This document shows, piece after piece, positions 1 through 64,000 of a stretch of DNA of 64,000 nucleotides (position 1 is the stretch's first letter; each line of letters starts with the position of its first letter). This stretch comes from Paragemmobacter amnigenus. GTDB taxonomy: Bacteria; Pseudomonadota; Alphaproteobacteria; Rhodobacterales; Rhodobacteraceae. The stretch covers positions 62,001-126,000 of the forward strand of contig NZ_JAAATX020000011.1 in NCBI RefSeq assembly GCF_009908265.2. The letters are read 5' to 3'. The translations under genes and the position numbers were made by a program. Below the pieces are notes generated by a model that was not told the origin of the DNA, did not search any database, and saw nothing but the letters and a program-made list of their open reading frames with translations.

Positions 1-271
1 TGGCGATGGTGGCCATGTCGCGGATGCCGCCGCCGAGCTGGGCGGGGACGCTGATGCGGGAGAGGATCGCCTCGACCGCCGCGGCGTTCACCGGTTCGCC
101 AGCGAAGGCGCCGTTGAGGTCGACGAGGTGGAGCCATTCGCAGCCCGCCTGCTGGAACTTGAGCGCCTGTGCGGCGGGGTCGTCGCCGAAGACGGTGGCG
201 GCGGACATCTCGCCGCGCAGGAGGCGGACGCATTGGCCGTCCTTCAGGTCGATGGCGGGGTAGAGGATCAT
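1..271 (-). CDS. hisA: HisA, ProFAR isomerase (5' part of gene, cut by window edge)
   Basis: Histidine biosynthesis: cytoplasmic isomerase converting ProFAR to PRFAR. The visible 90 N-terminal residues begin [20 protein letters not shown], the classic first beta-strand of the HisA/HisF (beta/alpha)8 barrel with the catalytic Asp of the AIDL motif, and continue with DLNGAF and the phosphate-binding QLGGGIRD. The start is the ATG at 271. The gene runs off the left edge. It points the same way as hisH and hisB further right, but three plus-strand genes lie between, so the usual hisBHA run is not one uninterrupted transcription unit here. Confidence 0.95.
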
Positions 272-444
272 GGGCGTGGTCCTGCGCGGTGGGGCTGTGC
301 CGCGCGTTTGGCACGGGTCGCGCGGCGGGGCAAGGGGCGGGGTGGAGCGGCAGGTCGGGGTGCGCGACCCAACGTCAGGCTTGATCGGTGGCGCGGGACG
401 GGGAAGATGGCGGCGTTCGGGGGCGTTTCAGGGAGGTTCGGTCG

Positions 445-837
445 ATGAAACGGTTGGTGATGGCGGCGGCGGTGATGGCCGGAATGTCGGGCGCGGCATG
501 GGCGGCGGATCCGGTGGAGGGGGTCTGGCAGACGGAGGTCGATGATGGCTCTTTTGCTCACATTACCATGTCACCCTGCGGTGAGGGATTTTGTGGCGTA
601 ATTTCCAAGACGTTCAAGGAAGACGGATCAGAATACGTTTCAGAGAACCAAGGAAAAACCATCGTGATGGACATGATTCCCAGAGGAAACGATGAATATG
701 AGGGTCAGGTTTTCCGCCCCTCCAACGGGAAGACCTATTACGGCACCATCGGTCTGGAGGGTAACATGCTCAAATTGTCTGGTTGCATTATAGGTGGATT
801 GATCTGCGCCAAACAAAATTGGACTAGGGTTGAATAA
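445..837 (+). CDS. DUF2147-family secreted protein
   Basis: A 130-residue protein with a clear signal peptide (MKRLVMAAAVMAGMSGAAWA, cleavage after AWA). The mature part (DPVEGVWQTE, CGEGFCGVI, late LSGCIIGG..CAKQNWTR) fits the DUF2147 family of small periplasmic beta-rich proteins of unknown function. The ATG at 445 is preceded by a GGGAGG ribosome site, so it is preferred over an in-frame ATG at 388. The first third of the gene is GC-rich like its neighbours; from about base 545 the codon use turns AT-rich, so the gene looks like a mosaic of a native N-terminus and a foreign body. Confidence 0.8.
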   Translation: MKRLVMAAAVMAGMSGAAWAADPVEGVWQTEVDDGSFAHITMSPCGEGFCGVISKTFKEDGSEYVSENQGKTIVMDMIPRGNDEYEGQVFRPSNGKTYYGTIGLEGNMLKLSGCIIGGLICAKQNWTRVE

Positions 838-936
838 CGGGAGGTGCGTTTCTCCCCTTGATTGAAATAGAGATTGACTCGGCTGCTATCCGGCGATCAG
901 TGTTGCGTGGATTGTAGGTGAACGCTTGGTAGTAAA

Positions 937-1410
937 ATGAAGGTAGCTGTTCCGGCGCTGTTGTTGGTACTCCTGTCGGGCTGTGTTTCAGATACCGTTT
1001 GGTATCAGGAGGGTGCTCGGCCAGCGGTGGTAAACGACGCGGCAACTGACTGTGCTGTTGAGGCAGTGAATAGAGTGCCGCAGAATACACAGCTTGGAAT
1101 GACCCCCGCTTATACAACTCCAGCCCAGACTTACTGCACAAGCGGGGGCTTCGGTTCGGTGAACTGCACGACTTATGGCGGTGACGTTCGCGGAGGTGAC
1201 ATTTATTCATACGATGCAAATAGTGGCCTTCGTCAGCAGGTGATGGCGCAGTGCATGGCGCGCCGAGGATATCAGCTCATTTCACTGCCGGTGTGCGCTC
1301 CGGAGAAAGTTCGAAACGTTGAGGTGGACCAGTCTCGCCTTCCTAAGTTGACGGAAAATTCTTGTTTGGTGCAGACGTCCACTGGATATGCGATGGTGAA
1401 CCCAGAGTAA
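937..1410 (+). CDS. Putative lipoprotein, function unknown
   Basis: A 157-residue protein with a lipoprotein signal: MKVAVPALLLVLLSGC, lipobox LSGC with the lipidated Cys at about residue 16. The mature part holds several further Cys residues, a Gly/Tyr/Thr-rich middle and the segment MAQCMARRGYQLI, which resembles small envelope lipoproteins found in proteobacteria. I do not recognise the family. The gene is AT-richer than its neighbours and lies wholly inside the compositionally distinct patch that begins in the preceding DUF2147 gene and ends near 1420, suggesting acquisition by recombination together with that gene. The 99-base gap before it shows no terminator, so the two may be co-transcribed. 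Confidence 0.7.
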   Translation: MKVAVPALLLVLLSGCVSDTVWYQEGARPAVVNDAATDCAVEAVNRVPQNTQLGMTPAYTTPAQTYCTSGGFGSVNCTTYGGDVRGGDIYSYDANSGLRQQVMAQCMARRGYQLISLPVCAPEKVRNVEVDQSRLPKLTENSCLVQTSTGYAMVNPE

Positions 1411-1494
1411 TTCAACCATCGCACTGGCGGCGGTTTGTTCTGACCAAGGGGTGCAGGGGCGACCTTGCGCCCCTTTGCTTTTGCGGGGGGTCCG

Positions 1495-2382
1495 ATGGGG
1501 CGGCGGGACTGGGGCTGGTTGGCGGTGCTGTCGCTGCTCTGGGGCGGGTCTTTCCTGTTTGTCGAGGTGGCGCTGCGCGGTCTGCCGCCGCTGGCGGTGG
1601 TGTGGTGCCGCGTGGCTGGCGGGGCGGTGCTGCTGGCGGGGGTGCTGCGCCTGACCGGGGCGGGCCTGCCGTGCGGGGGGCGGGTCTGGGGCGCGCTGGC
1701 GGTGATGGGGGTTCTGAACAATGCCGTGCCCTTCACGCTGTTCGCGCTGGCGCAGGGGCAGTTGGCGGGCGGTGTGGCGGCGATCCTGAACGCGATGACG
1801 CCGGTGCTGACGGTGCTGGCGCTGGCAGTGCTGGCGGGCGAGCGGCCGGGGGCGGGGCGGCTGGCCGGTGTGCTGGCGGGGTTTGCGGGTGTGGCGGTGA
1901 TGATGGGCGGCGCGCTGGAGGGCGAGGGCTGGGCCAAGCTGATGTGTCTGGGGGCGGCGGGGAGCTATGCGCTGGCCTCGGTCTGGGCGCGGCGGTTCGG
2001 GGCGATGGGGCTTGCGCCGGTGGTGGTGGCCTTTGGCCAATGTGCGACGGCGGCGGTGCTGTTGTTCCCCGTGCTGATGGTCGGGCGGGTGTGGGAGGGG
2101 GTTTCGGCGGGGCCGGAGGTTTGGCTGGCGGTGGCGGGGCTGGCGAGCCTGTCGACGGCGCTGGCCTATGTGATCTTCTTTCGCCTCATGGCCTCGGCCG
2201 GGCCGGTGAACGTGCAGCTTGTGACCTTCCTGATCCCCGTGAGCGCGGTGGCGATGGGGGTGATGCTGCTGGGCGAGCGGATCGAGGCGCGGCATCTGGC
2301 GGGGGCTGCGCTGATCGGGCTGGGGCTGGTGGCGATTGACGGGCGGGTGGCGGGCTGGCTGCGGGCGCGGGTCAGCAGGTGA
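1495..2382 (+). CDS. EamA/DMT-family transporter
   Basis: An inner-membrane protein of 295 residues with about ten hydrophobic helices in two repeated halves, typical of the drug/metabolite transporter superfamily (EamA domains). N-terminal WGWLAVLSLLWGGSFLFVEV is the standard first helix, and VLNNAVPFTLFALAQG and ASLSTALAYVIFFRLM are the usual end-of-repeat motifs. Start: the ATG at 1495 is preceded by a G-rich ribosome site; an in-frame ATG at 1465 would add ten residues. Substrate cannot be inferred. Its last 11 bases overlap the 3' end of the convergent lipoprotein gene at 2372-2656. Confidence 0.85.
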   Translation: MGRRDWGWLAVLSLLWGGSFLFVEVALRGLPPLAVVWCRVAGGAVLLAGVLRLTGAGLPCGGRVWGALAVMGVLNNAVPFTLFALAQGQLAGGVAAILNAMTPVLTVLALAVLAGERPGAGRLAGVLAGFAGVAVMMGGALEGEGWAKLMCLGAAGSYALASVWARRFGAMGLAPVVVAFGQCATAAVLLFPVLMVGRVWEGVSAGPEVWLAVAGLASLSTALAYVIFFRLMASAGPVNVQLVTFLIPVSAVAMGVMLLGERIEARHLAGAALIGLGLVAIDGRVAGWLRARVSR

Positions 2383-2656
2383 GGCGGCCGCGGCGTTCGC
2401 CGCTGTCGCCGGTGAAGCTGGAGGCGACGGCGGTGCAGCCGGTGGCGAGCGCCACGGCGCGCAGCATCTGGTCGGGGATGGCGCGGCGTTCGGCGGGGGA
2501 GGCGTAGCCGAGGCGGATCACCTGCGCGCGGTTGCCGTCGCGGAAGACGGCGTAGCTGCGGCCTTCGACGACCACGTCGCTGCGCCGGGCGTCGAAGAAT
2601 TGCGGAGAGGGAGAGGCGCAGGCGGCGAGGAGCAGGAGGGTTGCGAGAGGGCGCAT
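2372..2656 (-). CDS. Small putative lipoprotein downstream of hisH
   Basis: A 94-residue protein starting MRPLATLLLLAACASPSPQFFD, with a lipobox LAAC that predicts lipidation at about residue 14. The mature part (DVVVEGRSYAVFRDGNRAQVIRLG) looks like a small beta-rich envelope protein and ends with a Cys. I do not recognise a family. The start chosen places Met directly before the signal peptide; the 21 in-frame residues upstream are Pro-rich and unlikely to be translated. It follows hisH on the same strand after about 100 bases and its 3' end overlaps the convergent DMT transporter. Confidence 0.65.
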   Translation of the reverse strand: MRPLATLLLLAACASPSPQFFDARRSDVVVEGRSYAVFRDGNRAQVIRLGYASPAERRAIPDQMLRAVALATGCTAVASSFTGDSGERRGRLTC

Positions 2657-2759
2657 AAACAGAAACCTTGGAACCGGGAACACGGGGCCAAGGATGGCGG
2701 CTGTCGGCCTGCAAGGCAAGCAGGGCCGCGTTGCGGGTTGGGCCCGCCTGTCGGGGCCG

Positions 2760-3398
2760 TCAGGGTTTCCAGCGCAGGAAGTTCGCGATCAGGCGCAGGC
2801 CGGTGGCCTGCGATTTCTCGGGATGGAACTGGGTGCCGATGATGTTGTCGCGGCCCACGATGGCGGTGATGGGGCCGGCATAGTCGACATGGGCCAGCAG
2901 ATGGGCGGGGTCGGCCACGCGGAAATGGTAGGAATGGACGAAATAGGCGTGGTCGCCCGTGGAGATGCCCGCGAGCACGGGGTGGGGGTGGTCGATCACC
3001 AGATCGTTCCAGCCCATATGCGGCACCTTCAGCGCCGGATCGGCGGGGGTGATGCGCGTGACCTCGCCCCCGATCCAGTCGAAGCCGCGGGTGTCTTCGT
3101 ATTCGCGGCCCCATGTCGCCAGCATCTGCATGCCCACGCAGATGCCGAGAAAGGGTTTGCCGGCGGCGACGCCGTCCGAGATCGCCTCGAACAGGCCGCC
3201 GAAGCTGCCCAATGCGCGGCGGCAGGCGGGGAAGGCGCCGTCGCCCGGCAGGACGATGCGGTCGGCGCGGGCCACGTCATCGGGCGCGGAGGAGACGAGG
3301 ATGTCGCCCGCGCCGACCTCTGCCGCCATGCGCTGGAAGGCCTTTTCGGCGGAATGGAGGTTGCCGCTGTCGTAATCGACGAGGACGGTCAGGGGCAT
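2760..3398 (-). CDS. hisH: HisH, glutamine amidotransferase subunit of IGP synthase
   Basis: Supplies ammonia from glutamine to HisF for imidazole glycerol phosphate synthesis. The 212-residue protein shows the class I amidotransferase triad: the nucleophile Cys in GICVGMQML and the His/Glu pair in TQFHPEKS near the C-terminus. It also carries DYDSGNLHS at the N-terminus and PHMGWNDL, both HisH signatures. Start at the ATG of MPLTVLVDY; upstream in-frame residues are intergenic. It lies 79 bases downstream of hisB on the same strand; a short imperfect hairpin at 3447-3462 sits between them. Confidence 0.96.
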   Translation of the reverse strand: MPLTVLVDYDSGNLHSAEKAFQRMAAEVGAGDILVSSAPDDVARADRIVLPGDGAFPACRRALGSFGGLFEAISDGVAAGKPFLGICVGMQMLATWGREYEDTRGFDWIGGEVTRITPADPALKVPHMGWNDLVIDHPHPVLAGISTGDHAYFVHSYHFRVADPAHLLAHVDYAGPITAIVGRDNIIGTQFHPEKSQATGLRLIANFLRWKP

Positions 3399-3477
3399 GG
3401 GCGTTCGGGTCCGGCTGGGGGCAGGAACTTTCGGGAATTCCTGCAAATTTCTTTGGAGAAATCCGGGCGCGCTGCGG

Positions 3478-4065
3478 TCAGAGCGCGCCCTTGGTGGAGG
3501 GCAGGACACCCGACATGCGCGGGTCGGGTTCGACGGCCATGCGCAGGGCGCGGGCCACGGATTTGAAGGCGGCCTCGGCGATGTGGTGGCTGTTGAGGCC
3601 GTGGATCAGGTCGACATGCAGGGTGATGCCGCCATGGGTCGCCAGCGCCTGGAAGAATTCGCGCACGAGTTCGGTGTCGAAGCTGCCGATCTTCTGCGTC
3701 GGGAAGGGAAGGTTCCAGACGAGGAAGGGCCGCGCCGACAGGTCCAGCGCGCAGGCCACCTGCGCGTCGTCCATGGCGAGGTTGAAATGGCCGTAGCGGC
3801 GGATGCCGCGCTTGTCGCCCAGTGCGCGGGTCAGGGCCTGACCCAGCGCGATGCCGCAATCCTCGACCGTGTGATGGTCGTCGATGTGCAGGTCGCCGTC
3901 GGCCTTGACCGTGATGTCGATCAGGGAATGGCGGGCGAGCTGGTCCAGCATGTGGTCGAAGAAGCCGACGCCGGTGTGGTTGTCATAGGTGCCCGTGCCG
4001 TCGAGGTTGACGGTGACGGCGATTTCCGTCTCGGACGTGGTGCGGCTGATTTCGGCGGTGCGCAT
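3478..4065 (-). CDS. hisB: HisB, imidazoleglycerol-phosphate dehydratase
   Basis: Manganese-dependent dehydratase converting IGP to imidazole acetol phosphate. At 195 residues it is the single-domain form, without the HAD phosphatase of the enterobacterial fusion. Metal-binding histidine clusters are visible: [36 protein letters not shown] and, in the second half, [11 protein letters not shown], in the expected order. First gene of the local hisB-hisH pair; upstream to the left-transcribed sitD end there are only about 60 bases. Confidence 0.97.
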
Positions 4066-4125
4066 GGCGGGACCCCTGTGCTGGTCGGGGCCTTATAGGG
4101 CGCGGGGGCGGGTTTGGAAAGCGGG

Positions 4126-5049
4126 TCAGGCGCCGCGCTGCGCGGGGTGGCGGCGCGGCGAGAGGGTGGCGGCAAGGCCAAGGAAGAGGCCCGAGAGCGC
4201 GGCGATGGTGCCCGCAGCGGAGACGGTGAAGGACAGTCCGAGGGCGAGGGGCAGGTAGCCCGCGATCAGCGTACCGAGGATGGCGGAGAGGGCCGCGACG
4301 AGGATCGAGAGCGCAAGCTGGCGCGGCAGGCTGTCGGTCAGCAGGCGGGCGGTGGCGGGGGGGCAGACCAGCATGGCGATGGTCAGGATGGACCCCACCG
4401 CCGAGAAGGCCGCGACGGCGGCCAGCGCGGTCAGCCCCGTCAGCGCGGCCGAGAGGGTGCGGGTGGGGATGCCCATGGTGGCGGCGAAGCCTTCGTCGAA
4501 GGTGGCGATGGCGAGCGGGCGCCAGAGCAGGGCGAGGAGGAGGAGGATGCCTGCGGCAATGGCGGCGAGGAGCGGCAGTTCGGGTGGCAGGCTGGCCAGT
4601 GCTGCGGGGTCCGTCAGCGAGGACCAGCCCGCGGCCTCGATCCAGATCAGGCCTTCGAGATTGCCGTAAAGCGCGTGTTCCACATCCAGATGCACCGCCG
4701 CCGCACCGGAGGTTTCCAGCAGCAGCACGCCTGCGGCGAACATGGCGGTGAAGGTCACGCCCATGGCCGCGCCCGGATCGGCCCCCGTGGCGCGGCGGAT
4801 GAGTTCGATGAGGCCGGCCGAGAAGGCGGCGGCGGCCAGTGCGCCCCCCAGCATGACGGGCGGCGCGGCAGAGCCGGTGAGCAGGAAGGCCGCGACGAGG
4901 CCCGGCAGGACGACATGGGCCATGGCATCGCCCAGCATCGCCTGACGGCGCAGGAGCAGGAAATTCCCGGGCGCGGCGCAGGCGATTGCGGCCAGTGTGG
5001 CGATGACCAGCGGCGGCAGGGTGAAGGGGACGAATTCGCTGCCGGTCAT
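4126..5049 (-). CDS. SitD/TroD-like metal ABC transporter permease
   Basis: Second permease of a manganese/zinc ABC-3 type importer, 307 residues with eight to nine hydrophobic helices. The stretch LLLRRQAMLGDAMAHVVLPGL is the ABC-3 family signature near helix 2, and IATFDEGFAATMGIPT is the cytoplasmic coupling region that contacts the ATPase. Its start overlaps the stop of the other permease by four bases (5046-5049), so translation is coupled. Last gene of the four-gene operon. Confidence 0.9.
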   Translation of the reverse strand: MTGSEFVPFTLPPLVIATLAAIACAAPGNFLLLRRQAMLGDAMAHVVLPGLVAAFLLTGSAAPPVMLGGALAAAAFSAGLIELIRRATGADPGAAMGVTFTAMFAAGVLLLETSGAAAVHLDVEHALYGNLEGLIWIEAAGWSSLTDPAALASLPPELPLLAAIAAGILLLLALLWRPLAIATFDEGFAATMGIPTRTLSAALTGLTALAAVAAFSAVGSILTIAMLVCPPATARLLTDSLPRQLALSILVAALSAILGTLIAGYLPLALGLSFTVSAAGTIAALSGLFLGLAATLSPRRHPAQRGA

Positions 5050-5975
5050 GTCTGCTCTCCGGCGGCGAGGCGGGCGCGCAGGCGGGCATGGGCGATGCTG
5101 CGCGCGATCAGGCCGCGCCGGGGCGCGATCAGGGCCGAAAGCGCGAAGGCGGCGAAGGCCAGCAGGACGATGGCGGGGCCGGTCGGCAGGTCGGGCAGCG
5201 CGACCGAGAGCGCGGCGCCCAGATGGCCCGAGACCGCGCCGATCGCGCCCGCCAGCAGCGCCACGGTGGACATCCGGTCGGACCAGAGGCGGGCGGCGAG
5301 CGCGGGGGTGATGAGCAGCGCCACGATCAGGATCAGCCCTACCACCCGCAGGCCCAGCAGAACGCAGGCCAGCGTCAGGACAAGGAGCGCCATATCGGCG
5401 GCGCGGGTGTCGATGCCCATCAGGCGGGCATGGGCGGGGTCGAAGGCCGTCATCACCAGCGCGCGGCGCAGAAGCCAGAGCAGCGCCAGCGTCACCGCGC
5501 CACCACCCGCGACCAGCAGCGCGTCATCGCGCAGCATTCCGGCGGTGGAGCCCAGAAGGAAGCTTTCCAGACCGGCAGGGCGGCCAAGGCTCAGGTTCTG
5601 GATCACGGTCAGGATCACGATGCCCGCGCCGTAGAAGGTGGAGAGCACCGCGCCGATGGCCGCATCCTCGGGCAGGCGGGTGCGGGTCAGGCGGTTCAGC
5701 GCCATCAGTCCGAGCGCGGCAGAGATCCCCGCGCCGAGGAGTAGGCCCGCCAGCCACCGCCCGTCGCTGCCAAGCGCGGCCATGACGAGGAAGGCAAGGC
5801 CGATGCCCGGAAGCGTGGCATGGGCCATGGCATCCGAGACGAGGGCACGGCGGCGCAGCGTGGTGAAGGCCCCCGTGCAGCCCGCGGCGAAGCCCAGAAG
5901 GGCGGCGCCGATGCTGACCAGTGCGGCATTGTAGCCGGACTGGAAGAGCAGGGCCTGAAGCAGGGTTGCGGTCAT
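5046..5975 (-). CDS. SitC/TroC-like metal ABC transporter permease
   Basis: First permease of the same ABC-3 importer, 309 residues with multiple membrane helices. It has the matching signature TLRRRALVSDAMAHATLPGIGL and the coupling motif MTAFDPAHARLMGIDT. Paralogous to the following permease, as expected for TroC/TroD or SitC/SitD pairs that form a heterodimeric channel. It begins 15 bases after the ATPase gene and overlaps the next gene by ATGA. Confidence 0.9.
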   Translation of the reverse strand: MTATLLQALLFQSGYNAALVSIGAALLGFAAGCTGAFTTLRRRALVSDAMAHATLPGIGLAFLVMAALGSDGRWLAGLLLGAGISAALGLMALNRLTRTRLPEDAAIGAVLSTFYGAGIVILTVIQNLSLGRPAGLESFLLGSTAGMLRDDALLVAGGGAVTLALLWLLRRALVMTAFDPAHARLMGIDTRAADMALLVLTLACVLLGLRVVGLILIVALLITPALAARLWSDRMSTVALLAGAIGAVSGHLGAALSVALPDLPTGPAIVLLAFAAFALSALIAPRRGLIARSIAHARLRARLAAGEQT

Positions 5976-5990
5976 TGCGGGGCGTGGCCG

Positions 5991-6752
5991 TCAGGCCGGG
6001 ATCGCGGTGAGAAGCTGGTTTCCATAGGCCTCGGCCACCGTGGCGCGGCGGAAGGTGGCGGCGGTCGGGCCTTCGGCGATCACATGGCGGTTCAGCAGCA
6101 GGACGCGGTCGAAATAGGCAGGCACGGTGGACAGGTCGTGATGCACGGCAATCACCGTGCGGCCCTGTGCGCGCAGGCCGTGCAGGACGGCGATGATGGC
6201 GGATTCGGTCGCGGCATCCACGCCCGCGAAGGGTTCATCCAGAATGACGAGGTCGGCATCCTGTGCCAGGGCGCGGGCAAGGAAGACGCGCTGCTGCTGG
6301 CCGCCCGACAGCGCGCCGATCTGGCGCGTGGCGAAACCGGCCATGCCCAGACGGTCAAGGCAATCGGCTGCGCGGGCGCGGAGCGCGGGCGTCAGGCGGC
6401 CCAGAAGGCCTGTCTGGCGATAGAGGCCCATCTGCACCACGTCGATCACGCGGGCGGGAAAGTCCCAGTCCACCGCGGCGCGCTGGGGGACATAGGCGAT
6501 GCGGGGCATGGCGCGGGGGACGGGCTGGCCGAAGGCGCGCACCTCGCCCGTCAGGGCGGGGATCAGGCCGAGCGCGGCCTTCAGCAGCGTGGATTTGCCC
6601 GCCCCGTTGGGGCCGATGACGGCGGTCATCGACCCCTTGGGGAACCGGGCACTGACCGTGGCGACTGCGGGGACTGATCCGTAGGCCACGGTCAGGCCTG
6701 TGATGGCGAGTGCCGTTTCCGGCAGTGGGATTGGGGTTGGGCTCGCCATCAT
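5991..6752 (-). CDS. SitB/TroB-like metal ABC transporter ATPase
   Basis: ATP-binding subunit, 253 residues. Walker A is GPNGAGKST, the Q-loop region is YVPQRAAVDWDFP (a variant typical of the Mn/Zn family), the signature is LSGGQQQR and Walker B is LVILDEPFAGVD, followed by the switch His in AVHHDLS. The VDWDFP motif after the Q-loop is characteristic of TroB/MntB/ZnuC-type ATPases. The start overlaps the stop of the binding-protein gene by four bases. Confidence 0.94.
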   Translation of the reverse strand: MMASPTPIPLPETALAITGLTVAYGSVPAVATVSARFPKGSMTAVIGPNGAGKSTLLKAALGLIPALTGEVRAFGQPVPRAMPRIAYVPQRAAVDWDFPARVIDVVQMGLYRQTGLLGRLTPALRARAADCLDRLGMAGFATRQIGALSGGQQQRVFLARALAQDADLVILDEPFAGVDAATESAIIAVLHGLRAQGRTVIAVHHDLSTVPAYFDRVLLLNRHVIAEGPTAATFRRATVAEAYGNQLLTAIPA

Positions 6753-7717
6753 GTGCCTGCGTCGAGTTTGCCGACCATGCCGCGTTCCGGCGCATCGCCG
6801 CCCAGTGCGCGGGCGATGGTCGTGACGTTATGGTCGATCATGCCGATCCATGTGCCCTCGTAGCTGCCGTCGGGGCCCATGGCATCGGAGAAGAGTTCGC
6901 CACCGATCGTGACGTAATGGCCCTGCGCGTCGGCGCCTTCGATCAGGGCGCGGATGGTGCGGTCCGAAACGGAGCTTTCGACAAAGACGGCGGGGATGCG
7001 GCGGCTGACCAGAAGGTCGACCAGTTCGCCGATACGGGCAAGGCCGGCTTCGGATTCGGTGGAGATGCCCTGTATCCCCTCGACCTGCCAGCCATGGGCG
7101 CGGCCGAAATAGGCAAAGGCGTCATGGGCCGTGACCAGAACCCGCGCGGGTTCCGGGACCGTTGCCAGCGTCGCCGCGCAATAGGTCTGGAGCGCCGCCA
7201 CATCGGCGCGCAGGCCGGCCAGTCGGGCCCCGGTGTCGAAGCCCTGTTCCTCTAGGGCGGCGGCGATGCTTTCGGCGGCGATCAGCCACAGGTCCGGGTC
7301 GAACCAGACATGGGGATCGGGCCGGTCGGGATAGGCCGGGTCCGAGAGGAGGCGGTCCTTCGGGATCGTCTCGGCCACGGCGAGGACCGGCGTGCGGCGC
7401 GACAGGTCCGCCATGACATCGGTAAACTGCGCCTCGAGGTTCAGGCCGTGCCAGAGGATCAGGTCGGCGCGCGAGAGCGCGAGGATGTCCGAGCGCGTGG
7501 GGCGGTAACCGTGCGGGTCCATGCCCGGCCCCATGAGCGCGCTGACCGGACCGCCGGTCAGGCGGCGCGCGAGATCGGCGATCATGCCCGTGGTGGCGGT
7601 AATCGCCGGTGCCGCCGCCGAGGCGTGGAGAGCGGGTGCCGCAAGGGGCAGGCTGGCCAGACCGGCAAGCAGCGCGCGGCGCGAGAGGGCGAAGGAGGGG
7701 GTCGCTGTTCTGCTCAT
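6749..7717 (-). CDS. SitA/TroA-like Mn/Zn-binding periplasmic protein
   Basis: Substrate-binding lipoprotein-like or periplasmic component of the metal importer, 322 residues. The N-terminus has SRRALLAGLASLPLAAPALHASA, a signal peptide with a twin-Arg pair. The four expected metal ligands of cluster A-I proteins are visible: His in GMDPHGYRPT, His in PDPHVWFDPD, His in VTAHDAFAYFG and Asp in ELFSDAMG. No His-rich loop is present, which favours manganese (or iron) over zinc, since ZnuA proteins usually carry one. No Shine-Dalgarno is seen before the ATG at 7717, and the predicted transcription start falls on the ATG itself, so the mRNA may be leaderless. Confidence 0.92.
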   Translation of the reverse strand: MSRTATPSFALSRRALLAGLASLPLAAPALHASAAAPAITATTGMIADLARRLTGGPVSALMGPGMDPHGYRPTRSDILALSRADLILWHGLNLEAQFTDVMADLSRRTPVLAVAETIPKDRLLSDPAYPDRPDPHVWFDPDLWLIAAESIAAALEEQGFDTGARLAGLRADVAALQTYCAATLATVPEPARVLVTAHDAFAYFGRAHGWQVEGIQGISTESEAGLARIGELVDLLVSRRIPAVFVESSVSDRTIRALIEGADAQGHYVTIGGELFSDAMGPDGSYEGTWIGMIDHNVTTIARALGGDAPERGMVGKLDAGT

Positions 7718-7723
7718 GGGGGG

Positions 7724-7752
7724 AAGATGGTGAGAATGGTTCTCAAAGTCAA
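7724..7752 (-). promoter_or_regulatory. sitA promoter with Fur/Mur-type operator between -35 and -10
   Basis: On the minus strand TTGACT (7747-7752) and CATCTT (7724-7729) are spaced by 17 bases. Between them lies TGAGAACCATTCTCA (7731-7745), a 7-1-7 inverted repeat with one mismatch, the form expected for Fur-family regulators (Mur or Fur in alphaproteobacteria). The location predicts repression when manganese or iron is replete. The computed start point (7 bases past the -10) coincides with the A of the sitA ATG. Seen: sequence and spacing. Inferred: regulator identity. Confidence 0.7.
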
Positions 7753-7985
7753 CATGGAATGAGAGCGGCTCGCAACTTCGTGACCGAAGGGGTGTTATTC
7801 GGGTGGGACTTCGCGCAGGGGTTGCGGCGGTTGCCTGCCTGCGGGGAGGGGCGGCGGGATCGACGCTTGACGCAGGGCGGGGGGCGTGCGGAACTGGTCG
7901 CGGACGCAGCCTGCGGGGCTGGGATCCGGGGCAGCGAAAGATCCGGAAAATCCGGACGACGGACAGGCGGAAAGAGGGGCAGATC

Positions 7986-8327
7986 ATGGATTTCAGGCAA
8001 ACTCGGGCGGGGATTGGTCTTGTGCTGGCGCTGGTTGCGGGGGCCGCAACTGCGGGAGAGGTGATGTCGCCCGATTATGGCGCGGTGACGCATCGTCCGG
8101 CGCCGTCGGGGGCGGGCACGCTGATCGAGGTGAAGAGCCTGCACGGCTGGTCCTGCAGCGGGGTCTATGCGCCGCCCGCGCGGGCGGGCGAGGCGGTGGA
8201 TTTCCCGCTGGACTGTTCGGACGATGTGAAGGGCAAGGCGCTGATGAGCGTCGAGGATGGCCGCGCGGCAATCCTGTTCCAGCGCAAGGACGGCAGCAAG
8301 GGCAGCGCGGCCTTCCGCATGGAATAG
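7986..8327 (+). CDS. Small secreted protein, function unknown
   Basis: A 113-residue protein with a signal peptide (MDFRQTRAGIGLVLALVAGAATAGEV, cleavage near ATAG). The mature region has two Cys residues (WSCSGVY and PLDCSDD) that could form one disulfide, and a short basic C-terminus. I do not recognise the family. The start at 7986 has a GAAAGAGGGG ribosome site about seven bases upstream. Divergent from sitA across 268 bases. Its last codons and stop are duplicated in tandem directly after the gene (see the 15-bp repeat). Confidence 0.65.
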   Translation: MDFRQTRAGIGLVLALVAGAATAGEVMSPDYGAVTHRPAPSGAGTLIEVKSLHGWSCSGVYAPPARAGEAVDFPLDCSDDVKGKALMSVEDGRAAILFQRKDGSKGSAAFRME

Positions 8328-8344
8328 GGCCGCATGGAATAGGG
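8315..8344. repeat. Perfect 15-bp tandem duplication over a stop codon
   Basis: CCGCATGGAATAGGG occurs twice back to back (8315-8329 and 8330-8344). The first copy carries the last codons (Arg-Met-Glu) and TAG stop of the small secreted protein; the second is downstream of the stop. Looks like a recent slippage duplication. Confidence 0.9.
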
Positions 8345-8372
8345 ACGGCCCGACCGGAGCGCCGAAATGACG

Positions 8373-8396
8373 ACGGCCACCCCGCGGGGTGGCCGT
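8373..8396 (-). terminator. Terminator hairpin of tRNA-Gly copy 1
   Basis: ACGGCCACCCC / GGGGTGGCCGT inverted repeat with 11-bp arms and a 2-base centre, 14 bases past the encoded CCA end on the minus strand. The following bases (CGTCATTTCGG) are only weakly T-rich. Confidence 0.65.
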
Positions 8397-8409
8397 TTGC
8401 CGTTTCGAC

Positions 8410-8484
8410 TGGAGCGGGCGATGAGATTCGAACTCACGACCCTAACCTTGGCAAGGTTATGCTCTACCCCTGAGCTACGCCCGC
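8410..8484 (-). tRNA. tRNA-Gly(GCC), copy 1
   Basis: Complete 75-nt cloverleaf including an encoded CCA: acceptor GCGGGCG/CGCCCGC, D arm GCTC..GAGC, anticodon arm TAACC-TTGCCAA-GGTTA with anticodon GCC, and T arm GTGAG-TTCGAAT-CTCAT. Identical to the second copy 285 bases away. It reads glycine GGC/GGU codons, which are abundant in this genome, not least in the RTX repeats. Confidence 0.97.
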
Positions 8485-8499
8485 ACTCCGTGGCGCGGG

Positions 8500-8527
8500 T
8501 GATAGTGCGGGGCGGGGCGGGGTGCAA
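8500..8527 (-). promoter_or_regulatory. Promoter of tRNA-Gly copy 1
   Basis: Minus strand TTGCAC (8522-8527), 16-base spacer, CTATCA (8500-8505), ending 15 bases before the tRNA 5' end. Different from the copy 2 promoter, so the two tRNAs are separate transcription units. Confidence 0.45.
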
Positions 8528-8555
8528 GGGGAAATTTCGGCCCTGGGGAGGGGGG

Positions 8556-8640
8556 CGATTTTTCTGCGAAAAATCGGGCGTCGCGCGGGTGGAGGCGGGC
8601 GGGATGGTTGGTCCGGGGCGGGAAATTTCGCAGAAATTTC
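8556..8640. repeat. Two variable-arm palindromes between the tRNA-Gly copies
   Basis: First: CGATTTTTC-TGC-GAAAAATCG (8556-8576, 9-bp arms). Second: GAAATTTC-GCA-GAAATTTC (8622-8640 region, 8-bp arms). Arms differ but both keep a TTC/GAA junction round a TGC or GCA centre, matching the other members at 15.1, 33.2 and 34.9 kb. Confidence 0.8.
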
Positions 8641-8658
8641 GTGCGGGCCGAAATGCGA

Positions 8659-8680
8659 ACGGCCGCCCAAGGGCGGCCGT
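8659..8680 (-). terminator. Terminator hairpin of tRNA-Gly copy 2
   Basis: ACGGCCGCCC-AA-GGGCGGCCGT, 10-bp arms, 14 bases past the CCA end on the minus strand, followed by TCGCATTTCGG. Placement and downstream bases parallel the terminator of copy 1, showing the duplication covered the tRNA plus its terminator. Confidence 0.65.
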
Positions 8681-8694
8681 CTGGCAGGTCCGAC

Positions 8695-8769
8695 TGGAGC
8701 GGGCGATGAGATTCGAACTCACGACCCTAACCTTGGCAAGGTTATGCTCTACCCCTGAGCTACGCCCGC
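8695..8769 (-). tRNA. tRNA-Gly(GCC), copy 2
   Basis: Identical in all 75 positions to copy 1, including the encoded CCA and GCC anticodon. Own promoter upstream and own terminator downstream. Confidence 0.97.
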
Positions 8770-8789
8770 GCCGGTTGGACTGGCGCTGA

Positions 8790-8816
8790 TCTATAAAAGC
8801 CGCGCGGGGGGTTCAA
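8790..8816 (-). promoter_or_regulatory. Promoter of tRNA-Gly copy 2
   Basis: Minus strand TTGAAC (8811-8816) and TATAGA (8790-8795), 15-base spacer, inside the sequence CTTTTATAGATCAG. The -10 is the most AT-rich stretch nearby and ends about 20 bases before the tRNA 5' end. Confidence 0.6.
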
Positions 8817-8853
8817 GGGGGAAAGTGCGGGGCAGGGCGGATTTTTGGGGCAG

Positions 8854-8881
8854 GCAGGATGGGCAATCCTGCCCATCCTGC
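8854..8881. terminator. Strong hairpin after pyc
   Basis: GCAGGATGGGCA-ATCC-TGCCCATCCTGC, perfect 12-bp arms and a 4-base loop, beginning 9 bases past the pyc stop. On the pyc strand the flank is A-rich, not T-rich, so it may protect the mRNA 3' end more than terminate. Confidence 0.6.
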
Positions 8882-8889
8882 GGCGCCGG

Positions 8890-11800
8890 TCATTCCAGCT
8901 CGACCAGCAGGTCCTTTGCCTCGATCATGCTGCCCGCATGGACATGCAGCGCCTTGACCGTCGCCTCGCGGTCGGCATGCAGGCCGGTTTCCATCTTCAT
9001 CGCCTCGATGGTGACCAGAAGGTCGCCCGCGCGGACCTTCTGGCCCACGGTCACCGCCACGGAGGCGATTGAGCCCGGCATCGGCGCGCCGACATGGGCG
9101 GGGTTGCCGTCCTGCGCCTTGGGCCGTGCGGCGGTCTTGGCCTTCACGGCGCGGTTCGGCACGCGGATCACGCGGGGCTGGCCGTTCAGTTCGAAGAAGA
9201 CCTTGACGTCGCCGTCCTCGGTCGTCTCGCCCACGGCTTGCAGGCGGATTTCCAGCTGCTTGCCGGGGTCGATTTCCGGCGTGATCTCCTCGCCCGGTTC
9301 CATGCCGTAGAAGAAGGTCTTGGTGGGCAGGGTGCGGACGGGACCGTAGAGGCGGTGGCGGCCCATGTAATCAAGGAAAACCTTGGGATACATGAGGTAG
9401 CCGTTCAGATCCTCGTCATCCACGGCGCGGCCGCCGAGTTCTTCGGAGAGCTTCGCCCGCGTTTCTTCCAGATCGACGGGGGGCAGGGTCTGGCCGGGGC
9501 GTCCGGTCAGCGGCGCCTCGCCCTTGAGCACCTTTTTCAGGATGCCTGCGGGCCAGCCGCCATGGGGTTGGCCGAGATTGCCTTTCAGCATGTCGACGAC
9601 CGAGTCGGGGAAGGCCACGTCATGGTCGGGGTCTTCGACCTGTGCCCGCGTCAGGCCCTGCGCTACCATCATCAGGGCCATGTCGCCCACCACCTTGGAC
9701 GAGGGCGTGACCTTCACGATGTCGCCGAACATCTGGTTGGCGTCGGCATAGGCCTGCGCCACTTCGGGCCAGCGTTCCTCGAGCCCGAGCGAGCGCGCCT
9801 GCGCCTTGAGGTTGGTGAACTGGCCGCCGGGCATTTCGTGCAGGTAGACTTCGGACGCGGGGGCGGGGATGCCGGATTCGAAGGCCGCGTATTGGGTGCG
9901 GACATGTTCCCAGTAGTTCGAGATGTCGCGGATCGCCTTGATATCCAGACCCGTGTCGCGGTCGGTGTGGCGCAGCGCCTCGACGATGGAGCCGAGGCAG
10001 GGCTGCGAGGTGCCGCCCGAGAAAGCGTCCATCGCGGCGTCCACCGCATCGACGCCCGCGTCGCAGGCGGCAAGGATCGTCGCCGCCGCGGCGCCGCTGG
10101 TGTCATGGGTGTGGAAGTGGACGGGCAGGCCGATTTCCTGTTTCAGCGCCTTGACGAGGATGCGGGCCGAGGCGGGTTTCAGAAGCCCCGCCATGTCCTT
10201 CAGACCCAGCACATGGGCGCCTGCGGATTTCAGTTCCTTTGCGCGGTCGACGTAATATTTGAGGTCGTATTTGGACCGCGCGGGGTCCAGAAGGTCGCCC
10301 GTGTAGCAGATCGTGCCTTCGCAGACCTTGTTCGCCTCGATCACCGCGTCCATGGCGACGCGCATGTTCTCGACCCAGTTGAGGCTGTCGAACACGCGGA
10401 AGACATCGACGCCGGTTTCGGCGGCTTGCAGGACGAAGGCGCGCACGACGTTGTCGGGATAGTTGGTGTAGCCCACCCCGTTCGAGGCGCGCAGGAGCAT
10501 CTGGGTCATCAGGTTGGGCATGGCCGCGCGCAGGTCGCGCAGGCGCTGCCACGGGCATTCCTGAAGGAAGCGGTAGGCCACGTCGAATGTGGCCCCGCCC
10601 CAGCATTCGACCGAGAAGAGTTGCGGAAGGTTGGCGGCATAGGCGGGGGCCACGCGGACCATGTCGATGGACCGCATCCGCGTCGCAAGCAGCGACTGGT
10701 GGCCGTCGCGCATGGTGGTGTCGGTGATGAGCACCTTCTTCTGCGCCTTCATCCAGTCGGCCACGGCCTGCGGGCCCTTCTGTTCCAGCAGGTTCCGCGT
10801 CCCCGTGGCGGGGGTTTCGGTCAAGAGCTTCGGGGGCTTGGGCATCTTCGCCTCGGCCGGGGGTTTGGGCCGGCCTGCGGTTTCGGGATGCCCGTTCACC
10901 GTGATGTCGGCGATGTAGGTCAGGATCTTCGTCGCGCGGTCGCGGCGTTTCTTGAAGGCGAAGAGGTCGGGCGTCGTGTCGATGAACTTGGTCGTGTAGG
11001 AATAGTCGAGGAAGGTCGGGTGCTTGAGCAGGTTGATGACGAATTCGATATTCGTCGCCACCCCGCGGATGCGGAATTCGCGCAGGGCGCGGTCCATGCG
11101 GGCGATGGCCTTTTCCGGCGTCTGGGCGTGGGCCGTGACCTTCACCAGCAGCGAGTCGTAATAGCGCGTGATGACGCCGCCCGCATAGGCTGTGCCGCCG
11201 TCCAGACGGATGCCGTTGCCAGTGGCCGAGCGGTAGGCGGTCAGGCGGCCGTAGTCGGGAATGAAGTTGTTGAGCGGGTCCTCGGTCGTCACGCGGCATT
11301 GCAGGGCGTGGCCGTTGAGTTTGACATCGGCCTGCGACGTGACGCCGGTCGCTTCGGGCAGGGACTTGCCTTCCTCGATCAGGATCTGGGCCTGCACGAT
11401 GTCGATGCCGGTGACTTCCTCGGTCACGGTGTGTTCGACCTGCACGCGGGGGTTCACCTCGATGAAGTAGAACTTGCCCTCGTCCATATCCATCAGGAAT
11501 TCGACGGTGCCAGCGCATTCGTAGTCGACATGGGCGCAGATCTTGCGCGCCATCTCGCAGACCTCGTCGCGCTGGGCCTGCGTCAGGTAGGGGGCGGGGG
11601 CGCGTTCGACGACCTTCTGGTTGCGGCGCTGGACGGTGCAGTCGCGTTCCCACAGGTGCCAGACATTGCCCTGCTTGTCGCCGAGGATCTGCACCTCCAC
11701 ATGGCGGGCGCGCTGGATCATCTTTTCCAGATAGCCTTCGCCATTGCCGAAGGCGGCTTCGGCCTCGCGCCGGCCTTCGCGGACCTTGGCCTCAAGCTCG

Positions 11801-12333
11801 TCCTCGCCCAGGATCGGGCGCATGCCGCGCCCGCCGCCGCCCCAGGATGCCTTGAGCATCAGGGGATAGCCGATTTCCTTGGCCTGCTTCTTGATGAGCG
11901 CCATGTCCTCGCCCAGCACCTCGGTCGCGGGGATGACGGGGACGCCCGCCTCGATCGCCACGCGGCGGGCGGAGGCCTTGTCGCCAAGGGCGCGCATGGT
12001 TTCGGCGCGGGGGCCGATGAAGGTGATGCCCGCCTGATCGCAGGCTTCGACGAAGTCGGGGTTTTCCGACAGCAGGCCATAGCCGGGGTGGATCGCGTCC
12101 GCGCCCGACATCTTGGCCACGCGGATGATTTCGGGGATCGACAGGTAGGCGCCGACAGGCGACATCCCCTCGCCGATGCGGTAGGCCTCGTCCGCCTTGA
12201 AGCGGTGGAGGGACAGCTTGTCTTCCTCGGCGAAGACGGCGACGGTCTTTTTGCCCATTTCGTTGGCGGCGCGCATGACGCGGATGGCGATCTCGCCGCG
12301 GTTGGCAACGAGGATCTTGCGGAACTCTGGCAT
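8890..12333 (-). CDS. pyc: Pyruvate carboxylase
   Basis: Anaplerotic enzyme making oxaloacetate from pyruvate, bicarbonate and ATP. Full-length 1,147-residue single-chain form. Order: biotin carboxylase (KILVANRGEIAIRVMRAA at the N-terminus, ATP-grasp glycine loop SWGGGGRGM, ENPRVQVEHTVTEEVTG), then carboxyltransferase of the HMG-lyase type (DTTMRDGHQSLLATRMR, metal-binding HFHTHDTSG), the PYC/OADA linker domain, and a C-terminal biotinyl domain with EAMKMETGL, biotinylated Lys about residue 1113. Divergent from the helicase gene across 256 bases that contain two spaced palindromes. A strong hairpin follows the stop. Confidence 0.98.
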   Translation of the reverse strand: MPEFRKILVANRGEIAIRVMRAANEMGKKTVAVFAEEDKLSLHRFKADEAYRIGEGMSPVGAYLSIPEIIRVAKMSGADAIHPGYGLLSENPDFVEACDQAGITFIGPRAETMRALGDKASARRVAIEAGVPVIPATEVLGEDMALIKKQAKEIGYPLMLKASWGGGGRGMRPILGEDELEAKVREGRREAEAAFGNGEGYLEKMIQRARHVEVQILGDKQGNVWHLWERDCTVQRRNQKVVERAPAPYLTQAQRDEVCEMARKICAHVDYECAGTVEFLMDMDEGKFYFIEVNPRVQVEHTVTEEVTGIDIVQAQILIEEGKSLPEATGVTSQADVKLNGHALQCRVTTEDPLNNFIPDYGRLTAYRSATGNGIRLDGGTAYAGGVITRYYDSLLVKVTAHAQTPEKAIARMDRALREFRIRGVATNIEFVINLLKHPTFLDYSYTTKFIDTTPDLFAFKKRRDRATKILTYIADITVNGHPETAGRPKPPAEAKMPKPPKLLTETPATGTRNLLEQKGPQAVADWMKAQKKVLITDTTMRDGHQSLLATRMRSIDMVRVAPAYAANLPQLFSVECWGGATFDVAYRFLQECPWQRLRDLRAAMPNLMTQMLLRASNGVGYTNYPDNVVRAFVLQAAETGVDVFRVFDSLNWVENMRVAMDAVIEANKVCEGTICYTGDLLDPARSKYDLKYYVDRAKELKSAGAHVLGLKDMAGLLKPASARILVKALKQEIGLPVHFHTHDTSGAAAATILAACDAGVDAVDAAMDAFSGGTSQPCLGSIVEALRHTDRDTGLDIKAIRDISNYWEHVRTQYAAFESGIPAPASEVYLHEMPGGQFTNLKAQARSLGLEERWPEVAQAYADANQMFGDIVKVTPSSKVVGDMALMMVAQGLTRAQVEDPDHDVAFPDSVVDMLKGNLGQPHGGWPAGILKKVLKGEAPLTGRPGQTLPPVDLEETRAKLSEELGGRAVDDEDLNGYLMYPKVFLDYMGRHRLYGPVRTLPTKTFFYGMEPGEEITPEIDPGKQLEIRLQAVGETTEDGDVKVFFELNGQPRVIRVPNRAVKAKTAARPKAQDGNPAHVGAPMPGSIASVAVTVGQKVRAGDLLVTIEAMKMETGLHADREATVKALHVHAGSMIEAKDLLVELE

Positions 12334-12479
12334 CGGTCTCTCCGGTGTCGGCAGTCAGGCGGGCTTTTCACGAAGTTTGCGGCAGGCGCAAACAGGGGCG
12401 TACTCTAGGGGCGCTGCGGTGCGGCGCAAGTGTGGGAACCGGCGTTATCTGCAAATTTTGCGAAATATTCAGGCAGCCT

Positions 12480-12514
12480 TTTGCAGCTGCAAAGCCTGCT
12501 TTTGCAGCTGCGGC
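12480..12514. promoter_or_regulatory. Two GCAGCTGC palindromes 21 bp apart between pyc and the helicase
   Basis: TTTGCAGCTGCAAA (12480-12493) is a perfect 14-bp palindrome. A second TTTGCAGCTGC copy begins at 12501, so the centres are 21 bp, two helical turns, apart. The site lies about 150 bases before the pyc start and 75 bases before the helicase start. The TTTGCA half-sites resemble motifs of ScfR/PccR/RamB-type carbon-metabolism regulators, but spacing differs from the known TTTGCAAA-N4-TTTGCAAA pattern, so the regulator is unassigned. Confidence 0.5.
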
Positions 12515-12589
12515 AGGACTTTGGGTGGGAAAAGGCGAACATTCGGTGAACTCTTTTCCTTTGCCGCCAGAGGCGCTAGGGTTCGGGGC

Positions 12590-15061
12590 ATGAGCGATTT
12601 CGACCATCCCGACAGCTTCGACGCCCCCGCCATTCCGCTTTCGCAGCGGGCCATGATGGCGGGGCGGGGGGCGCCCTATCTGGACGATCTGAACCCCGCG
12701 CAGCGCGCGGCGGTGGAGGCGCTGGACGGCCCCGTCCTGATGCTGGCAGGGGCGGGGACGGGAAAGACCAAGGCGCTGACGGCGCGGATCGTGCATCTGT
12801 TGCGGACGGGGCGGGCAAGGCCGAACGAGATTCTGGCGGTGACCTTCACCAACAAGGCCGCGCGCGAGATGAAGCTGCGTGTCGGGCGGATGCTGGGCGA
12901 GGTGGCCGAGGGGATGGCGTGGATGGGCACCTTCCATTCGCTGTCGGTCAAGATCCTGCGGCGGCATGCGGAACTGGTGGGGTTGAAGTCGAACTTCACC
13001 ATTCTGGATACGGATGACCAAGCAAGGCTGGTCAAGCAGTTGCTGGACGCCGAGCACATCGACCGTAAGCGCTGGAACGAGCGTTGGTTCTTGCATCACA
13101 TCGACAGTTACAAGAACCGCGCTTGGTCTCCAGATGAGGTTCCGGCTTCCGAGGACCCTGAAGTCTGGTTGACGCCGAATATCGGAAATGTGCCGTCATT
13201 CATGGGCGGAACTGGTGCAAAGCGGAAAGTAACGCAGGTCTATCGCGCGTATCAAAGTCGGCTCTTGGCGCTCAACGCGGTCGATTTCGGCGACCTTCTT
13301 AACTACTGTGTTCATCTCTTCAAAACGTGCCCTGACGTTTTGGAGCAGTATCAGCGACGGTTCAAATACATCCTCGTCGACGAGTATCAGGACACCAACG
13401 TCTGCCAGTATCTGTGGCTGCGGCTTCTGGCGCAGGCGCATCGCAACATCTGCTGCGTGGGGGATGACGACCAGTCGATCTATGGCTGGCGCGGGGCCGA
13501 GGTGGGCAACATCCTGCGGTTCGAGAAGGATTTTCCCGGCGCCGTGGTGGTGCGGCTGGAGCAGAATTACCGATCCACGCCCCATATTCTGGCGGCGGCG
13601 TCAGGCGTGATCGCGGGGAATGCGGGGCGGTTGGGCAAGACGCTGTGGACCGAGGTGAAGGAGGGCCACAAGGTCCGGCTGATCGGCCATTGGGACGGCG
13701 AGGAAGAGGCGCGCTGGATCGGGGAAGAGATCGAGGCGGTGCAGCGCGGCACGCGGGGGATGGACCCTGTGGGGCTGGACGGGCAGGCGATTCTGGTGCG
13801 GGCATCCCACCAGATGCGGGCCTTCGAGGACCGGTTCCTGACGATCGGGCTGCCCTATCGGGTGATCGGGGGCCCGCGATTCTATGAGCGGCAGGAAATC
13901 CGCGATGCGATGGCCTATTTCCGGCTGGCGGTCAGTCCGGAGGACGATCTGGCCTTCGAGCGGGTGGTGAATGTCCCCAAGCGGGGACTGGGGGACAAGG
14001 CGCAGGCGGATATCCAGCGGACGGCGCGGCTGTCGGGCGTGTCCCTGCACGAGGGCGCGCGCGAGCTGGTGGCCAATGGCGGGATCGGCGGCAAGGGCGC
14101 GGGGCAGTTGCGGGCCTTTGTCGAAGGGATCGACCGCTGGCACGCGCTGACGCTGGATGCGGTGCGGGTGGCGGGGGATGACGACCTGCTGGAGCCCATT
14201 GGCGCGGTGGCGCCGGCGATGGATCACGTGCGGCTGGCCGAGATGATTCTGGAGGAATCCGGCTACACCGAGATGTGGCAGAACGACAAGACACCCGAGG
14301 CGCCGGGGCGGCTGGAGAACCTGAAGGAACTGGTCAAGGCACTGGAGCAGTTCGACAATCTGCAAGGCTTCCTCGAACACGTTGCCCTCATCATGGACAA
14401 CGAGACCGAGGAGGCGGGCGAGAAGGTCAGCATCATGACGCTGCACGCCGCCAAGGGTCTGGAGTTTCCGGTGGTGTTCCTGCCGGGGTGGGAGGACGGG
14501 TTGTTCCCCAGCCAGCGCAGCATGGACGAGAGCGGGTTGAAGGGGTTGGAGGAGGAGCGGCGTCTGGCCTATGTCGGCATCACGCGGGCCGAGGAGCTGT
14601 GCACCATCTCCTTCGCGTCGAACCGGCGGGTTTACGGGCAATGGCAGAGCCAGTTGCCCAGCCGCTTCATCGACGAATTGCCGGCCGCGCATGTCGAGGT
14701 GCTGACGCCGCCGGGGCTTTATGGCGGCGGCTTCGGGGCGGCGGCCCCCTATGTCTCCAGCATGGATGACCGGATTTCGAAGGCGGATGTCTACAACTCG
14801 CCCGGCTGGAAGCGGATGCAGGACCGCGTGCAGACGCGGGGCGTGTCGCAGCCGCGCGAGGCGCGGGGGGTGGTGATCGACGCGACGGCGGTACCGGCCT
14901 TTACCGAAGGGGACCGCGTGTTCCACCGCAAGTTCGGCTATGGCATCGTGATCGGTCTGGAAGGCGACAAGCTGGAGATCGATTTTTCGAAGGCGGGGAT
15001 CAAGAAGGTCGTGGCGGGGTTCGTCGTCGATGCGGATGACGCGGACGAGGTGCCGTTCTGA
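12590..15061 (+). CDS. UvrD/PcrA-family DNA helicase
   Basis: Superfamily 1A 3'-5' helicase of 823 residues for repair and replication restart. Motifs in order: Q motif LNPAQRAAVEAL, Walker A AGAGTGKT (residues 53-60), FTNKAAREMK (Ia), VDEYQDTN (II, about 264), GDDDQSIYGWRGA (III), LEQNYRS (IV), MTLHAAKGLEFPVVF (V) and ERRLAYVGITRA (VI). The C-terminus GDRVFHRKFGYGIVIGLEGDKLEIDF is the PcrA-type Tudor-like tail. Start at the ATG of MSDFDHPDS. Bases about 13015-13400 (1B subdomain, residues about 142-265) are clearly AT-richer, with an unusual segment around EDPEVWLTPNIGNVPSFMGG, indicating a recombined patch inside an intact frame. Confidence 0.96.
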   Translation: MSDFDHPDSFDAPAIPLSQRAMMAGRGAPYLDDLNPAQRAAVEALDGPVLMLAGAGTGKTKALTARIVHLLRTGRARPNEILAVTFTNKAAREMKLRVGRMLGEVAEGMAWMGTFHSLSVKILRRHAELVGLKSNFTILDTDDQARLVKQLLDAEHIDRKRWNERWFLHHIDSYKNRAWSPDEVPASEDPEVWLTPNIGNVPSFMGGTGAKRKVTQVYRAYQSRLLALNAVDFGDLLNYCVHLFKTCPDVLEQYQRRFKYILVDEYQDTNVCQYLWLRLLAQAHRNICCVGDDDQSIYGWRGAEVGNILRFEKDFPGAVVVRLEQNYRSTPHILAAASGVIAGNAGRLGKTLWTEVKEGHKVRLIGHWDGEEEARWIGEEIEAVQRGTRGMDPVGLDGQAILVRASHQMRAFEDRFLTIGLPYRVIGGPRFYERQEIRDAMAYFRLAVSPEDDLAFERVVNVPKRGLGDKAQADIQRTARLSGVSLHEGARELVANGGIGGKGAGQLRAFVEGIDRWHALTLDAVRVAGDDDLLEPIGAVAPAMDHVRLAEMILEESGYTEMWQNDKTPEAPGRLENLKELVKALEQFDNLQGFLEHVALIMDNETEEAGEKVSIMTLHAAKGLEFPVVFLPGWEDGLFPSQRSMDESGLKGLEEERRLAYVGITRAEELCTISFASNRRVYGQWQSQLPSRFIDELPAAHVEVLTPPGLYGGGFGAAAPYVSSMDDRISKADVYNSPGWKRMQDRVQTRGVSQPREARGVVIDATAVPAFTEGDRVFHRKFGYGIVIGLEGDKLEIDFSKAGIKKVVAGFVVDADDADEVPF

Positions 15062-15176
15062 GCCGCGATTTCTGACACAGAAATCGCGGCGTTTTCTGCA
15101 CGCAGAAAACGGGGCCAGACGTCGGGGGTCCGATTTCTGCGTCAGAAATCGGCGCGTTTCCTGCGTCAGGAAACGC
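15062..15176. repeat. Cluster of four variable-arm palindromes
   Basis: Four consecutive hairpins: 15062-15090 (13-bp arms, GCCGCGATTTCTG-ACA-), 15090-15111 (CGTTTTCTG-CACG-CAGAAAACG), 15130-15152 (CCGATTTCTG-CGT-CAGAAATCGG) and 15154-15176 (GCGTTTCCTG-CGT-CAGGAAACGC). Arms differ yet each stays self-complementary round a CTG-N3/4-CAG core. They sit between two convergent genes; the fourth contains the stop codon of benE in its loop. Likely bidirectional terminators. Confidence 0.85.
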
Positions 15177-16320
15177 CCTTCCGGGCCAGACGCTCCAGCG
15201 CCCAGATCGCCAGCCCTGCCAGCAGCCCCCAGAAGGCCGCGCCGATGCCTGCGAAGGCCACGCCTGCGCCGGTCACGGCAAGGGTGAGGGTGGCGGGGAA
15301 GCGTTGGTCGGGCGTGGCGAAGGCCCCCGTCAGCGCGCCCGTCAGCGGGCCCAGAAGCGCCAGCGCGACAAGGGCCGTCATCAGCGCGGGAGGCAGGGCG
15401 TTGAGGATGGCGATGACGACAGGGCCGGTCAGTCCCAGCACGACCCAGACCGCGGCATAGGCCAGCCCCACCTTCCAGCGTTGCGACCGGTCAGGGTGCA
15501 CGTCGTCGCCCATGCAGATGGCGGCGGTGATGGCGGCCATGTTCACCGTATGCGCGCCCATGAGCGCGGTGGCCGCCGAGATCAGGCCGGTCACGGTCAG
15601 GGCGGGGGCGACAGGCGGTTCGAATCCTGCGGCGCGCATGGTGGCGAAGCCCGGCAGGTTCTGCGAGGCCATGGTGACGAGGTAGAGCGGCAGGCCAAGG
15701 CCGATCAGCGCGGCCCAGTCGAAGGCGGGTGCCACCAGAACGGGGACGGGCGGCACCGGCGGCAGGGCGGGCAGCAGCGCCGCGCCCGTGGAGAAGGCGG
15801 TGGCAAGGCCCGCGGCAAGCGCGGCCAGCACGGCCAGCGCGGGGTTGGAGAGCCGGACGAGGGCGAAGAGTGCCACCATGGGCGCGACCAGAAGCGGGGC
15901 AGCGGCCAGCGCGCCGGCGCCTTTGAGCACGAAGGGCAGCAGCACGCCCGCCAGCATGGCAGCGGCGATGCCGTCGGGGATGCGCGCCACGAGGCCCCCG
16001 AGCGGGCGGATCAGTCCGGTGGCGGCGATGAGAAGCCCTGCGAGGATGAAGGCGGCCACGCCCTCGGCCATGCCATAGCCGGAGGAGGCGGCGATCAGCG
16101 CGGCGCCCGGGGTGGACCATGCCAGCACCACCGGAACGCGGTGCCATGTGGAGAGCAGTGCCGAGCCTGCCGCCTTGGCGAAGCAGACACCCATCACCCA
16201 GCTTGCCGTCTGGTCCGGTGTCGCCCCCAGTGCGGCGGCGGCGGCGAGGACCAGCGCGATGGTGGAGCCGTAGCCCACGAGGGCCGCGACGAGGGCGGCG
16301 GAAAAGAGGGAGGGGCGCAT
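15166..16320 (-). CDS. BenE-family (benzoate/H+ symporter-like) membrane protein
   Basis: An inner-membrane carrier of 384 residues with about eleven to twelve hydrophobic segments. The motifs SWVMGVCFAKAAGSALLSTWHRVPVVLAWSTPGAALI, LGLPLYLVTMASQNLPGFATMRAAGF and the QNLPG box match the benzoate transporter BenE family. There is no aromatic-degradation gene nearby, so the substrate is uncertain. Start at MRPSLFSAALVA. The last residues GVS and the stop are encoded by the fourth palindrome of the downstream cluster. About 80 bases separate its start from the last CcsR-like hairpin, and no clear terminator intervenes, so read-through from the sRNA array is possible. Confidence 0.85.
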   Translation of the reverse strand: MRPSLFSAALVAALVGYGSTIALVLAAAAALGATPDQTASWVMGVCFAKAAGSALLSTWHRVPVVLAWSTPGAALIAASSGYGMAEGVAAFILAGLLIAATGLIRPLGGLVARIPDGIAAAMLAGVLLPFVLKGAGALAAAPLLVAPMVALFALVRLSNPALAVLAALAAGLATAFSTGAALLPALPPVPPVPVLVAPAFDWAALIGLGLPLYLVTMASQNLPGFATMRAAGFEPPVAPALTVTGLISAATALMGAHTVNMAAITAAICMGDDVHPDRSQRWKVGLAYAAVWVVLGLTGPVVIAILNALPPALMTALVALALLGPLTGALTGAFATPDQRFPATLTLAVTGAGVAFAGIGAAFWGLLAGLAIWALERLARKGVS

Positions 16321-16399
16321 CGGTCCTGTCGGGTCTGCTTCGCTGTTGCGGCGGACTATCGGCGGCGGGGATGCGGGATGCAAGCGGCGCAGGACGGAT

Positions 16400-16470
16400 G
16401 CGGCGACCCCGAGAGGGAGGAGGGGGTCGCCGCCTGGTCCGTCCGGCCCGAGGGAGGAGGAGAGGGCCGG
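16400..16470 (-). ncRNA. CcsR-like sRNA unit 5 (most distal)
   Basis: Two hairpins, 16400-16433 (10-bp arms GCGGCGACCC/GGGTCGCCGC) and 16443-16470 (7-bp arms), each with CCTCCTCCC in the loop on the minus strand. Same two-hairpin plan as the Rhodobacter CcsR RNAs. Last unit before benE. Confidence 0.85.
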
Positions 16471-16509
16471 TCGCACATCGTGGGGGGGGGGGCTGCCCCC
16501 GGAAAGGAT

Positions 16510-16578
16510 GCGGCGGTTCCCGGGAGGAGGTGGGAACCGCCGCCGGTCCGATGACCCTCAGGGAGGAGGAGGAGGGTC
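16510..16578 (-). ncRNA. CcsR-like sRNA unit 4
   Basis: Hairpins 16510-16543 (perfect 12-bp arms) and 16553-16578 (6-bp arms), both with CCTCCTCCC loops on the minus strand. Separated from unit 5 by a G-run/C-run hairpin near 16487-16500. Confidence 0.85.
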
Positions 16579-16617
16579 TGTCGCACGGGCGTGGGGCAGG
16601 TGGCCCCGAATGGAATG

Positions 16618-16685
16618 GCGGCGATCCCAGGGAGGAGGAGGGGACCGCCGCAGGTCCGGCAGGCCCGAGGGAGGAGGAGAGGGCC
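16618..16685 (-). ncRNA. CcsR-like sRNA unit 3
   Basis: Hairpins 16618-16651 (11-bp arms, one A-C mismatch) and 16662-16685 (5-bp arms) with CCTCCTCCC loops. A small hairpin GGGGC/GCCCC at 16593-16607, without the loop motif, divides it from unit 4. Confidence 0.85.
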
Positions 16686-16724
16686 CGTCGTACACCGGTG
16701 GGACCGTCGGTCCCGGAATTTTGT

Positions 16725-16790
16725 GCGGCGGTCCCAGGGAGGAGGAGGGGACCGCCGCGTTTCCGTGTCCCCAGGGAGGAGGAGGGGGAC
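16725..16790 (-). ncRNA. CcsR-like sRNA unit 2
   Basis: Hairpins 16725-16758 (perfect 11-bp arms) and 16767-16790 (6-bp arms), loops CCTCCTCCC. The spacer to unit 3 has a GGGACC/GGTCCC hairpin at 16700-16714. Confidence 0.85.
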
Positions 16791-16840
16791 TTCGGATCGG
16801 TTTGGACGTCAGCGCCGGGGCGCGACATCCGAGTCAAAGT

Positions 16841-16908
16841 GCGGCGACGCCAGGGAGGAGGAGAAGCGCCGCCGCTTTTGCCAAGAACCCCGGGAGGAGG
16901 TGGGGTTC
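16841..16908 (-). ncRNA. CcsR-like sRNA unit 1 (promoter-proximal)
   Basis: Hairpins 16841-16875 (10-bp arms, one mismatch) and 16885-16908 (perfect 7-bp arms), loops CCTCCTCCC. It begins only 11 bases after the DUF1127 stop codon, so the whole array must be co-transcribed with that gene and released by processing, as described for the DUF1127-CcsR operon of Rhodobacter sphaeroides. The loop motif equals the anti-Shine-Dalgarno CCUCC of 16S rRNA. Confidence 0.88.
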
Positions 16909-16919
16909 AGCAAGAAACC

Positions 16920-17135
16920 TTATTTGCCATAGGCGGCTTCGTGGGCCACCGAGCGGATGTCGTTGCGCGAGATGCCCAGATCGGACAGTTCGCGGTCCGA
17001 AAGCACGAGAAGCTCGCGGACGGTCTGGTTGTACACGGCGCGGCGGGCGAGGTGCGCTTTGAACTGGGCGACATAGCCCGAGAAGCGGTCAGCCAGCGAG
17101 AAGGACGCGGCGCGGGAAGAGTTTACATAAGCCAT
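16920..17135 (-). CDS. DUF1127 small protein (CcaF1-like)
   Basis: A basic 71-residue protein starting MAYVNSSRAASFSLADRFSG. The C-terminal half, RAVYNQTVRELLVLSDRELSDLGISRNDIRSVAHEAA, is the DUF1127 domain: an Arg-rich helical hairpin with the invariant LSDRELSDLGISR core. In Rhodobacter the cognate protein (CcaF1) heads the operon of CCUCC-motif sRNAs and binds RNA; here it stands 11 bases before the first of five such units, so the same role is likely. An RpoH-like promoter lies upstream. The start at 17135 has a GAGG ribosome site and removes 35 upstream residues of leader. Confidence 0.92.
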   Translation of the reverse strand: MAYVNSSRAASFSLADRFSGYVAQFKAHLARRAVYNQTVRELLVLSDRELSDLGISRNDIRSVAHEAAYGK

Positions 17136-17196
17136 TTCGATCAGCCTCAGTTTGCTACACGGTGTCGGACAGCGTTCTGTTGCGCCGTTAACGGAA

Positions 17197-17224
17197 ACAT
17201 GGGGCAATTGCTGCAGGTGCACAA
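17197..17224 (-). promoter_or_regulatory. RpoH-like promoter of the DUF1127/CcsR operon
   Basis: Minus strand TTGTGC (17219-17224), 14-base spacer, CCCCATGT (17197-17204). The -10 matches the heat-shock sigma consensus CCCCATNT exactly. Expected start near 17190, giving a 55-base leader. In Rhodobacter this operon is controlled by RpoHI/RpoHII. Confidence 0.75.
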
Positions 17225-17392
17225 TAGCCCGCCTCCGCAATGCTGCCTTGCAGCAAATGCATGGCTGGATGTCACAAAAACGTCATTAATTTCATTGGTT
17301 TCGCCCGAAAATTGAGCAAATGGTCAACGCGGCCTTGCCGAGCGCCGCAAAGATGGCGAGGTTTGCCGAAACCTTGTGCGGGAGAAGAACGG

Positions 17393-18466
17393 ATGTCGGT
17401 TTCGCGGGAGTTAATCATGCGGGCTCTGGCCGGTGTCGGCCTGCCGGGCGGCGGCGATCTGGTGTCGCGCGATTTGATTCGCGCCTTGACGGTCGAGGGC
17501 GGCGCGGTGCGCTTTGTGATCGAGGCGGAAAGCCCCGAGGCGGCGCGGGCGCTGGGCCCCGTGCAGGCGGCGGCGGAGGCGGCGGTGCGGGCCGTGCCGG
17601 GGGTTGCATCGGTGCAGTTGGTGATGACGGCGCATGGTCCGGCGGCCAAGCCTGCGGCGCCTTCGCTGAAGATCGGGCAGCATCCGACGCCGCAGCAGGG
17701 CGGGCCGCAGAAGGTGTCGGGCGTGGACCGGATCATCGCGGTGGCGTCGGGCAAGGGGGGCGTGGGCAAGTCGACCGTGTCGTCGAACCTTGCCGTGGCG
17801 CTGGCGCGGCAAGGGCGGAAGGTGGGGCTGCTGGATGCCGATATCTACGGGCCGAGCCAGCCGCGGATGATGGGGGTCAGCAAGCGACCCGCCAGCCCTG
17901 ACGGGAAAATCATCGAGCCTTTGCAGGCACATGGCGTGACGATGATGTCGATCGGGCTCATGCTGAAAGAGGACGAGGCGGTGATCTGGCGGGGGCCGAT
18001 GATCATGGGGGCCTTGCAGCAATTGCTGGGGCAGGTGGCCTGGGGGAAGCTGGACATCCTGATCATCGACCTGCCACCGGGGACGGGGGATATCCAGCTG
18101 TCGCTGGCGCAGCGGACGCAGCTGACGGGGGCGCTGGTGGTGTCCACCCCGCAGGACGTGGCGCTGCTGGATGCGCGCAAGGCGTTGGACATGTTCAGCA
18201 AACTGAAGGTGCCGGTGCTGGGCCTGATCGAGAACATGTCGACCTTCTGCTGCCCCAATTGCGGGCACGAGACGCAGATTTTCGGCCATGGCGGGGTGAA
18301 GGCCGAGGCGGCCAAGCTGGGCCTGCCGTTCCTGGGCGAGTTGCCGCTGGCGCTTTCCGTGCGTCAGGCGGGGGATGCGGGCACGCCGATTGCCGCGACC
18401 GACGCGCCCGAGGCCGAGGCCTATGCGCGGCTGGCGCGGGGGCTGATCGCGGGGGGGATGGCGTAA
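17393..18466 (+). CDS. mrp: Mrp/NBP35 (ApbC) family Fe-S carrier ATPase
   Basis: Cytoplasmic P-loop scaffold or carrier for Fe-S clusters, 357 residues. N-terminal MIP18/DUF59-like domain ([26 protein letters not shown]), a linker, then the deviant Walker [16 protein letters not shown] (from about residue 117), [30 protein letters not shown] and the cluster-binding [10 protein letters not shown] near residues 285-292. Start at ATG 17393 with GGGAGAAG upstream. It stands alone, divergent from the DUF1127/CcsR operon, and precedes a small unknown ORF and the mraZ leader. Confidence 0.95.
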
Positions 18467-18504
18467 GGTTTCGCTGGCGGGGCAAGGGGTTGGCGGAAAC
18501 GGGT

Positions 18505-18552
18505 TGTACCGGCGGCTGTGCAGACGGTTGTGCAGACAGGTGTACATACAAA
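18505..18552. repeat. Four degenerate 12-bp tandem repeats
   Basis: TGTACCGGCGGC, TGTGCAGACGGT, TGTGCAGACAGG and TGTACATACAAA run without gaps from 18505 to 18552; the middle two differ at two positions. They lie 39 bases past the mrp stop and about 155 bases before the small ORF at 18707. Possible iterated operator or a slippage product. Confidence 0.55.
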
Positions 18553-18706
18553 TTCCGGCAGTCGGCGGGGGCGGATCATGGTTAAGGGTGCGCTGGCGCA
18601 CAGTGGGGCCGGATTGCGGCCCTGACAGGCTGGACGGGCGGGGGCGGGCTTCCCACATCGGGAGAAGGGGCGCAGACCGCGCCCGCCTTTGCGAAAGGAC
18701 GCCCGC

Positions 18707-18907
18707 ATGAGCATCGACCTGCCGCCGATCCCCGACATCGCCGCCATCATCGCGCCGCAGGAGATCGAGAAGAAGAAGCGCGGCGGCAGCGGGCGGGCGA
18801 CCGCCATCGCCATCGGGACGGTGCTGATCCTGTCGGACGGGTCGGAATGCGTGGTCGTGGATCATGACGGCGCGGGCAACCCGATCTGCCAGCCCGTGGA
18901 GAACTGA
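18707..18907 (+). CDS. Small hypothetical protein
   Basis: A 66-residue acidic protein (MSIDLPPIPDIAAIIAPQEI...) with a KKKRGG basic spot in the middle and a conserved-looking C-terminal segment GTVLILSDGSECVVVDHDGAGN, which reads like a small beta-hairpin domain. No family recognised. ATG 18707 has a GAAAGGA ribosome site. Codon use is typical of the genome, which supports it as real. Confidence 0.55.
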   Translation: MSIDLPPIPDIAAIIAPQEIEKKKRGGSGRATAIAIGTVLILSDGSECVVVDHDGAGNPICQPVEN

Positions 18908-19232
18908 CGCCCGCCGCGGGATCGCGATTGCGCGATGCTGCGGGATGGCGCGGGACGCGAATCACCGGCACGGGAAATGACGGGAAATCCGGGGACGCCC
19001 CCCGGATTTTCGCGTTTCAGGGGGCTGTGATCCCGTGTCTTTCGGCGTTTTTGACCCGTTCTGACGGATGGATGAAAAAAAATTGGGATGGGGTGGGAAA
19101 GGGCGCCACTCATCAGTGGTCACTATATGTTGTGAGTTCGTGAACCATACTCGCAACTAATCGGCGGCAGGACTGCCTTTTGCCCACAAGATGCTGTTCC
19201 GGCAGAGGGTTCGGGACAAGATGTGCCCGTTT
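18908..19232. other. Gene-free stretch before the mraZ promoter
   Basis: No supported ORF. It contains a TGGGA/TGGGG/TGGGA cluster at 19084-19098 and a small GGCAG/CTGCC stem followed by TTTT (19166-19181) that could end a transcript from the preceding small ORF. RNase P RNA, sometimes found near this locus, was looked for and not found. Confidence 0.4.
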
Positions 19233-19278
19233 TTGACCGAAGATTTCCATTGCTTCCCATGAAATCCCGTGGCATCCC
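19233..19278 (+). promoter_or_regulatory. Putative mraZ/UpsM promoter with MraZ boxes
   Basis: TTGACC (19233-19238) with a weak -10 near CATGAA (19258-19263). Across it run TCCC elements at 19255, 19265 and 19275, an exact 10-bp period, with a degenerate TTCC at 19245; on the other strand these read (N)GGGA. MraZ binds three or four TGGGN-type repeats at 10-bp spacing, so this is the likely autoregulatory operator. Start near 19270 would give a leader of about 300 bases. Confidence 0.6.
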
Positions 19279-19503
19279 TAACTCACGACGGATGAAGCGG
19301 AACGTTGAAAAGCAGGGGCGGCTTCAAGACCCCGAACAGGCGAAAGCAGGCTTCATACAGGCACCCGCCTTCATCCGAACATGAGAGATCCGGCGCGCGA
19401 GCGAGCAGACATCTCCCCCAGGTGGCGCGCGTAGCTGGACGCCCAGCGATGGGACAGGCGGCGGATCGAGCAGTGGCAGCAGCTCGATCCGCCGTTTCCG
19501 TTT
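19270..19503 (+). ncRNA. UpsM-like sRNA in the mraZ leader
   Basis: The 5' leader of mraZ holds no ORF but ends internally in a strong hairpin: 12-bp arms GGCGGATCGAGC/GCTCGATCCGCC (19460-19471 and 19482-19493), then GTTTCCGTTT. In Rhodobacter sphaeroides the division cluster is preceded by an unusually long leader whose prematurely terminated part is the abundant sRNA UpsM (about 200 nt). Position, length (about 230 nt from the proposed start) and terminator all agree. A second perfect 8-bp inverted repeat (19508-19524) lies just past it. Boundaries are inferred. Confidence 0.72.
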
Positions 19504-19573
19504 CAGGGTCCGGATGATCCGGACAGGGGCCTGACGGAGCAACGACGGGCTGCACGAGGAGGCCGGAAGGCCC

Positions 19574-20080
19574 ATGTCGGAGGCGTTCAGAGGCGAGTTC
19601 ACCCAGAAGGTGGACGGTAAGGCCCGGGTTTCGATCCCGGCGGCCTTTCGCCGTGTGCTGGAGGCCGGAGACCCTGATGCCACCCGCAAGCGCATCGTGA
19701 TCGTCTATGGCGACGAGCGCCGGAAATTTGCGGAATGCTACACCGTCGCGGGCGCGCAGCGTCTGGAGGCGATGATCCGCAAGCTGCCGCTGGGGTCGAT
19801 GCAGCGGCGCCTGCTGGAGCGTAACATGGTCACCCTGTCGGTCACGCTGGAGATCGACGATGACGGGCGGATCGTGCTGCCGCCCAAGGTGCGGGAAAAG
19901 ACGGGGCTGTCGTCCGAGGCGGGCGAGGCGGTCTTTGCCGGCGCGCTGGACACGTTCCAGCTGTGGAAATCCGAGACTTACGAGGCCGAGATCCGCCGCG
20001 CGGCGGAAGAGGAGCTGGCGGCGCTGCCTGCGGACATGGACATCCTGTCGCTTCTGGGCGGCGACGTGCCGGAGGTCTGA
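19574..20080 (+). CDS. mraZ: MraZ, transcriptional regulator of the division/cell-wall cluster
   Basis: DNA-binding protein built of two AbrB-like swapped-hairpin repeats, 168 residues. First repeat FRGEFTQKVDGKARVSIPAAFRRVL and second NMVTLSVTLEIDDDGRIVLPPKVREK both show the family pattern (D.K.R..IP and DD.GRI.LP). The 25 C-terminal residues extend past the core, as in other alphaproteobacteria. First gene of the cluster; GAGGAGG ribosome site just upstream, followed by a GGCC-GGAA-GGCC stem that touches the start codon. Regulated by its own product and by the UpsM leader, by inference. Confidence 0.96.
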   Translation: MSEAFRGEFTQKVDGKARVSIPAAFRRVLEAGDPDATRKRIVIVYGDERRKFAECYTVAGAQRLEAMIRKLPLGSMQRRLLERNMVTLSVTLEIDDDGRIVLPPKVREKTGLSSEAGEAVFAGALDTFQLWKSETYEAEIRRAAEEELAALPADMDILSLLGGDVPEV

Positions 20081-20083
20081 GCC

Positions 20084-21088
20084 TTGGCCGTCAGCGATCA
20101 GAATACCGGTCGCACCCCCCATATCCCGGTCCTGCTGCGCCCGTTGCTGGCGGCGGTGGCGCCTGTGACGGGCGCGTGGCTGGACGGCACCTTTGGCGCG
20201 GGCGGCTATGCGCGCGGGCTGTTGGAGGCAGGGGCGGCGCGGGTGACGGGGGTGGACCGCGATCCGCTGGCCTTGCAGATGGCTGCCGCCTGGGCGGGGG
20301 AGTATGGCGACCGGCTCCGGCTGGTGGCGGGGAATTTCTCGGAGCTGGATGTCCATGCGGGCGGGATGCTGGACGGGGTCGTGCTGGACCTTGGCGTGTC
20401 GTCCATGCAGCTTGATCTGGCGGAGCGGGGGTTTTCCTTCCAGAAGGACGGCCCCTTGGACATGCGGATGAGCCAGTCGGGCGAGAGTGCGGCCGATCTG
20501 GTGAATACGGCGGCCGAGGGCGTTCTGGCGGATATCCTTTACCATTACGGCGAGGAGCGGGCCTCGCGCCGGATCGCGCGGGCGATCGTGGAGGCGCGGG
20601 CGGTGGAGCCGATCACCACGACGCTGCGGCTGGCCGAGATCGTGGCGAAATGCCTGCCGCGCCCCAAGCCCGGGCAGAGCCATCCGGCGACGCGGTCCTT
20701 CCAGGCGATCCGGATTGCCGTGAATACCGAATTCCACGAACTGGCCGAGGGATTGCAGGCCGCCGAGCGCGCGCTGAAACCCGGCGGGCGGCTGGCGGTG
20801 GTGACGTTCCACAGTTTGGAGGACCGGATCGTCAAACGCTTTTTCCAGATCGCGAGCGGGGCAGAGGCCAATGCCAACCGCTATGCCCCCGCCAAGGCGG
20901 GCAGCACCGCGCGCTGGGAGATGGTCACGCGCAAGGCCGTGGGGCCGGATGACGTGGAGCTTGCCGAAAATCCCCGCGCGCGCAGTGCCAAGCTGCGGGT
21001 CGCGCGCCGCACCGATGCCCCGCCGCAGGCCATCGCGCCCGAGGCGCTGGGCCTGCCGGTGATCCAGCCGAAGAAAGGACGCCGCTGA
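20084..21088 (+). CDS. rsmH: RsmH, 16S rRNA m4C1402 methyltransferase
   Basis: SAM-dependent N4-methylation of C1402 in 16S rRNA; 334 residues. [13 protein letters not shown] at the start, SAM loop [34 protein letters not shown] and [13 protein letters not shown] are RsmH signatures. The start appears to be TTG at 20084 with GGAGG eight bases upstream, 3 bases after mraZ; there is no ATG close by in this frame before the conserved HIPVLL. Stop overlaps the ftsL start. Confidence 0.95.
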
Positions 21089-21474
21089 TGCGCCCCGTGT
21101 TTTTCGTGTTGTCCTTCCTTGCCGTAATGGGTCTGGCCTTCTGGGCCTATCGCGAGAATTACGCCACGCAGGCCGCGCTGCGCGACATGGGGCGGTTGCA
21201 GGACGAGATCGCGGCGCTGCGCGAGGCGCTGGCGCTGCAGCGGGCGGAGTGGGCATATCTGAACCGGCCCGACCGTCTGCGCGAGCTGGCCACGCTGAAT
21301 TTCGACCGGCTGGGGCTGTTGCCGCTGGAGCCCACGCAGTTCGGGGCGGCGGCGCAGGTGGCCTATCCGGCGCCCGTGATCCTGCCGGGCGAGGACGGGT
21401 TTCCCGCCATCACCGATCCGGTCGAGGTGACCGGACAGACGACCAACACCGCACCGGATGGGCAGTTTCCATGA
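21088..21474 (+). CDS. ftsL: FtsL, division protein
   Basis: Bitopic membrane protein of the FtsQLB divisome subcomplex, 128 residues. Short cytoplasmic start, one membrane helix (VFFVLSFLAVMGLAFWAY, about residues 4-21), then a coiled coil (QAALRDMGRLQDEIAALREALALQRAEWAYLNRPDRL). WAYLNRPDRLRELA is the alphaproteobacterial FtsL signature. It overlaps both rsmH (TGATG) and ftsI (ATGA), so translation is coupled throughout. Confidence 0.92.
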   Translation: MRPVFFVLSFLAVMGLAFWAYRENYATQAALRDMGRLQDEIAALREALALQRAEWAYLNRPDRLRELATLNFDRLGLLPLEPTQFGAAAQVAYPAPVILPGEDGFPAITDPVEVTGQTTNTAPDGQFP

Positions 21475-23258
21475 TCCGCACACCGCTCCGCCCGCTTGCC
21501 CGCATCCTGTCGGCCCGCCAGAAGGGCGAGAACCCCGACACCATCGAACGCGAGAACCTGCGCCTGCGGCATGAGGCGATGCGGGACAAGAGCCGCGCGC
21601 GGGCCGAGGTGCGGCTTTTGTTCCTGAGCCTTGGTTTCCTTGCGGCCTTCACCACGATCGGCGCGCGGATGGGGCTTTTGGCCGCGACCGAGCCGATGGA
21701 GCCGCGATCGGCGGCGGCGGGGGCGCAGATTCTGGCGACGCGGGCGGATATCACCGACCGCAACGGGCGGATTCTGGCGACCAACATGCAGACCTATGCG
21801 CTTTATGCCCAGCCGCGGGACATGGTCGATCCGGCGCGCGTGTCGCGGGAACTGGCGAAGATCTTTCCCGAGATCGACCCCGTGGCGATGGAGCGGCGGC
21901 TGACGGACGGGCGGTCTTTCCTGTGGATCCGGCGGGTGATGAGCCCCGAGCAGATGCAGCGCGTGCACGAGATCGGCGATCCCGGCCTGCTGTTCGGGCC
22001 GCGCGAGATGCGGCTTTATCCCAATGGCCAACTGGCCGCGCATGTGCTGGGTGGCGCCAGTTTCGGGGCCGAGGGCGTGTCGAGCGCCGAGGTGATCGGG
22101 ACGGCGGGGATCGAGAAGGCGCTGGATGCGCGGCTGCGCGATCCGGCGCAGGCGGGCACGCCGCTGGAACTGTCGCTGGACCTGACGCTGCAGGCGGCGG
22201 TGGAGGAGATTCTGGGCACCGGCATGACGATGCTGAATGCCAAGGGGGCGGCGGCGATCCTGATGGATGTGAAGACGGGGGAGATCCTGTCGCTGGCGTC
22301 GCTGCCTGCCTTTGATCCGAATGACCGGCCCAATCCGCTGGTCAAGGGGGAACCCGGCGACAGCCCGCTGTTCAACCGCGCGGTGCAGGGGGTGTACGAA
22401 CTGGGCTCCACGTTCAAGATTTTCACCGTGGCCAATGCGCTGAACCTTGGTCTGGTGGAACCCGATACGATGGTGGATGCCAATGCGCCGCGGCGCTGGG
22501 GGCGGTTCACGATCAAGGAGTTCCAGAACAAGAATTACGGCCCGCTGCTGTCGGTCGAGAATGTGATCGTGAAGTCGTCCAACGTCGGGACGGCCAACCT
22601 TGCGCTGATGATCGGGGCGGAGCGGCAGCAGGCGTTTCTGCAGTCGCTGGGGTTCTTTGACCCCACGCCGGTGGAGCTGGTCGAGGCGCCGGGGGCCAAG
22701 CCCATCGTGCCGAAGAAATGGCCGGACATCACGACCATCACCACAAGCTATGGCCACGGGATTTCGGCCAGTCCGATGCATCTGGCGGCGGCCTATGCCA
22801 CCATCGCCAATGGCGGGGTGAAGGTGACGCCGACGCTGCTGCATGGCGGCGTGCCGCAGAACGGGCCGCGCGTGATGGACGAGGAAACGGCGCGCGACGC
22901 GATGCGGATGCTGCGCGGCGTGGTGGCGCACGGGACGGCGACGCTGGGCGATGTCGAGGGCTATCAGGTGGCGGGCAAGACCGGCACGGCGGAAAAGCCC
23001 AACAAGGCGGGCGGCTATGACACCGACAAGGTGGTCAATACCTTTGCCAGCATGTTCCCTGCCGACAATCCGCGTTACGTTCTGGTCGTCACGCTGGACG
23101 AGCCGGTGGAGACCACGGGCAGCGAGCCGCGCCGGACGGCGGGCTGGACGGCGGTGCCGGTGGCGGGCGAGATCATCCGCCGCGCCGCGCCCCTGCTGGG
23201 GCTGCGCCCTGTGGTTGAACCGCCCCCCGTGGATGAGCTAACAGCCGTGTCCAACTGA
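21471..23258 (+). CDS. ftsI: FtsI/PBP3, septal peptidoglycan transpeptidase
   Basis: Class B penicillin-binding protein, 595 residues, cross-linking septal peptidoglycan with FtsW. One N-terminal membrane helix (VRLLFLSLGFLAAFTTIGARM), PBP dimerisation domain, then the transpeptidase domain with STFK (Ser313-Lys316), SSN (369-371) and KTGT (from 503). Start ATG overlaps the ftsL stop. The gap to murE is only 18 bases. Confidence 0.96.
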   Translation: MIRTPLRPLARILSARQKGENPDTIERENLRLRHEAMRDKSRARAEVRLLFLSLGFLAAFTTIGARMGLLAATEPMEPRSAAAGAQILATRADITDRNGRILATNMQTYALYAQPRDMVDPARVSRELAKIFPEIDPVAMERRLTDGRSFLWIRRVMSPEQMQRVHEIGDPGLLFGPREMRLYPNGQLAAHVLGGASFGAEGVSSAEVIGTAGIEKALDARLRDPAQAGTPLELSLDLTLQAAVEEILGTGMTMLNAKGAAAILMDVKTGEILSLASLPAFDPNDRPNPLVKGEPGDSPLFNRAVQGVYELGSTFKIFTVANALNLGLVEPDTMVDANAPRRWGRFTIKEFQNKNYGPLLSVENVIVKSSNVGTANLALMIGAERQQAFLQSLGFFDPTPVELVEAPGAKPIVPKKWPDITTITTSYGHGISASPMHLAAAYATIANGGVKVTPTLLHGGVPQNGPRVMDEETARDAMRMLRGVVAHGTATLGDVEGYQVAGKTGTAEKPNKAGGYDTDKVVNTFASMFPADNPRYVLVVTLDEPVETTGSEPRRTAGWTAVPVAGEIIRRAAPLLGLRPVVEPPPVDELTAVSN

Positions 23259-23276
23259 CAGCGATAAGGGTGCGGC

Positions 23277-24755
23277 ATGGCGGGCGGGAAGCGACTTTCG
23301 GAACTGGGGCTTGCCGCAAGGGGCGGGCGTGATCCGGTTCTGACGGGCGTGACGCTGGACAGCCGCGCGGTGCGGGACGGGTTCCTGTTTGCGGCCCTGC
23401 CGGGGGCGCGGCTGCACGGGGGCGAATTCATCGGGCCCGCGCTGCGGATGGGGGCGGCTGCGGTGCTGACCGATGCCGAGGGTGCGCGGATCGCGGCGGA
23501 GGCGCTGGCGTCCAGCGAGGCGGCGCTGGTGGTGGCCGAGGATGTGCGCGCGGCGCTGGCGGGGGCGGCGGCGCTGTGGTCCGGGGCGCAGCCCGGGGTG
23601 ATGGTTGCGGTGACGGGGACGAACGGCAAGACATCCGTGGCGACCTTCACGCGGCAGATCTGGATGGCGCTGGGCCATGAGGCGATCAATATCGGCACGA
23701 CGGGGGTCGAGGGGGCGTGGGTTGCGCCGTCGGCCCATACGACGCCGGACAGCGTGACCCTGCATGACATGCTGGCGCAGGCGGCGGCGGCGGGGGTGAC
23801 GCATGCGGCGATGGAGGCATCGTCGCACGGGCTGGACCAGCGGCGGATGGACGGGGTGCGGCTGGCAGCGGCGGGGTTCACCAACCTGACGCAGGACCAT
23901 CTGGATTATCACGGCACGATGGAGGCCTATGAGGCGGCCAAGGCGCAGCTTTTCGCGCGCGTGCTGCCGCCCGAGGGGGTGGCGGTCGTGAACATGAACG
24001 ATTCCACGGGCGCGCGGATGGTGGCGGTGGCGCGGGCGCGGGGGCAGCGGGTGCTGACCGTGGGCCATGGCGCGGGCTGCGACCTGCGGCTGCTGGGGCA
24101 GCGGGCCGAGGCCACGGGGCAGGAGGTTCGCTTTGCCTGGCAGGGGCAGCCCTGGCAGGTGAAGCTGGAGCTGATCGGGGGTTTTCAGGCCGAGAATGTG
24201 GCGCTGGCCGCCGGATTGGTGATCGCGGCGGGCGAGGAGCCTGCGGCGGTGTTCCGCGTGCTGGGGCAGTTGACGGGCGTGCGGGGGCGGATGCAGCTCG
24301 CTGCGACGCGGGCGAACGGGGCGGCGGTGTTCGTCGATTACGCCCATACGCCGGATGCGATTGCGACGGCGCTGCGCGCGCTGAGGCCGCATGTCATGGG
24401 GCGGATCGTCATCGTCTTTGGCGCGGGGGGCGACCGGGACCGGACCAAGCGGCCGCTGATGGGTGCGGCGGCGCGGGAGCATGCGGATGTTCTGTTTGTG
24501 ACAGACGACAACCCGCGGAGCGAGGATCCGGCGGCCATCCGTGCAGAAATACTGCAAGCCTGCCCCGAGGCGAACGAGGTGGGCGATCGCGCCGAGGCCA
24601 TCCTGCGGGGGGTCGATGCGCTGGGCCCCGGGGATGCGCTGTTGATCGCGGGCAAGGGGCACGAGACGGGGCAGGTGATCGCGGGCGACATCTATCCCTT
24701 TGACGATGTGGAACAGGCGAGCATTGCGGTCGCCGCCTTGGACGGGGTGATCTGA
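23277..24755 (+). CDS. murE: MurE, UDP-MurNAc-L-Ala-D-Glu:meso-DAP ligase
   Basis: Third amino-acid addition to the peptidoglycan precursor; 492 residues. N-terminal VTLDSRAVRDGFLFAALPG binds UDP, the ATP loop is VTGTNGKTSVATF, and DYAHTPDAI and GAGGDRDRTKRPLM follow. The DNPR motif (TDDNPRSEDP) that selects meso-diaminopimelate is intact, as expected for a Gram-negative. Stop overlaps the murF start by one base. Confidence 0.97.
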   Translation: MAGGKRLSELGLAARGGRDPVLTGVTLDSRAVRDGFLFAALPGARLHGGEFIGPALRMGAAAVLTDAEGARIAAEALASSEAALVVAEDVRAALAGAAALWSGAQPGVMVAVTGTNGKTSVATFTRQIWMALGHEAINIGTTGVEGAWVAPSAHTTPDSVTLHDMLAQAAAAGVTHAAMEASSHGLDQRRMDGVRLAAAGFTNLTQDHLDYHGTMEAYEAAKAQLFARVLPPEGVAVVNMNDSTGARMVAVARARGQRVLTVGHGAGCDLRLLGQRAEATGQEVRFAWQGQPWQVKLELIGGFQAENVALAAGLVIAAGEEPAAVFRVLGQLTGVRGRMQLAATRANGAAVFVDYAHTPDAIATALRALRPHVMGRIVIVFGAGGDRDRTKRPLMGAAAREHADVLFVTDDNPRSEDPAAIRAEILQACPEANEVGDRAEAILRGVDALGPGDALLIAGKGHETGQVIAGDIYPFDDVEQASIAVAALDGVI

Positions 24756-26197
24756 TGGTGTTGTGGCGGTCGGACGAGGCGGCGGCGGCGACGGGCGGGC
24801 GGGTGACGAAGCCGTGGACCGCGACGGGGGTGTCGATCGACACGCGCACGCTGCGGGCGGGGGAGTTGTTCGTGGCGCTGAAGGATGTGCGCGACGGGCA
24901 TGATTTCGTGGCGGCCGCGCTGGAGAAGGGGGCGGCGGCGGCGATGGTCAGCCGTATCCCCGAGGGCGTGGCGGCGGATGCGCCCTTGCTGGTGGTGCCC
25001 GATGTGCTGCGCGCGCTGGAGGGGTTGGGCCGTGCGGCGCGGGCGCGGACGCGGGCGAAGGTGGTGGGGATCACCGGATCGGTGGGCAAGACATCGACCA
25101 AGGAGATGCTGCGCGCCGTCCTTGGCGGGCAGGGGCGGGTGCATGCCGCCGAAGCCAGCTACAACAACCATTGGGGCGTGCCGCTGACGCTGGCGCGGAT
25201 GCCGCAAGAGACGGAATTTGCGGTGATCGAGATCGGGATGAACCATCCCGGCGAGATCGCGCCCTTGGCGCGGATGGCCGATCTGGATGTGGCGATGATC
25301 ACGACGGTCGCGCCCGCGCATCTGGAGGCGTTCGAGAGCGTCGAGGGGATCGCGCATGAGAAGGCGTCGATCCTGGAAGGTCTGCGTCCGGGCGGGGTGG
25401 CGGTCCTGAACGCGGATATCGCGACGACGCCGATCCTGCGGGCCAAGGCGGATGCGGTGGGGGCGCGGGCGGTGATGTTCGGCACGTCCGAAGGGGCGGA
25501 CTGGCGCATCGTGGCGGTCGATATCGCGGACGAGACGACGGTGGTGCGTGCCACGCGGCGGGGCGAGCCGATCCTTTTCAAGGTGCTGTCGCCGGGGCGG
25601 CATTTCGCGGCCAATGCGACCGGCGCGCTGGCCGTGGCCGAGGCGATGGGATGCGATCCGGCCATCGCGGCCTGCGACATCGGCCAGTGGTCGCCGCCCA
25701 CGGGGCGCGGCACGCGCGAGCGGATCGTGATGGATACGCTGGAGGAGGTGGGATTCGACCTGATCGACGATGCCTTCAACGCCAATCCGGCCAGCATGGC
25801 GGCGGCGCTGGATGTGCTGATCGGGGCGGTGCCGGAAAACGGGGTGGGCAGGCTGGCGGCGGGGCGGCGGATCGCGGTTCTGGGCGACATGCTGGAGCTT
25901 GGCCCGACCGAGGCCGAGTTGCACGCGGCCATCGCGCGGCATCCGGGGCTGGAGAAGGTGGCGGTGATCCATTGTGTGGGTCCGCGCATGCGCGCGCTGT
26001 GGCAGGCGCTGCCGCGCGGGCAGCGGGGCGAATGGGTCGAGACGGCGGCGGCGCTGGCGGAACGGCCACGGTCGCTGGTCGATGCGGGGGATATCGTGCT
26101 GGTCAAGGGGTCGAAAGGGTCCAAGGTCAGTTTGGTCGTTGACGGCTTGCGGAAACTGGGTCAGGCGGTGGCGCCAAAGAACAAAGGGGCAGAGTGA
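24755..26197 (+). CDS. murF: MurF, UDP-MurNAc-tripeptide:D-Ala-D-Ala ligase
   Basis: Adds D-Ala-D-Ala to complete the pentapeptide precursor; 480 residues. GVSIDTRTLRAGELFVALKD in the N-terminal domain, ATP loop ITGSVGKTSTKEMLRA, NNHWGVPLTLARM and DDAFNANPASM are MurF signatures. Start overlaps murE, and the stop touches mraY, so the three genes are tightly coupled. Confidence 0.97.
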   Translation: MVLWRSDEAAAATGGRVTKPWTATGVSIDTRTLRAGELFVALKDVRDGHDFVAAALEKGAAAAMVSRIPEGVAADAPLLVVPDVLRALEGLGRAARARTRAKVVGITGSVGKTSTKEMLRAVLGGQGRVHAAEASYNNHWGVPLTLARMPQETEFAVIEIGMNHPGEIAPLARMADLDVAMITTVAPAHLEAFESVEGIAHEKASILEGLRPGGVAVLNADIATTPILRAKADAVGARAVMFGTSEGADWRIVAVDIADETTVVRATRRGEPILFKVLSPGRHFAANATGALAVAEAMGCDPAIAACDIGQWSPPTGRGTRERIVMDTLEEVGFDLIDDAFNANPASMAAALDVLIGAVPENGVGRLAAGRRIAVLGDMLELGPTEAELHAAIARHPGLEKVAVIHCVGPRMRALWQALPRGQRGEWVETAAALAERPRSLVDAGDIVLVKGSKGSKVSLVVDGLRKLGQAVAPKNKGAE

Positions 26198-27280
26198 ATG
26201 TTCTACTGGCTGACGGCCTTCTCGGACGGGGGCGATATCTTCAACCTGTTCCGCTACCAGACGGTGCGGGCGGGGGGCGCGTTCCTGACGGCGCTGATCT
26301 TCGGGTTCGTCTTCGGGCGGCCGCTGATCGACCTGCTGCGCCGCAAGCAGAAGAAGGGCCAGCCCATCCGCGATGACGGCCCGCAGAGCCATTTCGCCAA
26401 GGCGGGGACGCCGACGATGGGGGGACTTCTGATCCTGTCGGCGCTGATGGTGTCGACGCTTCTGTGGGCGCGGTGGGATAACCCCTATGTCTGGATCGTG
26501 CTGCTGGTGACGCTGGCCTTTGGCCTGATCGGCTTTGCCGACGACTATGCCAAGGTGACGAAGCAGAACACCAAGGGCGTGTCGGGGCGGGTGCGGTTCA
26601 CCGCCGGTCTGGTGATCGCGGCGCTGGCATCCTTTGCGGCGGCGGCCTTCCATCCGGCGGAGCTGACCTATCAGCTGGCCTTTCCCTTCTTCAAGGATGC
26701 GCTGTTGAACCTGTGGTGGTTCTTCATCCCCTTCGGGATGGTGGTGATCGTGGGCGCGGCCAATGCGGTGAACCTGACCGACGGGCTGGACGGGCTGGCC
26801 ATCATGCCGGTGATGATCGCGGCGGGGACATTCGGGGTGATCGCCTATGTCGTCGGCAATTCGAACTGGACCGAATATCTGGGCGTGCATTTCGTGCCCG
26901 GGACGGGGGAGCTTTTGATCTTTTGCGCGGCGCTGTTCGGCGGGGGGATGGGGTTTTTGTGGTACAACGCCCCGCCTGCGGCGGTGTTCATGGGGGATAC
27001 GGGGTCGCTGGCCCTGGGCGGTGCGCTGGGGGCGATTGCCGTCTGCACCAAGCACGAGATCGTGCTGGCCATCGTGGGCGGGCTGTTCGTGGTCGAGGCG
27101 CTGTCGGTCATCATCCAGGTCGTCTATTACAAGCGGACGGGCAAGCGCGTCTTTCTCATGGCGCCGATCCACCACCATTTCGAGAAGAAGGGCTGGGCCG
27201 AGCCGCAGATCGTCATCCGGTTCTGGATCATCTCTCTCATCCTTGCGCTGGTGGGTCTGGCGACGCTGAAGGTGCGGTGA
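26198..27280 (+). CDS. mraY: MraY, lipid I synthase
   Basis: Polytopic inner-membrane enzyme moving phospho-MurNAc-pentapeptide to undecaprenyl phosphate; 360 residues with about ten helices. The catalytic and Mg-binding motifs are present: [59 protein letters not shown] and [17 protein letters not shown] hairpin with TTTT follows (27320-27345), after which the canonical gene order is interrupted. Confidence 0.97.
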
Positions 27281-27319
27281 GGGCGGATTTTCCGGCGAGA
27301 ATCCGGCGATTGGATACGG

Positions 27320-27345
27320 GGCCGGTCCTGCGGGGCCGGCCTTTT
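27320..27345 (+). terminator. Terminator after mraY
   Basis: GGCCGG (27320-27325) pairs with CCGGCC (27336-27341), followed by TTTT. Nearer to the stop, 27285-27304 forms a weaker hairpin GGATT..CCGGCG..AATCC resembling the variable-arm palindromes. Confidence 0.55.
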
Positions 27346-27477
27346 GCCATCTGGCGGGCGGGGCGATCGGCGGTTGGCCACCGAAGCCTGCCGGTTGTGC
27401 GCGCGACCTGTGTCGGGGGCATTGCGCTTGGCCCGTGCGCGGCCTAGGACAGCCGCCCCAGTGTCATGAGGTACGAC

Positions 27478-28443
27478 GTGTCAGACCAGCTTGCCCCGCA
27501 CGAGAGATCGGTTTTCGCCACCCTGTCCGCCGTTCTGGCCGAGGAGGGCGCGGTGGAGCGTGATTCCCTGCGCGTGCTGGTCGCGTCGCGCGGGGGCGAT
27601 CTGGGGCGGGAGTATATCCGGCTGCGCGATCTGGGATTCGTGCAGGAGGTCGAGACGCGGCCCGGGTTCTTTGCGCGGCTGTTCGGGGTGAAGGCGAAGC
27701 GGCTGGTCAGCCTGACGCCGCGCGGGCGGGAACTGGCGGGGTTGGCGGTGGCGGTGCCGGAGGCGGCTGTGGCTGCGCCCGAGCCAGAGGTGGCTGCGCC
27801 TGTGGCGGAGCCGGTGGCCGAGGTCGTGGCGGAGCCGGTGGCCGAGGCTGCGGTCGAGGGTCCGGTCGTGGAGCCTGTTGCCGAACCTGTGGTCGCGCCT
27901 GCGGTGCGGGCGGCGGCGGCGAAGCGGCAGAAGAAGCCGCGCGTGACGGTGGCGGATTTCACGGAATCGGTGGGCGGCGCGCCGGTCGATGAGGCGGTCG
28001 CCCTGCCCGAGGGCGAGCGGCTGGACGGGCTGGCCGAGACGCTGGGGCTTATGGGGTTCGAGCTGATGCCGGCGGGGCGGTTGCTGGCGGCGCATCGCTG
28101 GGCGGCGGGCTTTGCCGATGCGGATGTGGTGCTGGAGACGCTTGTGGTGGCGGTGGCCCATGCGGCGCGGCTGGACCGGACGGGGACGGCGCGGCTGGAT
28201 CAGGCGGCGATGGCGGGCGTGGTCGATGCGGTGGGCGCGGCGCTGGGTCCGCTGGTGGCCGAGGGCGCGCTGGGGGCGGCGCAACTGGACGAGAGCCTTG
28301 GCGCGATGCGGGCCTTCCTGCGCGGGGATGCGGCGGCGGACGGGGCTGTGGCGGCGCTGCTGGACGATCCGCTGCGCGGGCTGGCCCCGCCCGCGATCTG
28401 CCCCGAGGGGGTGTGGATCCCTGCGGATGATGGCGGGGAGTGA
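27478..28443 (+). CDS. Unknown protein with winged-helix-like N-terminus and Pro/Glu/Val linker
   Basis: About 321 residues, not recognised. The N-terminal 75 residues (ERSVFATLSAVLAEEGAVERDSLRVLVASRGGDLGREYIRLRDLGFVQEVETRPG...VSLTPRGRELA) have the helix pattern and the terminal LTPRGRELAG of MarR/PadR-like winged-helix domains. A low-complexity linker of repeated EPVAEPVAE-type units follows (about residues 90-150), then a basic KRQKKPR spot and an Ala-rich helical C-terminal domain. GTG at 27478 with GAGG five bases upstream is preferred over ATG 27466. It separates mraY from murD and may be a regulator or a structural divisome-associated protein; neither is shown. Confidence 0.7.
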   Translation: MSDQLAPHERSVFATLSAVLAEEGAVERDSLRVLVASRGGDLGREYIRLRDLGFVQEVETRPGFFARLFGVKAKRLVSLTPRGRELAGLAVAVPEAAVAAPEPEVAAPVAEPVAEVVAEPVAEAAVEGPVVEPVAEPVVAPAVRAAAAKRQKKPRVTVADFTESVGGAPVDEAVALPEGERLDGLAETLGLMGFELMPAGRLLAAHRWAAGFADADVVLETLVVAVAHAARLDRTGTARLDQAAMAGVVDAVGAALGPLVAEGALGAAQLDESLGAMRAFLRGDAAADGAVAALLDDPLRGLAPPAICPEGVWIPADDGGE

Positions 28444-28449
28444 GCTTTC

Positions 28450-29112
28450 CTAGCGCCGGAAGGGCGCGGGCAGGCCGAAGGCCGCGGCGGCGCTGCCGGT
28501 GCGTAGGGCTTCGGTCCAGCGATCCTCGAGCAACAGTTTGGCGCGAGCGGGGGCGAGGCCGGTTTCCCATGTTGAGGGCGGCAGGCAGACGAGGCCGTCG
28601 TCATCGCCGAGGATGAGGTCGCCCGCATGGATGGTGGTGCCCGCGAAGGTGACGGGGCCGTTGACCGCGCCTTCGGCCGCGCCGGTGGGGCCGCGCGGGG
28701 TGATGTGGCAGGAGAAGACGGCGAAATCGTCCCATCGGCCAAGCGTAGCGGTGTCGCGCACCGCGCCGTCCACGATCACGCCTGCCACGCCCTTGGCCCG
28801 CAGGTGGCCCGACAGGATGTCGCCGATCATGGCGTGGTCGCGGTGGCCTCCTGCGGCGATGACGAGCACCTCGCCCGCCGAGATCAGGTCGAGCGCGTGC
28901 AGCACCGCGCCGAAATCGGGGGCGGCGCAGTCCACCGTGACCGCGCGGCCCGTCAGGCGGGGTTGCTGGCCCGCTGGGCGCAGGGGGCGGATGGCGGGGT
29001 CGATCTGGCGCGCGTCCGGCACGGTGTCGACGGCTATGGCGACGGGGATGTCGGCCCATGCCGACAGGTCGGGGGCGGGCGGCAGGGCGGAGCGGTGGAG
29101 CGTGACGGGCAT
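28450..29112 (-). CDS. RraA-family protein (HMG aldolase / demethylmenaquinone methyltransferase-like fold)
   Basis: A 220-residue protein of the RraA fold. The family core is clear: RLTGRAVTVDCAAPDFGAVLHAL, GEVLVIAAGGHRDHAMIGDILSGHLRAKGVAGVIVDGAVRDTATL and ILGDDDGLVCLPP. GDI...AK..G..G.V.DG..RD is the active-site segment of 4-hydroxy-4-methyl-2-oxoglutarate/oxaloacetate aldolases, so an aldolase or decarboxylase role is more likely than RNase E inhibition. Convergent with the preceding unknown gene; 6 bases downstream of the aminotransferase start of the minus-strand pair, hence probably co-transcribed with it. Confidence 0.85.
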   Translation of the reverse strand: MPVTLHRSALPPAPDLSAWADIPVAIAVDTVPDARQIDPAIRPLRPAGQQPRLTGRAVTVDCAAPDFGAVLHALDLISAGEVLVIAAGGHRDHAMIGDILSGHLRAKGVAGVIVDGAVRDTATLGRWDDFAVFSCHITPRGPTGAAEGAVNGPVTFAGTTIHAGDLILGDDDGLVCLPPSTWETGLAPARAKLLLEDRWTEALRTGSAAAAFGLPAPFRR

Positions 29113-29118
29113 CTGGTC

Positions 29119-30330
29119 CTACATCTGGGCTTTGAGCGTGGCGCCGAGGGCGGCGATGCCCTGACGGATGCGGTCTTCGGATTGCGACGAGAAGTTGATC
29201 CGCGCGTGGTTCGGGCGGGGGGTGGTGGCAAAGAACGTACCACCCGGGACATAGGCGGCGCGGGCCTTGGGCAGGGCGTGGTCGCGCATGAAGGCGGTGG
29301 CGTCGAAGCCTTCGGGAAAGCGCGCCCATGTGAAGAGTCCGCCTTGGGGGTCGGTCGCCGTCACCTCTTGCGGGAAGTGCTGGCGGATGGCGTCGAGCAT
29401 CACCTCTTTCTTGCGGCGATAGGCGGCGCGCAGGGTGGCAACATGGGCCCAGAGGTCGTGCCGGTCGAGGAAGAGCGAGGTCGCCGCCATGTTGAGGGTG
29501 GAGGTCTGGGTATCGGCGGCGACCTTCAGGAGCGAGAGCCGTTCGAGGAGCGGCGGCGAGGCCAGCGCCCAGCCGAGGCGGAGGGCGGGGACGAGGATCT
29601 TCGAGAAGCTGCCGAGATGGATGACGCGGCCTTCCGTATCCAGCGATTTCAGCGTGGGCAGCGGGTCGCCGTCAAAGCGGATGTGGCGGTAGGGCGTGTC
29701 CTCGACCACGATCAGGTCGTGGCGGTTGGCAAGGTCGATCAGGCGGTGGCGGCGGGGCAGCGACAGGGTGACGCCGGTGGGGTTCTGGAAATCCGGCACG
29801 GTGTAGATCATGCGGGCCGAGGGGGTGGTGGCGAGGGTGGCCGCGAGCGCGTCCATGTCCATGCCATCGGCATCGATGGGGATGGCGGCATAGCGCGGCT
29901 GGGACGGGGCAAAGGCGATGAGCGCGCCGAGGAAGGTGGGGTCTTCGACCACGATCGTCTCGCCCGGGTTCACCAGCATCTTGGCGGCGAAGTCGAGGCC
30001 CTGCTGCGAGCCTTGCAGGATCAGGATGTCGTCGGCCGTGCAGGGCGTGCCGTCGGCGGTCATCAGGGCGGCGATCTGGGCACGCAGGCGGGGCAGGCCG
30101 TCCGAGGGGGCATATTGCAGCGCGTCGCCCGAGGGGTCGGCGATGGCGTCGCGGAAGACGCCGTCGAGCAGGCCGCGCGGGAAGAGCGTTGCATCGGGAT
30201 AGCCGCCGCCGAAGGAGATGATGGAGGGGTCCGCGCCAAGCGCGAGCAGGTCGCGGATGGCCGAGGGGCGGACCTGATCCATGCGGGTGGCAAAGCGGGG
30301 GGCGAGGCGGGGGCTGGCGGGCGCTGTCAT
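29119..30330 (-). CDS. PLP-dependent class I/II aminotransferase (LysN/MocR-like)
   Basis: Fold-type I aminotransferase of 403 residues. [14 protein letters not shown], the substrate-pocket [45 protein letters not shown] and the PLP lysine in [17 protein letters not shown] are diagnostic of the 2-aminoadipate/multi-substrate aminotransferase subgroup. No HTH domain is fused. The gene and the RraA-like gene form a minus-strand pair inserted into the cell-wall cluster, consistent with an amino-acid catabolic module, though the substrate is not known. Confidence 0.88.
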
Positions 30331-30398
30331 GGGGGCAGGGTGCCTTGGGTGCGGGCGGGGTGCAAGGGGGCGGCGTGGCGCGGGTGGAACGGGCGGAC

Positions 30399-30450
30399 GG
30401 GGGGCTGTCTGCCCCCCGCACCCCCCGAGGGTATTTGGACCGTGGCGAAG
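30399..30450. repeat. Intergenic element: GC hairpin + C-run + GTATTTGG
   Basis: GGGGGGC-TGTCT-GCCCCCC (30399-30417) then GCACCCCCCGAGGGTATTTGG. A similar arrangement is at 41843-41893. From memory such CCCCCGAG-gnTATTTGG elements recur between genes in many Rhodobacterales genomes; I cannot verify copy number here. Confidence 0.5.
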
Positions 30451-30521
30451 GGGCGAGAGCGGGCTTTTCCTTTGCGGGGCGTTCCCCTATCCCTTGGGCG
30501 CGGCAGGATGTGGAGGCGCGG

Positions 30522-31925
30522 ATGATCCCGGTTCAGGGCTATCAGGGGCGGAAGGTGGCGGTGCTGGGGCTGGGTCGGTCGGGGCTGGCCACGGCGCGGG
30601 CGCTGGTCGCGGGGGGGGCGGAGACGCTCTTGTGGGATGACAGTCCGGAAAGCCGCGCCAAGGCCGAGGCCGAGGGGTTCGTGATGACGGACCTGACGCG
30701 GAACGGCGCGCTGGAGGGGGTGGCGGTGCTGGTCGTATCGCCCGGCATCCCGCATCTCTATCCCGCGCCGCACAAGGTGATTGCCCGCGCGCTGGAGGCG
30801 GGGGTGCCGGTGGACAATGACATCGGGCTGTTCTTCCGCAGTTATGCGACGAAGGATTGGGACGGGTTCGACACGGTGCCGCGGGTGGTGGCGATCACGG
30901 GGTCGAACGGGAAATCGACGACGACGGCGCTGGTGCGCCATATCCTTGACGAGGCGGGGCGGCCCGTGCAGATGGCGGGGAATATCGGGCGCGGGGTGCT
31001 GGATATCGAGCCTGCGCAGGATGGCGAGGTGGTGGTGCTGGAGCTGTCGTCCTACCAGACGGAGCTGGCGCGGGCGCTGACGCCGGATGTGGCTGTTTTC
31101 ACGAACCTTTCGCCGGATCATCTGGACCGTCACAACGGGATGGGCGGCTACTTCGCGGCCAAGCGGCGGCTGTTTGCCGAGGGCGGGCCGGACCGCGCGG
31201 TGGTGGGGGTGGACGAGCTGGAGGGGCGGTTCATGGCCGACCAGCTGGCCGAGGGGCCTGAGGATGACCGGGTGATCCGGGTGTCTTCGGGCAGCAAGCT
31301 GGAGGGGTTCGGCTGGGCGGTCTTTGCGCGCAAGGGGTTTCTGTCGGAATGGCGCAAGGGGCGGCAGGTGGCGAGCATCGATCTGCGCGGGATCAAGGGG
31401 CTGCCCGGCGCGCATAACCACCAGAACGCCTGTGCGGCCTATGCCGCCTGCCGGTCGCTGGGCGTGGGGCCGAAGGAGATCGAGCGGGCGCTGCAATCCT
31501 TTGCCGGCCTGCCGCATCGCAGCCAGTTGGTGGGGGAACGGGGCGGGGTGCGGTTCGTCAACGATTCCAAGGCCACCAATGTGGACAGCGCGGCCAAGGC
31601 CTTGCAGGCCTTCGACCGCATCCGCTGGATCGCGGGGGGGATGGGCAAGGAGGGGGGGATTGCCGCGCTGGCGCCTGTGCTGGGGTCGGTGGTGAAGGCC
31701 TATCTGATCGGCCATTCGGCGCGGGATTTCGCCCTGCAGATCGGGGATCTGCCGCACGAGATCTGCGAGACGATGGAACGGGCGGTGGCGCGGGCGGCCG
31801 AGGAGGCGGAGGCGGGCGAGGTGGTGCTGCTGGCCCCTGCGGCGGCGAGTTTCGACCAGTATCCGAATTTCGAGAAGCGTGGCGAGGATTTCACCGCGCG
31901 GGTCAGGGCGATCATCGGGGGCTGA
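30522..31925 (+). CDS. murD: MurD, UDP-MurNAc-L-Ala:D-Glu ligase
   Basis: Second amino-acid addition to the peptidoglycan precursor; 467 residues. N-terminal [20 protein letters not shown] (UDP-binding), ATP loop [45 protein letters not shown] and FVNDSKATN are MurD signatures. Start at MIPVQGYQ with a GGAGG-like site. It is separated from mraY by 3.2 kb and is followed by an unrelated aminotransferase instead of ftsW-murG. Confidence 0.96.
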
Positions 31926-32024
31926 CGGGCGGGCTGACGGGCGAAGGCTGCGGGCAGGTCGCAAATGGACTGGCAAGCGCGGGCGGCTGCGCCATATTCG
32001 GATCAAACCGAGGAGGAATGCCGG

Positions 32025-33152
32025 ATGACCGCTCTGCCCCATGCCCATGTCGACCCCGAGGGGTTGCAGGAATTTTCCGTGGTCTTCACCGACCGCAGCC
32101 TGAACCACATGTCCGCGCGCTTTCAGGGCGTGATGCGGGATGTGTCGGGGCTGTTGAAGGAGGTCTACCGCGGGTCGGCCGTGGCGCTGGTGCCCGGGGG
32201 CGGGACCTATGCGATGGAGGCGGTCGCGCGGCAGTTCGGCAAGGGATCGGTGCTGGTGGTGCGCAACGGGTGGTTTTCCTTCCGCTGGACGCAGATCTTT
32301 GACGCGGGTGGGTTCGCATCCGCGACGACCGTGGTGATGGCGCGCCAGACCGGAAATGACCCGCGCGCGCCCTATGCGCCGCCGCCCGTGGACGAGGTGG
32401 TGGCGAAGATCCGCGAGGTGCGGCCCGAGGCGGTGTTCGCGCCGCATGTGGAGACGAGCGCGGGGATCATCCTGCCCGACGACTACATCGCCAAGGTGGC
32501 GGCGGCGGCGCATGAGGTGGGGGCTGTCATGGTCCTTGACTGTATCGCGTCGGGCTGCGTCTGGGTGGATATGGAAGCGACGGGGGTCGACGTGCTGATT
32601 TCCGCCCCGCAGAAGGGGTGGTCGGCGTCGCCTTCGGCGGGGGTTGTCGTGCTGTCGCCGCGGGGCGAGGAGCGGCTGGCGGCGACGGAGAGCAATTCCT
32701 TTGCGCTGGACCTGAAGAAGTGGCGGGCGATCATGGCGGCCTATGAGGGGGGCGGGCATGCCTATCACGCCACCATGCCCACGGATGCCATCGTGGGGTT
32801 CCGCGACGCGATGTTTGAGACGAAGGCGATGGGATTCGCCGCAGCCAAGGCGGCGCAGTGGGAGCTGGGGCGCGAGGTGCGGGCGCTGCTGGCGCGGAAG
32901 GGCGTGCCGTCGGTCGCGGCGGAGGGGTATCAGGCGCCGGGCGTGGTGGTGAGCTATACCGACCAGCCGGATATCCAGAACGGGGCGAAGTTCCGCGCGC
33001 AAGGCATGCAGATCGCCGCGGGCGTGCCCTTGCAGGTCGGCGAGGGGGCGGAGTTCAAGACCTTCCGCCTTGGCCTGTTCGGGTTGGATAAGCTGAAGGA
33101 CGTGCCCGCGACCGTGGCGCGGCTGGAGCGCGCGGTGGAGGCGGTGCTGTAG
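32025..33152 (+). CDS. Class V aminotransferase (serine/alanine-glyoxylate type)
   Basis: Fold-type I PLP enzyme of 375 residues. ALVPGGGTYAMEAVARQF, VRNGWFSFRWTQI, FAPHVETSAGIILPDDY, VLDCIASGCVWVDMEATGVDVLISAPQKGWSASP (PLP lysine in APQKGW) match alanine-glyoxylate/serine-pyruvate aminotransferases. A strong AGGAGGAA ribosome site precedes ATG 32025. It follows murD by about 100 bases but has no evident link to cell-wall synthesis; in other bacteria such enzymes act in serine, glycine or taurine-type metabolism. Confidence 0.88.
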   Translation: MTALPHAHVDPEGLQEFSVVFTDRSLNHMSARFQGVMRDVSGLLKEVYRGSAVALVPGGGTYAMEAVARQFGKGSVLVVRNGWFSFRWTQIFDAGGFASATTVVMARQTGNDPRAPYAPPPVDEVVAKIREVRPEAVFAPHVETSAGIILPDDYIAKVAAAAHEVGAVMVLDCIASGCVWVDMEATGVDVLISAPQKGWSASPSAGVVVLSPRGEERLAATESNSFALDLKKWRAIMAAYEGGGHAYHATMPTDAIVGFRDAMFETKAMGFAAAKAAQWELGREVRALLARKGVPSVAAEGYQAPGVVVSYTDQPDIQNGAKFRAQGMQIAAGVPLQVGEGAEFKTFRLGLFGLDKLKDVPATVARLERAVEAVL

Positions 33153-33157
33153 GGGCG

Positions 33158-33294
33158 GAAAAATCTTCTGGCGAAGATTTTTCGGGGCGATCCTTCTGGC
33201 GAAGGATCGGGGCGCGTGGTGCGGTCCGCGTCACGGCGGGGGGCGGTTCTTCGCCAGAAGAACCGGTTTCAGGAATTTTCGCGAGAAAATTCCT
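33158..33294. repeat. Cluster of four variable-arm palindromes
   Basis: 33158-33183 (GAAAAATCTTC-TGGC-, 11-bp arms), 33188-33209 (CGATCCTTC-TGGC-GAAGGATCG), 33244-33265 (CGGTTCTTC-GCCA-GAAGAACCG, core inverted) and 33271-33294 (AGGAATTTTC-GCGA-, 10-bp arms). They fill the gap between two convergent genes. Arms covary fully while the TTC-TGGC-GAA core recurs. Confidence 0.85.
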
Positions 33295-33299
33295 GCCTC

Positions 33300-34496
33300 T
33301 TACCGGACGCCGAGGCCCGCGCGCATCAGCGTCTTGCGGACGGGCGCCACGGAGTAGAGCGCGTTGAGCGCGGTGGCGCGCAGGTCGCGCAGCCCTTGCG
33401 CGCCCATCATCGAGGCGCGGTTGAGCGCGTCGATGCCCGTCACACGGGCCTGCACTTCCCAATGGCGTTTGCGGTGGTAGGTGGCGAGCATGGCCGCACT
33501 GCCGATGGCGTCGCGGTCGGCCTCGGCCAGGTCGAGCAGCACGCGCAGGTCGGCCAGCGACATGTTCAACCCCTGCGCGCCGATGGGGGGGACGACGTGG
33601 GCGGCTTCGGCCATGAGCGCGGTGCGTTCGCCCGCCATCCGCTCTGCGATCTGGCTGATGATGGGCCAGAGCGAGCGGCGGCTGACCAGTGTCAGGGGGC
33701 CGAGTATGTGGCAGGAGCGGGTGTTCATTTCGGCCTCGAATTCCGCGACCGGAAGGGCGGCGAGGCGTTCGGCATTGGGGCCGGTTTCCATCCAGACGAT
33801 GGCCGAGCAGGGCATGCCGTCGCGGTCGGGCAGGGGGACGAGGGTGAAGGGCCCGCCGGAGCGGTGGATTTCGGTCGAGACGTTGCGGTGCGGGATGGGG
33901 TGGGTGACGGCGAAGGCCAGCGCCTTTTGCCCGTAGCGGGTGGTCTTGACGGGGATTTCCAGCGCCTCGCGCATGGCCGAGTTGCGGCCGTCGGCGGCGA
34001 TGACCATGCGGGCGGCGATGCGGGTGCCGTCGGAGAGGGTGGCGATGGCCTCTGCCTCGCGGGTCAGGAGGGCGGTGGTGGCGAGGCCCGCGCGGAAGGA
34101 GACGTCGGGGAGGTCGGCAAGGCGGGCGACCATCTCGCGCCGGAGGAGCCAGTTGGGCAGGTTCCAGCCAAAGGGTTGGTCGGAAATGTCGGCGGCGTCG
34201 AAATCCTTGACGATGCGGGGGTCGGGATATTCGCCGCCCGCGTCGATGATCCGCATGATCTGCAGCGGCGCGGCATGGGGGGCGAGGCGGTCCCAGAGCC
34301 CTGCCGCCTGCAGGACGGGGATCGAGGGTTGCAGGAAGGCGGTGGTGCGCAGGTCGGCGCCTTCGTCTTCGATCCTTGTCACCGGGGGGGTGGGGTCGAC
34401 GCAGACCACGCGGAAGCCTGCGGAGCCGAAGGCGGCGGCGGCTGTGAGGCCTGCGACCCCGCCGCCGGAGATCAGGATGTCGGTGGTTTCGCGCAT
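33300..34496 (-). CDS. UbiH/UbiF/COQ6-family FAD monooxygenase
   Basis: Flavin aromatic hydroxylase of ubiquinone biosynthesis, 398 residues. FAD dinucleotide fold ILISGGGVAGLTAAAAFGSAGFRVVCVD, second FAD motif IAADGRNSAMREAL (the DG motif) and GD-like EAAHVVPPIGAQGLNMSLADLRVLLDL near the C-terminus; the usual GD of GDAAH is replaced by AEAAH, common in this family. Which ring position it hydroxylates cannot be told from sequence alone. Convergent with the class V aminotransferase across four palindromes. Confidence 0.9.
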   Translation of the reverse strand: MRETTDILISGGGVAGLTAAAAFGSAGFRVVCVDPTPPVTRIEDEGADLRTTAFLQPSIPVLQAAGLWDRLAPHAAPLQIMRIIDAGGEYPDPRIVKDFDAADISDQPFGWNLPNWLLRREMVARLADLPDVSFRAGLATTALLTREAEAIATLSDGTRIAARMVIAADGRNSAMREALEIPVKTTRYGQKALAFAVTHPIPHRNVSTEIHRSGGPFTLVPLPDRDGMPCSAIVWMETGPNAERLAALPVAEFEAEMNTRSCHILGPLTLVSRRSLWPIISQIAERMAGERTALMAEAAHVVPPIGAQGLNMSLADLRVLLDLAEADRDAIGSAAMLATYHRKRHWEVQARVTGIDALNRASMMGAQGLRDLRATALNALYSVAPVRKTLMRAGLGVR

Positions 34497-34569
34497 GTGG
34501 TCACTCCGTTCCCGCTGTCGCAGAGATACGCCTGCGGGGCGGGAAGGCGAAGCGACAAAGTGACCCTGC

Positions 34570-34815
34570 TCAGGGAAGGGTGATCCAGAAGAGGAGCGCG
34601 AACATCACCGGCACGAAGGCCACGGCAGGCAGGACGAGGGCGACGAGGCCCCATGTCTTGACCGCGAGGACGAGGAGCGTGACGAGGATCGTCAGCAGGT
34701 AGTAGACGGTGGAGATGTCGCGCGAGATGTCGCGGGCGATGTGGCCGATCACCGGCGTGGCGTGCAGGATGCGCGAGGCAAGGCCGGGGGCGGGGGCGTC
34801 GGCGGTAAGGGACAT
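34570..34815 (-). CDS. Small two-helix membrane protein
   Basis: An 81-residue protein (MSLTADAPAPGLASRILHATPVIGHIARDISRDI...) with a polar amphipathic start and two hydrophobic helices (YYLLTILVTLLVLAVKTWGLVALVLPAVAFVPVMFALLFWITL). No family recognised. Start at 34815 has a GGAG site; longer in-frame versions would run through a palindrome and are not credible. It lies between the UbiH-like gene and the HAD phosphatase gene on the same strand. Confidence 0.65.
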   Translation of the reverse strand: MSLTADAPAPGLASRILHATPVIGHIARDISRDISTVYYLLTILVTLLVLAVKTWGLVALVLPAVAFVPVMFALLFWITLP

Positions 34816-34907
34816 CTGGGACTCCGTTTTTCCTTCCGGGGATGTGGAGCGCGGGACGGGGAAGTCCAAGGGGGCTTTGCTGCGGTGCGGCGTCGCAGGG
34901 GGTGGCG

Positions 34908-34954
34908 GCGATTTCTGACGCAGAAATCGCAGCGGAATTTGACGCAAATTCCGC
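34908..34954. repeat. Two variable-arm palindromes
   Basis: GCGATTTCTG-ACG-CAGAAATCGC (34908-34930) and GCGGAATTTG-ACG-CAAATTCCGC (34932-34954), both with 10-bp arms and an identical TGACGCA core. They lie 30-80 bases past the HAD phosphatase stop, as a terminator would. Confidence 0.85.
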
Positions 34955-34984
34955 GACCCCGCCGGCAGGGCCGCGATTTTGGCG

Positions 34985-35638
34985 TCAGACATCGCCTGTG
35001 AGGCGGGAGAGGAAGTCGGACAGATCCGCCGCGTGGTGGTGGATGTGGTCGGCGGGTTCCGGTTCGGGGGCGATGTGGACGGTCTTCATCCCCATCGCGT
35101 GCGGCGCGGCGAGGTTGCGGGCGTCATCCTCGAACATCGCGGCGCGGGTCGGGTCGAGCTGGTCGAGGGCGAAGACCGTCTCGAAGGCCTGCCGTTCGGG
35201 TTTGGGGCGGTAGCCCGCATGTTCCACCCCGTAGACCGCATCGAAAAGGCCGGTCAGGCCGCGCGCGGCAAGGACGCGGTGGGCATAGGGGGCGTCGGCA
35301 TTGGTATAGACGATGCGGCGGCCCGGAAGGGCGGCGATGCGGCGGGCGAGGACGGGGTCGGGCGACAGGACGGAGAAGTCGATGTCGTGGACATCGGCAA
35401 GGTAGGCCTCGGGATCGATGCGGTGTTCGGCCATGAGGCCCGCCAGCGTGGTGCCGTAGAGTTGCCAGTAGGTGGCGCGCAGATGGTCGGCATGGTCGCG
35501 GTCCACCCCCAGCGCCTGCATCACCCAGTCGGTCATCCGCACCTCGATCTGGTCGAAGAGGCGCATCTGCGGCGGGTAGAGCGTGTTGTCGAGGTCGAAG
35601 ACCCAGGTGCGGACGTGGCGGAACTGTTCTGCTGGCAT
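34985..35638 (-). CDS. Pyrimidine 5'-nucleotidase-type HAD hydrolase
   Basis: Haloacid-dehalogenase superfamily phosphatase of 217 residues. Motif I TWVFDLDNTLYPP, motif II YTNADAPYA, motif III lysine in YRPKPERQAF and motif IV MFEDDARNL. The FDLDNTLYPP opening and the helical cap are typical of the yeast SDT1/Phm8-like pyrimidine 5'-nucleotidase subfamily. Likely role in nucleotide overflow or damage clearance. Divergent from the GntR regulator with about 70-140 bases between starts. Confidence 0.88.
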   Translation of the reverse strand: MPAEQFRHVRTWVFDLDNTLYPPQMRLFDQIEVRMTDWVMQALGVDRDHADHLRATYWQLYGTTLAGLMAEHRIDPEAYLADVHDIDFSVLSPDPVLARRIAALPGRRIVYTNADAPYAHRVLAARGLTGLFDAVYGVEHAGYRPKPERQAFETVFALDQLDPTRAAMFEDDARNLAAPHAMGMKTVHIAPEPEPADHIHHHAADLSDFLSRLTGDV

Positions 35639-35717
35639 GGTGCATAGCTAGTCCGGCGGGGCGGGCAGGGCAATGGGTGGGTGTTGAAAGGGGCGCGGAC
35701 GGGGGATAGTGTCAGGC

Positions 35718-35730
35718 GCGGTATACAACC
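35718..35730 (+). promoter_or_regulatory. GTATAC-type GntR operator
   Basis: CGCGGTATACAACC, with GTATAC at 35721-35726, resembles the GTATAC-centred operators of FadR/FCD-type GntR regulators. It lies 50-60 bases before the gntR GTG start, suggesting autoregulation. Confidence 0.45.
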
Positions 35731-35780
35731 GTATTCAGGGTCCGGTTCGGGGCCACAGACGGGGCGGGGCGGGGGACGAC

Positions 35781-36416
35781 GTGCAGAAGGATGCCTATAC
35801 GCTGATTCTCGAGGCGATTGACGGGGGGCTTTACAAGCCCGGTGACCGCCTTGTGGAATCGGAACTGGCCGAGCGGCTGGGTGTGTCGCGCACGCCCGTG
35901 CGCGAGGCGTTGCAGCGGCTGGAGACGCAGGCGATGCTGACGCGCGACGGGCGGAGCCTGATCGTCGCCTCGCTGGACCACAACCAGCTGGCCGAGCTTT
36001 ACGCGGTCAGGACCGAGCTGGAGGGGCTGGCGGCGCGGCTGGCGGCGCGGCATGCGACGGATGAGGAGATCCGCGTCCTGAAGGGCATGGTGGAGGATGA
36101 CCGCGCGCTGCTGGGGGGCGATCCGAAGCTGCTGTCGCGCGCGAACAAGCGGTTCCACAAGCAGATCCATCTGGCGAGTCACAACCGCTTTCTGGTGCAG
36201 CAGCTGGACCTTGTGCACCGGTCCATGGCGCTGATGGCCAATACGTCCTTTGCGGCCGAGGGGCGGGACGAGGTGGCGCTGGCCGAGCATGAGCAGATCG
36301 TGCGGGCAATCGAGGCGCGGGATGGCGAGGCGGCCTATCAGGCGTTGCGCCAGCATATCAGCAAGGCCTTCGAGACGCGGCTGCGCGTCGATGCGGGCGA
36401 GATCCGGATGCGCTAG
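35781..36416 (+). CDS. GntR-family regulator with FCD domain
   Basis: About 211 residues. N-terminal winged helix (YTLILEAIDGGLYKPGDRLVESELAERLGVSRTPVREALQRLETQAML) followed by an all-helical FCD effector domain (LYAVRTELEGLAARLAARHAT..., FHKQIHLASHNRFL, EHEQIVRAIEARD). FCD regulators usually sense small carboxylic acids. The start is taken as GTG 35781 with GGGGGA upstream; an in-frame ATG at 35709 would run through the GTATAC operator. Target genes are not evident; its stop overlaps the convergent glycosyltransferase stop. Confidence 0.88.
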   Translation: MQKDAYTLILEAIDGGLYKPGDRLVESELAERLGVSRTPVREALQRLETQAMLTRDGRSLIVASLDHNQLAELYAVRTELEGLAARLAARHATDEEIRVLKGMVEDDRALLGGDPKLLSRANKRFHKQIHLASHNRFLVQQLDLVHRSMALMANTSFAAEGRDEVALAEHEQIVRAIEARDGEAAYQALRQHISKAFETRLRVDAGEIRMR

Positions 36417-38155
36417 GGGCTGTCGTCGAACTGGCCGTGGCGGGTCTTGTCCCAGTAGAAGGGGCGGGTCACCACCTCGGCCAGTGCCTTGGCGGCGGCG
36501 AGGGTGCCGAGCGGGAAATAGGCGTGCAGCGTCGGTATCCAGAGCGGGCTGACCGGCTGGCCGCTGCGGCGGAGGGCTGCCAGCAGGAGCAGGGTGGAGA
36601 CCGCTTCGACGGTCAGCAGGAGAAGGCCCAGTGACAGGAGCGCGCCCGCAGGCAGCAGCGCCTGCACCGGATGGCCGAACCCGAGAGGCACGGACCAGAG
36701 GCTGAGCAGGAGCGGGCCGAGCAGAGTCTGCGCCAATGTGCCGAGAAAGAGGATCTGGAAGCCCGCAAATCCGCGCGGGCCGAGGTCGCGCAGCAGGCGG
36801 CGGGGGCTTTGCATGTGCACGAGCCATGTCATCAGGTAGCCCTTGATCCAGCGCGAGCGCTGGCGGACCCATGGCAGGGCGCGGCAGTTCGCCTCTTCAT
36901 GGGTGGTGCTGGGGATCATGCGGGTGGTCAGGCCGTGCCGTGCGAGGCGGATGCCCAGATCTGCATCCTCGGTCACGTTATGGGCGTCCCAGCCGCCAAG
37001 GGCTGCGAGGGGCGCGCGGCGGAAGAAGACCGAGGTTCCCCCCAGCGGCAGGGGCAGGCGCAGGCGTTCCAGCCCGGGCAGGATCAGGCGGAACCACTGC
37101 GCATATTCCAGCGTGAAACAGCGCGAGAGCCAGTTGCGGCGCGGGTTGTAGAAGTCGAGCGCGGCCTGCAGGCAGGCGACCTGCGCGGGGGCGGCGGCGA
37201 AAGCGGCGGCGACGGTGCGGAGCTGGTCGGGTTCGGGGGCGTCTTCGGCATCGTAGACGCCGATGATGTCGCCCTGCGCTGCGTCGAGCGCGAGGTTGAG
37301 CGCGCGGGGCTTGGTGCGGATGGTGCCGGCGGGGACGGGGATCACGCGCATCCATGCGGGCAGGGTCGCGGCGACGAGGGCGTCGCGGGTGGGGGTGTCG
37401 TCATCCTCGACCAGCAAAAGCACCTCGAGCCGGTCGCGGGGATAGTCGAGCCGTTCCAGCCTGCGGATCAGGCGCGCGGCGATGTCGGATTCGCGGAAGA
37501 GCGCGATGAGGAGCGAGATGCGGGGCAGGTCCGTATCGGGCAGGGGGGCAGGTGCGGGGCGGGGCGGACTGTGCAGCGCGGCGAGGGCGGCGGCGATCTT
37601 GAGCGCGGTATTGGCCAGAAGGGCGAGGAGGGCGAGGGCGAAGGCGGCAAGGAGCGTGGCCTGCGGGTCGGCAAGGGCGGCGAGGAGGAGGGTCGCGGCG
37701 AGGGCGGCGAAGGTGAGGGCAAGGCGGCGCGGGTCGAGGGCGCGGCAGCTTTGCGCGGCGGGGCAGCGGGTTTCGGCGGCGCGGGCGAGGGCGGGGCCGT
37801 GCTGCGAGAGGACCGCCGTCTCGATCTGCGGGCGGGGCAGTTCGACAGGGCGCAGGAAGGGGCCGAAGCGGGCGGTCAGGCTGTCGCGGGCGCGGGCGAG
37901 GTGGCGGGGGCTTTCGGTTGCGACGAGAAGTTCGCCCCTGTTCCATGCCCATGGCAGGACGCCGTCGGCCAGACAGCGGGCGGGGCCATAGGCGGCAGCC
38001 AGCGCGGGGTCAGGCGCGAGGGCGAGCGGGTCGCGGGCGGGGGGGCGCAGCGGCGCGGGGACCGCGACGGCAGGGGGGAAGAGGAAGGAGACCGGCGCCT
38101 CGGCCAATCCGGCGGGGCGGGGGGGAAGGGGTGCCGCCTGCGGGCCGAGATCCAT
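36413..38155 (-). CDS. Membrane GT2 glycosyltransferase with MshEN-like N-terminal domain
   Basis: About 580 residues. The N-terminal 150 residues (LAPDPALAAAYGPARCLADGVLPWAWNRGELLVATESP... PQIETAVLSQHG) look like a type II secretion ATPase N-domain (MshEN), which in other proteins binds c-di-GMP. A hydrophobic pair follows, then a processive-type GT-A domain with LLVEDDD, GVYDAEDAPEP, VTEDADLGIRL and QRSRWIKGYLMTW (D,D,D,QxxRW), and further C-terminal helices. This plan matches XagB-like enzymes, so export or synthesis of a beta-glycan under c-di-GMP control is a reasonable inference. No polysaccharide operon surrounds it. Confidence 0.85.
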   Translation of the reverse strand: MDLGPQAAPLPPRPAGLAEAPVSFLFPPAVAVPAPLRPPARDPLALAPDPALAAAYGPARCLADGVLPWAWNRGELLVATESPRHLARARDSLTARFGPFLRPVELPRPQIETAVLSQHGPALARAAETRCPAAQSCRALDPRRLALTFAALAATLLLAALADPQATLLAAFALALLALLANTALKIAAALAALHSPPRPAPAPLPDTDLPRISLLIALFRESDIAARLIRRLERLDYPRDRLEVLLLVEDDDTPTRDALVAATLPAWMRVIPVPAGTIRTKPRALNLALDAAQGDIIGVYDAEDAPEPDQLRTVAAAFAAAPAQVACLQAALDFYNPRRNWLSRCFTLEYAQWFRLILPGLERLRLPLPLGGTSVFFRRAPLAALGGWDAHNVTEDADLGIRLARHGLTTRMIPSTTHEEANCRALPWVRQRSRWIKGYLMTWLVHMQSPRRLLRDLGPRGFAGFQILFLGTLAQTLLGPLLLSLWSVPLGFGHPVQALLPAGALLSLGLLLLTVEAVSTLLLLAALRRSGQPVSPLWIPTLHAYFPLGTLAAAKALAEVVTRPFYWDKTRHGQFDDSP

Positions 38156-38240
38156 GCCTGTGCCAACCTTTCCGGGCCAACCTTTCTGGTTGGCCGCAGT
38201 CTGGCAGGGCAAATCTTAACAGCCGGTTAAGGCGCGCGGA

Positions 38241-39395
38241 TCAGGCGCTGCGGCGGGCGCGCATCGCTTCGGCGAAACGGTCGAAGAGATAGTAGCTGTC
38301 CTGCGGGCCGGGCGAGGCTTCGGGGTGGTACTGGACCGAGAAGACCGGCTTGCCATCCACAGCGATGCCGCAATTCGACCCGTCGAAGAGCGAGACGTGG
38401 GTTTCGCTGACGCCTTTGGGCAGGGTCTGGCTGTCCACGGTGAAGCCGTGGTTCATCGAGGTGATCTCGACCTTGCCGGTGGTCAGGTCCTTGACCGGAT
38501 GGTTCGCGCCGTGGTGGCCGTGGTTCATCTTGACCGTCTTGCCGCCCAGTGCCAGCGCCAGCATCTGATGCCCAAGGCAGATGCCGAAAAGCGGCAGGTC
38601 GGCCTTGAGCACGCCCCGGATCATCGGGACGGCATAGGTGCCGGTCGCGGCCGGATCGCCGGGGCCGTTGGAGAGGAACACGCCTTCGGGGTTCAGGGCC
38701 AGCACATCTTCGGCCGTGGCGGTGGCGGGCAGGACGGTGACGTCGCAACCGGCCGAGGCGAGGCAGCGCAGGATGTTGCGTTTCGCGCCATAGTCGATGG
38801 CGACCACGCGCAGCCCGTCGCCGGTGCGTTCGGTATAGCCTTCGGGCCATGCCCAGCGCTTTTCGTTCCAGCGGTAGGACTGGGTGCAGGAGACGTCCTT
38901 GGCCAGATCGAGGCCCACGAGCCCCTTCCACGCGCGGGCCTTGGCCACCAGCGCGGCGATGTCGAAATTGCCCGCCGGATCATGGGCGAGCGCGACATGC
39001 GGCGCGCCCTGCTGGCGGATGGCGCGGGTCAGGCGGCGGGTGTCGATGCCACCGATGCCGATGCGGCCCTTGGCCGTCAGCCAGTGGGTGAGTTCGTCGC
39101 GCGAGCGCCAGTTCGACGGCTCGGTCGGGTCCCATTTCACCACCATGCCGGCGGCGACGGGGGTGCCGGTTTCATCATCTTCGGGCGTGACGCCCACATT
39201 GCCGACATGGGGGAAGGTGAAGGTCACGACCTGCCCCGCATAGGAGGGGTCGGTCATGATTTCCTGATAGCCCGTCATGGCGGTGTTGAAGACGAGTTCC
39301 GCCACCGTCTCGCCCGTGGCGCCGAAGCCCATGCCGTAGAAGACGGTGCCGTCAGAGAGGGCAAGGCATGCGGTCGGTTTCGCTGAAGCGGGCAT
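38241..39395 (-). CDS. carA: CarA, carbamoyl-phosphate synthase small subunit
   Basis: Glutaminase subunit feeding ammonia to CarB for arginine and pyrimidine synthesis; 384 residues. N-terminal CPSase domain with ACLALSDGTVFYGMGFGATGE and NTAMTGYQEIMTDPSYAGQ, then the class I amidotransferase domain with FGICLGHQMLALALGGKT (catalytic Cys) and FSVQYHPEASPGPQDS (His and Glu). carB is not adjacent, as is common in this order. Confidence 0.97.
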   Translation of the reverse strand: MPASAKPTACLALSDGTVFYGMGFGATGETVAELVFNTAMTGYQEIMTDPSYAGQVVTFTFPHVGNVGVTPEDDETGTPVAAGMVVKWDPTEPSNWRSRDELTHWLTAKGRIGIGGIDTRRLTRAIRQQGAPHVALAHDPAGNFDIAALVAKARAWKGLVGLDLAKDVSCTQSYRWNEKRWAWPEGYTERTGDGLRVVAIDYGAKRNILRCLASAGCDVTVLPATATAEDVLALNPEGVFLSNGPGDPAATGTYAVPMIRGVLKADLPLFGICLGHQMLALALGGKTVKMNHGHHGANHPVKDLTTGKVEITSMNHGFTVDSQTLPKGVSETHVSLFDGSNCGIAVDGKPVFSVQYHPEASPGPQDSYYLFDRFAEAMRARRSA

Positions 39396-39577
39396 GGTGC
39401 GACTCTCCTATCGGCAAATTGCGCGGACACTAGTTGTGATGGGGGGCGGGGTCAAGGCTTTGGCGGAAAAGGAATATGTCGATATTACAATGGGTTGGGG
39501 AAAGAGAGGGCGGTTGTGGGTCGGGGCGGGACAGGGTATGGTGTCGCTTCATGCCAACCTTCGGGGAAAGGTGACAT

Positions 39578-40036
39578 ATGTCTTTGCGGGAACGCCTGCA
39601 GGTCGCGCTCAAAGACGCGATGAGGGCGAAAGAGGCCGAGCGGCTGTCGACGCTGCGGCTGATCAATGCGGCGATCAAGGATCGCGAGATCGCAAGCCGC
39701 GGGGAAGGCGGCGAGCAGGAGGTGGGGGATCCCGAGATCCTCGCCATCATGGGCAAGATGGTGAAGCAGCGGCAGGAATCGGCGCGCGCCTATGAAGAGG
39801 GCGGGCGGCTGGAGCTGGCCGAGAAGGAACTGAACGAAATCCGCGTGATCGAGGAATTCCTGCCGCGCCAGTTGGGCGCGGAGGAGGTCGAGGCCGCGGT
39901 GAAGGCCGCGATTGCCGAGGCGGGGGCAAGCAGCATCCGCGACATGGGCCGCGTGATGGCGGTGCTGAAGGGGAAATATACCGGCCAGATGGATTTCGGC
40001 GCGGTGGGGCCGAAGGTGAAAGACCTGCTGGGCTGA
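39578..40036 (+). CDS. GatB/YqeY-domain protein
   Basis: A 152-residue protein homologous to the C-terminal tRNA-binding tail of GatB. MSLRERLQVALKDAMRAKEAERLSTLRLINAAIKDREI and the late GASSIRDMGRVMAVLKGKYTGQMDFGAV are the YqeY signature. Biochemical role unproven; thought to interact with tRNA. GAAAGGTGA ribosome site before ATG. Divergent from carA; ends in a shared bidirectional terminator. Confidence 0.93.
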   Translation: MSLRERLQVALKDAMRAKEAERLSTLRLINAAIKDREIASRGEGGEQEVGDPEILAIMGKMVKQRQESARAYEEGGRLELAEKELNEIRVIEEFLPRQLGAEEVEAAVKAAIAEAGASSIRDMGRVMAVLKGKYTGQMDFGAVGPKVKDLLG

Positions 40037-40058
40037 ACCGCGCGGCAGCGGGTGCTGA

Positions 40059-40083
40059 AAGGGGGGCTTCGGCCCCCCTTTTC
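40059..40083. terminator. Bidirectional terminator with UUCG loop
   Basis: AAGGGGGGC-TTCG-GCCCCCCTT (40059-40080) followed by TTCTC; preceded by GAAAA-like bases on the other strand. It separates convergent yqeY and the esterase gene. Confidence 0.85.
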
Positions 40084-41076
40084 TCATGGCGCGGCGAAGG
40101 CGCGGTCGAGGAAGGCGGTCAGGCGGGTGAAGGCTTCCTCGCCGGCGGCATCGAGCGTGAACTGGTATTCATGGGGCAGCGGGGGCTGGTGGTCGGCGGG
40201 GAAGAAGAGCGTGTCGACCGTCAGGCCCGCGGCGCGCGCCTGTTCGGCAAGGGCCGTGCTTTGCGGCAGGAGCGGGTCGGCATTGCCTGCGGTGATGAAG
40301 AGCGGCGGCAGGGCCGGCGCGAGGTGGGCGAAGAGCGAGAAGAGCGCGGCATCGGGGGCGGCGGCGGCGTCCCGCTGGCCGAGATAGGCCCAGAGGACGG
40401 TGCGGAGGAAGCCGCCGAAGGCGCCGTCGCTGTCCATTCCCTGCAGGTCATAGGCCCCGCAGAAGAGGGCGAGCCCGCGGATGGTGGCAGGGTCGGTGCG
40501 GGGCCGCAGGCCGAGCGCTTCGGCATAGGCGGGGTCGTTGAGGGCGAGCGCGGTCTGGAGCGCGATGTGGCTGCCCGCACTGTCGCCCGCAAGGACGATG
40601 CGGGTCCGGTCGAGACCGTGGTTGTCGGCGGCACCTTCGAGCCAGAGGAGGGCTTCGAGCATCTGCTCCGTGGGGCGGGGGTGGCGGGCCGTGGGGGCGA
40701 GCGTGTAGTCGGGCGCGATGGTGGCATAGCCGCGCGCGGCAAGGATCTGGAGGTAGTTGCCGATATTGTCGCGCCCGCCCGAGACGAAGGCGCCGCCATG
40801 GACCCAGAGCAGGACAGGCCAGCCGCCCGGTGGCGGATCGCCCGAGGGAAGGAAGAGGTCGAGCCTCTCGTCGCTTTCGGGGCCATAGGCGAGGTCGCGG
40901 CGGCGGTCGATGCCGTCGGGCAGGCGGGGTTCCAGCGCCGCCATCGCCTGCGCGGCGCCGTGGTCGAACAGCAGACGTATCGCCAGGACCGCGGGCCATG
41001 GCGTCAGGAGGCTGGCAAGGAAGAGCGAGATACACAGGCCAATCGCCACGGCACCAAGGACGACGAGCTTGCGCAT
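40084..41076 (-). CDS. Alpha/beta hydrolase, HSL-type esterase with N-terminal anchor
   Basis: A 330-residue protein with a hydrophobic N-terminal segment (LVVLGAVAIGLCISLFLASLL) that acts as a signal or anchor. Hormone-sensitive-lipase-like features: the oxyanion HGGAF (LWVHGGAFVSGG), nucleophile elbow GDSAGS, acid Asp in NADPLLPQS and His in ADHQPPLPHEYQF. Probably a periplasm-facing carboxylesterase; substrate unknown. Gene ends directly at the bidirectional terminator. Confidence 0.87.
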   Translation of the reverse strand: MRKLVVLGAVAIGLCISLFLASLLTPWPAVLAIRLLFDHGAAQAMAALEPRLPDGIDRRRDLAYGPESDERLDLFLPSGDPPPGGWPVLLWVHGGAFVSGGRDNIGNYLQILAARGYATIAPDYTLAPTARHPRPTEQMLEALLWLEGAADNHGLDRTRIVLAGDSAGSHIALQTALALNDPAYAEALGLRPRTDPATIRGLALFCGAYDLQGMDSDGAFGGFLRTVLWAYLGQRDAAAAPDAALFSLFAHLAPALPPLFITAGNADPLLPQSTALAEQARAAGLTVDTLFFPADHQPPLPHEYQFTLDAAGEEAFTRLTAFLDRAFAAP

Positions 41077-41179
41077 CGCGGCACTCCGGTTCGTCCCAAT
41101 CCCGCCGCGAAGGACAGCACGAAGCGCCGCGTTTGGCGAGGGGTTTCGTGCGGGTTCCGTCCCGTCGCGTCCGTGGCGG

Positions 41180-41668
41180 TCAGCGAAGGGCGGCGAGGCG
41201 GGTCTGGAGTTCGTCGCGCAGGACCATGCGTTCCTCTTCGGAGAGGAAGGCGCCCAGCTCCACCTCGCGCCCGTTGCCCTTGAGCGTGAGGTAGTTCGGC
41301 ACGGGGCCGCCGGTGGGGTGGAGGTGGACGGTGACCCAATAGGGGTTGGCCTGCCAGTCCTGCCGCGCCCCGCGGGGGCCGTGGCGGGTGAGGGCGAGGC
41401 TGTCGCGGTCGAGCGTCAGGTCCTCGACGATCTCGGCGTCGCGGTAGGAGCGGGAGAGGGCGAACCACATCCCCCAGACCGCCACGATGAAGAAGGGCAG
41501 GATGCCCCAGAGCACGGGCGAGCCGAGGACGGCCAGCATCGGTACGGCGATCAGCGCGCAGGTGGCCCCGATGAAGAGGACGAAGCCGCGGCGGGGCAGC
41601 GACCGGTAGGGCCAGAGGTGCAGGCGGGCCTGCGAGTCGGGCGTGGGGGGCAACCATTCATAGGGCAT
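41180..41668 (-). CDS. DUF2244 integral membrane protein
   Basis: A 162-residue protein with two adjacent hydrophobic helices near residues 28-68 (GFVLFIGATCALIAVPMLAVL..WGILPFFIVAVWGMWFAL) and a soluble C-terminal domain (TLKGNGREVELGAFLSEEERMVL). This is the DUF2244 family, which in alphaproteobacteria commonly sits near cytochrome c oxidase genes, as here (ctaD lies 340 bases away on the same strand upstream). Function unknown. Confidence 0.87.
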   Translation of the reverse strand: MPYEWLPPTPDSQARLHLWPYRSLPRRGFVLFIGATCALIAVPMLAVLGSPVLWGILPFFIVAVWGMWFALSRSYRDAEIVEDLTLDRDSLALTRHGPRGARQDWQANPYWVTVHLHPTGGPVPNYLTLKGNGREVELGAFLSEEERMVLRDELQTRLAALR

Positions 41669-41950
41669 GGGCGGCAGGGTAGCTTGGCGCGGGCGGAAGG
41701 AAAGGAATTGCTGACTCCGCCAGAGAGCTTAACGCGCCGGATGGCGGCAGCAAGGCGGCGCGGCGTGCCGCCGCAGGTCTTTGCTTTCACCTGCGCGCCT
41801 GCGCGCGGCAGCTCGGGCCGAAGGGGCTGCACGCGTCCCCTCTGGCCGCGCGGGCGCGGCCATTCACCCCTTGTGGATATTTCGGGACGGAACAGCGCGG
41901 CTGCTGGTTTTCTGTCTGCACATATCCGCGGGGGTGGGGGTGGCGCACGG
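41669..41950. other. Gene-free stretch downstream of ctaD
   Basis: No credible ORF. Holds an intergenic element: hairpin TGGCCGCG-CGGG-CGCGGCCA (41843-41862) followed by TTCACCCCTTGTGGATATTTCGGGAC, parallel in layout to 30399-30450. Confidence 0.45.
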
Positions 41951-41984
41951 GGAAAGGAAAAGGCCGCGGAGCGATCCGCGGCCT
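41951..41984 (-). terminator. ctaD terminator
   Basis: AGGCCGCGGA (41961-41970), loop GCGA, TCCGCGGCCT (41975-41984); on the minus strand the stem is followed by TTTCCTTTCC. It begins 25 bases past the ctaD stop. Confidence 0.85.
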
Positions 41985-42008
41985 TGTCTTTTCGTGTTCT
42001 GCCTTGCC

Positions 42009-43688
42009 TCAGTGGGCGTGGCCCTTGTCCCAGTCGGACTGCTTCGGCAGCTGCTCGAAGGTGTGTTCCGGCGGGGGCGAGGTCAGCGTCCATTCCAGCG
42101 TGTCGGCGTATTCGTTCCAGTAGTTGTTCTCGGTCACGCGCTTGCCGAAGAACAGGGTGTAGAACACGACGCCGATGAAGAACACGAAGGAGGCGAAGGC
42201 GATCATCGCGCCGACCGACGACCACCAGTTCCAGTAGGCGAAGGCCTCGGGGTAGTCGATGTAGCGGCGCGGCATGCCCTGACGGCCAAGGAAGTGCTGC
42301 GGGAAGAAGGTCAGGTTCGAACCGATGAACATGGCCCAGAAGTGCAGCTTGCCCGCCCATTCCGGATACTGGCGGCCCGACATCTTGCCCATCCAGTAGT
42401 AGATGCCCGCGAAGATGCCGAAGACGGCGCCCAGCGACATCACGTAGTGGAAGTGGGCCACGACATAGTAGGTGTCGTGATAGGCGCGGTCGACACCGGC
42501 CTGCGACAGGACGATACCGGTCACGCCGCCGACGGTGAAGAGGAAGAGGAAGCCGAAGGCCCAGAGCATCGGCGTCTTGAACTCGATCGAGCCGCCCCAC
42601 ATCGTCGCGATCCAGGAGAAGATCTTGATGCCGGTGGGCACCGCGATGACCATGGTCGCCAGCATGAAGTAGGATTGCTGGGTCAGCGACATGCCGACGG
42701 TGTACATGTGGTGCGCCCAGACGACGAAGCCCAGAACACCGATTGCCACCATCGCGTAGACCATCGGCAGGTAGCCGAAGATCGGCTTGCGGGCGAAGGT
42801 CGCGATCACCTGCGAGATGATCCCGAAGGCGGGCAGGATGATGATGTAGACTTCCGGGTGGCCGAAGAACCACAGGATGTGCTGGTAGAGGATCGGGTCA
42901 CCGCCGCCCGAGGGCGTGAAGAAGGTGGTGCCGAAGTTACGGTCCGTCAGCAGCATGGTGATGGCACCGGCCAGCACCGGCAGGGCCAGCAGCACGAGCC
43001 ATGCGGTCACGAAGATCGACCAGGCGAAGAGCGGCACCTTGTGCATGGTCATGCCCGGCGCGCGCATGTTCAGGAAGGTCGTGATCATGTTGATCGCGCC
43101 GAGGATCGAGGAGGCACCCGACAGGTGCACCGCGAAGATGGCGAGGTCCATGGCATAGCCGCCTTCGGCGGTGGTCGAGAGCGGCGGGTAGAGAACCCAG
43201 CCAACGCCCGCGCCCGAGCCCAGTTCGCCGCCGCCGCCGGGGGCGAAGAGCGAGGCCACGGCGAGCGAGGTGCCCGCGACGTAGAGCCAGTAGGACAGGT
43301 TGTTCATCCGCGGGAAGGCCATGTCCGGCGCGCCGATCTGCAGCGGCATGAAGTAGTTGCCGAAACCGCCGAACAGCGCGGGAATCACCACGAAGAACAT
43401 CATCAGGATGCCGTGGGCGGTGATGGTGACGTTCCAGATATGGCCGTTGGGCGTGCAGGTCGCCGCGGCATCGGCCACGAGGCGCAGGCCTTCCTGGCAC
43501 ATGTACTGGACGCCGGGATTCATCAGCTCCATCCGCATATAGACGGTGAAGATGACGGAGATCAGACCGACGATGCCGCCGGTGAAGAGGTAGAGGATCC
43601 CGATGTCCTTGTGGTTCGTGGACATGAACCAGCGGGTGAAGAAGCCCCGCTCGTCGTGCTCATGGCCATGAATGGCTGCGTCGGCCAT
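42009..43688 (-). CDS. ctaD: CtaD, aa3-type cytochrome c oxidase subunit I
   Basis: Catalytic heme-copper subunit, 559 residues and twelve helices. Heme a ligand His in [11 protein letters not shown]; CuB/cross-link region [17 protein letters not shown] with the proton-pumping Glu; CuB His pair WAHHMYTVG; heme a/a3 ligands in [10 protein letters not shown]. The D-pathway entrance and TFFPQHFLG are also present. As in Paracoccus, ctaD stands apart from the other ctaC/B/G/E genes and next to a small soluble cytochrome c gene. A strong terminator follows; an FNR box lies 109 bases before the start. Confidence 0.98.
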
Positions 43689-43796
43689 TGGCGTCTCCCG
43701 ATATTGTAAGCGTTTGAACCGGCGTCATGCGCCGGATCCTGGTTCCCTTATGGGCCCGTGTTTAATCGCGCGCGGGGGCGGCGGCAATGACCGACT

Positions 43797-43810
43797 TTGA
43801 CGCAGATCAA
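43797..43810 (-). promoter_or_regulatory. FNR/FnrL box upstream of ctaD
   Basis: TTGACGCAGATCAA matches TTGAT-N4-ATCAA at nine of ten positions. It lies 109 bases before the ctaD start and 138 bases past the cytochrome c stop. In Rhodobacter and Paracoccus FnrL/FnrP boxes control oxidase genes in response to oxygen. Confidence 0.75.
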
Positions 43811-43885
43811 GAAAAGGGGGGTGCAGGGCGGGAAAGCGGGGCGACGCATCGTCGCGGTGGCCTGCGGGGCGGGGCGGCAAGCGAA

Positions 43886-43913
43886 GGGCGCGCGGGAGGT
43901 TTCCCGCGCGCCC
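43886..43913 (-). terminator. Terminator of the cytochrome c gene
   Basis: GGGCGCGCGGGA-GGTT-TCCCGCGCGCCC, perfect 12-bp arms, 35 bases past the stop on the minus strand, followed by TTCGCTT. Confidence 0.8.
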
Positions 43914-43947
43914 TGATGTCCCCGCGGGGGGGGGCCGCGATGCGCGG

Positions 43948-44358
43948 TTACTTCAGCGTGGCGAGGTAGGCCGCCATATCCTCGGCCCCCTTCGACAGCT
44001 TGAAGGACATCTTGGACTTGGCCGCGTCGTCGCCCGTCTCGGCCTTCACCCATGCGGAAGGGTCGGGCAGATAGGCAACCAGCATCGCCTCGTCCCAGAC
44101 CTTGCCGGCGGCGCCGACGGATTTCAGGCTTTCGGAATAGGCGAAGTCAGGCACGCCGCCCACGGTCCGGCCCACGACGCCGAAGAGGTTGGGGCCGGTC
44201 TTGCCGCCCTTGACGATTTCGGTGCCGTCGGCGGCGACGATGGCGTGGCAAGCCTTGCATTTCTTGAAGTCGGCCTCGCCCTTGGCGGCGTCACCTGCGG
44301 CGAGGGCAGGGGCGGCGAGGGCGGCAAGCGCGAGGGCGGCGATCAGGGTTCTGGTCAT
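43948..44358 (-). CDS. Class I c-type cytochrome (c2/c550-like)
   Basis: Periplasmic electron carrier of 136 residues. Signal peptide MTRTLIAALALAALAAPALAA, heme motif CKACH (FKKCKACHAI), TGPNLFGVVGRTVGG typical of cytochrome c2/c550, and the axial Met in KSKMSFKL followed by a short C-terminal helix. In Paracoccus the cycA gene for c550 lies beside ctaD, and this arrangement is the same, so it is the likely donor to the aa3 oxidase. Start at ATG 44358; 16 upstream in-frame residues overlap the leader. Confidence 0.93.
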   Translation of the reverse strand: MTRTLIAALALAALAAPALAAGDAAKGEADFKKCKACHAIVAADGTEIVKGGKTGPNLFGVVGRTVGGVPDFAYSESLKSVGAAGKVWDEAMLVAYLPDPSAWVKAETGDDAAKSKMSFKLSKGAEDMAAYLATLK

Positions 44359-44478
44359 GTCGTTCTCTTTCAGTAGGCTGGGCGCAGGATGGCGGATGCC
44401 TTGCAAACGCGTCGCAGAGTGCCTGCGGTTCCGGTCAGGCGCAAGGGATGCGATGGTCGCAGCCGTTCGGAGAGGGGG

Positions 44479-45177
44479 TCAGCGCGCGCAGGCCGGCGGA
44501 TTGACGCCGTCGGGGCGCAGGCCGCCTTCGGGCGGGAAGAAGCGCGGGAAGGTCGCCATGAGGGCGGCGTCGAGGTCGGCCATGGTGACGGGCAGGCCAA
44601 GGTCGACAAGGCTGGTGACGCCATGGTCGGTGATGCCGCAGGGCACGATGCCCGAAAAATGCGACAGGTCCGGTTCGACATTGATCGATATGCCGTGGAA
44701 ACTGATCCAGCGGCGCAGCTTGACGCCGATGGCGGCGATCTTGTCCTCGGCCGGGGTGCCGTCGGGGTTGGGGGCGCGGTCGGGGCGGGTGACCCAGACG
44801 CCGACGCGACCGGGCCGGATCTCGCCCTTGACGTTGAATTCGGCAAGGGTCGCGATCACCCAGTTTTCCAGCGCACGCACGAAGCAGCGCACGTCGCGGC
44901 CACGCGCGCCCACGTCGATCATGCAGTAGACCACGCGCTGGCCGGGGCCGTGATAGGTATATTGCCCGCCACGCCCCGTTTCATGGACGGGGAAGCGGTC
45001 GGGCTGCACCAGATCGGCGGGGCGGGCCGAGGTGCCCGCGGTATAGAGCGGCGGATGTTCGAGGAGCCAGACCGCCTCGTCCGCGCGGCCTTCGGCCATG
45101 GCGGCCACGTGGTCCTCCATCGCGGCGAGCGTGGGGAGATAGGGGCTGAGGCCGGGCAGATGGGTCCATTCGGGCAT
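44479..45177 (-). CDS. lipB: LipB, octanoyl-ACP:protein octanoyltransferase
   Basis: Transfers octanoyl from ACP to lipoyl domains; 232 residues. [20 protein letters not shown] holds the substrate-binding RGG..T.HGPGQ motif, [18 protein letters not shown] has the catalytic Lys, and FSGIVPCGI the catalytic Cys. Start at [10 protein letters not shown]. Divergent from the methyltransferase gene across 124 bases. Confidence 0.96.
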
Positions 45178-45301
45178 GGGGAGTGTCGCGCGCTGCAAAA
45201 AATCGTCCTGAGCAATGCCCCCAAAGGCGCAAGGTCCGCAAGGGCGATTGAAGCGGGCCGCCATTTGCCGCATAGGTCGCGCACGGGTTCGGAGGATGGA
45301 C

Positions 45302-46282
45302 ATGGGTGAAGCCTGCGTATTGTGCGGCGTGAGCGCGACCGAGGTCGTCTCGCGCGAGGACCGCCACGGGCGGCCGCTGGTCACGGTCCTGTGCACGGGC
45401 TGCGGCGTCCTGCGGAACGATCCGGTGCCGAGCGAGGCGGAACTGACCGAGTTCTATCGGCGCGACTACCGGACCGACTACAAGGGGGCGCCCGAGCCGC
45501 GGCTGCGGCAGGTCTGGCGCAATCTGGAGCGGCTGAACGCGCATTTCGCGGCCTTCCGCGACATCTATTCCAAGGGCGGGCGCTGGCTGGACCTTGGCGC
45601 GGGGAGCGGGGAGTTCTCGTTCCTTGCGCGGCGGCTGGGCGCGGAGGTCACGGCGGTGGAGCCGAACGAGGCCTATGCCGAATATTGCCGCGCCAAGCTG
45701 GATCTGCCGGTGCAGACGGGGCGGATGGAGGATTTCGCCTTTGCCGAGGGCAGTTTCGACATGATCCGGCTGAGCCATGTGCTGGAGCATCTGCGCGATC
45801 CGGTGGTGGCGCTGCGGCGGCTGGCGGGGTGGCTGGCCGAGGATGGCATCCTTTATATCGAGGTGCCCGACATCGAAAGCGACGCGCGCCACAAGATGCG
45901 CGGGCGGATGTTCCATTACGGGCATATCTACAATTACAACCCCGTGACGCTGCGCCATGTCGCGGGGCTTGCGGGGCTGGTGGAACTGCCTGCCACCGCC
46001 GCGCGGTCGGCGGGGCGCTGCGGGGCGTTCTTCAAGCGGGGCGAGGGGGGCACGGTTCCGGTGGCGGAACTGGGGATCAACGCGCTGCGGATGCGGGCGG
46101 CCATGGTGGCGCATAACGGGCGGCGTCTGCCCGAGCCTGCCGAGGGCACGGTGGCCGGGCGATTCCTGCGGACGATCGCCGCGCGGCTGCGCGAGGCCCG
46201 CGAGGGCGCGCGTCTGAAGACGCATCGCGCCATCGCCGACGCCGCCGCGCAACGGCTGGCCGAGGTGCTGGCGCGCGGCTGA
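45302..46282 (+). CDS. SAM-dependent methyltransferase with N-terminal Cys4 motif
   Basis: About 326 residues. The N-terminal CVLCGV and [13 protein letters not shown] give a four-Cys zinc-ribbon-like element as in sugar C-methyltransferases and related proteins. The class I SAM fold follows: [50 protein letters not shown] basic C-terminal tail ends the protein. Probably methylates a sugar or small metabolite; substrate unknown. ATG 45302 is six bases from a GGAGG site; an in-frame ATG at 45296 abuts that site and is unlikely. Confidence 0.85.
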
Positions 46283-46375
46283 GGGGGCAGGGAGCGACAG
46301 GCCGGAAAAGGGCGCTTTTTTCCTCTTTCCTTCCCCGATGGCCTTCGCTAAACAGCCGCCACCAAGCCAAATCGT

Positions 46376-46462
46376 GCGGATGTGGCGGAATTGGTAGACG
46401 CGCAGCGTTGAGGTCGCTGTGGGGTAACTCCCGTGAAGGTTCGAGTCCTTTCATCCGCACCA
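46376..46462 (+). tRNA. tRNA-Leu(GAG)
   Basis: An 87-nt class II tRNA with encoded CCA: acceptor GCGGATG/CATCCGC, anticodon loop TTGAGGT giving GAG, a long variable arm (TGGGGTAACTCC-like), and T loop TTCGAGT. No intron. Confidence 0.95.
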
Positions 46463-46471
46463 TGACTTCCC

Positions 46472-46494
46472 GACCGGGCCGGAAAGGCCCGGTC
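46472..46494 (+). terminator. Hairpin after tRNA-Leu
   Basis: GACCGGGCC-GGAAA-GGCCCGGTC, 9-bp arms, 10 bases past the CCA end. No clear T-run follows. Confidence 0.6.
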
Positions 46495-46648
46495 AGGGAG
46501 GGCAGACTTCCCCGTCATCGCAGGTTGAAATGACACGGCGCGGGCCGTGCCTTTCGGCATTTGTGGCCGGTGGCGGCGCCCTGAAGCGGCGTTTGCGAGT
46601 CGGCACCGCAACGCCGGATTAACGAATTGGGCCGCGGCAGTGGGCCTT

Positions 46649-46692
46649 GCCGCAATTGCCCTACTTTCGCCACAATTGCCATCCTTAAGGAT
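46649..46692 (+). promoter_or_regulatory. Upstream control region of the first RTX gene
   Basis: Direct repeats GCCGCAATTGCC (46649-46660) and GCCACAATTGCC (46669-46680) at a 20-bp period, directly followed by the perfect palindrome ATCCTTAAGGAT (46681-46692). The segment CGCCACAATTGCCATC recurs in near-identical form before the second RTX gene at the same distance from its ATG. Confidence 0.55.
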
Positions 46693-46765
46693 ATGGTATC
46701 CCGGCCAAAGTCCGGGTTCATGCCGAACCGGCGCAAGACCGGTCGGCCGTGGCGCGAGCAGAGTG

Positions 46766-49700
46766 ATGGCCACCTATGTGATCGACGGCTATGCCGCCGG
46801 TTCAATCATCGTGAGCGGGGGCGGAGCCCTCGCCAACGGGTCCACATTCATGCTGGACCCGAACTGGTCGGCACCGGCATCGGAGCTGCTCTTTACCGTC
46901 ACGGATGACGACACGGCCTTTTCGGGCAGCGCGGCGGCGACGCTGGATGCCAACCAGACCGGCGTGGTGACCAATGCGGCGGGTGCGACCGTCGCCTCGG
47001 GCGCGATCCGGCTGGGCACGGCCTATACGGTCAGCGATCCGGTGGCGGGCAGTGTCACGCTCTATCAGGTGATCGTGGGTGGCACGACCGTCGGCTATGT
47101 CTCGACCCAGCCGCTGCAGCCGGGTGTGGCCTATACGGTGACGGCCACGGCGGCGACGACGGCGGCGGGGACGAGCTATGCGGTGATGGCACCGCTGTCC
47201 CATGACCAGAGCGCGGACAATGTCCTGACGGGCGGGACGGGAAATGACTCGCTGCGGGGCGGGGCGGGCGATGACAGCCTGTCGGGCGGGTCGGGCAACG
47301 ACACGATCCTTGGCGGGGCGGGCAATGACACCCTGTCCGGCGGGGCGGGCAATGACAGCCTGTCGGGCGAGGATGGCGACGATCTGTTCGGGATCACCAA
47401 TGCCTCGGGGATCGACTCGGTCTTTGGCGGAGCGGGCAATGACACGATCAGCTATGCCGGTGCGCTGACAGGGGCCGCTGTCACCTATAGCGCCACGGGG
47501 GCGGGAACGCAGGCGCTGGCCGGTGTGGCGGCGACGGCCTTCAGCGGGATCGAGGCCTTTGACGGGACCGAATTCAACGACACGCTGAACGCAGGCTCTT
47601 CGGCAGGCGATGTCACGCTGTGGGGCAATGGTGGGGCCGATACCGTCACGGGCGGGTCGGGCAATGACCGGCTGTTCGGCGGGGACGGGGCGGATGTGCT
47701 GACCGGCAATGCCGGCAATGACCAGCTGTCGGGCGGTGCGGGCGATGACAGCCTGACTGATGCGTCCGGCACGAACATCCTGAGCGGGGACGAGGGCGAT
47801 GACCGGCTGGTGGCCGGCACGGGGGCGGATGCGCTGTTCGGCGGCACGGGCCGCGACACGCTGTTCGGCGGGGACGGGGCCGATACGCTGGAGGGCGGGG
47901 ACGACACGGATTCGCTTTATGGCGGGACGGGAACGGATGTCCTGTCGGGGGGCGAGGGCGCGGATCTGCTGGATGGCGGGGCGGGCAATGACACGCTGAC
48001 AGGCGGGGCGGGTAATGATGCCCTGCTGGGTCAGGCGGGCGATGACACCTTTGTCCTGACCGGAAATGACGGCGCGGATACGATCACCGGCGGGACGAAC
48101 GGCACGACGCTGGGCGATCTGATCGACGCGACCGCGATCGATGCCGATGTGACGCTGGGCTTCAGTGCGAGTCAGGCGGGCACGCTGTCGGCGCTGTCGG
48201 CGCTGTCGGCGGGGACGGTCGCGGGGTTCTCGGGCATCCGGCGCGTGGCGCTGGGCGGGGGCGAGGATACCGTCACCGGCGGGACCGGCAACGAGAGCGT
48301 GGACGGCGGGGCGGGCAATGACAGCCTGTCGGGCGGGGGCGGGGCCGATACGCTGGCCGGCGGGGATGGCAATGACACGCTGGTGGGCGGGGCAGGGTCG
48401 GATTCGCTGATCGGCGGCGAGGGGGACGACCTTTTCGTCATTGCGGCGGGTGACGGGTCGGACACCCTCGTCGGCGGGGCGGGGAACGATACGGTCGACC
48501 TGTCCGCCCAGACCGCGGCGACCACCGTGAATTTGTCGGGCGCGGGGGCGGGGACGGCGGCGAATTCGGGCGGCACCACGACCTTTTCGCAGGTGGAGCT
48601 GGTCCGCACGGGGTCGGGGGCCGATACGGTCAACGGCAGCGCGGCGGCGGATCGGGTCGAGACGGGGGCGGGCAATGACCGCCTGTTCGGCGGTGGCGGG
48701 GCGGATGTCCTGTCGGGTGGCGACGGGCGGGATTCTCTGGAAGGCGGCGACGGCAACGACACGCTGGCGGGCGGGGCGGGGATCGACACGCTTTATGGCG
48801 GCACCGGGCTGGATGTTGTCGACTATTCGGACAGCGATGCGGCGGTGAATGTGAACCTGCGGACATGGACCGCAACCGGCGGACATGCCGAGGGGGACGT
48901 GCTGCAGGGCGTCGACGGGGTGATCGGGTCGGCCTTCGACGACACGATCATCGGTTTTGACGACGAGAATCTCGGGGCGGCCGACTTTTACCTGAACACC
49001 TTTTTCGGTGGGGCGGGCAATGACGTCATCGAGGGACGCGGCGGCAGCGACCAGCTTTTCGGCGGCGCGGATGACGACACGGTTCTGGGCGGTGACGGGA
49101 ACGATACGGTCGAGGGCGGCGACGGCAACGATCTGGTCACCGGTGACGCAGGCAATGACACGCTGTCGGGCGGGGAGGGCGATGACAGCCTGTCGGGCGG
49201 GACCGGCAATGACGTGGCCGATGGCGGGGCGGGTGCGGACCTGCTGGATGGCGGGGCGGGATCGGACGCGCTGGCGGGGGGCGAGGGCAACGATACGCTC
49301 GTCGGCGGGGCGGGCAACGATACGCTGACCGGCGGGGCGGGGCGGGATACCTTTGTCATTACGGCAGGGGGCGGGTCGGATGTGATCGCCGATCTGGACC
49401 TGACGCTGCTCGACGGGCAGTTCACGGACCGGATCGACGTGTCGGGGATGGTCGACGCGCAGGGCAATCCGGTCAACTGGGAGGATGCCGTCGTCACCCC
49501 TGACGGGGCGGGCGGGGCCATCGTCACGCTTCCGGGGGGCGTGTCGATCCGGCTGGTGGGCATCGATCCGGCGCTGGTGTCGGGGAAGAAGGCGCTGAAC
49601 CAGCTGGGCGTGCCGTGTTTCGGGACGGGGACGCTGATCCTGACCGAGCGGGGCGAGGTGCCGGTGGAGTCCATCCGCGCGGGTGACCGTGTGGTGACGC

Positions 49701-50215
49701 TGGATCACGGGGTGCAGCGGGTGATGTGGGCGGGCGGGCGGCATCTGGATGCGGCGGCGCTTGCCGCAGAGCCGCTGCTGCGGCCTGTGATGATCCGCGA
49801 CGGGGCGCTGGGCAACAGGGGCGACGTGCTGGTATCGCCCAACCACGCCGTGCTGGCCGAGGTGGACGGGGTGGAGATGCTGGTGCGCGCCAAGCATCTG
49901 GCCGAGACGGGCGATGCGCGCTTCCGCATCGCGAGGGGCAAGCGCGAGGTGGGCTATCACCATCTGTTGCTGGAGCGGCACGGGATCATCTTCGCGCAGG
50001 GCATGGCGACCGAAACGCTGTATCCCGGTCCGGTGGCCGTGGCGGCGCTGGGGACGGCGGTCGCGGCCCAGATCGCGGCGGCCTTCCCGCTGCTGGCGCC
50101 GGTGCTGGCCGGGCTGGTGGAGGCCGGGACGCTGTATGGTCCGACCGCACGGCCCGTGGCGAAGCGCAGGCTGCTGCTGCCCGGTCCGCGGGTGCGGGAC
50201 AGGGCGGCCGCATGA
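46766..50215 (+). CDS. RTX repeat protein with C-terminal Hint domain (paralog 1)
   Basis: A predicted type I-secreted, Ca2+-binding protein of 1,149 residues with no N-terminal signal peptide. Residues 1-150 form a domain shared with the next gene ([40 protein letters not shown]). From about 150 to 880 there are dozens of GGxGxDxLx nonapeptides in blocks broken by beta-rich spacers. A linker ([21 protein letters not shown]) precedes the Hint domain, which begins at Cys951 ([12 protein letters not shown]) and includes VEIRAGD-like [29 protein letters not shown] and [24 protein letters not shown]. Self-processing at Cys951 is possible. No T1SS genes are near. Confidence 0.9.
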
Positions 50216-50228
50216 GGGAGAGGGATTG

Positions 50229-50283
50229 CGCGGCAAATGGAAACAGTTGCCGCGTTTGTATCGGAATCGCCACCAATGCCATC
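50229..50283 (+). promoter_or_regulatory. Hairpin and shared motif between the RTX genes
   Basis: CGCGGCAA-N10-TTGCCGCG (50229-50254) starts 14 bases past the first RTX stop and can terminate it. CGCCACCAATGCCATC (50268-50283) lies 110 bases before the second RTX ATG; 98 bases before the first RTX ATG the matching sequence is CGCCACAATTGCCATC. Confidence 0.5.
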
Positions 50284-50377
50284 ATTTGGCCGCGATTTCG
50301 GGATCAGGATTAAAGGGCCGTTCAGGCCGGTCGAGTAGTAACGAGTGACCCCGCAAAGGGGCGTGTGAGCAGTAAAG

Positions 50378-53300
50378 ATGCCGGTGTTTACGATAAGGGG
50401 CTTTCAGGCCTCGTCCATCATCGTCAGTGGCGGGGGCAGCCTGACTACAGGCACCTCGGCCATGATCGATCCGGCCTTTTCGGCCGCGACGCAGGCGCTG
50501 ACCTTCACGATCACGGATGACGACACCGCCTTTTCCGGCAGCAGCACGGCGCAGACCGATGCGGGCCAGACGGTGGTGGTCACCGACGCCTCGGGCGCGA
50601 CGGTGGCAAGCGGCGCGGTGCGGCTGGGCAATGCCATCACCTTCAACAACGGCGTCACGTCCGTCACGCTCTACGAGGTCTATGTCGGCGGGACGCTGAC
50701 GGGCTACATCTCGAATTCCGACCTGCAGCCGGGGGTCAGTTCGACGGTGCAATCGGTCACCGACACGGGGGTGAACGGTCCGGCCTATACCTTCTTCGTC
50801 AACCAGACCTTCGATCCGGCGGCATCGACCACCTATTTCGCGGGGCAAGGCAATGACAGCATCCTTGCGGGGGACGGCAACGATACCATCAGCGCCTTTG
50901 GCGGGAATGACACGCTGTGGGGCGGTGCCGGCAATGACAGCATCGACGGTGGCGAGGGCAATGACGTCCTGATCGGCGGGACGGGAAATGACATCCTGAA
51001 CGGGTCGGGGGGTGACGACCGTTTCGTCATGGAGGCTGGCGACGGCAACGACACGCTGAACGGCGGGGTCGAGACGACAGGAGACATCATCGATGCCACC
51101 GCGATTACGGCGGGGGTCACGGTCAGTTTCAACGGGATCGGATCGGGCACCATCGCGGATGGCACGCAGACGGACAGTTTCAGCGCCATGGAGCGCGTGC
51201 TGCTGGGCGCTGGCAATGACACGGCTACCGGCAATGCGGGGGCTGAAAGCATCGACGGCGGGGCGGGCAACGATTCGCTGTCGGGGGGCGCAGGCAATGA
51301 CACGCTGACGGGCGGGGCGGGTGACGACACGCTGATCGGCGGGACGGGGAATGATGCCCTGTCGGGGGGCGAGGGGAATGACCGCTTCATCCTCGGCACC
51401 GCCGACGGGGCCGATACCATCACCGGCGGGGCGGGTAACGATACGGTCGATCTGTCGACGGCAACGGCCAATACGGCGGTGACCTTCACCTCGGCCACGG
51501 GGGGAACGATCTCGGGCAGCGCGGGCACGTCCACCTTTTCGGAGGTGGAGCAGGTGCTGCTCGGGTCGGGGAATGACACGGTCAATGCCTCGGCCCTGAC
51601 GCAGGATGTCACGCTGGATGCGGGCGCGGGCAATGACAGCATCGCGGGCGGCAGCGGCAACGACCTGCTGGTCGGCGGGGCGGGCAATGACACGGTCGCC
51701 GGAAACGGGGGCGACGACACGATCCGCGGCGGGGCGGGCAATGACAGCCTTGCGGGCGGGGCGGGCAGCGACCTGCTGGATTATTCCGACGCCACGGCGG
51801 GCGTGTCGGTCGATCTGTCGACCGGAGCGACGGGCGGCGGCGCGCTGGGAGATACGATCGGCGGCTTCGAGAACATCCTTGGCAGCGGGCTGAACGACAC
51901 GCTGGCGGGCGGGACGGATGCCAATATCCTGTATGGCGGGGCAGGTCGCGACTCGCTGTCGGGGCGGGCGGGCAATGACACGCTGTTCGGCGGGGCCGGT
52001 GTGGATACGCTGGTCGGGGACGAGGGCGACGACCTGCTGTCGGGCGACAATGACGGCGACTCGCTGTTCGGCGGGGCAGGCAATGACACGCTGATCGGCG
52101 GGCTGGGCCTTGATACCCTGTTCGGGGGCGATGGCGACGACCGCTTCGTCTACGAGCCGGGCTATGGCATCGACACGATCGTGGGGGGCAACGGCGGCGA
52201 GACGCTGGGCGACACGATCGACATGAGCGCCTTCACCACCGGGGTCACCTTCACCTCGAGCGGGCCGGGGACCGGATCCGTCACGGCGAGCGGCAACACC
52301 GCGAGCTTCAGCGAGATCGAGCGCTATGTGATGGGCTCGGGCAGCGACACGTTCAACGGCGGGGCGGCCAACGACCATGTCGAGGCGGGCGACGGCAATG
52401 ATACGATCCTGTCGGCGGCCGGCGATGACACGATCTATGGCGGGGCAGGCAACGACCGCGTCACCGCGAGCTTTGGCAATGACGTCGTCTATGGCGAGGG
52501 CGGCAATGACACGCTGGGCGGGAACGAGAACAACGACCTGCTTTACGGGGGGGACGGGTTCGACTCGCTGGATGGCGGGGACGGGGACGACACGGCCTAT
52601 GGCGGGGCCGACAATGACAGCTTCATCGGCGGGATAGGAAACGACCGGCTGTTCGGCGAGGATGGCGACGACAACATCACCGCCAATGCGGGCTTTGACT
52701 GGCTGGAAGGCGGGGCGGGCAATGACCGGCTGTCCGGCGGACTGAACAATGACAGCGTCTTTGGCGGCGACGGCAACGACACCGTCGCGGGCAACGAGGA
52801 CGATGACTGGCTGGAAGGCGGGCTGGGCAATGACTCGCTGGATGGCGGGACGGGGAATGACACGCTTTATGCGGGCGAGGGCAATGACACCCTGAACGCG
52901 GGAGCGGGGGCTGACCTTGGCTATGGCGATGTCGGGGATGACCGGTTTCTGGGCAGTTTCGGCAATGACACGTTCTATGGCGGGGACGGGGCCGACACGC
53001 TGGCCGGGAACGAGGATGACGACGCGCTCTATGGCGGGACCGGCGCGGATTCGCTGGATGGCGGCAGCGGCAATGACGCGCTTTACGGCGAGGACGGCAT
53101 CGACACGCTGGTGGGCGGGGCGGGCGATGACGGGCTGTGGGGGGGCGAGGGCAACGATTCCTTCCGCGCCGATGCGGGGGATGACAGCGTCTATGGCGGT
53201 ATCGGGGACGATCTGGTCTTTGGCAGCGACGGCAGCGATTATGTCGAGGGCGGCGAGGGCAATGACGTCATCAACACGCGCCCGACGGTGGGCGTGCCGG

Positions 53301-54724
53301 ATATCGGCTATCCGGGGGCCTTCGACGGTGACACCGCGCCAGAGGACGACCGCGACACGGTCTATGGCGGGGCGGGCGATGACTTTGTCCTGACGGGGGA
53401 TGATGCCGACCTTGTCCATGGCGGGGATGGCAACGACACGCTGGATGCGGGGTTCGATGCCGACACGGTCTATGGCGGCGCGGGCAATGATTCCATCGGC
53501 GGGCACGAGGGGGCGGACCTGCTGGACGGCGGGGACGGGGACGACATCCTCTATGGCGGCACCCTGCCGGGCGAGACGGATACGACGCTGATCCCCGACG
53601 ACACGGACCTTGCCCCCGGCAATGACCGCGACACGATCCTTGGCGGGGCGGGCAATGACACGGTCTTTGGCGGTGACGATGCCGATGTGATCGCGGGCGG
53701 GGCCGGCGACGACCAGCTTTCGGGCGATATCGACAATGACAGCATCGACGGCGGCGAGGGCGCGGATGCGCTGTCGGGGGGCGATGGCGATGACAGCCTG
53801 ACCGGCGGGACGGGCAATGACACGCTGAGCGGCGGGGCGGGGCGCGACCGGTTCGTGGTGACGGCGGGCGGGGGCGAGGACAGCATCCTCGACTTCGAGC
53901 GGGCGGTTTTCGGGTCGGGCGTCATGGCGACGGACCTGCTGGATGTGTCGGGGCTGGTCGACGCGCAGGGCAATCCGGTCGACTGGGCGGATGTGACCGT
54001 GTCCGACGACGGGTCGGGCAATGCGGTGCTGACCTTCCCGATGGGCGAGCGGCTGGTGCTGGTGGGGGTGGCGCCCGCGCAGGTGACGGGCAAGCACAAG
54101 CTGGCGCGGATCGGGGTGCCCTGTCTGGCCACGGGCACGCTGGTCCTGACGGACCGGGGCGAGGTGCCGGTGGAGGCGATCCGCGCGGGGGACCGCGTGA
54201 TGACGCTGGATCACGGGGCGCAGCGGGTGGTCTGGGCGGGGGGGCGGCATCTGGACCGTGCCGCGCTGGAGGCGGAGCCGCTGCTGCGGCCGGTGGTGAT
54301 CCGCGACGGGGCGCTGGGCAACCGCGGCGACGTGCTGGTGTCGCCCAACCACCTTGTCCTTGTCGAGATCGAGGGGGTGGAGATGCTGGTCAGGGCCAAG
54401 CATCTGGCCGAGACGGGCGATCCGCGTTTCCGCATCGCGAAGGGCAAGCGCGAGGTGGGCTATCACCATCTGCTGCTGGAGCGGCACGGGATCATCTTCG
54501 CGCAGGGCATGGCGACCGAGAGCCTGTATCCCGGACCCGTGGCGGTGGCCGCGCTGGGGCCCGCGCTGGCGGCCGAGATCGCGGCGGCCTTCCCTTTGCT
54601 GGGGCCGGTGCTGGCGGGGCTGGTGGCGGCAGAGGGGCTTTACGGTCCCACCGCAAGACCTGTGGCGCGACGGCGCGACCTGTTTCCCGCCGCGCAGGGC
54701 GAGCGGCGGCAGAGGGCGGCCTGA
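50378..54724 (+). CDS. RTX repeat protein with C-terminal Hint domain (paralog 2)
   Basis: A 1,448-residue sister of the preceding gene, with the same order: shared N-terminal domain ([48 protein letters not shown]), a longer field of GGxGxDxLx calcium-binding repeats to about residue 1170, a [21 protein letters not shown] linker, and a Hint domain from Cys1249 ([12 protein letters not shown]). The two Hint domains are roughly 85% identical by eye, while the repeat fields differ in length, so they arose by duplication followed by repeat expansion. Likely a secreted surface or adhesion protein; export route not seen here. Confidence 0.9.
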
Positions 54725-54803
54725 GGCATTCTGACGCCCCTGACGCTGCGATGCGGCAAGAATGTCGGGTCCGGTTGACGTAACGGCAGGCGGATTTCCC
54801 GCA

Positions 54804-54822
54804 CGGCAGGCGCGACCTGCCG
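54804..54822 (+). terminator. Hairpin after the second RTX gene
   Basis: CGGCAGG-CGCGA-CCTGCCG (54804-54822), 80 bases past the stop, followed by CTTTG. The rest of the 252-base gap to the ABC operon shows no gene. Confidence 0.5.
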
Positions 54823-54976
54823 CTTTGAACGGCGAATGGGTCGCAAACCGGCCTATTTTCCCGCATTGGCGAATGTTACCCGCAGAAGGATACAAGCCGG
54901 TTGCATTGCCGGAGTGCTTTGGCTTTAGTCAGGGCAAGACGAGCGGGCAAACCGCCAGAAAGACCGGGGAGAGTGC

Positions 54977-56080
54977 ATGGCCGCTGCCAGCCACAACGAC
55001 GCATTCGTCGTTTTCGATCACGTACAGAAAAGCTATGACGGCACCTCGCTGGTCGTGAAGGATTTGAACCTGAACATCGGCAAGGGCGAGTTCCTGACGA
55101 TGCTCGGGCCGTCCGGATCGGGCAAGACGACCTGCCTGATGATGCTGGCCGGGTTCGAGACGGCGACCAACGGGGAAATCCTGCTGGACGGGCGCCCCAT
55201 AAATCAGGTGCCGCCGCACAAGCGCGGCATCGGGATGGTGTTCCAGAACTACGCGCTGTTCCCGCACATGACGGTGGGGGAAAACCTGTCCTTCCCGCTG
55301 GAAGTGCGCGGCATGGGCAAGTCCGAGCGCGAGGCGAAGATCATGCGCGCGCTGGACATGGTCCAGATGGGCAAGTTCGCCAACCGCCGCCCTGCCCAGC
55401 TTTCGGGCGGGCAGCAGCAGCGTATCGCGCTGGCCCGCGCGCTGGTGTTCGATCCCAAGCTCGTGCTGATGGACGAACCGCTGGGCGCGCTGGACAAGCA
55501 GTTGCGCGAGCATATGCAGTTCGAGATCAAGCACCTGCATGAATCGCTGGGCATCACCGTGGTTTACGTGACCCACGACCAGGGCGAGGCGCTGACCATG
55601 TCGGACCGGATCGCGGTGTTCAATGACGGGCGCATCCAGCAGCTTGCCCCGCCGGCGGACCTGTACGAACGGCCCGACAACAGCTTCGTCGCGCAGTTCA
55701 TCGGCGAGAACAACCGGCTGGAAGGCACGGTCGAGGAGATCAAGGACGGGCGCGCGCTGGTGCGGCTGAACACGGGCGAGCTGATCGATGCGACGCCGGT
55801 GAACGTGTCGAACAAGGGTCAGAAGACGCTGGTGTCGATCCGGCCCGAGCGGGTGGAGTTCAAGGCCGAGCTGCTGCCCGCCGATGCCCACCTGATCGAG
55901 GCGGAGGTGATCGAGGTCATCTATATGGGCGACCTGTTCCGCACGGTGCTGAAGGTGGCGGGCCATGACGACTTCGTCATCAAGAGCCGCAACACGCTGG
56001 GCCAGCGGGTGCTGACCCCCGGCGAAAAGATCAAGATCGGTTGGGCGCCGCAGGATGCGCGCGCGCTGGATCCGGTCTGA
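54977..56080 (+). CDS. PotA-like polyamine ABC transporter ATPase
   Basis: ATP-binding subunit of 367 residues. Walker A LGPSGSGKTT, Q-loop GMVFQNYALFPHMTV, signature LSGGQQQRIALARAL, Walker B LVLMDEPLGALD, switch THDQGEALTMSDRI, and a C-terminal TOBE-type domain (VSIRPERVEFKAE). The QNYALFPHMTV and DRIAVFNDGRIQQL segments place it in the spermidine/putrescine (PotA/PotG) group. GGGGAGA ribosome site. First gene of a four-gene importer. Confidence 0.93.
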   Translation: MAAASHNDAFVVFDHVQKSYDGTSLVVKDLNLNIGKGEFLTMLGPSGSGKTTCLMMLAGFETATNGEILLDGRPINQVPPHKRGIGMVFQNYALFPHMTVGENLSFPLEVRGMGKSEREAKIMRALDMVQMGKFANRRPAQLSGGQQQRIALARALVFDPKLVLMDEPLGALDKQLREHMQFEIKHLHESLGITVVYVTHDQGEALTMSDRIAVFNDGRIQQLAPPADLYERPDNSFVAQFIGENNRLEGTVEEIKDGRALVRLNTGELIDATPVNVSNKGQKTLVSIRPERVEFKAELLPADAHLIEAEVIEVIYMGDLFRTVLKVAGHDDFVIKSRNTLGQRVLTPGEKIKIGWAPQDARALDPV

Positions 56081-56174
56081 CGGGATGCCGGGCCGCAAGG
56101 CCCGGTTGCCGCGTCCGCAAAAGGGCGCGGCCAACAAGACAGAGCAGTCTGTTCAACATGGGAGCGTTTACGCA

Positions 56175-57248
56175 ATGAAGAAGATCCTGATCCTGACCAC
56201 CGCCCTGACCGGCATGGCCTTCTCGGCCGCCGCGCAGGAACTGACGGTGATGTCCTGGGGCGGCGCCTATGGCGAGGCCCAGACCGAAGCCCACGTGAAG
56301 CCGTGGTCGGCCGCGACCGGCTTTGCCGCCAAGATGACCGACAGCGACAACCCGGCGACCCCGATCAAGGCGATGGTCGAAGCGGGCAACGTCACCATCG
56401 ACGTCGCCTCGATCGAATATGCCGACGCGATCCGCCTGTGCGACGAAGGCATGCTGGAGCCGATCGACATCAACGCGCTGCCGGCCGGTGCCGATGGCAC
56501 CCCGGCCGCGGAAGACTTCATTCCGGGCGCCGTGACGGAATGCGCCGTGTCGACCGACATCTGGTCGAACGTCTTTGCCTATGACACCTCGAAGCTGACC
56601 GGCACCGTTCCCACGACCGCCGCCGACTTCTTCGATCTGGAGAAATTCCCGGGCAAGCGCGGCCTGAAGAAGGGCCCGAAGGCCGTTCTGGAATTCGCGC
56701 TGATCGCCGATGGCGTGCCGGTTGCCGAAGTTTATGACGTGCTGGGCACCCCCGAGGGCGTGGACCGCGCCTTCGCCAAGCTCGACACCATCAAGTCGGA
56801 AGTCGTGTGGTGGGAAGCCGGTTCGCAGGCGCCCCAGCTGCTGGCAGATGGCGAAGTCGTCATGACGACCGCCTATAACGGCCGTATCTTCAACGCCGCC
56901 ATCGCCGAGAACAAGCCCTTCCAGATCGTCTGGGACGGCCAGATCTACGAAAACGAAATGTACGCGATCCCGAAGGGCGCGCCGAACAAGGACAAGGCGC
57001 TGGAATTCATCGCCTATGCCACCTCGACCGAAGGTCTGCGCGCGCAGGCGACGTACATCTCCTATGGTCCGGCCCGCAAGTCGGCGCTGAAGGATGAGCT
57101 GCTCTACAAGGACGGCAAGACCGTCATGGGGCCGCATCTGCCGACCGCGCCCGAGAACATGACGAACGCGCTGGAAACCTCGGCCGACTTCTGGGTCGAC
57201 CGCAACGAGGAACTGAACGAGCGCTTCAACGCCTGGCTCGCCCAGTGA
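56175..57248 (+). CDS. PotD/PotF-like substrate-binding protein
   Basis: Periplasmic solute-binding protein of 357 residues. Signal peptide MKKILILTTALTGMAFSAAAQ, then LTVMSWGGAYGEAQTEA, the opening typical of group II polyamine-type binding proteins. Residues such as WSNVFAYDTSKL and WWEAGSQAPQLLADGEVVMTTAYNGRI line the predicted cleft. Codon use here is the strongest (C-ending) in the window, suggesting high expression. A terminator just after the gene probably lowers expression of the two permease genes. Confidence 0.92.
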   Translation: MKKILILTTALTGMAFSAAAQELTVMSWGGAYGEAQTEAHVKPWSAATGFAAKMTDSDNPATPIKAMVEAGNVTIDVASIEYADAIRLCDEGMLEPIDINALPAGADGTPAAEDFIPGAVTECAVSTDIWSNVFAYDTSKLTGTVPTTAADFFDLEKFPGKRGLKKGPKAVLEFALIADGVPVAEVYDVLGTPEGVDRAFAKLDTIKSEVVWWEAGSQAPQLLADGEVVMTTAYNGRIFNAAIAENKPFQIVWDGQIYENEMYAIPKGAPNKDKALEFIAYATSTEGLRAQATYISYGPARKSALKDELLYKDGKTVMGPHLPTAPENMTNALETSADFWVDRNEELNERFNAWLAQ

Positions 57249-57257
57249 TCTGATACG

Positions 57258-57287
57258 GGGGGCGCGGGCATTCCGCGCCCCCTTTTT
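57258..57287 (+). terminator. Attenuating terminator inside the ABC operon
   Basis: GGGGGCGCGG-GCATT-CCGCGCCCCC followed by TTTTT (57283-57287), 10 bases past the binding-protein stop and 34 bases before the permease start. Explains the excess of binding protein over membrane parts usual in such systems. Confidence 0.9.
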
Positions 57288-57320
57288 CTGCCGATTTTCC
57301 CAAAGAACAGAGACCGACCG

Positions 57321-58571
57321 ATGGCCGATGTGACCGCTGCCCTCCTGACCACGGCTGACGGGCGCCCGCTGAAGGCCGCGCTGGCCGAGGCGCAATCGCG
57401 CGCCCGACGCCGCGCCTTCCTGCTGGTGGCGCCGCTTCTGGCCTTTGTCGTGCTGACCTTCATCATCCCGATCGGGCAGATGCTGGACCGCTCGTTCCAC
57501 CATGACGGCTTTTCGGCCAATGCGCCGAATCTGGTGGAATGGTTCGACGCCAATCCCGAAGGCACCGTGCCGGACGAGGCCGCCTTTGCCGCGCTGGCCG
57601 CCGACATGAAGCTGATGAAGGAAAACAAGACCGCAGGCGAGGCGGGCACGCGCGTGAACTACACGCTGGCCGAGACGCGGTCGCTGATCACCAAGACGGC
57701 GCGCGGGGCGGACAAGCTGGCCCCGCCGTTCAAGGAGGCGCTGCTGGCCATCGACGACCGCTGGGACGATCCGGCGGTGTGGCAGGCGATGCGGTCCTCG
57801 GCCAGTGCCTATACGGCCGATTTCTACCTGTCCGCGCTGGATATGGAGCGGGCCGAGGATGGCAGCATCCAGCGGGTGGAGGAGCAGGGGCGCATCTATG
57901 TCTACCTGTTCTTCAAGACCTTCCTGCTGTCGGGCATCATCACGCTGGTCTGTCTGCTGCTGGCCTTTCCGGTCGCGCATCTGCTGGCGACGCTGCCGAT
58001 GGCCAAGGCGAACCTTCTGATGATCCTTGTGCTGCTGCCATTCTGGACCTCGCTTCTGGTCCGGACGACAAGCTGGATCGTGCTGTTGCAGGGCGAGGGG
58101 GTGGTCAACGACATCCTTCTGTCGCTGGGCTTCATCGGGGACGACGGGCGGTTGAAGATGATCTACAACCAGACCGGCACGATCATCGTGATGACCCACG
58201 TGCTGCTGCCCTTCATGATCCTGCCGCTCTATTCCGTGATGCGGGTGATCCCGCCCAGCTATGCCCGCGCCGCGCGGTCGCTGGGCGCCACGAGCTGGAC
58301 CACCTTCCGCCGTATCTACCTGCCGCAGACGCTGCCGGGGATCGGGGCGGGGTCGCTTCTGGTCTTCATCCTTGCGGTCGGCTACTTCATCACGCCCGCG
58401 CTTGTGGGCGGGGCCGACGGGCAGCTGATCTCGAACCTGATCGACTTCCACATGCGGAACTCGAACTGGTCCATGGCGGCGGCGCTGTCGGCGATGCTGC
58501 TGGCGGGGGTGCTGGTGCTCTACTGGCTCTATGACCGGCTGATCGGCATCGACAACCTGAAACTCGGCTGA
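57321..58571 (+). CDS. PotB-like ABC permease with large periplasmic loop
   Basis: A 416-residue permease. After the first helix (AFLLVAPLLAFVVLTFIIPIGQML, about 33-56) comes a hydrophilic loop of about 135 residues before the second helix (FFKTFLLSGIITLVCLLLAFPVAHLLA); ordinary PotB proteins are near 285 residues and lack it. The core then carries the EAA-type loop SYARAARSLGATSWTTFRRIYLPQTLPGI. The loop could contact the binding protein. Pairs with the next gene; 12-base gap. Confidence 0.9.
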   Translation: MADVTAALLTTADGRPLKAALAEAQSRARRRAFLLVAPLLAFVVLTFIIPIGQMLDRSFHHDGFSANAPNLVEWFDANPEGTVPDEAAFAALAADMKLMKENKTAGEAGTRVNYTLAETRSLITKTARGADKLAPPFKEALLAIDDRWDDPAVWQAMRSSASAYTADFYLSALDMERAEDGSIQRVEEQGRIYVYLFFKTFLLSGIITLVCLLLAFPVAHLLATLPMAKANLLMILVLLPFWTSLLVRTTSWIVLLQGEGVVNDILLSLGFIGDDGRLKMIYNQTGTIIVMTHVLLPFMILPLYSVMRVIPPSYARAARSLGATSWTTFRRIYLPQTLPGIGAGSLLVFILAVGYFITPALVGGADGQLISNLIDFHMRNSNWSMAAALSAMLLAGVLVLYWLYDRLIGIDNLKLG

Positions 58572-58583
58572 GGATACGCGACA

Positions 58584-59522
58584 ATGGCCCTGCCCATCTA
58601 TGCAAGCCCGCTGGAGCGCATCTGGCACTACAGCTATCTGGTGATCTGTACGGCGATCTTCGTCTTCCTGATCGCGCCGATCCTTGTGGTGATCCCGCTG
58701 TCCTTCAACGCGGAGCCCTATTTCACCTTTACCGAGGCGATGCTGACCTTCGATCCCGTGGGCTATTCGCTGCGCTGGTACGATGCGCTCTTGACGCTGG
58801 GGATGCTGGCGCCTGAAGCGGCGCGGGACAATGCCTGGTGGTCGGACATGTGGGCCAATTCCACTTGGGTGCGGGCGGCGAAGAATTCGATCATCATCGG
58901 CTTCTGGTCGACGATCCTTGCCACCGTCCTCGGCACGCTGGCGGCGCTGGGGCTTAGCCGGCCGGAGATGCCCTATCGCCGCGTGGTGATGGCGATCCTG
59001 ATCAGCCCGATGATCGTGCCGATCATCATCATCGCGACGGGTCTGTTCTTCTTCTACTCGAACCCCTGTTCCATCATGGGCTTCGAATGCGGACGGCTGA
59101 CCAGCACTTATCTGGGGGTGATCCTTGCCCATACCACGCTGGGGATTCCCTTCGTCATCATCACGGTGACGGCCACGCTGTCGGGGTTCGACCAGTCGCT
59201 GATCCGCGCCTCGGCCAGCCTTGGCGCGTCGCCGTCGCGGACCTTCTTCAAGGTCATCATGCCGCTGATCCTGCCGGGGGTGGTGTCGGGTGCGCTGTTC
59301 GCCTTTGTCACGTCCTTTGACGAGGTGGTGGCGGTGCTGTTCATCGCAGGCCCCGACCAGCAGACCATCCCGCGCCAGATGTGGAACGGCATCCGCGAGG
59401 CGATCAGCCCTGCGATCCTTGCCGTGGCGACGATCCTTGTGATCATCTCGATCGCGCTCTTGGCGACGGTGGAGCTGTTGCGGCGGCGGTCGGAGCGGTT
59501 GCGGGGCGTGACGCCGCACTGA
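58584..59522 (+). CDS. PotC-like ABC permease
   Basis: The second permease, 312 residues and six helices. The EAA-type coupling loop is SLIRASASLGASPSRTFFKVIMPLILPGV. A Cys pair in YSNPCSIMGFECGRL sits in a periplasmic loop and may form a disulfide. It follows the first permease by 12 bases and ends in a strong terminator. Confidence 0.92.
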   Translation: MALPIYASPLERIWHYSYLVICTAIFVFLIAPILVVIPLSFNAEPYFTFTEAMLTFDPVGYSLRWYDALLTLGMLAPEAARDNAWWSDMWANSTWVRAAKNSIIIGFWSTILATVLGTLAALGLSRPEMPYRRVVMAILISPMIVPIIIIATGLFFFYSNPCSIMGFECGRLTSTYLGVILAHTTLGIPFVIITVTATLSGFDQSLIRASASLGASPSRTFFKVIMPLILPGVVSGALFAFVTSFDEVVAVLFIAGPDQQTIPRQMWNGIREAISPAILAVATILVIISIALLATVELLRRRSERLRGVTPH

Positions 59523-59547
59523 GCGGGCGTTCCGCCGCAAGGGACAG

Positions 59548-59573
59548 GGCCGCGCCGGAGGGCGCGGCCTTTT
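59548..59573 (+). terminator. Terminator of the polyamine-type operon
   Basis: GGCCGCGCC-GGAG-GGCGCGGCC followed by TTTT (59570-59573), 25 bases past the last permease stop. Confidence 0.9.
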
Positions 59574-59597
59574 CCATTGGCGGGTCAGGGCAAGGGA

Positions 59598-60683
59598 TCA
59601 GGGCAGGGGAACGGGGCGCAGCGGGGCGTCGAGCCGTTCGGACAGACGCGCGCGTTCGGCTGCGAGGTCCGCTTCCGGCGGGGCGGTCCAGCGGGCGGGG
59701 TCGGTGATGTAGCCCGCCGCCGCAAGGGCCGCGCCGGTCGCGGGAAAGTCCAGCGTGGCGTAGATTTCCGACATCTGGGCAAGGCGGGCAGTCTCGGTCG
59801 CGTAAAGACCGGTGAGGTGGTCGATCACCAGCGGGTCGATCCCGGCGAAGGCGCGGTATTGCGTGGTGAATTCGTGGATCGTGGGGCCGGGCCTGCGGGC
59901 GATGATGGCGACGCTGTCGCCCGCGCGCGCGAAGAAGGCGGCAAGGTGCAGGGCGGAGCAGTCGGTGGAGATGACGGTCCGCGCGGCCTTGTAGCGGGCG
60001 ATCTGGACGGCGATGTCGTGGTCCTGCGGGTGGAAGACCTCATACCCTTCGGCGGCGAGGGCGGCTTCGATCCTGTCCTCGGCCAGTATCCGGCCGCGTT
60101 TGGAGAAGAGCCGCGTGCGCGAGATGTAGAGGCGTTCGGGGCCCTCGGCGGCGATGTCGCTGCCGAAGGCGCGGCGCATGTAGGCATGGTATTCCGGACG
60201 GCCCGCGATCATGGGACCGGTGCCGAAGCCCTGTTCGGGGATCACGAGGCGGTCCACGGTCACGGTGTCGACCGGCGCCTCGACCGGAACGCGGACGCCC
60301 GCGCAGGCCAGCCACGGCTGGGTGGGGCCGGTCAGGCGGCGGGTCTTGCCGTCGGTCGGCTTGGGGTGGAAGATCACGCCGTCGATCTTTTCGGGCAGGT
60401 CGAAGCCCCAGAGCCGTGCGGTGGATTCGCACAGGAAATGGCCGAAATGGGCATAGAGCATCCCGCCGAAGAGCCATGTGCCCGACAGGTGCCGCGTGGC
60501 GGCCGGGGGCGGGGCGGGGGGCGGCGTGGTGACGCGCTGGCGGCCGTCGCGGCTGCATTGGGCAAGGGGCACGGCATTCCCCGCCGCGTCGAAGACGCCG
60601 GCGGGGCGGCTGACGCCCTTGGTCTTTCCCTCGACCAGCGACACCACCGTGGCGCCGTCTACCACCAGATGCGACAGGGGCAT
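59598..60683 (-). CDS. GT61 (DUF563) family glycosyltransferase
   Basis: A 361-residue protein of the capsular/EOGT-like GT61 family. GTWLFGGMLYAHFGHFLCESTARLWGFD, RLYISRTRLFSKRGRILAEDRIEAAL and VISTDCSALHLAAFFARAG match the DUF563 core: an N-terminal HFGHF motif, an acceptor-site SR segment and a late G/D.SALHL. Likely adds a sugar to a surface glycan or protein. Start at MPLSHLVVDG. No other polysaccharide genes are adjacent except the short ORF before it. Confidence 0.85.
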   Translation of the reverse strand: MPLSHLVVDGATVVSLVEGKTKGVSRPAGVFDAAGNAVPLAQCSRDGRQRVTTPPPAPPPAATRHLSGTWLFGGMLYAHFGHFLCESTARLWGFDLPEKIDGVIFHPKPTDGKTRRLTGPTQPWLACAGVRVPVEAPVDTVTVDRLVIPEQGFGTGPMIAGRPEYHAYMRRAFGSDIAAEGPERLYISRTRLFSKRGRILAEDRIEAALAAEGYEVFHPQDHDIAVQIARYKAARTVISTDCSALHLAAFFARAGDSVAIIARRPGPTIHEFTTQYRAFAGIDPLVIDHLTGLYATETARLAQMSEIYATLDFPATGAALAAAGYITDPARWTAPPEADLAAERARLSERLDAPLRPVPLP

Positions 60684-60685
60684 GG

Positions 60686-60940
60686 TCACGCGCGTGTCTT
60701 TGCCGGAGTGACGCAGGTTTCCTCCGGCAGGCGGACGGTGGCGACCTGCACGTCGCAGTTCTTCTTCGGTGTCCGGTTTGACGGCGAGACAATGCGGGAA
60801 AGGGCGATGGCCCTGCCCCGCAGGGGGCCGAAGGTCCGGCCGGTGCGACAGCCCAACGCGAGATGCCCGTCGATCGGATGTGCGGCGTGGGGGCCGTCGG
60901 GAAAACGGGCGCTTTTCTGGCCCGCGGCACGGATAAACAT
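60686..60940 (-). CDS. Possible small protein before the GT61 gene
   Basis: An 84-residue frame (MFIRAAGQKSARFPDGPHAA...) that ends 3 bases before the GT61 start, with a GGGA-like ribosome site. It is basic, with three Cys residues, and no family is recognised. The position suggests a coupled leader gene, but codon use is not decisive. Confidence 0.35.
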   Translation of the reverse strand: MFIRAAGQKSARFPDGPHAAHPIDGHLALGCRTGRTFGPLRGRAIALSRIVSPSNRTPKKNCDVQVATVRLPEETCVTPAKTRA

Positions 60941-61025
60941 GGTGATCGTCCCTGTGGTCGGTTTCGCCCGATTTGTTGCGGGGCAGGTTGGCAGGACGGT
61001 CCGCCTGCGTCAATGGCGGCAGGGG

Positions 61026-61964
61026 TCAGGGCAGGATCTGGAGCCAGACCCAGATGGTGCCGATGGACAGCGCGGTGGCCACCAGCACGGTCGAGGCCGC
61101 GACGCGTTTGGCGACGCCGTAGAGGCTGGCAAAGATATAGGCGTTCACCCCGGGCGCCATGGCTGCGGTCATCACGGCAGAGCGTAGCCCGTCCGTGTCG
61201 AGGCCGAGGGCGAAGCGGCCCAGCAGGTAGGCCAGCGCGGGGTGCAGCACGAGCGAGCAGCCGCAAAGCAGCGCGATGATGCGGAAGTCGCCATCGGGGC
61301 GATAGCGCAACAGGACGCCGCCCAGCCCGAAGAGCGCGGTGGGAATCGCGGTGGCGGCGACAAGGCCGATGGCGGACCATGCCACGGCGGGCAGGGGAAG
61401 GCCCGTCAGGTTGACGACGAAACCCGCCGTGATGCCAATGACCAGCGGTTGCGCGAAGATTGCCCTGACGATCTGGCGCATCAGGGCGGCACCCGACAGC
61501 CCCGTGCCCCGCGCGCGTGCCCATTCCATCAGCGCGATCCCGAAGCCGTAGAACAGCGGCGAATGGATCGAGATGATGGCGAAGTTGCCCGCAAGGGCCG
61601 CAGTGCCATAGGCGCGTTCGGTGATCGGCACGCCGAGCAGGAGCGAGTTCGAGAAGAGTGCCACGAAACCGATTGCGGTGGCATCGGTCACGGGTCGGCG
61701 GAAGATCAGGATGGCCGCGCCGAAGGCCGCGAAGAACGAGGTGAAGGCGGCGGTGTAGAAGGACAGGAACAGCGCGGGCTGGAAGGTCGCGGCAAGGTCG
61801 AGCCGCGCGATGGAGGAGAACAGCAGGGTCGGGGCCGCGAAGTTCTGGGCATAGCGCATCAGCGCGTCCACCGCGCCTTCGTCAAAGAGCCGCGCGCGGG
61901 CGGCGGCATAGCCGAAGCCGATGACAAGGAAGACCGGCAGGATGACGTCGAGCAGGGCTTCCAC
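61026..61964 (-). CDS. AEC-family transporter
   Basis: A 312-residue auxin-efflux-carrier type permease with about ten helices in two five-helix halves. DVILPVFLVIGFGYAAARARLF at the start, ALMRYAQNFAAPTLLFSSIARLDL and the C-terminal MAPGVNAYIFASLYGVAKRVAASTVLVATALS (the broken-helix Asn site) are family features. Substrate unknown (organic acids in characterised members). It ends just past the right-hand GT61 region and begins five bases after the MBL hydrolase stop. Confidence 0.87.
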   Translation of the reverse strand: MEALLDVILPVFLVIGFGYAAARARLFDEGAVDALMRYAQNFAAPTLLFSSIARLDLAATFQPALFLSFYTAAFTSFFAAFGAAILIFRRPVTDATAIGFVALFSNSLLLGVPITERAYGTAALAGNFAIISIHSPLFYGFGIALMEWARARGTGLSGAALMRQIVRAIFAQPLVIGITAGFVVNLTGLPLPAVAWSAIGLVAATAIPTALFGLGGVLLRYRPDGDFRIIALLCGCSLVLHPALAYLLGRFALGLDTDGLRSAVMTAAMAPGVNAYIFASLYGVAKRVAASTVLVATALSIGTIWVWLQILP

Positions 61965-61969
61965 GTGCG

Positions 61970-62782
61970 TCAGGCCAGATTGTCGTAGGTGATCACCATG
62001 CCGTCATGGGCGGGCCGGATATGGGGTGGCAGTTCGGCCGAAAGCTCTGCGAAGTCGAGGTCGTGGTGCATGTTGGTGATGACCGCGCGGGCGGGGCGGG
62101 CGCGGGCGATCCAGTCCAGCGTCAGGGCAAGGTGGGCATGGGTCGGGTGCGGCTTGCGGCGCAGCGCGTCGACCACCCAGCAGTCGAGGCCCGACAGGTG
62201 GGGCCAGCTTGACTCCGGGATGTCCACCGCATCGGGCAGATAGGCGAGCGGGCCGATGCGGAAGCCCAGCGCGTCCATGCTGCCGTGATTGGCGCTGAAC
62301 GGGGTCAGGCGGATGGTGCCGCCAGCGCCTGCGATGTCGATATCCCCTTCGATCGCGTTGAGGTCGAGGATGGGCGGATAGGGGCTGCCTGCGGGCTGGA
62401 CGAAGGCATAGCCGAAGCGGGCGATGAGCGCGTCCTGCGTGGGGCTGTCGGCCCAGACGGGCAGGCGGCGGCGGATGTTGAAGACGATCTGGCGCAGGTC
62501 GTCGAGGCCGTGGACGTGGTCGGCATGGGAATGGGTGTAGACCACGGCGTCCAGCGTGCCGACGCCTGCGTCAAGCAGTTGGTCGCGCATGTCGGGCGTG
62601 GTGTCGATCAGGACGCGCGTGATGCCGTCGGGCGTTTCGCGTTCGACCAGCATGGAACAGCGGCGGCGGCGGTTCTTGGGGTTCCTGGGGTCGCAGGCGC
62701 CCCAGTCGCCGCCGGGGGGGCCAAGGCGGGGCACACCGCCCGACGATCCGCAGCCGAGAATGGTGAAGCGCAGCGTGGCCAT
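61970..62782 (-). CDS. MBL-fold hydrolase, PhnP-like
   Basis: Metallo-beta-lactamase-fold phosphodiesterase-type protein of 270 residues. LRFTILGCGSSGGVPRLG is the PhnP/RNase Z-type opening; the metal motif is THSHADHVHGLDDL, with later His in SANHGSMD and TNMHHDLDF. It commonly follows tatD and holB in alphaproteobacteria. Start ATG overlaps the tatD stop (TGATG-type), so the two are coupled. Confidence 0.9.
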   Translation of the reverse strand: MATLRFTILGCGSSGGVPRLGPPGGDWGACDPRNPKNRRRRCSMLVERETPDGITRVLIDTTPDMRDQLLDAGVGTLDAVVYTHSHADHVHGLDDLRQIVFNIRRRLPVWADSPTQDALIARFGYAFVQPAGSPYPPILDLNAIEGDIDIAGAGGTIRLTPFSANHGSMDALGFRIGPLAYLPDAVDIPESSWPHLSGLDCWVVDALRRKPHPTHAHLALTLDWIARARPARAVITNMHHDLDFAELSAELPPHIRPAHDGMVITYDNLA

Positions 62783-63594
62783 CAGGCGGCCCATGCCTTG
62801 CGCGCGGCGCGGGGGAAGAGGCGGTCGAAATTGGCGCAGGTTTGCGCGGCAAATTCCGTCTCTGTCATGCCGTAAAGCGCGGCGCCGGTTTTTGCCGTGA
62901 AGGCGGTGTAGGCCGGTTCGTTGCGCTTGCCGCGATAGGGGACAGGGGCCAGATAGGGGCTGTCGGTTTCCAGAAGGATGCGGTCGACGGGGGCGGCGGC
63001 GAAGATGTCGCGCAGGTCCTGCGATTTTGGGAAGGTCGCGATACCCGACATCGAGAGGTAGAAGCCCAGATCGAGCGCCGCGCGCGCCAGCCCCGCGCCG
63101 GAAGAGAAGCAGTGCATGACGCAGGAATAGGGCTTTTCGCGGTAGCCTTCGCTTAGGATCGCGGCCATGTCGTCATCCGCCGCGCGGGCGTGGATGATGA
63201 GGGGCAGGCCCGTTTCCTGTGCCGCCGTGATGTGCAGGCGGAGCGAGGTCTTCTGGATGTCGGCACTGTCGGCGGTGTAGTGGTAGTCGAGGCCGGTTTC
63301 CCCGATGCCCACGAATTTCGGGTGGCGGGCAAGGGCCACCAGTTCGTCGACGGTGGCAAGCGGTTCTTCGGCCGCGCTCATCGGGTGGGTGCCTGCGGCG
63401 TAGAAGACGCCCTCATGTGCCTCGGCTATGGCGCGGACGGCGGGTTCGTTCTTGAGGCGCGTGCAGATCGTGACCATGCGGGTGACGCCTGCGGCGCGGG
63501 CGCGGGCGATGACGTCGGGCAGTTCATCCGCAAAGTCGGGGAAGTCGAGGTGGCAGTGGCTGTCGACGATCTCGGGGGGCGTTTCGGGCATCAT
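62782..63594 (-). CDS. TatD-family metal-dependent DNase/hydrolase
   Basis: TIM-barrel amidohydrolase-type nuclease of 270 residues. DSHCHLDFPDFADEL (metal HxH), GIGETGLDYHY (Glu ligand), LIIHARAADDDM (His), MHCFSSG (His) and LLETDSPYLAPVPYRGKRNEP (Asp) are all present. First of two in-frame ATGs chosen because AAGGTGAG lies seven bases before it. Starts four bases after the holB stop. Confidence 0.94.
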   Translation of the reverse strand: MMPETPPEIVDSHCHLDFPDFADELPDVIARARAAGVTRMVTICTRLKNEPAVRAIAEAHEGVFYAAGTHPMSAAEEPLATVDELVALARHPKFVGIGETGLDYHYTADSADIQKTSLRLHITAAQETGLPLIIHARAADDDMAAILSEGYREKPYSCVMHCFSSGAGLARAALDLGFYLSMSGIATFPKSQDLRDIFAAAPVDRILLETDSPYLAPVPYRGKRNEPAYTAFTAKTGAALYGMTETEFAAQTCANFDRLFPRAARKAWAA

Positions 63595-63598
63595 CTGC

Positions 63599-64000
63599 TC
63601 ACCTTGGGGCGAGCGTTCCCGCCGTCTCTTCGAGTTTGAGAACCATATCCATGAGAAGGGCCGCAGGGTCAAGGTTGACCGCCTTGCCCTTGCGCGCGCG
63701 GGCGGAGAGGGATTGCGCGGCCTCGGCCCAAAGGCGGGCGGCGTGGGGGTGGTCGGCAAGGCGGGTGATGAGCTGCGCCTCGCCCTTGGCCGCCTCGGGC
63801 GGGAGCTGGCGGGTCGCGGCGGCGCGGGCCAGGCGGGTGAGGAAGAGGTCGAGGAGGGTGAGGATCAGGTCGAACTGTTCCTCGGCCCCGCGACCGGCGC
63901 CGGTTTCGGCAAGGGCCAGAAGGCGCGGGCGATCAAGGCGGGGCAGGGTGGAGAGGAGGCCGGTGATCGCGGCATAGAGTTTCAGGCCGTCGAGATTGGT
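63599..64000 (-). CDS. holB: HolB, DNA polymerase III delta' (3' part, cut by window edge)
   Basis: The C-terminal 133 residues of a protein that enters from the right edge. The helical sequence (TNLDGLKLYAAITGLLSTL, RLLALAETGAGRGAEEQFDLILTLLDLFL, LLMDMVLKLEETAGTLAPR) and its place before tatD and the MBL hydrolase identify delta' of the clamp loader. The frame is open to the window end. Usually preceded by tmk, beyond the edge. Confidence 0.85.
   Translation of the reverse strand, partial: TNLDGLKLYAAITGLLSTLPRLDRPRLLALAETGAGRGAEEQFDLILTLLDLFLTRLARAAATRQLPPEAAKGEAQLITRLADHPHAARLWAEAAQSLSARARKGKAVNLDPAALLMDMVLKLEETAGTLAPR

Follow-up and report, generated by a model that had tools for sequence, protein, structure and literature searches.

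The minus-strand hairpin array at positions 16908..16400 of the window (the whole 64 kb stretch of DNA that was analysed) and the short DUF1127 gene in front of it are, as judged by sequence, the ccaF1-CcsR (‘cuckoo’) operon known from Rhodobacter sphaeroides, a conserved and well-structured locus. Its most likely function is the production of stress-induced, processed sRNAs that would pair with Shine-Dalgarno (SD) regions. Two features go beyond the first reading of the locus and are the parts worth following, namely a third hairpin in the linkers between the sRNA units and a pattern of fixed head and variable tail along the array, though we claim no priority for the linker hairpin.

Scanning both strands of the window for motif plus stem (score ≥4) gave ten motif hairpins, every one of them on the minus strand, reproducing the ten minus-strand hairpins with motif loops, in five units, of the original prediction. 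The exact sequence CCTCCTCCC likewise occurs ten times on the minus strand and not at all on the plus strand, with no further copy elsewhere in the window; genome-wide there are 52 copies, ten of which fall inside the half kilobase of the array. All ten hairpins carry the 9-mer CCUCCUCCC on stems of variable sequence, and in hairpin 10 the 9-mer starts at the last stem base, giving a 1-base overlap with the stem. Around these loops short arms of 6-7 bp alternate with long arms of 11-12 bp, so the predicted alternation stands with arm lengths adjusted from the claimed 5-7 and 10-12 bp. Tandem spacing was also recovered, though the distance from the start of one short hairpin to that of the next is 103-118 bp rather than 108-116 bp. 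Unit 1 (CcsR1; 16836..16918) consists of a short hairpin at 16908-16885 and a long one at 16875-16841, both with anti-SD loops. The short and long hairpins lie at 16790-16767 and 16758-16725 in unit 2 (16725..16790), at 16687-16660 and 16651-16618 in unit 3 (16618..16687), at 16578-16553 and 16543-16510 in unit 4 (16510..16578), and at 16470-16443 and 16433-16400 in unit 5 (16400..16470), all on the minus strand. The minimum free energy (MFE) of the array strand is -274.6 kcal/mol (z -10.8), a value as low as which was reached by none of 100 dinucleotide shuffles. The MFE structure of the whole array retains the ten motif hairpins, with only 9 bp in the long hairpin of unit 4 and only 5 bp in the short hairpin of unit 5.

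The family assignment is given by the Rfam CcsR1 model (RF02791), which matches unit 1 at 16918-16836 over all 83 model positions with 95.7 bits against a cut-off of 65.3. Thus, the covariance-model search confirmed the CcsR call. The same model picks up each of the five units, with E values from 1.4e-24 to 1.2e-4, in agreement with the hairpin scan, and the count of five made originally is upheld, though unit 1 alone is above the Rfam cut-off, units 2-5 falling short of it at 28.2-48.9 bits (E 1.2e-4 to 9.1e-11). Because one of 14 control genomes also gives a sub-cut-off CcsR1 match at E ≤0.001, unit 5 (E 1.2e-4) is assigned by position and structure, not by score. No second CcsR locus was found in this genome with the model, the best match beyond the array having an E value of 0.116. 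Two candidate extra loci (L006 and L007) were rejected as CTCCTCC is present on neither strand, and scattered pairs of CCTCCTCCC on contigs C10, C3 and C13 were rejected since they form no motif hairpin at a score of 4.5.

Related arrays were collected from the genus and from a wider set of named relatives, with hairpins called by a pairing criterion (score ≥3.5). Sixteen of the 17 genus genomes carry the array; the exception, G003 (1.5 Mb), has no CcsR1 match. The genus arrays hold 6-15 motif hairpins with a median, calculated by hand from the counts, of 9: 10, 8 and 8 in G000-G002, followed by 11, 15, 7, 10, 6, 11, 6, 8, 8, 10, 8, 15 and 13 in G004-G016, where the counts for G010, G013 and G014 may be too low because their arrays end near contig ends. 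Complete short-plus-long units number three to seven per genus array. The named set comprises the best 80 of 480 loci by DUF1127 protein, a non-random choice in which several loci share genomes with the genus set and two lie in one record; 79 of the 80 have 1-15 motif hairpins (median 8 of those 79), starting within 100 bases of the DUF1127 coding match, and L113 is the sole locus without a hairpin. In the genus of the Cereibacter flavus record, seven genomes, including that of the record itself, give 3-7 CcsR1 model matches each. When unit number is compared in this way, the description of the array as ‘expanded’ does not hold. Five units, as compared with the four reported for R. sphaeroides, fall within normal variation; unit number is fluid among the best named matches and four is not special. 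A separate observation concerns the relative G004 (L154), in which a hairpin with a ACCTCCTCCC loop, with a motif copy just before it, lies on the reverse strand at 941-976, away from the DUF1127 locus.

The hairpin structure is under selection. In the original prediction this had been argued from the arms GGTTCCC/GGGAACC and GGTCCC/GGGACC, read as compensating changes. That example falls, as these arms differ by an added base pair with no substitution, and since the in-window case is an inserted pair and not a swap, the test of covariation rests on relatives. Once these were added, double substitutions became apparent and the claim that the arms covary was borne out. In 21 rows of long-hairpin stems, picked by hand for their different arms out of 69 long hairpins, 98.7% of cells are paired. 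Paired percentages in the larger set from which these rows were taken are biased upward, because pairing was the criterion for calling hairpins in relatives. Changes on both sides were observed in six of 11 pairs, a number reached by none of 500 shuffles, and none of 500 shuffles reached the covariation score. Nearly all of the hairpins retain the loop sequence.

Tandem units, changes in copy number and G+C-rich palindromes are also what would be expected of a non-functional DNA repeat, made up of mobile palindromes or produced by slippage. However, no other locus in this genome is matched by the CcsR1 model better than E 0.116, 79 of the 80 best named loci have the array behind a DUF1127 gene, and the arms covary. 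Covariation and position largely refute a repeat of this kind, which we consider highly improbable.

The array sits directly downstream of the DUF1127 gene (ccaF1-like, 71 aa; 16920..17135, minus strand), the product of which matches PF06568 with 49.5 bits (cut-off 23.3). The predicted 11-base gap was confirmed, with the stop codon ending at 16920 and the first hairpin running from 16908. Searches of PADLOC and of PDB sequences returned no match for the DUF1127 protein. Ten of the 16 genus proteins were used in the protein alignment, and the frame of G008 differs near the stop.

The element TTGTGC-N14-CCCCATGTT (17195..17224, minus strand), which resembles the E. coli sigma-32 consensus, ends some 60 bases ahead of the start codon. 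The pattern is kept at a constant N14 in 15 of 16 genus arrays when small changes in the -10 element are allowed (TCCCATGTT in G014, CCCCATCTT in G010 and G011), and in the 16th, G004, the -10 element differs at one base (GCCCATGTT). Conservation of this sigma-32-like element at the same spacing agrees with the RpoH-like promoter that had been predicted, and the RpoHI/HII promoter reported for the R. sphaeroides operon of ccaF1 and CcsR in a figure legend of PMC10253847 fits; excerpts of PMC3320616 describe RpoHI/II co-transcription of that operon. Starting 31 bases upstream of the -35 element is a palindrome, TGCTGCAAGGCAGCA (17241..17255, minus strand). Its pattern TGCTGCA-N2-GC[A/G]GCA is found in all 16 genus arrays, at the 31-base distance in the 15 with a promoter match, and this genome contains the form TGCTGCA-N2-GCAGCA three times. 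The palindrome is perhaps the site of a regulator. Further upstream, from window position 19574 onward and approximately 2.4 kb from the array promoter, lies a gene that is mraZ-like by a reading of its translation; the region had no Rfam match at gathering scores. In R. sphaeroides, the UpsM sRNA is derived from the mraZ 5' UTR (PMC7866481). Elsewhere in the window, two tRNA-Gly(GCC) genes (8410-8484 and 8695-8769) have equal model scores and alignments, and start 285 bases apart.

At the other end of the array, no terminator was found after unit 5, as hairpin 10 is without a T-run, unlike the last hairpin of several relatives. No terminator-like site was found on the minus strand in 15100-17500 by a scan limited to loops of 3-8 bases and hence blind to a 12-base loop. 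The last motif hairpin has a T-run in 26 of the 79 relatives' arrays and none in 53, the first number being a lower bound, as two arrays are cut off by contig ends and shorter-motif terminators are uncounted. Although a figure legend in PMC10253847 places a Rho-independent terminator at the 3' end of the R. sphaeroides CcsR operon, this is not taken as a defining feature of CcsR arrays because those 53 relatives are also without a T-run. In some relatives, such as L165 (1504-1775, reverse strand) and L038, the last array hairpin is terminator-like and has the anti-SD motif in its loop. In the gap that separates the array from the downstream gene benE (15166..16320, PF03594), a candidate promoter-like element CTTGCAT...GATAGTC is present at 16354..16384 on the minus strand, and similar CTTGCATCC..GATAGTC elements were seen by eye after some genus arrays.

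The T-run at the last motif hairpin of at least 26 of 79 arrays would also suit hairpins that mainly stabilise the DUF1127 mRNA from its 3' UTR or terminate it, with the sRNAs as decay products. The control of CcsR1 half-life by PNPase reported in excerpts of PMC7866481 points the same way. One or two hairpins would suffice for such a role, however, while nearly every hairpin keeps its loop sequence, and action of CcsR in trans on flhR is described in the available part of PMC8307010. We regard this explanation as very unlikely.

The four internal linkers of the array, folded singly, each form one motif-free hairpin after nine or ten unpaired bases. Linker 1 (16791..16840) has ACUUUGACUC followed by a hairpin GGAUGUC/GACGUCC with an inner GCGC/GCGC, found by folding and by covariation. 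In linker 2 (16688..16724), ACAAAAUUCC precedes the hairpin GGGACC/GGUCCC, and in linker 3 (16579..16617), CAUUCCAUUC precedes GGGGC/GCCCC, both seen in the linker folded alone and in the whole array. Linker 4 (16471..16509; all four on the minus strand) folds into a weaker hairpin of G and C runs. In the whole-array fold, the hairpins of linkers 1-3 are present in both the MFE and the centroid structure, whereas that of linker 4, seen alone and within a larger helix in the whole-array MFE, is absent from the centroid. The linker hairpin is thus clear in three of the four linkers of this array.

Covariation of linker 1 was assessed without G006 and G010, which were dropped on account of length, and hence in 14 of the 16 genus arrays. 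In these, 90.3% of cells pair and sliding the partners destroys the signal. Changes on both sides occur in six of 11 pairs, as many as in only three of 500 shuffles, and the covariation score was reached by none of 500; further pair types show no excess over shuffles (361/500). Folding was extended to linkers of 28-60 bases that are free of CTCCTCC in the named relatives, with the genus here represented by L038-L049 as set by protein identity. As judged against dinucleotide shuffles, 28 of 37 linkers in the genus and 82 of 96 outside it fold at z < -1, some of the latter 96 being a decayed motif hairpin and not motif-free (e.g. L050). Among flank segments, the number at z < -1 is 52 of 346, obtained with mononucleotide rather than dinucleotide shuffles. 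The unpaired stretch is AU-rich: over 133 linkers, positions 4-8 have an A+T content of 63-87%, as against 8-14% for positions 10-12, and the Rfam CcsR1 model terminates within this stretch. The AU-rich stretch and the hairpin behind it may plausibly form a module for RNase E, in which the linker would be the cutting site and its hairpin would help to define the ends.

The units are not equivalent along the array. In a nearest-neighbour comparison of 68 units from the 16 genus arrays, which leaves out G005 against G016 as two very similar genomes, every unit 1 (16/16) and every unit 2 (16/16) has its nearest relative at the corresponding position in another genome. For the 36 units at position 3 or beyond, the nearest relative is in the same genome in 13 cases, at another position of another genome in 16, and at the same position of another genome in seven. 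Unit 1 has a mean identity of 92% across genomes and of 69% to the other units of its own genome. Unit 1 of the present array is 98% identical to that of G005, and the best matches of units 3 and 5 are at 84%. As tail units turn over and units 1 and 2 are fixed in position, changes in unit number seem to come about through units gained and lost in the tail.

Turnover of the tail (13, 16 and 7 of 36) while the loops stay, and the range of 6-15 motif hairpins within one genus, would also be consistent with a dose device or sponge, in which many loops per transcript titrate ribosomes (a 30S-mimic target), Hfq or the DUF1127 protein, with unit number tuned by selection. The binding of Hfq by R. 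sphaeroides CcsR RNAs, and a lower CcsR1 half-life when CcaF1 is raised, both taken from excerpts of PMC8307010, would fit this. Against it, counts differ among close relatives, and the identity of unit 1, 92% across genomes against 69% within, goes beyond what loops alone would need. A sponge is thus a possible but rather improbable account of the array.

Tentative, and less likely than not, is an extension of the sRNA reading in which the repeat unit has three hairpins, two of them anti-SD and the third a linker hairpin behind the AU-rich stretch, serving as a processing module for RNase E and CcaF1, and in which the array divides labour between position-fixed head units 1 and 2, with specific stems and targets, and a fluid tail that merely adds loops. 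The linker hairpin and the fixed-head/variable-tail pattern offer a way to ask how one transcript becomes many sRNAs, and whether the sRNA copies differ in role or only add dose.

The sequence CCUCCUCCC is complementary to purine-rich SD sequences. In this genome, GGAGGAG-N4-9-ATG occurs 75 times, as compared with 19 for the reversed pattern, an enrichment that does not show regulation because GGAGGAG before ATG is a strong ribosome-binding site anyway. The complement of the full 9-mer is not enriched before ATG in the genome (2 against 2 in the control). Most of the 32 sites for the 7-mer that were inspected (L118-L149, two overlapping) were judged unconvincing as gene starts. Seven proteins from these sites were run against Pfam, and one had no Pfam family. 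Matches to YceG and LpxB begin inside the Pfam profile. Four true-looking starts belong to a periplasmic binding protein, an aldehyde dehydrogenase, an FAD-linked oxidase and an acetyl-CoA-synthetase-like enzyme, which are candidate targets only.

We are confident that the ccaF1-CcsR operon gives rise to a stress-induced transcript from which RNase E-processed anti-SD sRNAs are made that lower the translation of transport and metabolic mRNAs. The predicted RpoH-type promoter would drive, under stress, a single transcript that encodes the RNA-binding DUF1127 protein ahead of the five sRNA units. RNase E, aided or modulated by the DUF1127 protein, would then cleave the AU-rich linkers between units, with the linker hairpin marking or protecting the cut ends. 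The freed two-hairpin sRNAs would expose CCUCCUCCC loops for pairing with purine-rich SD regions, and this pairing would reduce translation of the transport and metabolic mRNAs during stress. The present analysis contributes sequence, structure, covariation, gene order and conservation of the promoter; what we infer is that the operon behaves in this genome as it does in R. sphaeroides, together with the class of targets and the part played by the linker hairpin. In R. sphaeroides, the CcsR RNAs are cleaved by RNase E and then processed by PNPase (excerpts of PMC7866481). The sources, as far as excerpted, disagree on CcaF1, which promotes CcsR maturation in PMC10253847 and interferes with it when raised in PMC8307010.

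Among known systems, AbcR1/AbcR2 are likewise tandemly encoded sRNAs with anti-SD-like loops that act on transport mRNAs, but there are just two of them, their loops are similar and not identical to those of NfeR1, and the available text of PMC10746234 mentions no DUF1127 gene. NfeR1 (alpha-r14), SmelA075 and SmelA099 of Sinorhizobium meliloti also carry CCUCCUCCC in each hairpin (excerpts of PMC10746234 and PMC3927594). Excerpts of PMC10746234 describe silencing of ntrB by the anti-SD loops of NfeR1, with repression lost in a mutant of all three loops. These sRNAs differ in having three or four hairpins each and, for NfeR1, a promoter of its own, and no DUF1127 gene is mentioned in the same excerpts. 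The closest system is CcsR1-4 of R. sphaeroides (RF02791; formerly RSs0680a and homologues) in the ccaF1 operon, compared here by its published description in parts of PMC10253847, PMC3927594 and PMC3320616. RSs0680a has two hairpins with anti-SD loops (PMC3927594, in part), and short DUF1127 genes often adjoin CcsR-like sRNAs in alphaproteobacteria (PMC10253847, in part). The present array differs from the described one in having five units instead of four and in that a T-run terminator was not found. Linker hairpins are a feature noted in the present array, R. sphaeroides CcsR being represented here by descriptions alone. As far as those descriptions extend, the two operons share the leading 71-aa DUF1127 gene, the tandem two-hairpin units and the CCUCCUCCC loops, and the promoter, of RpoH type there, is predicted to be so here.
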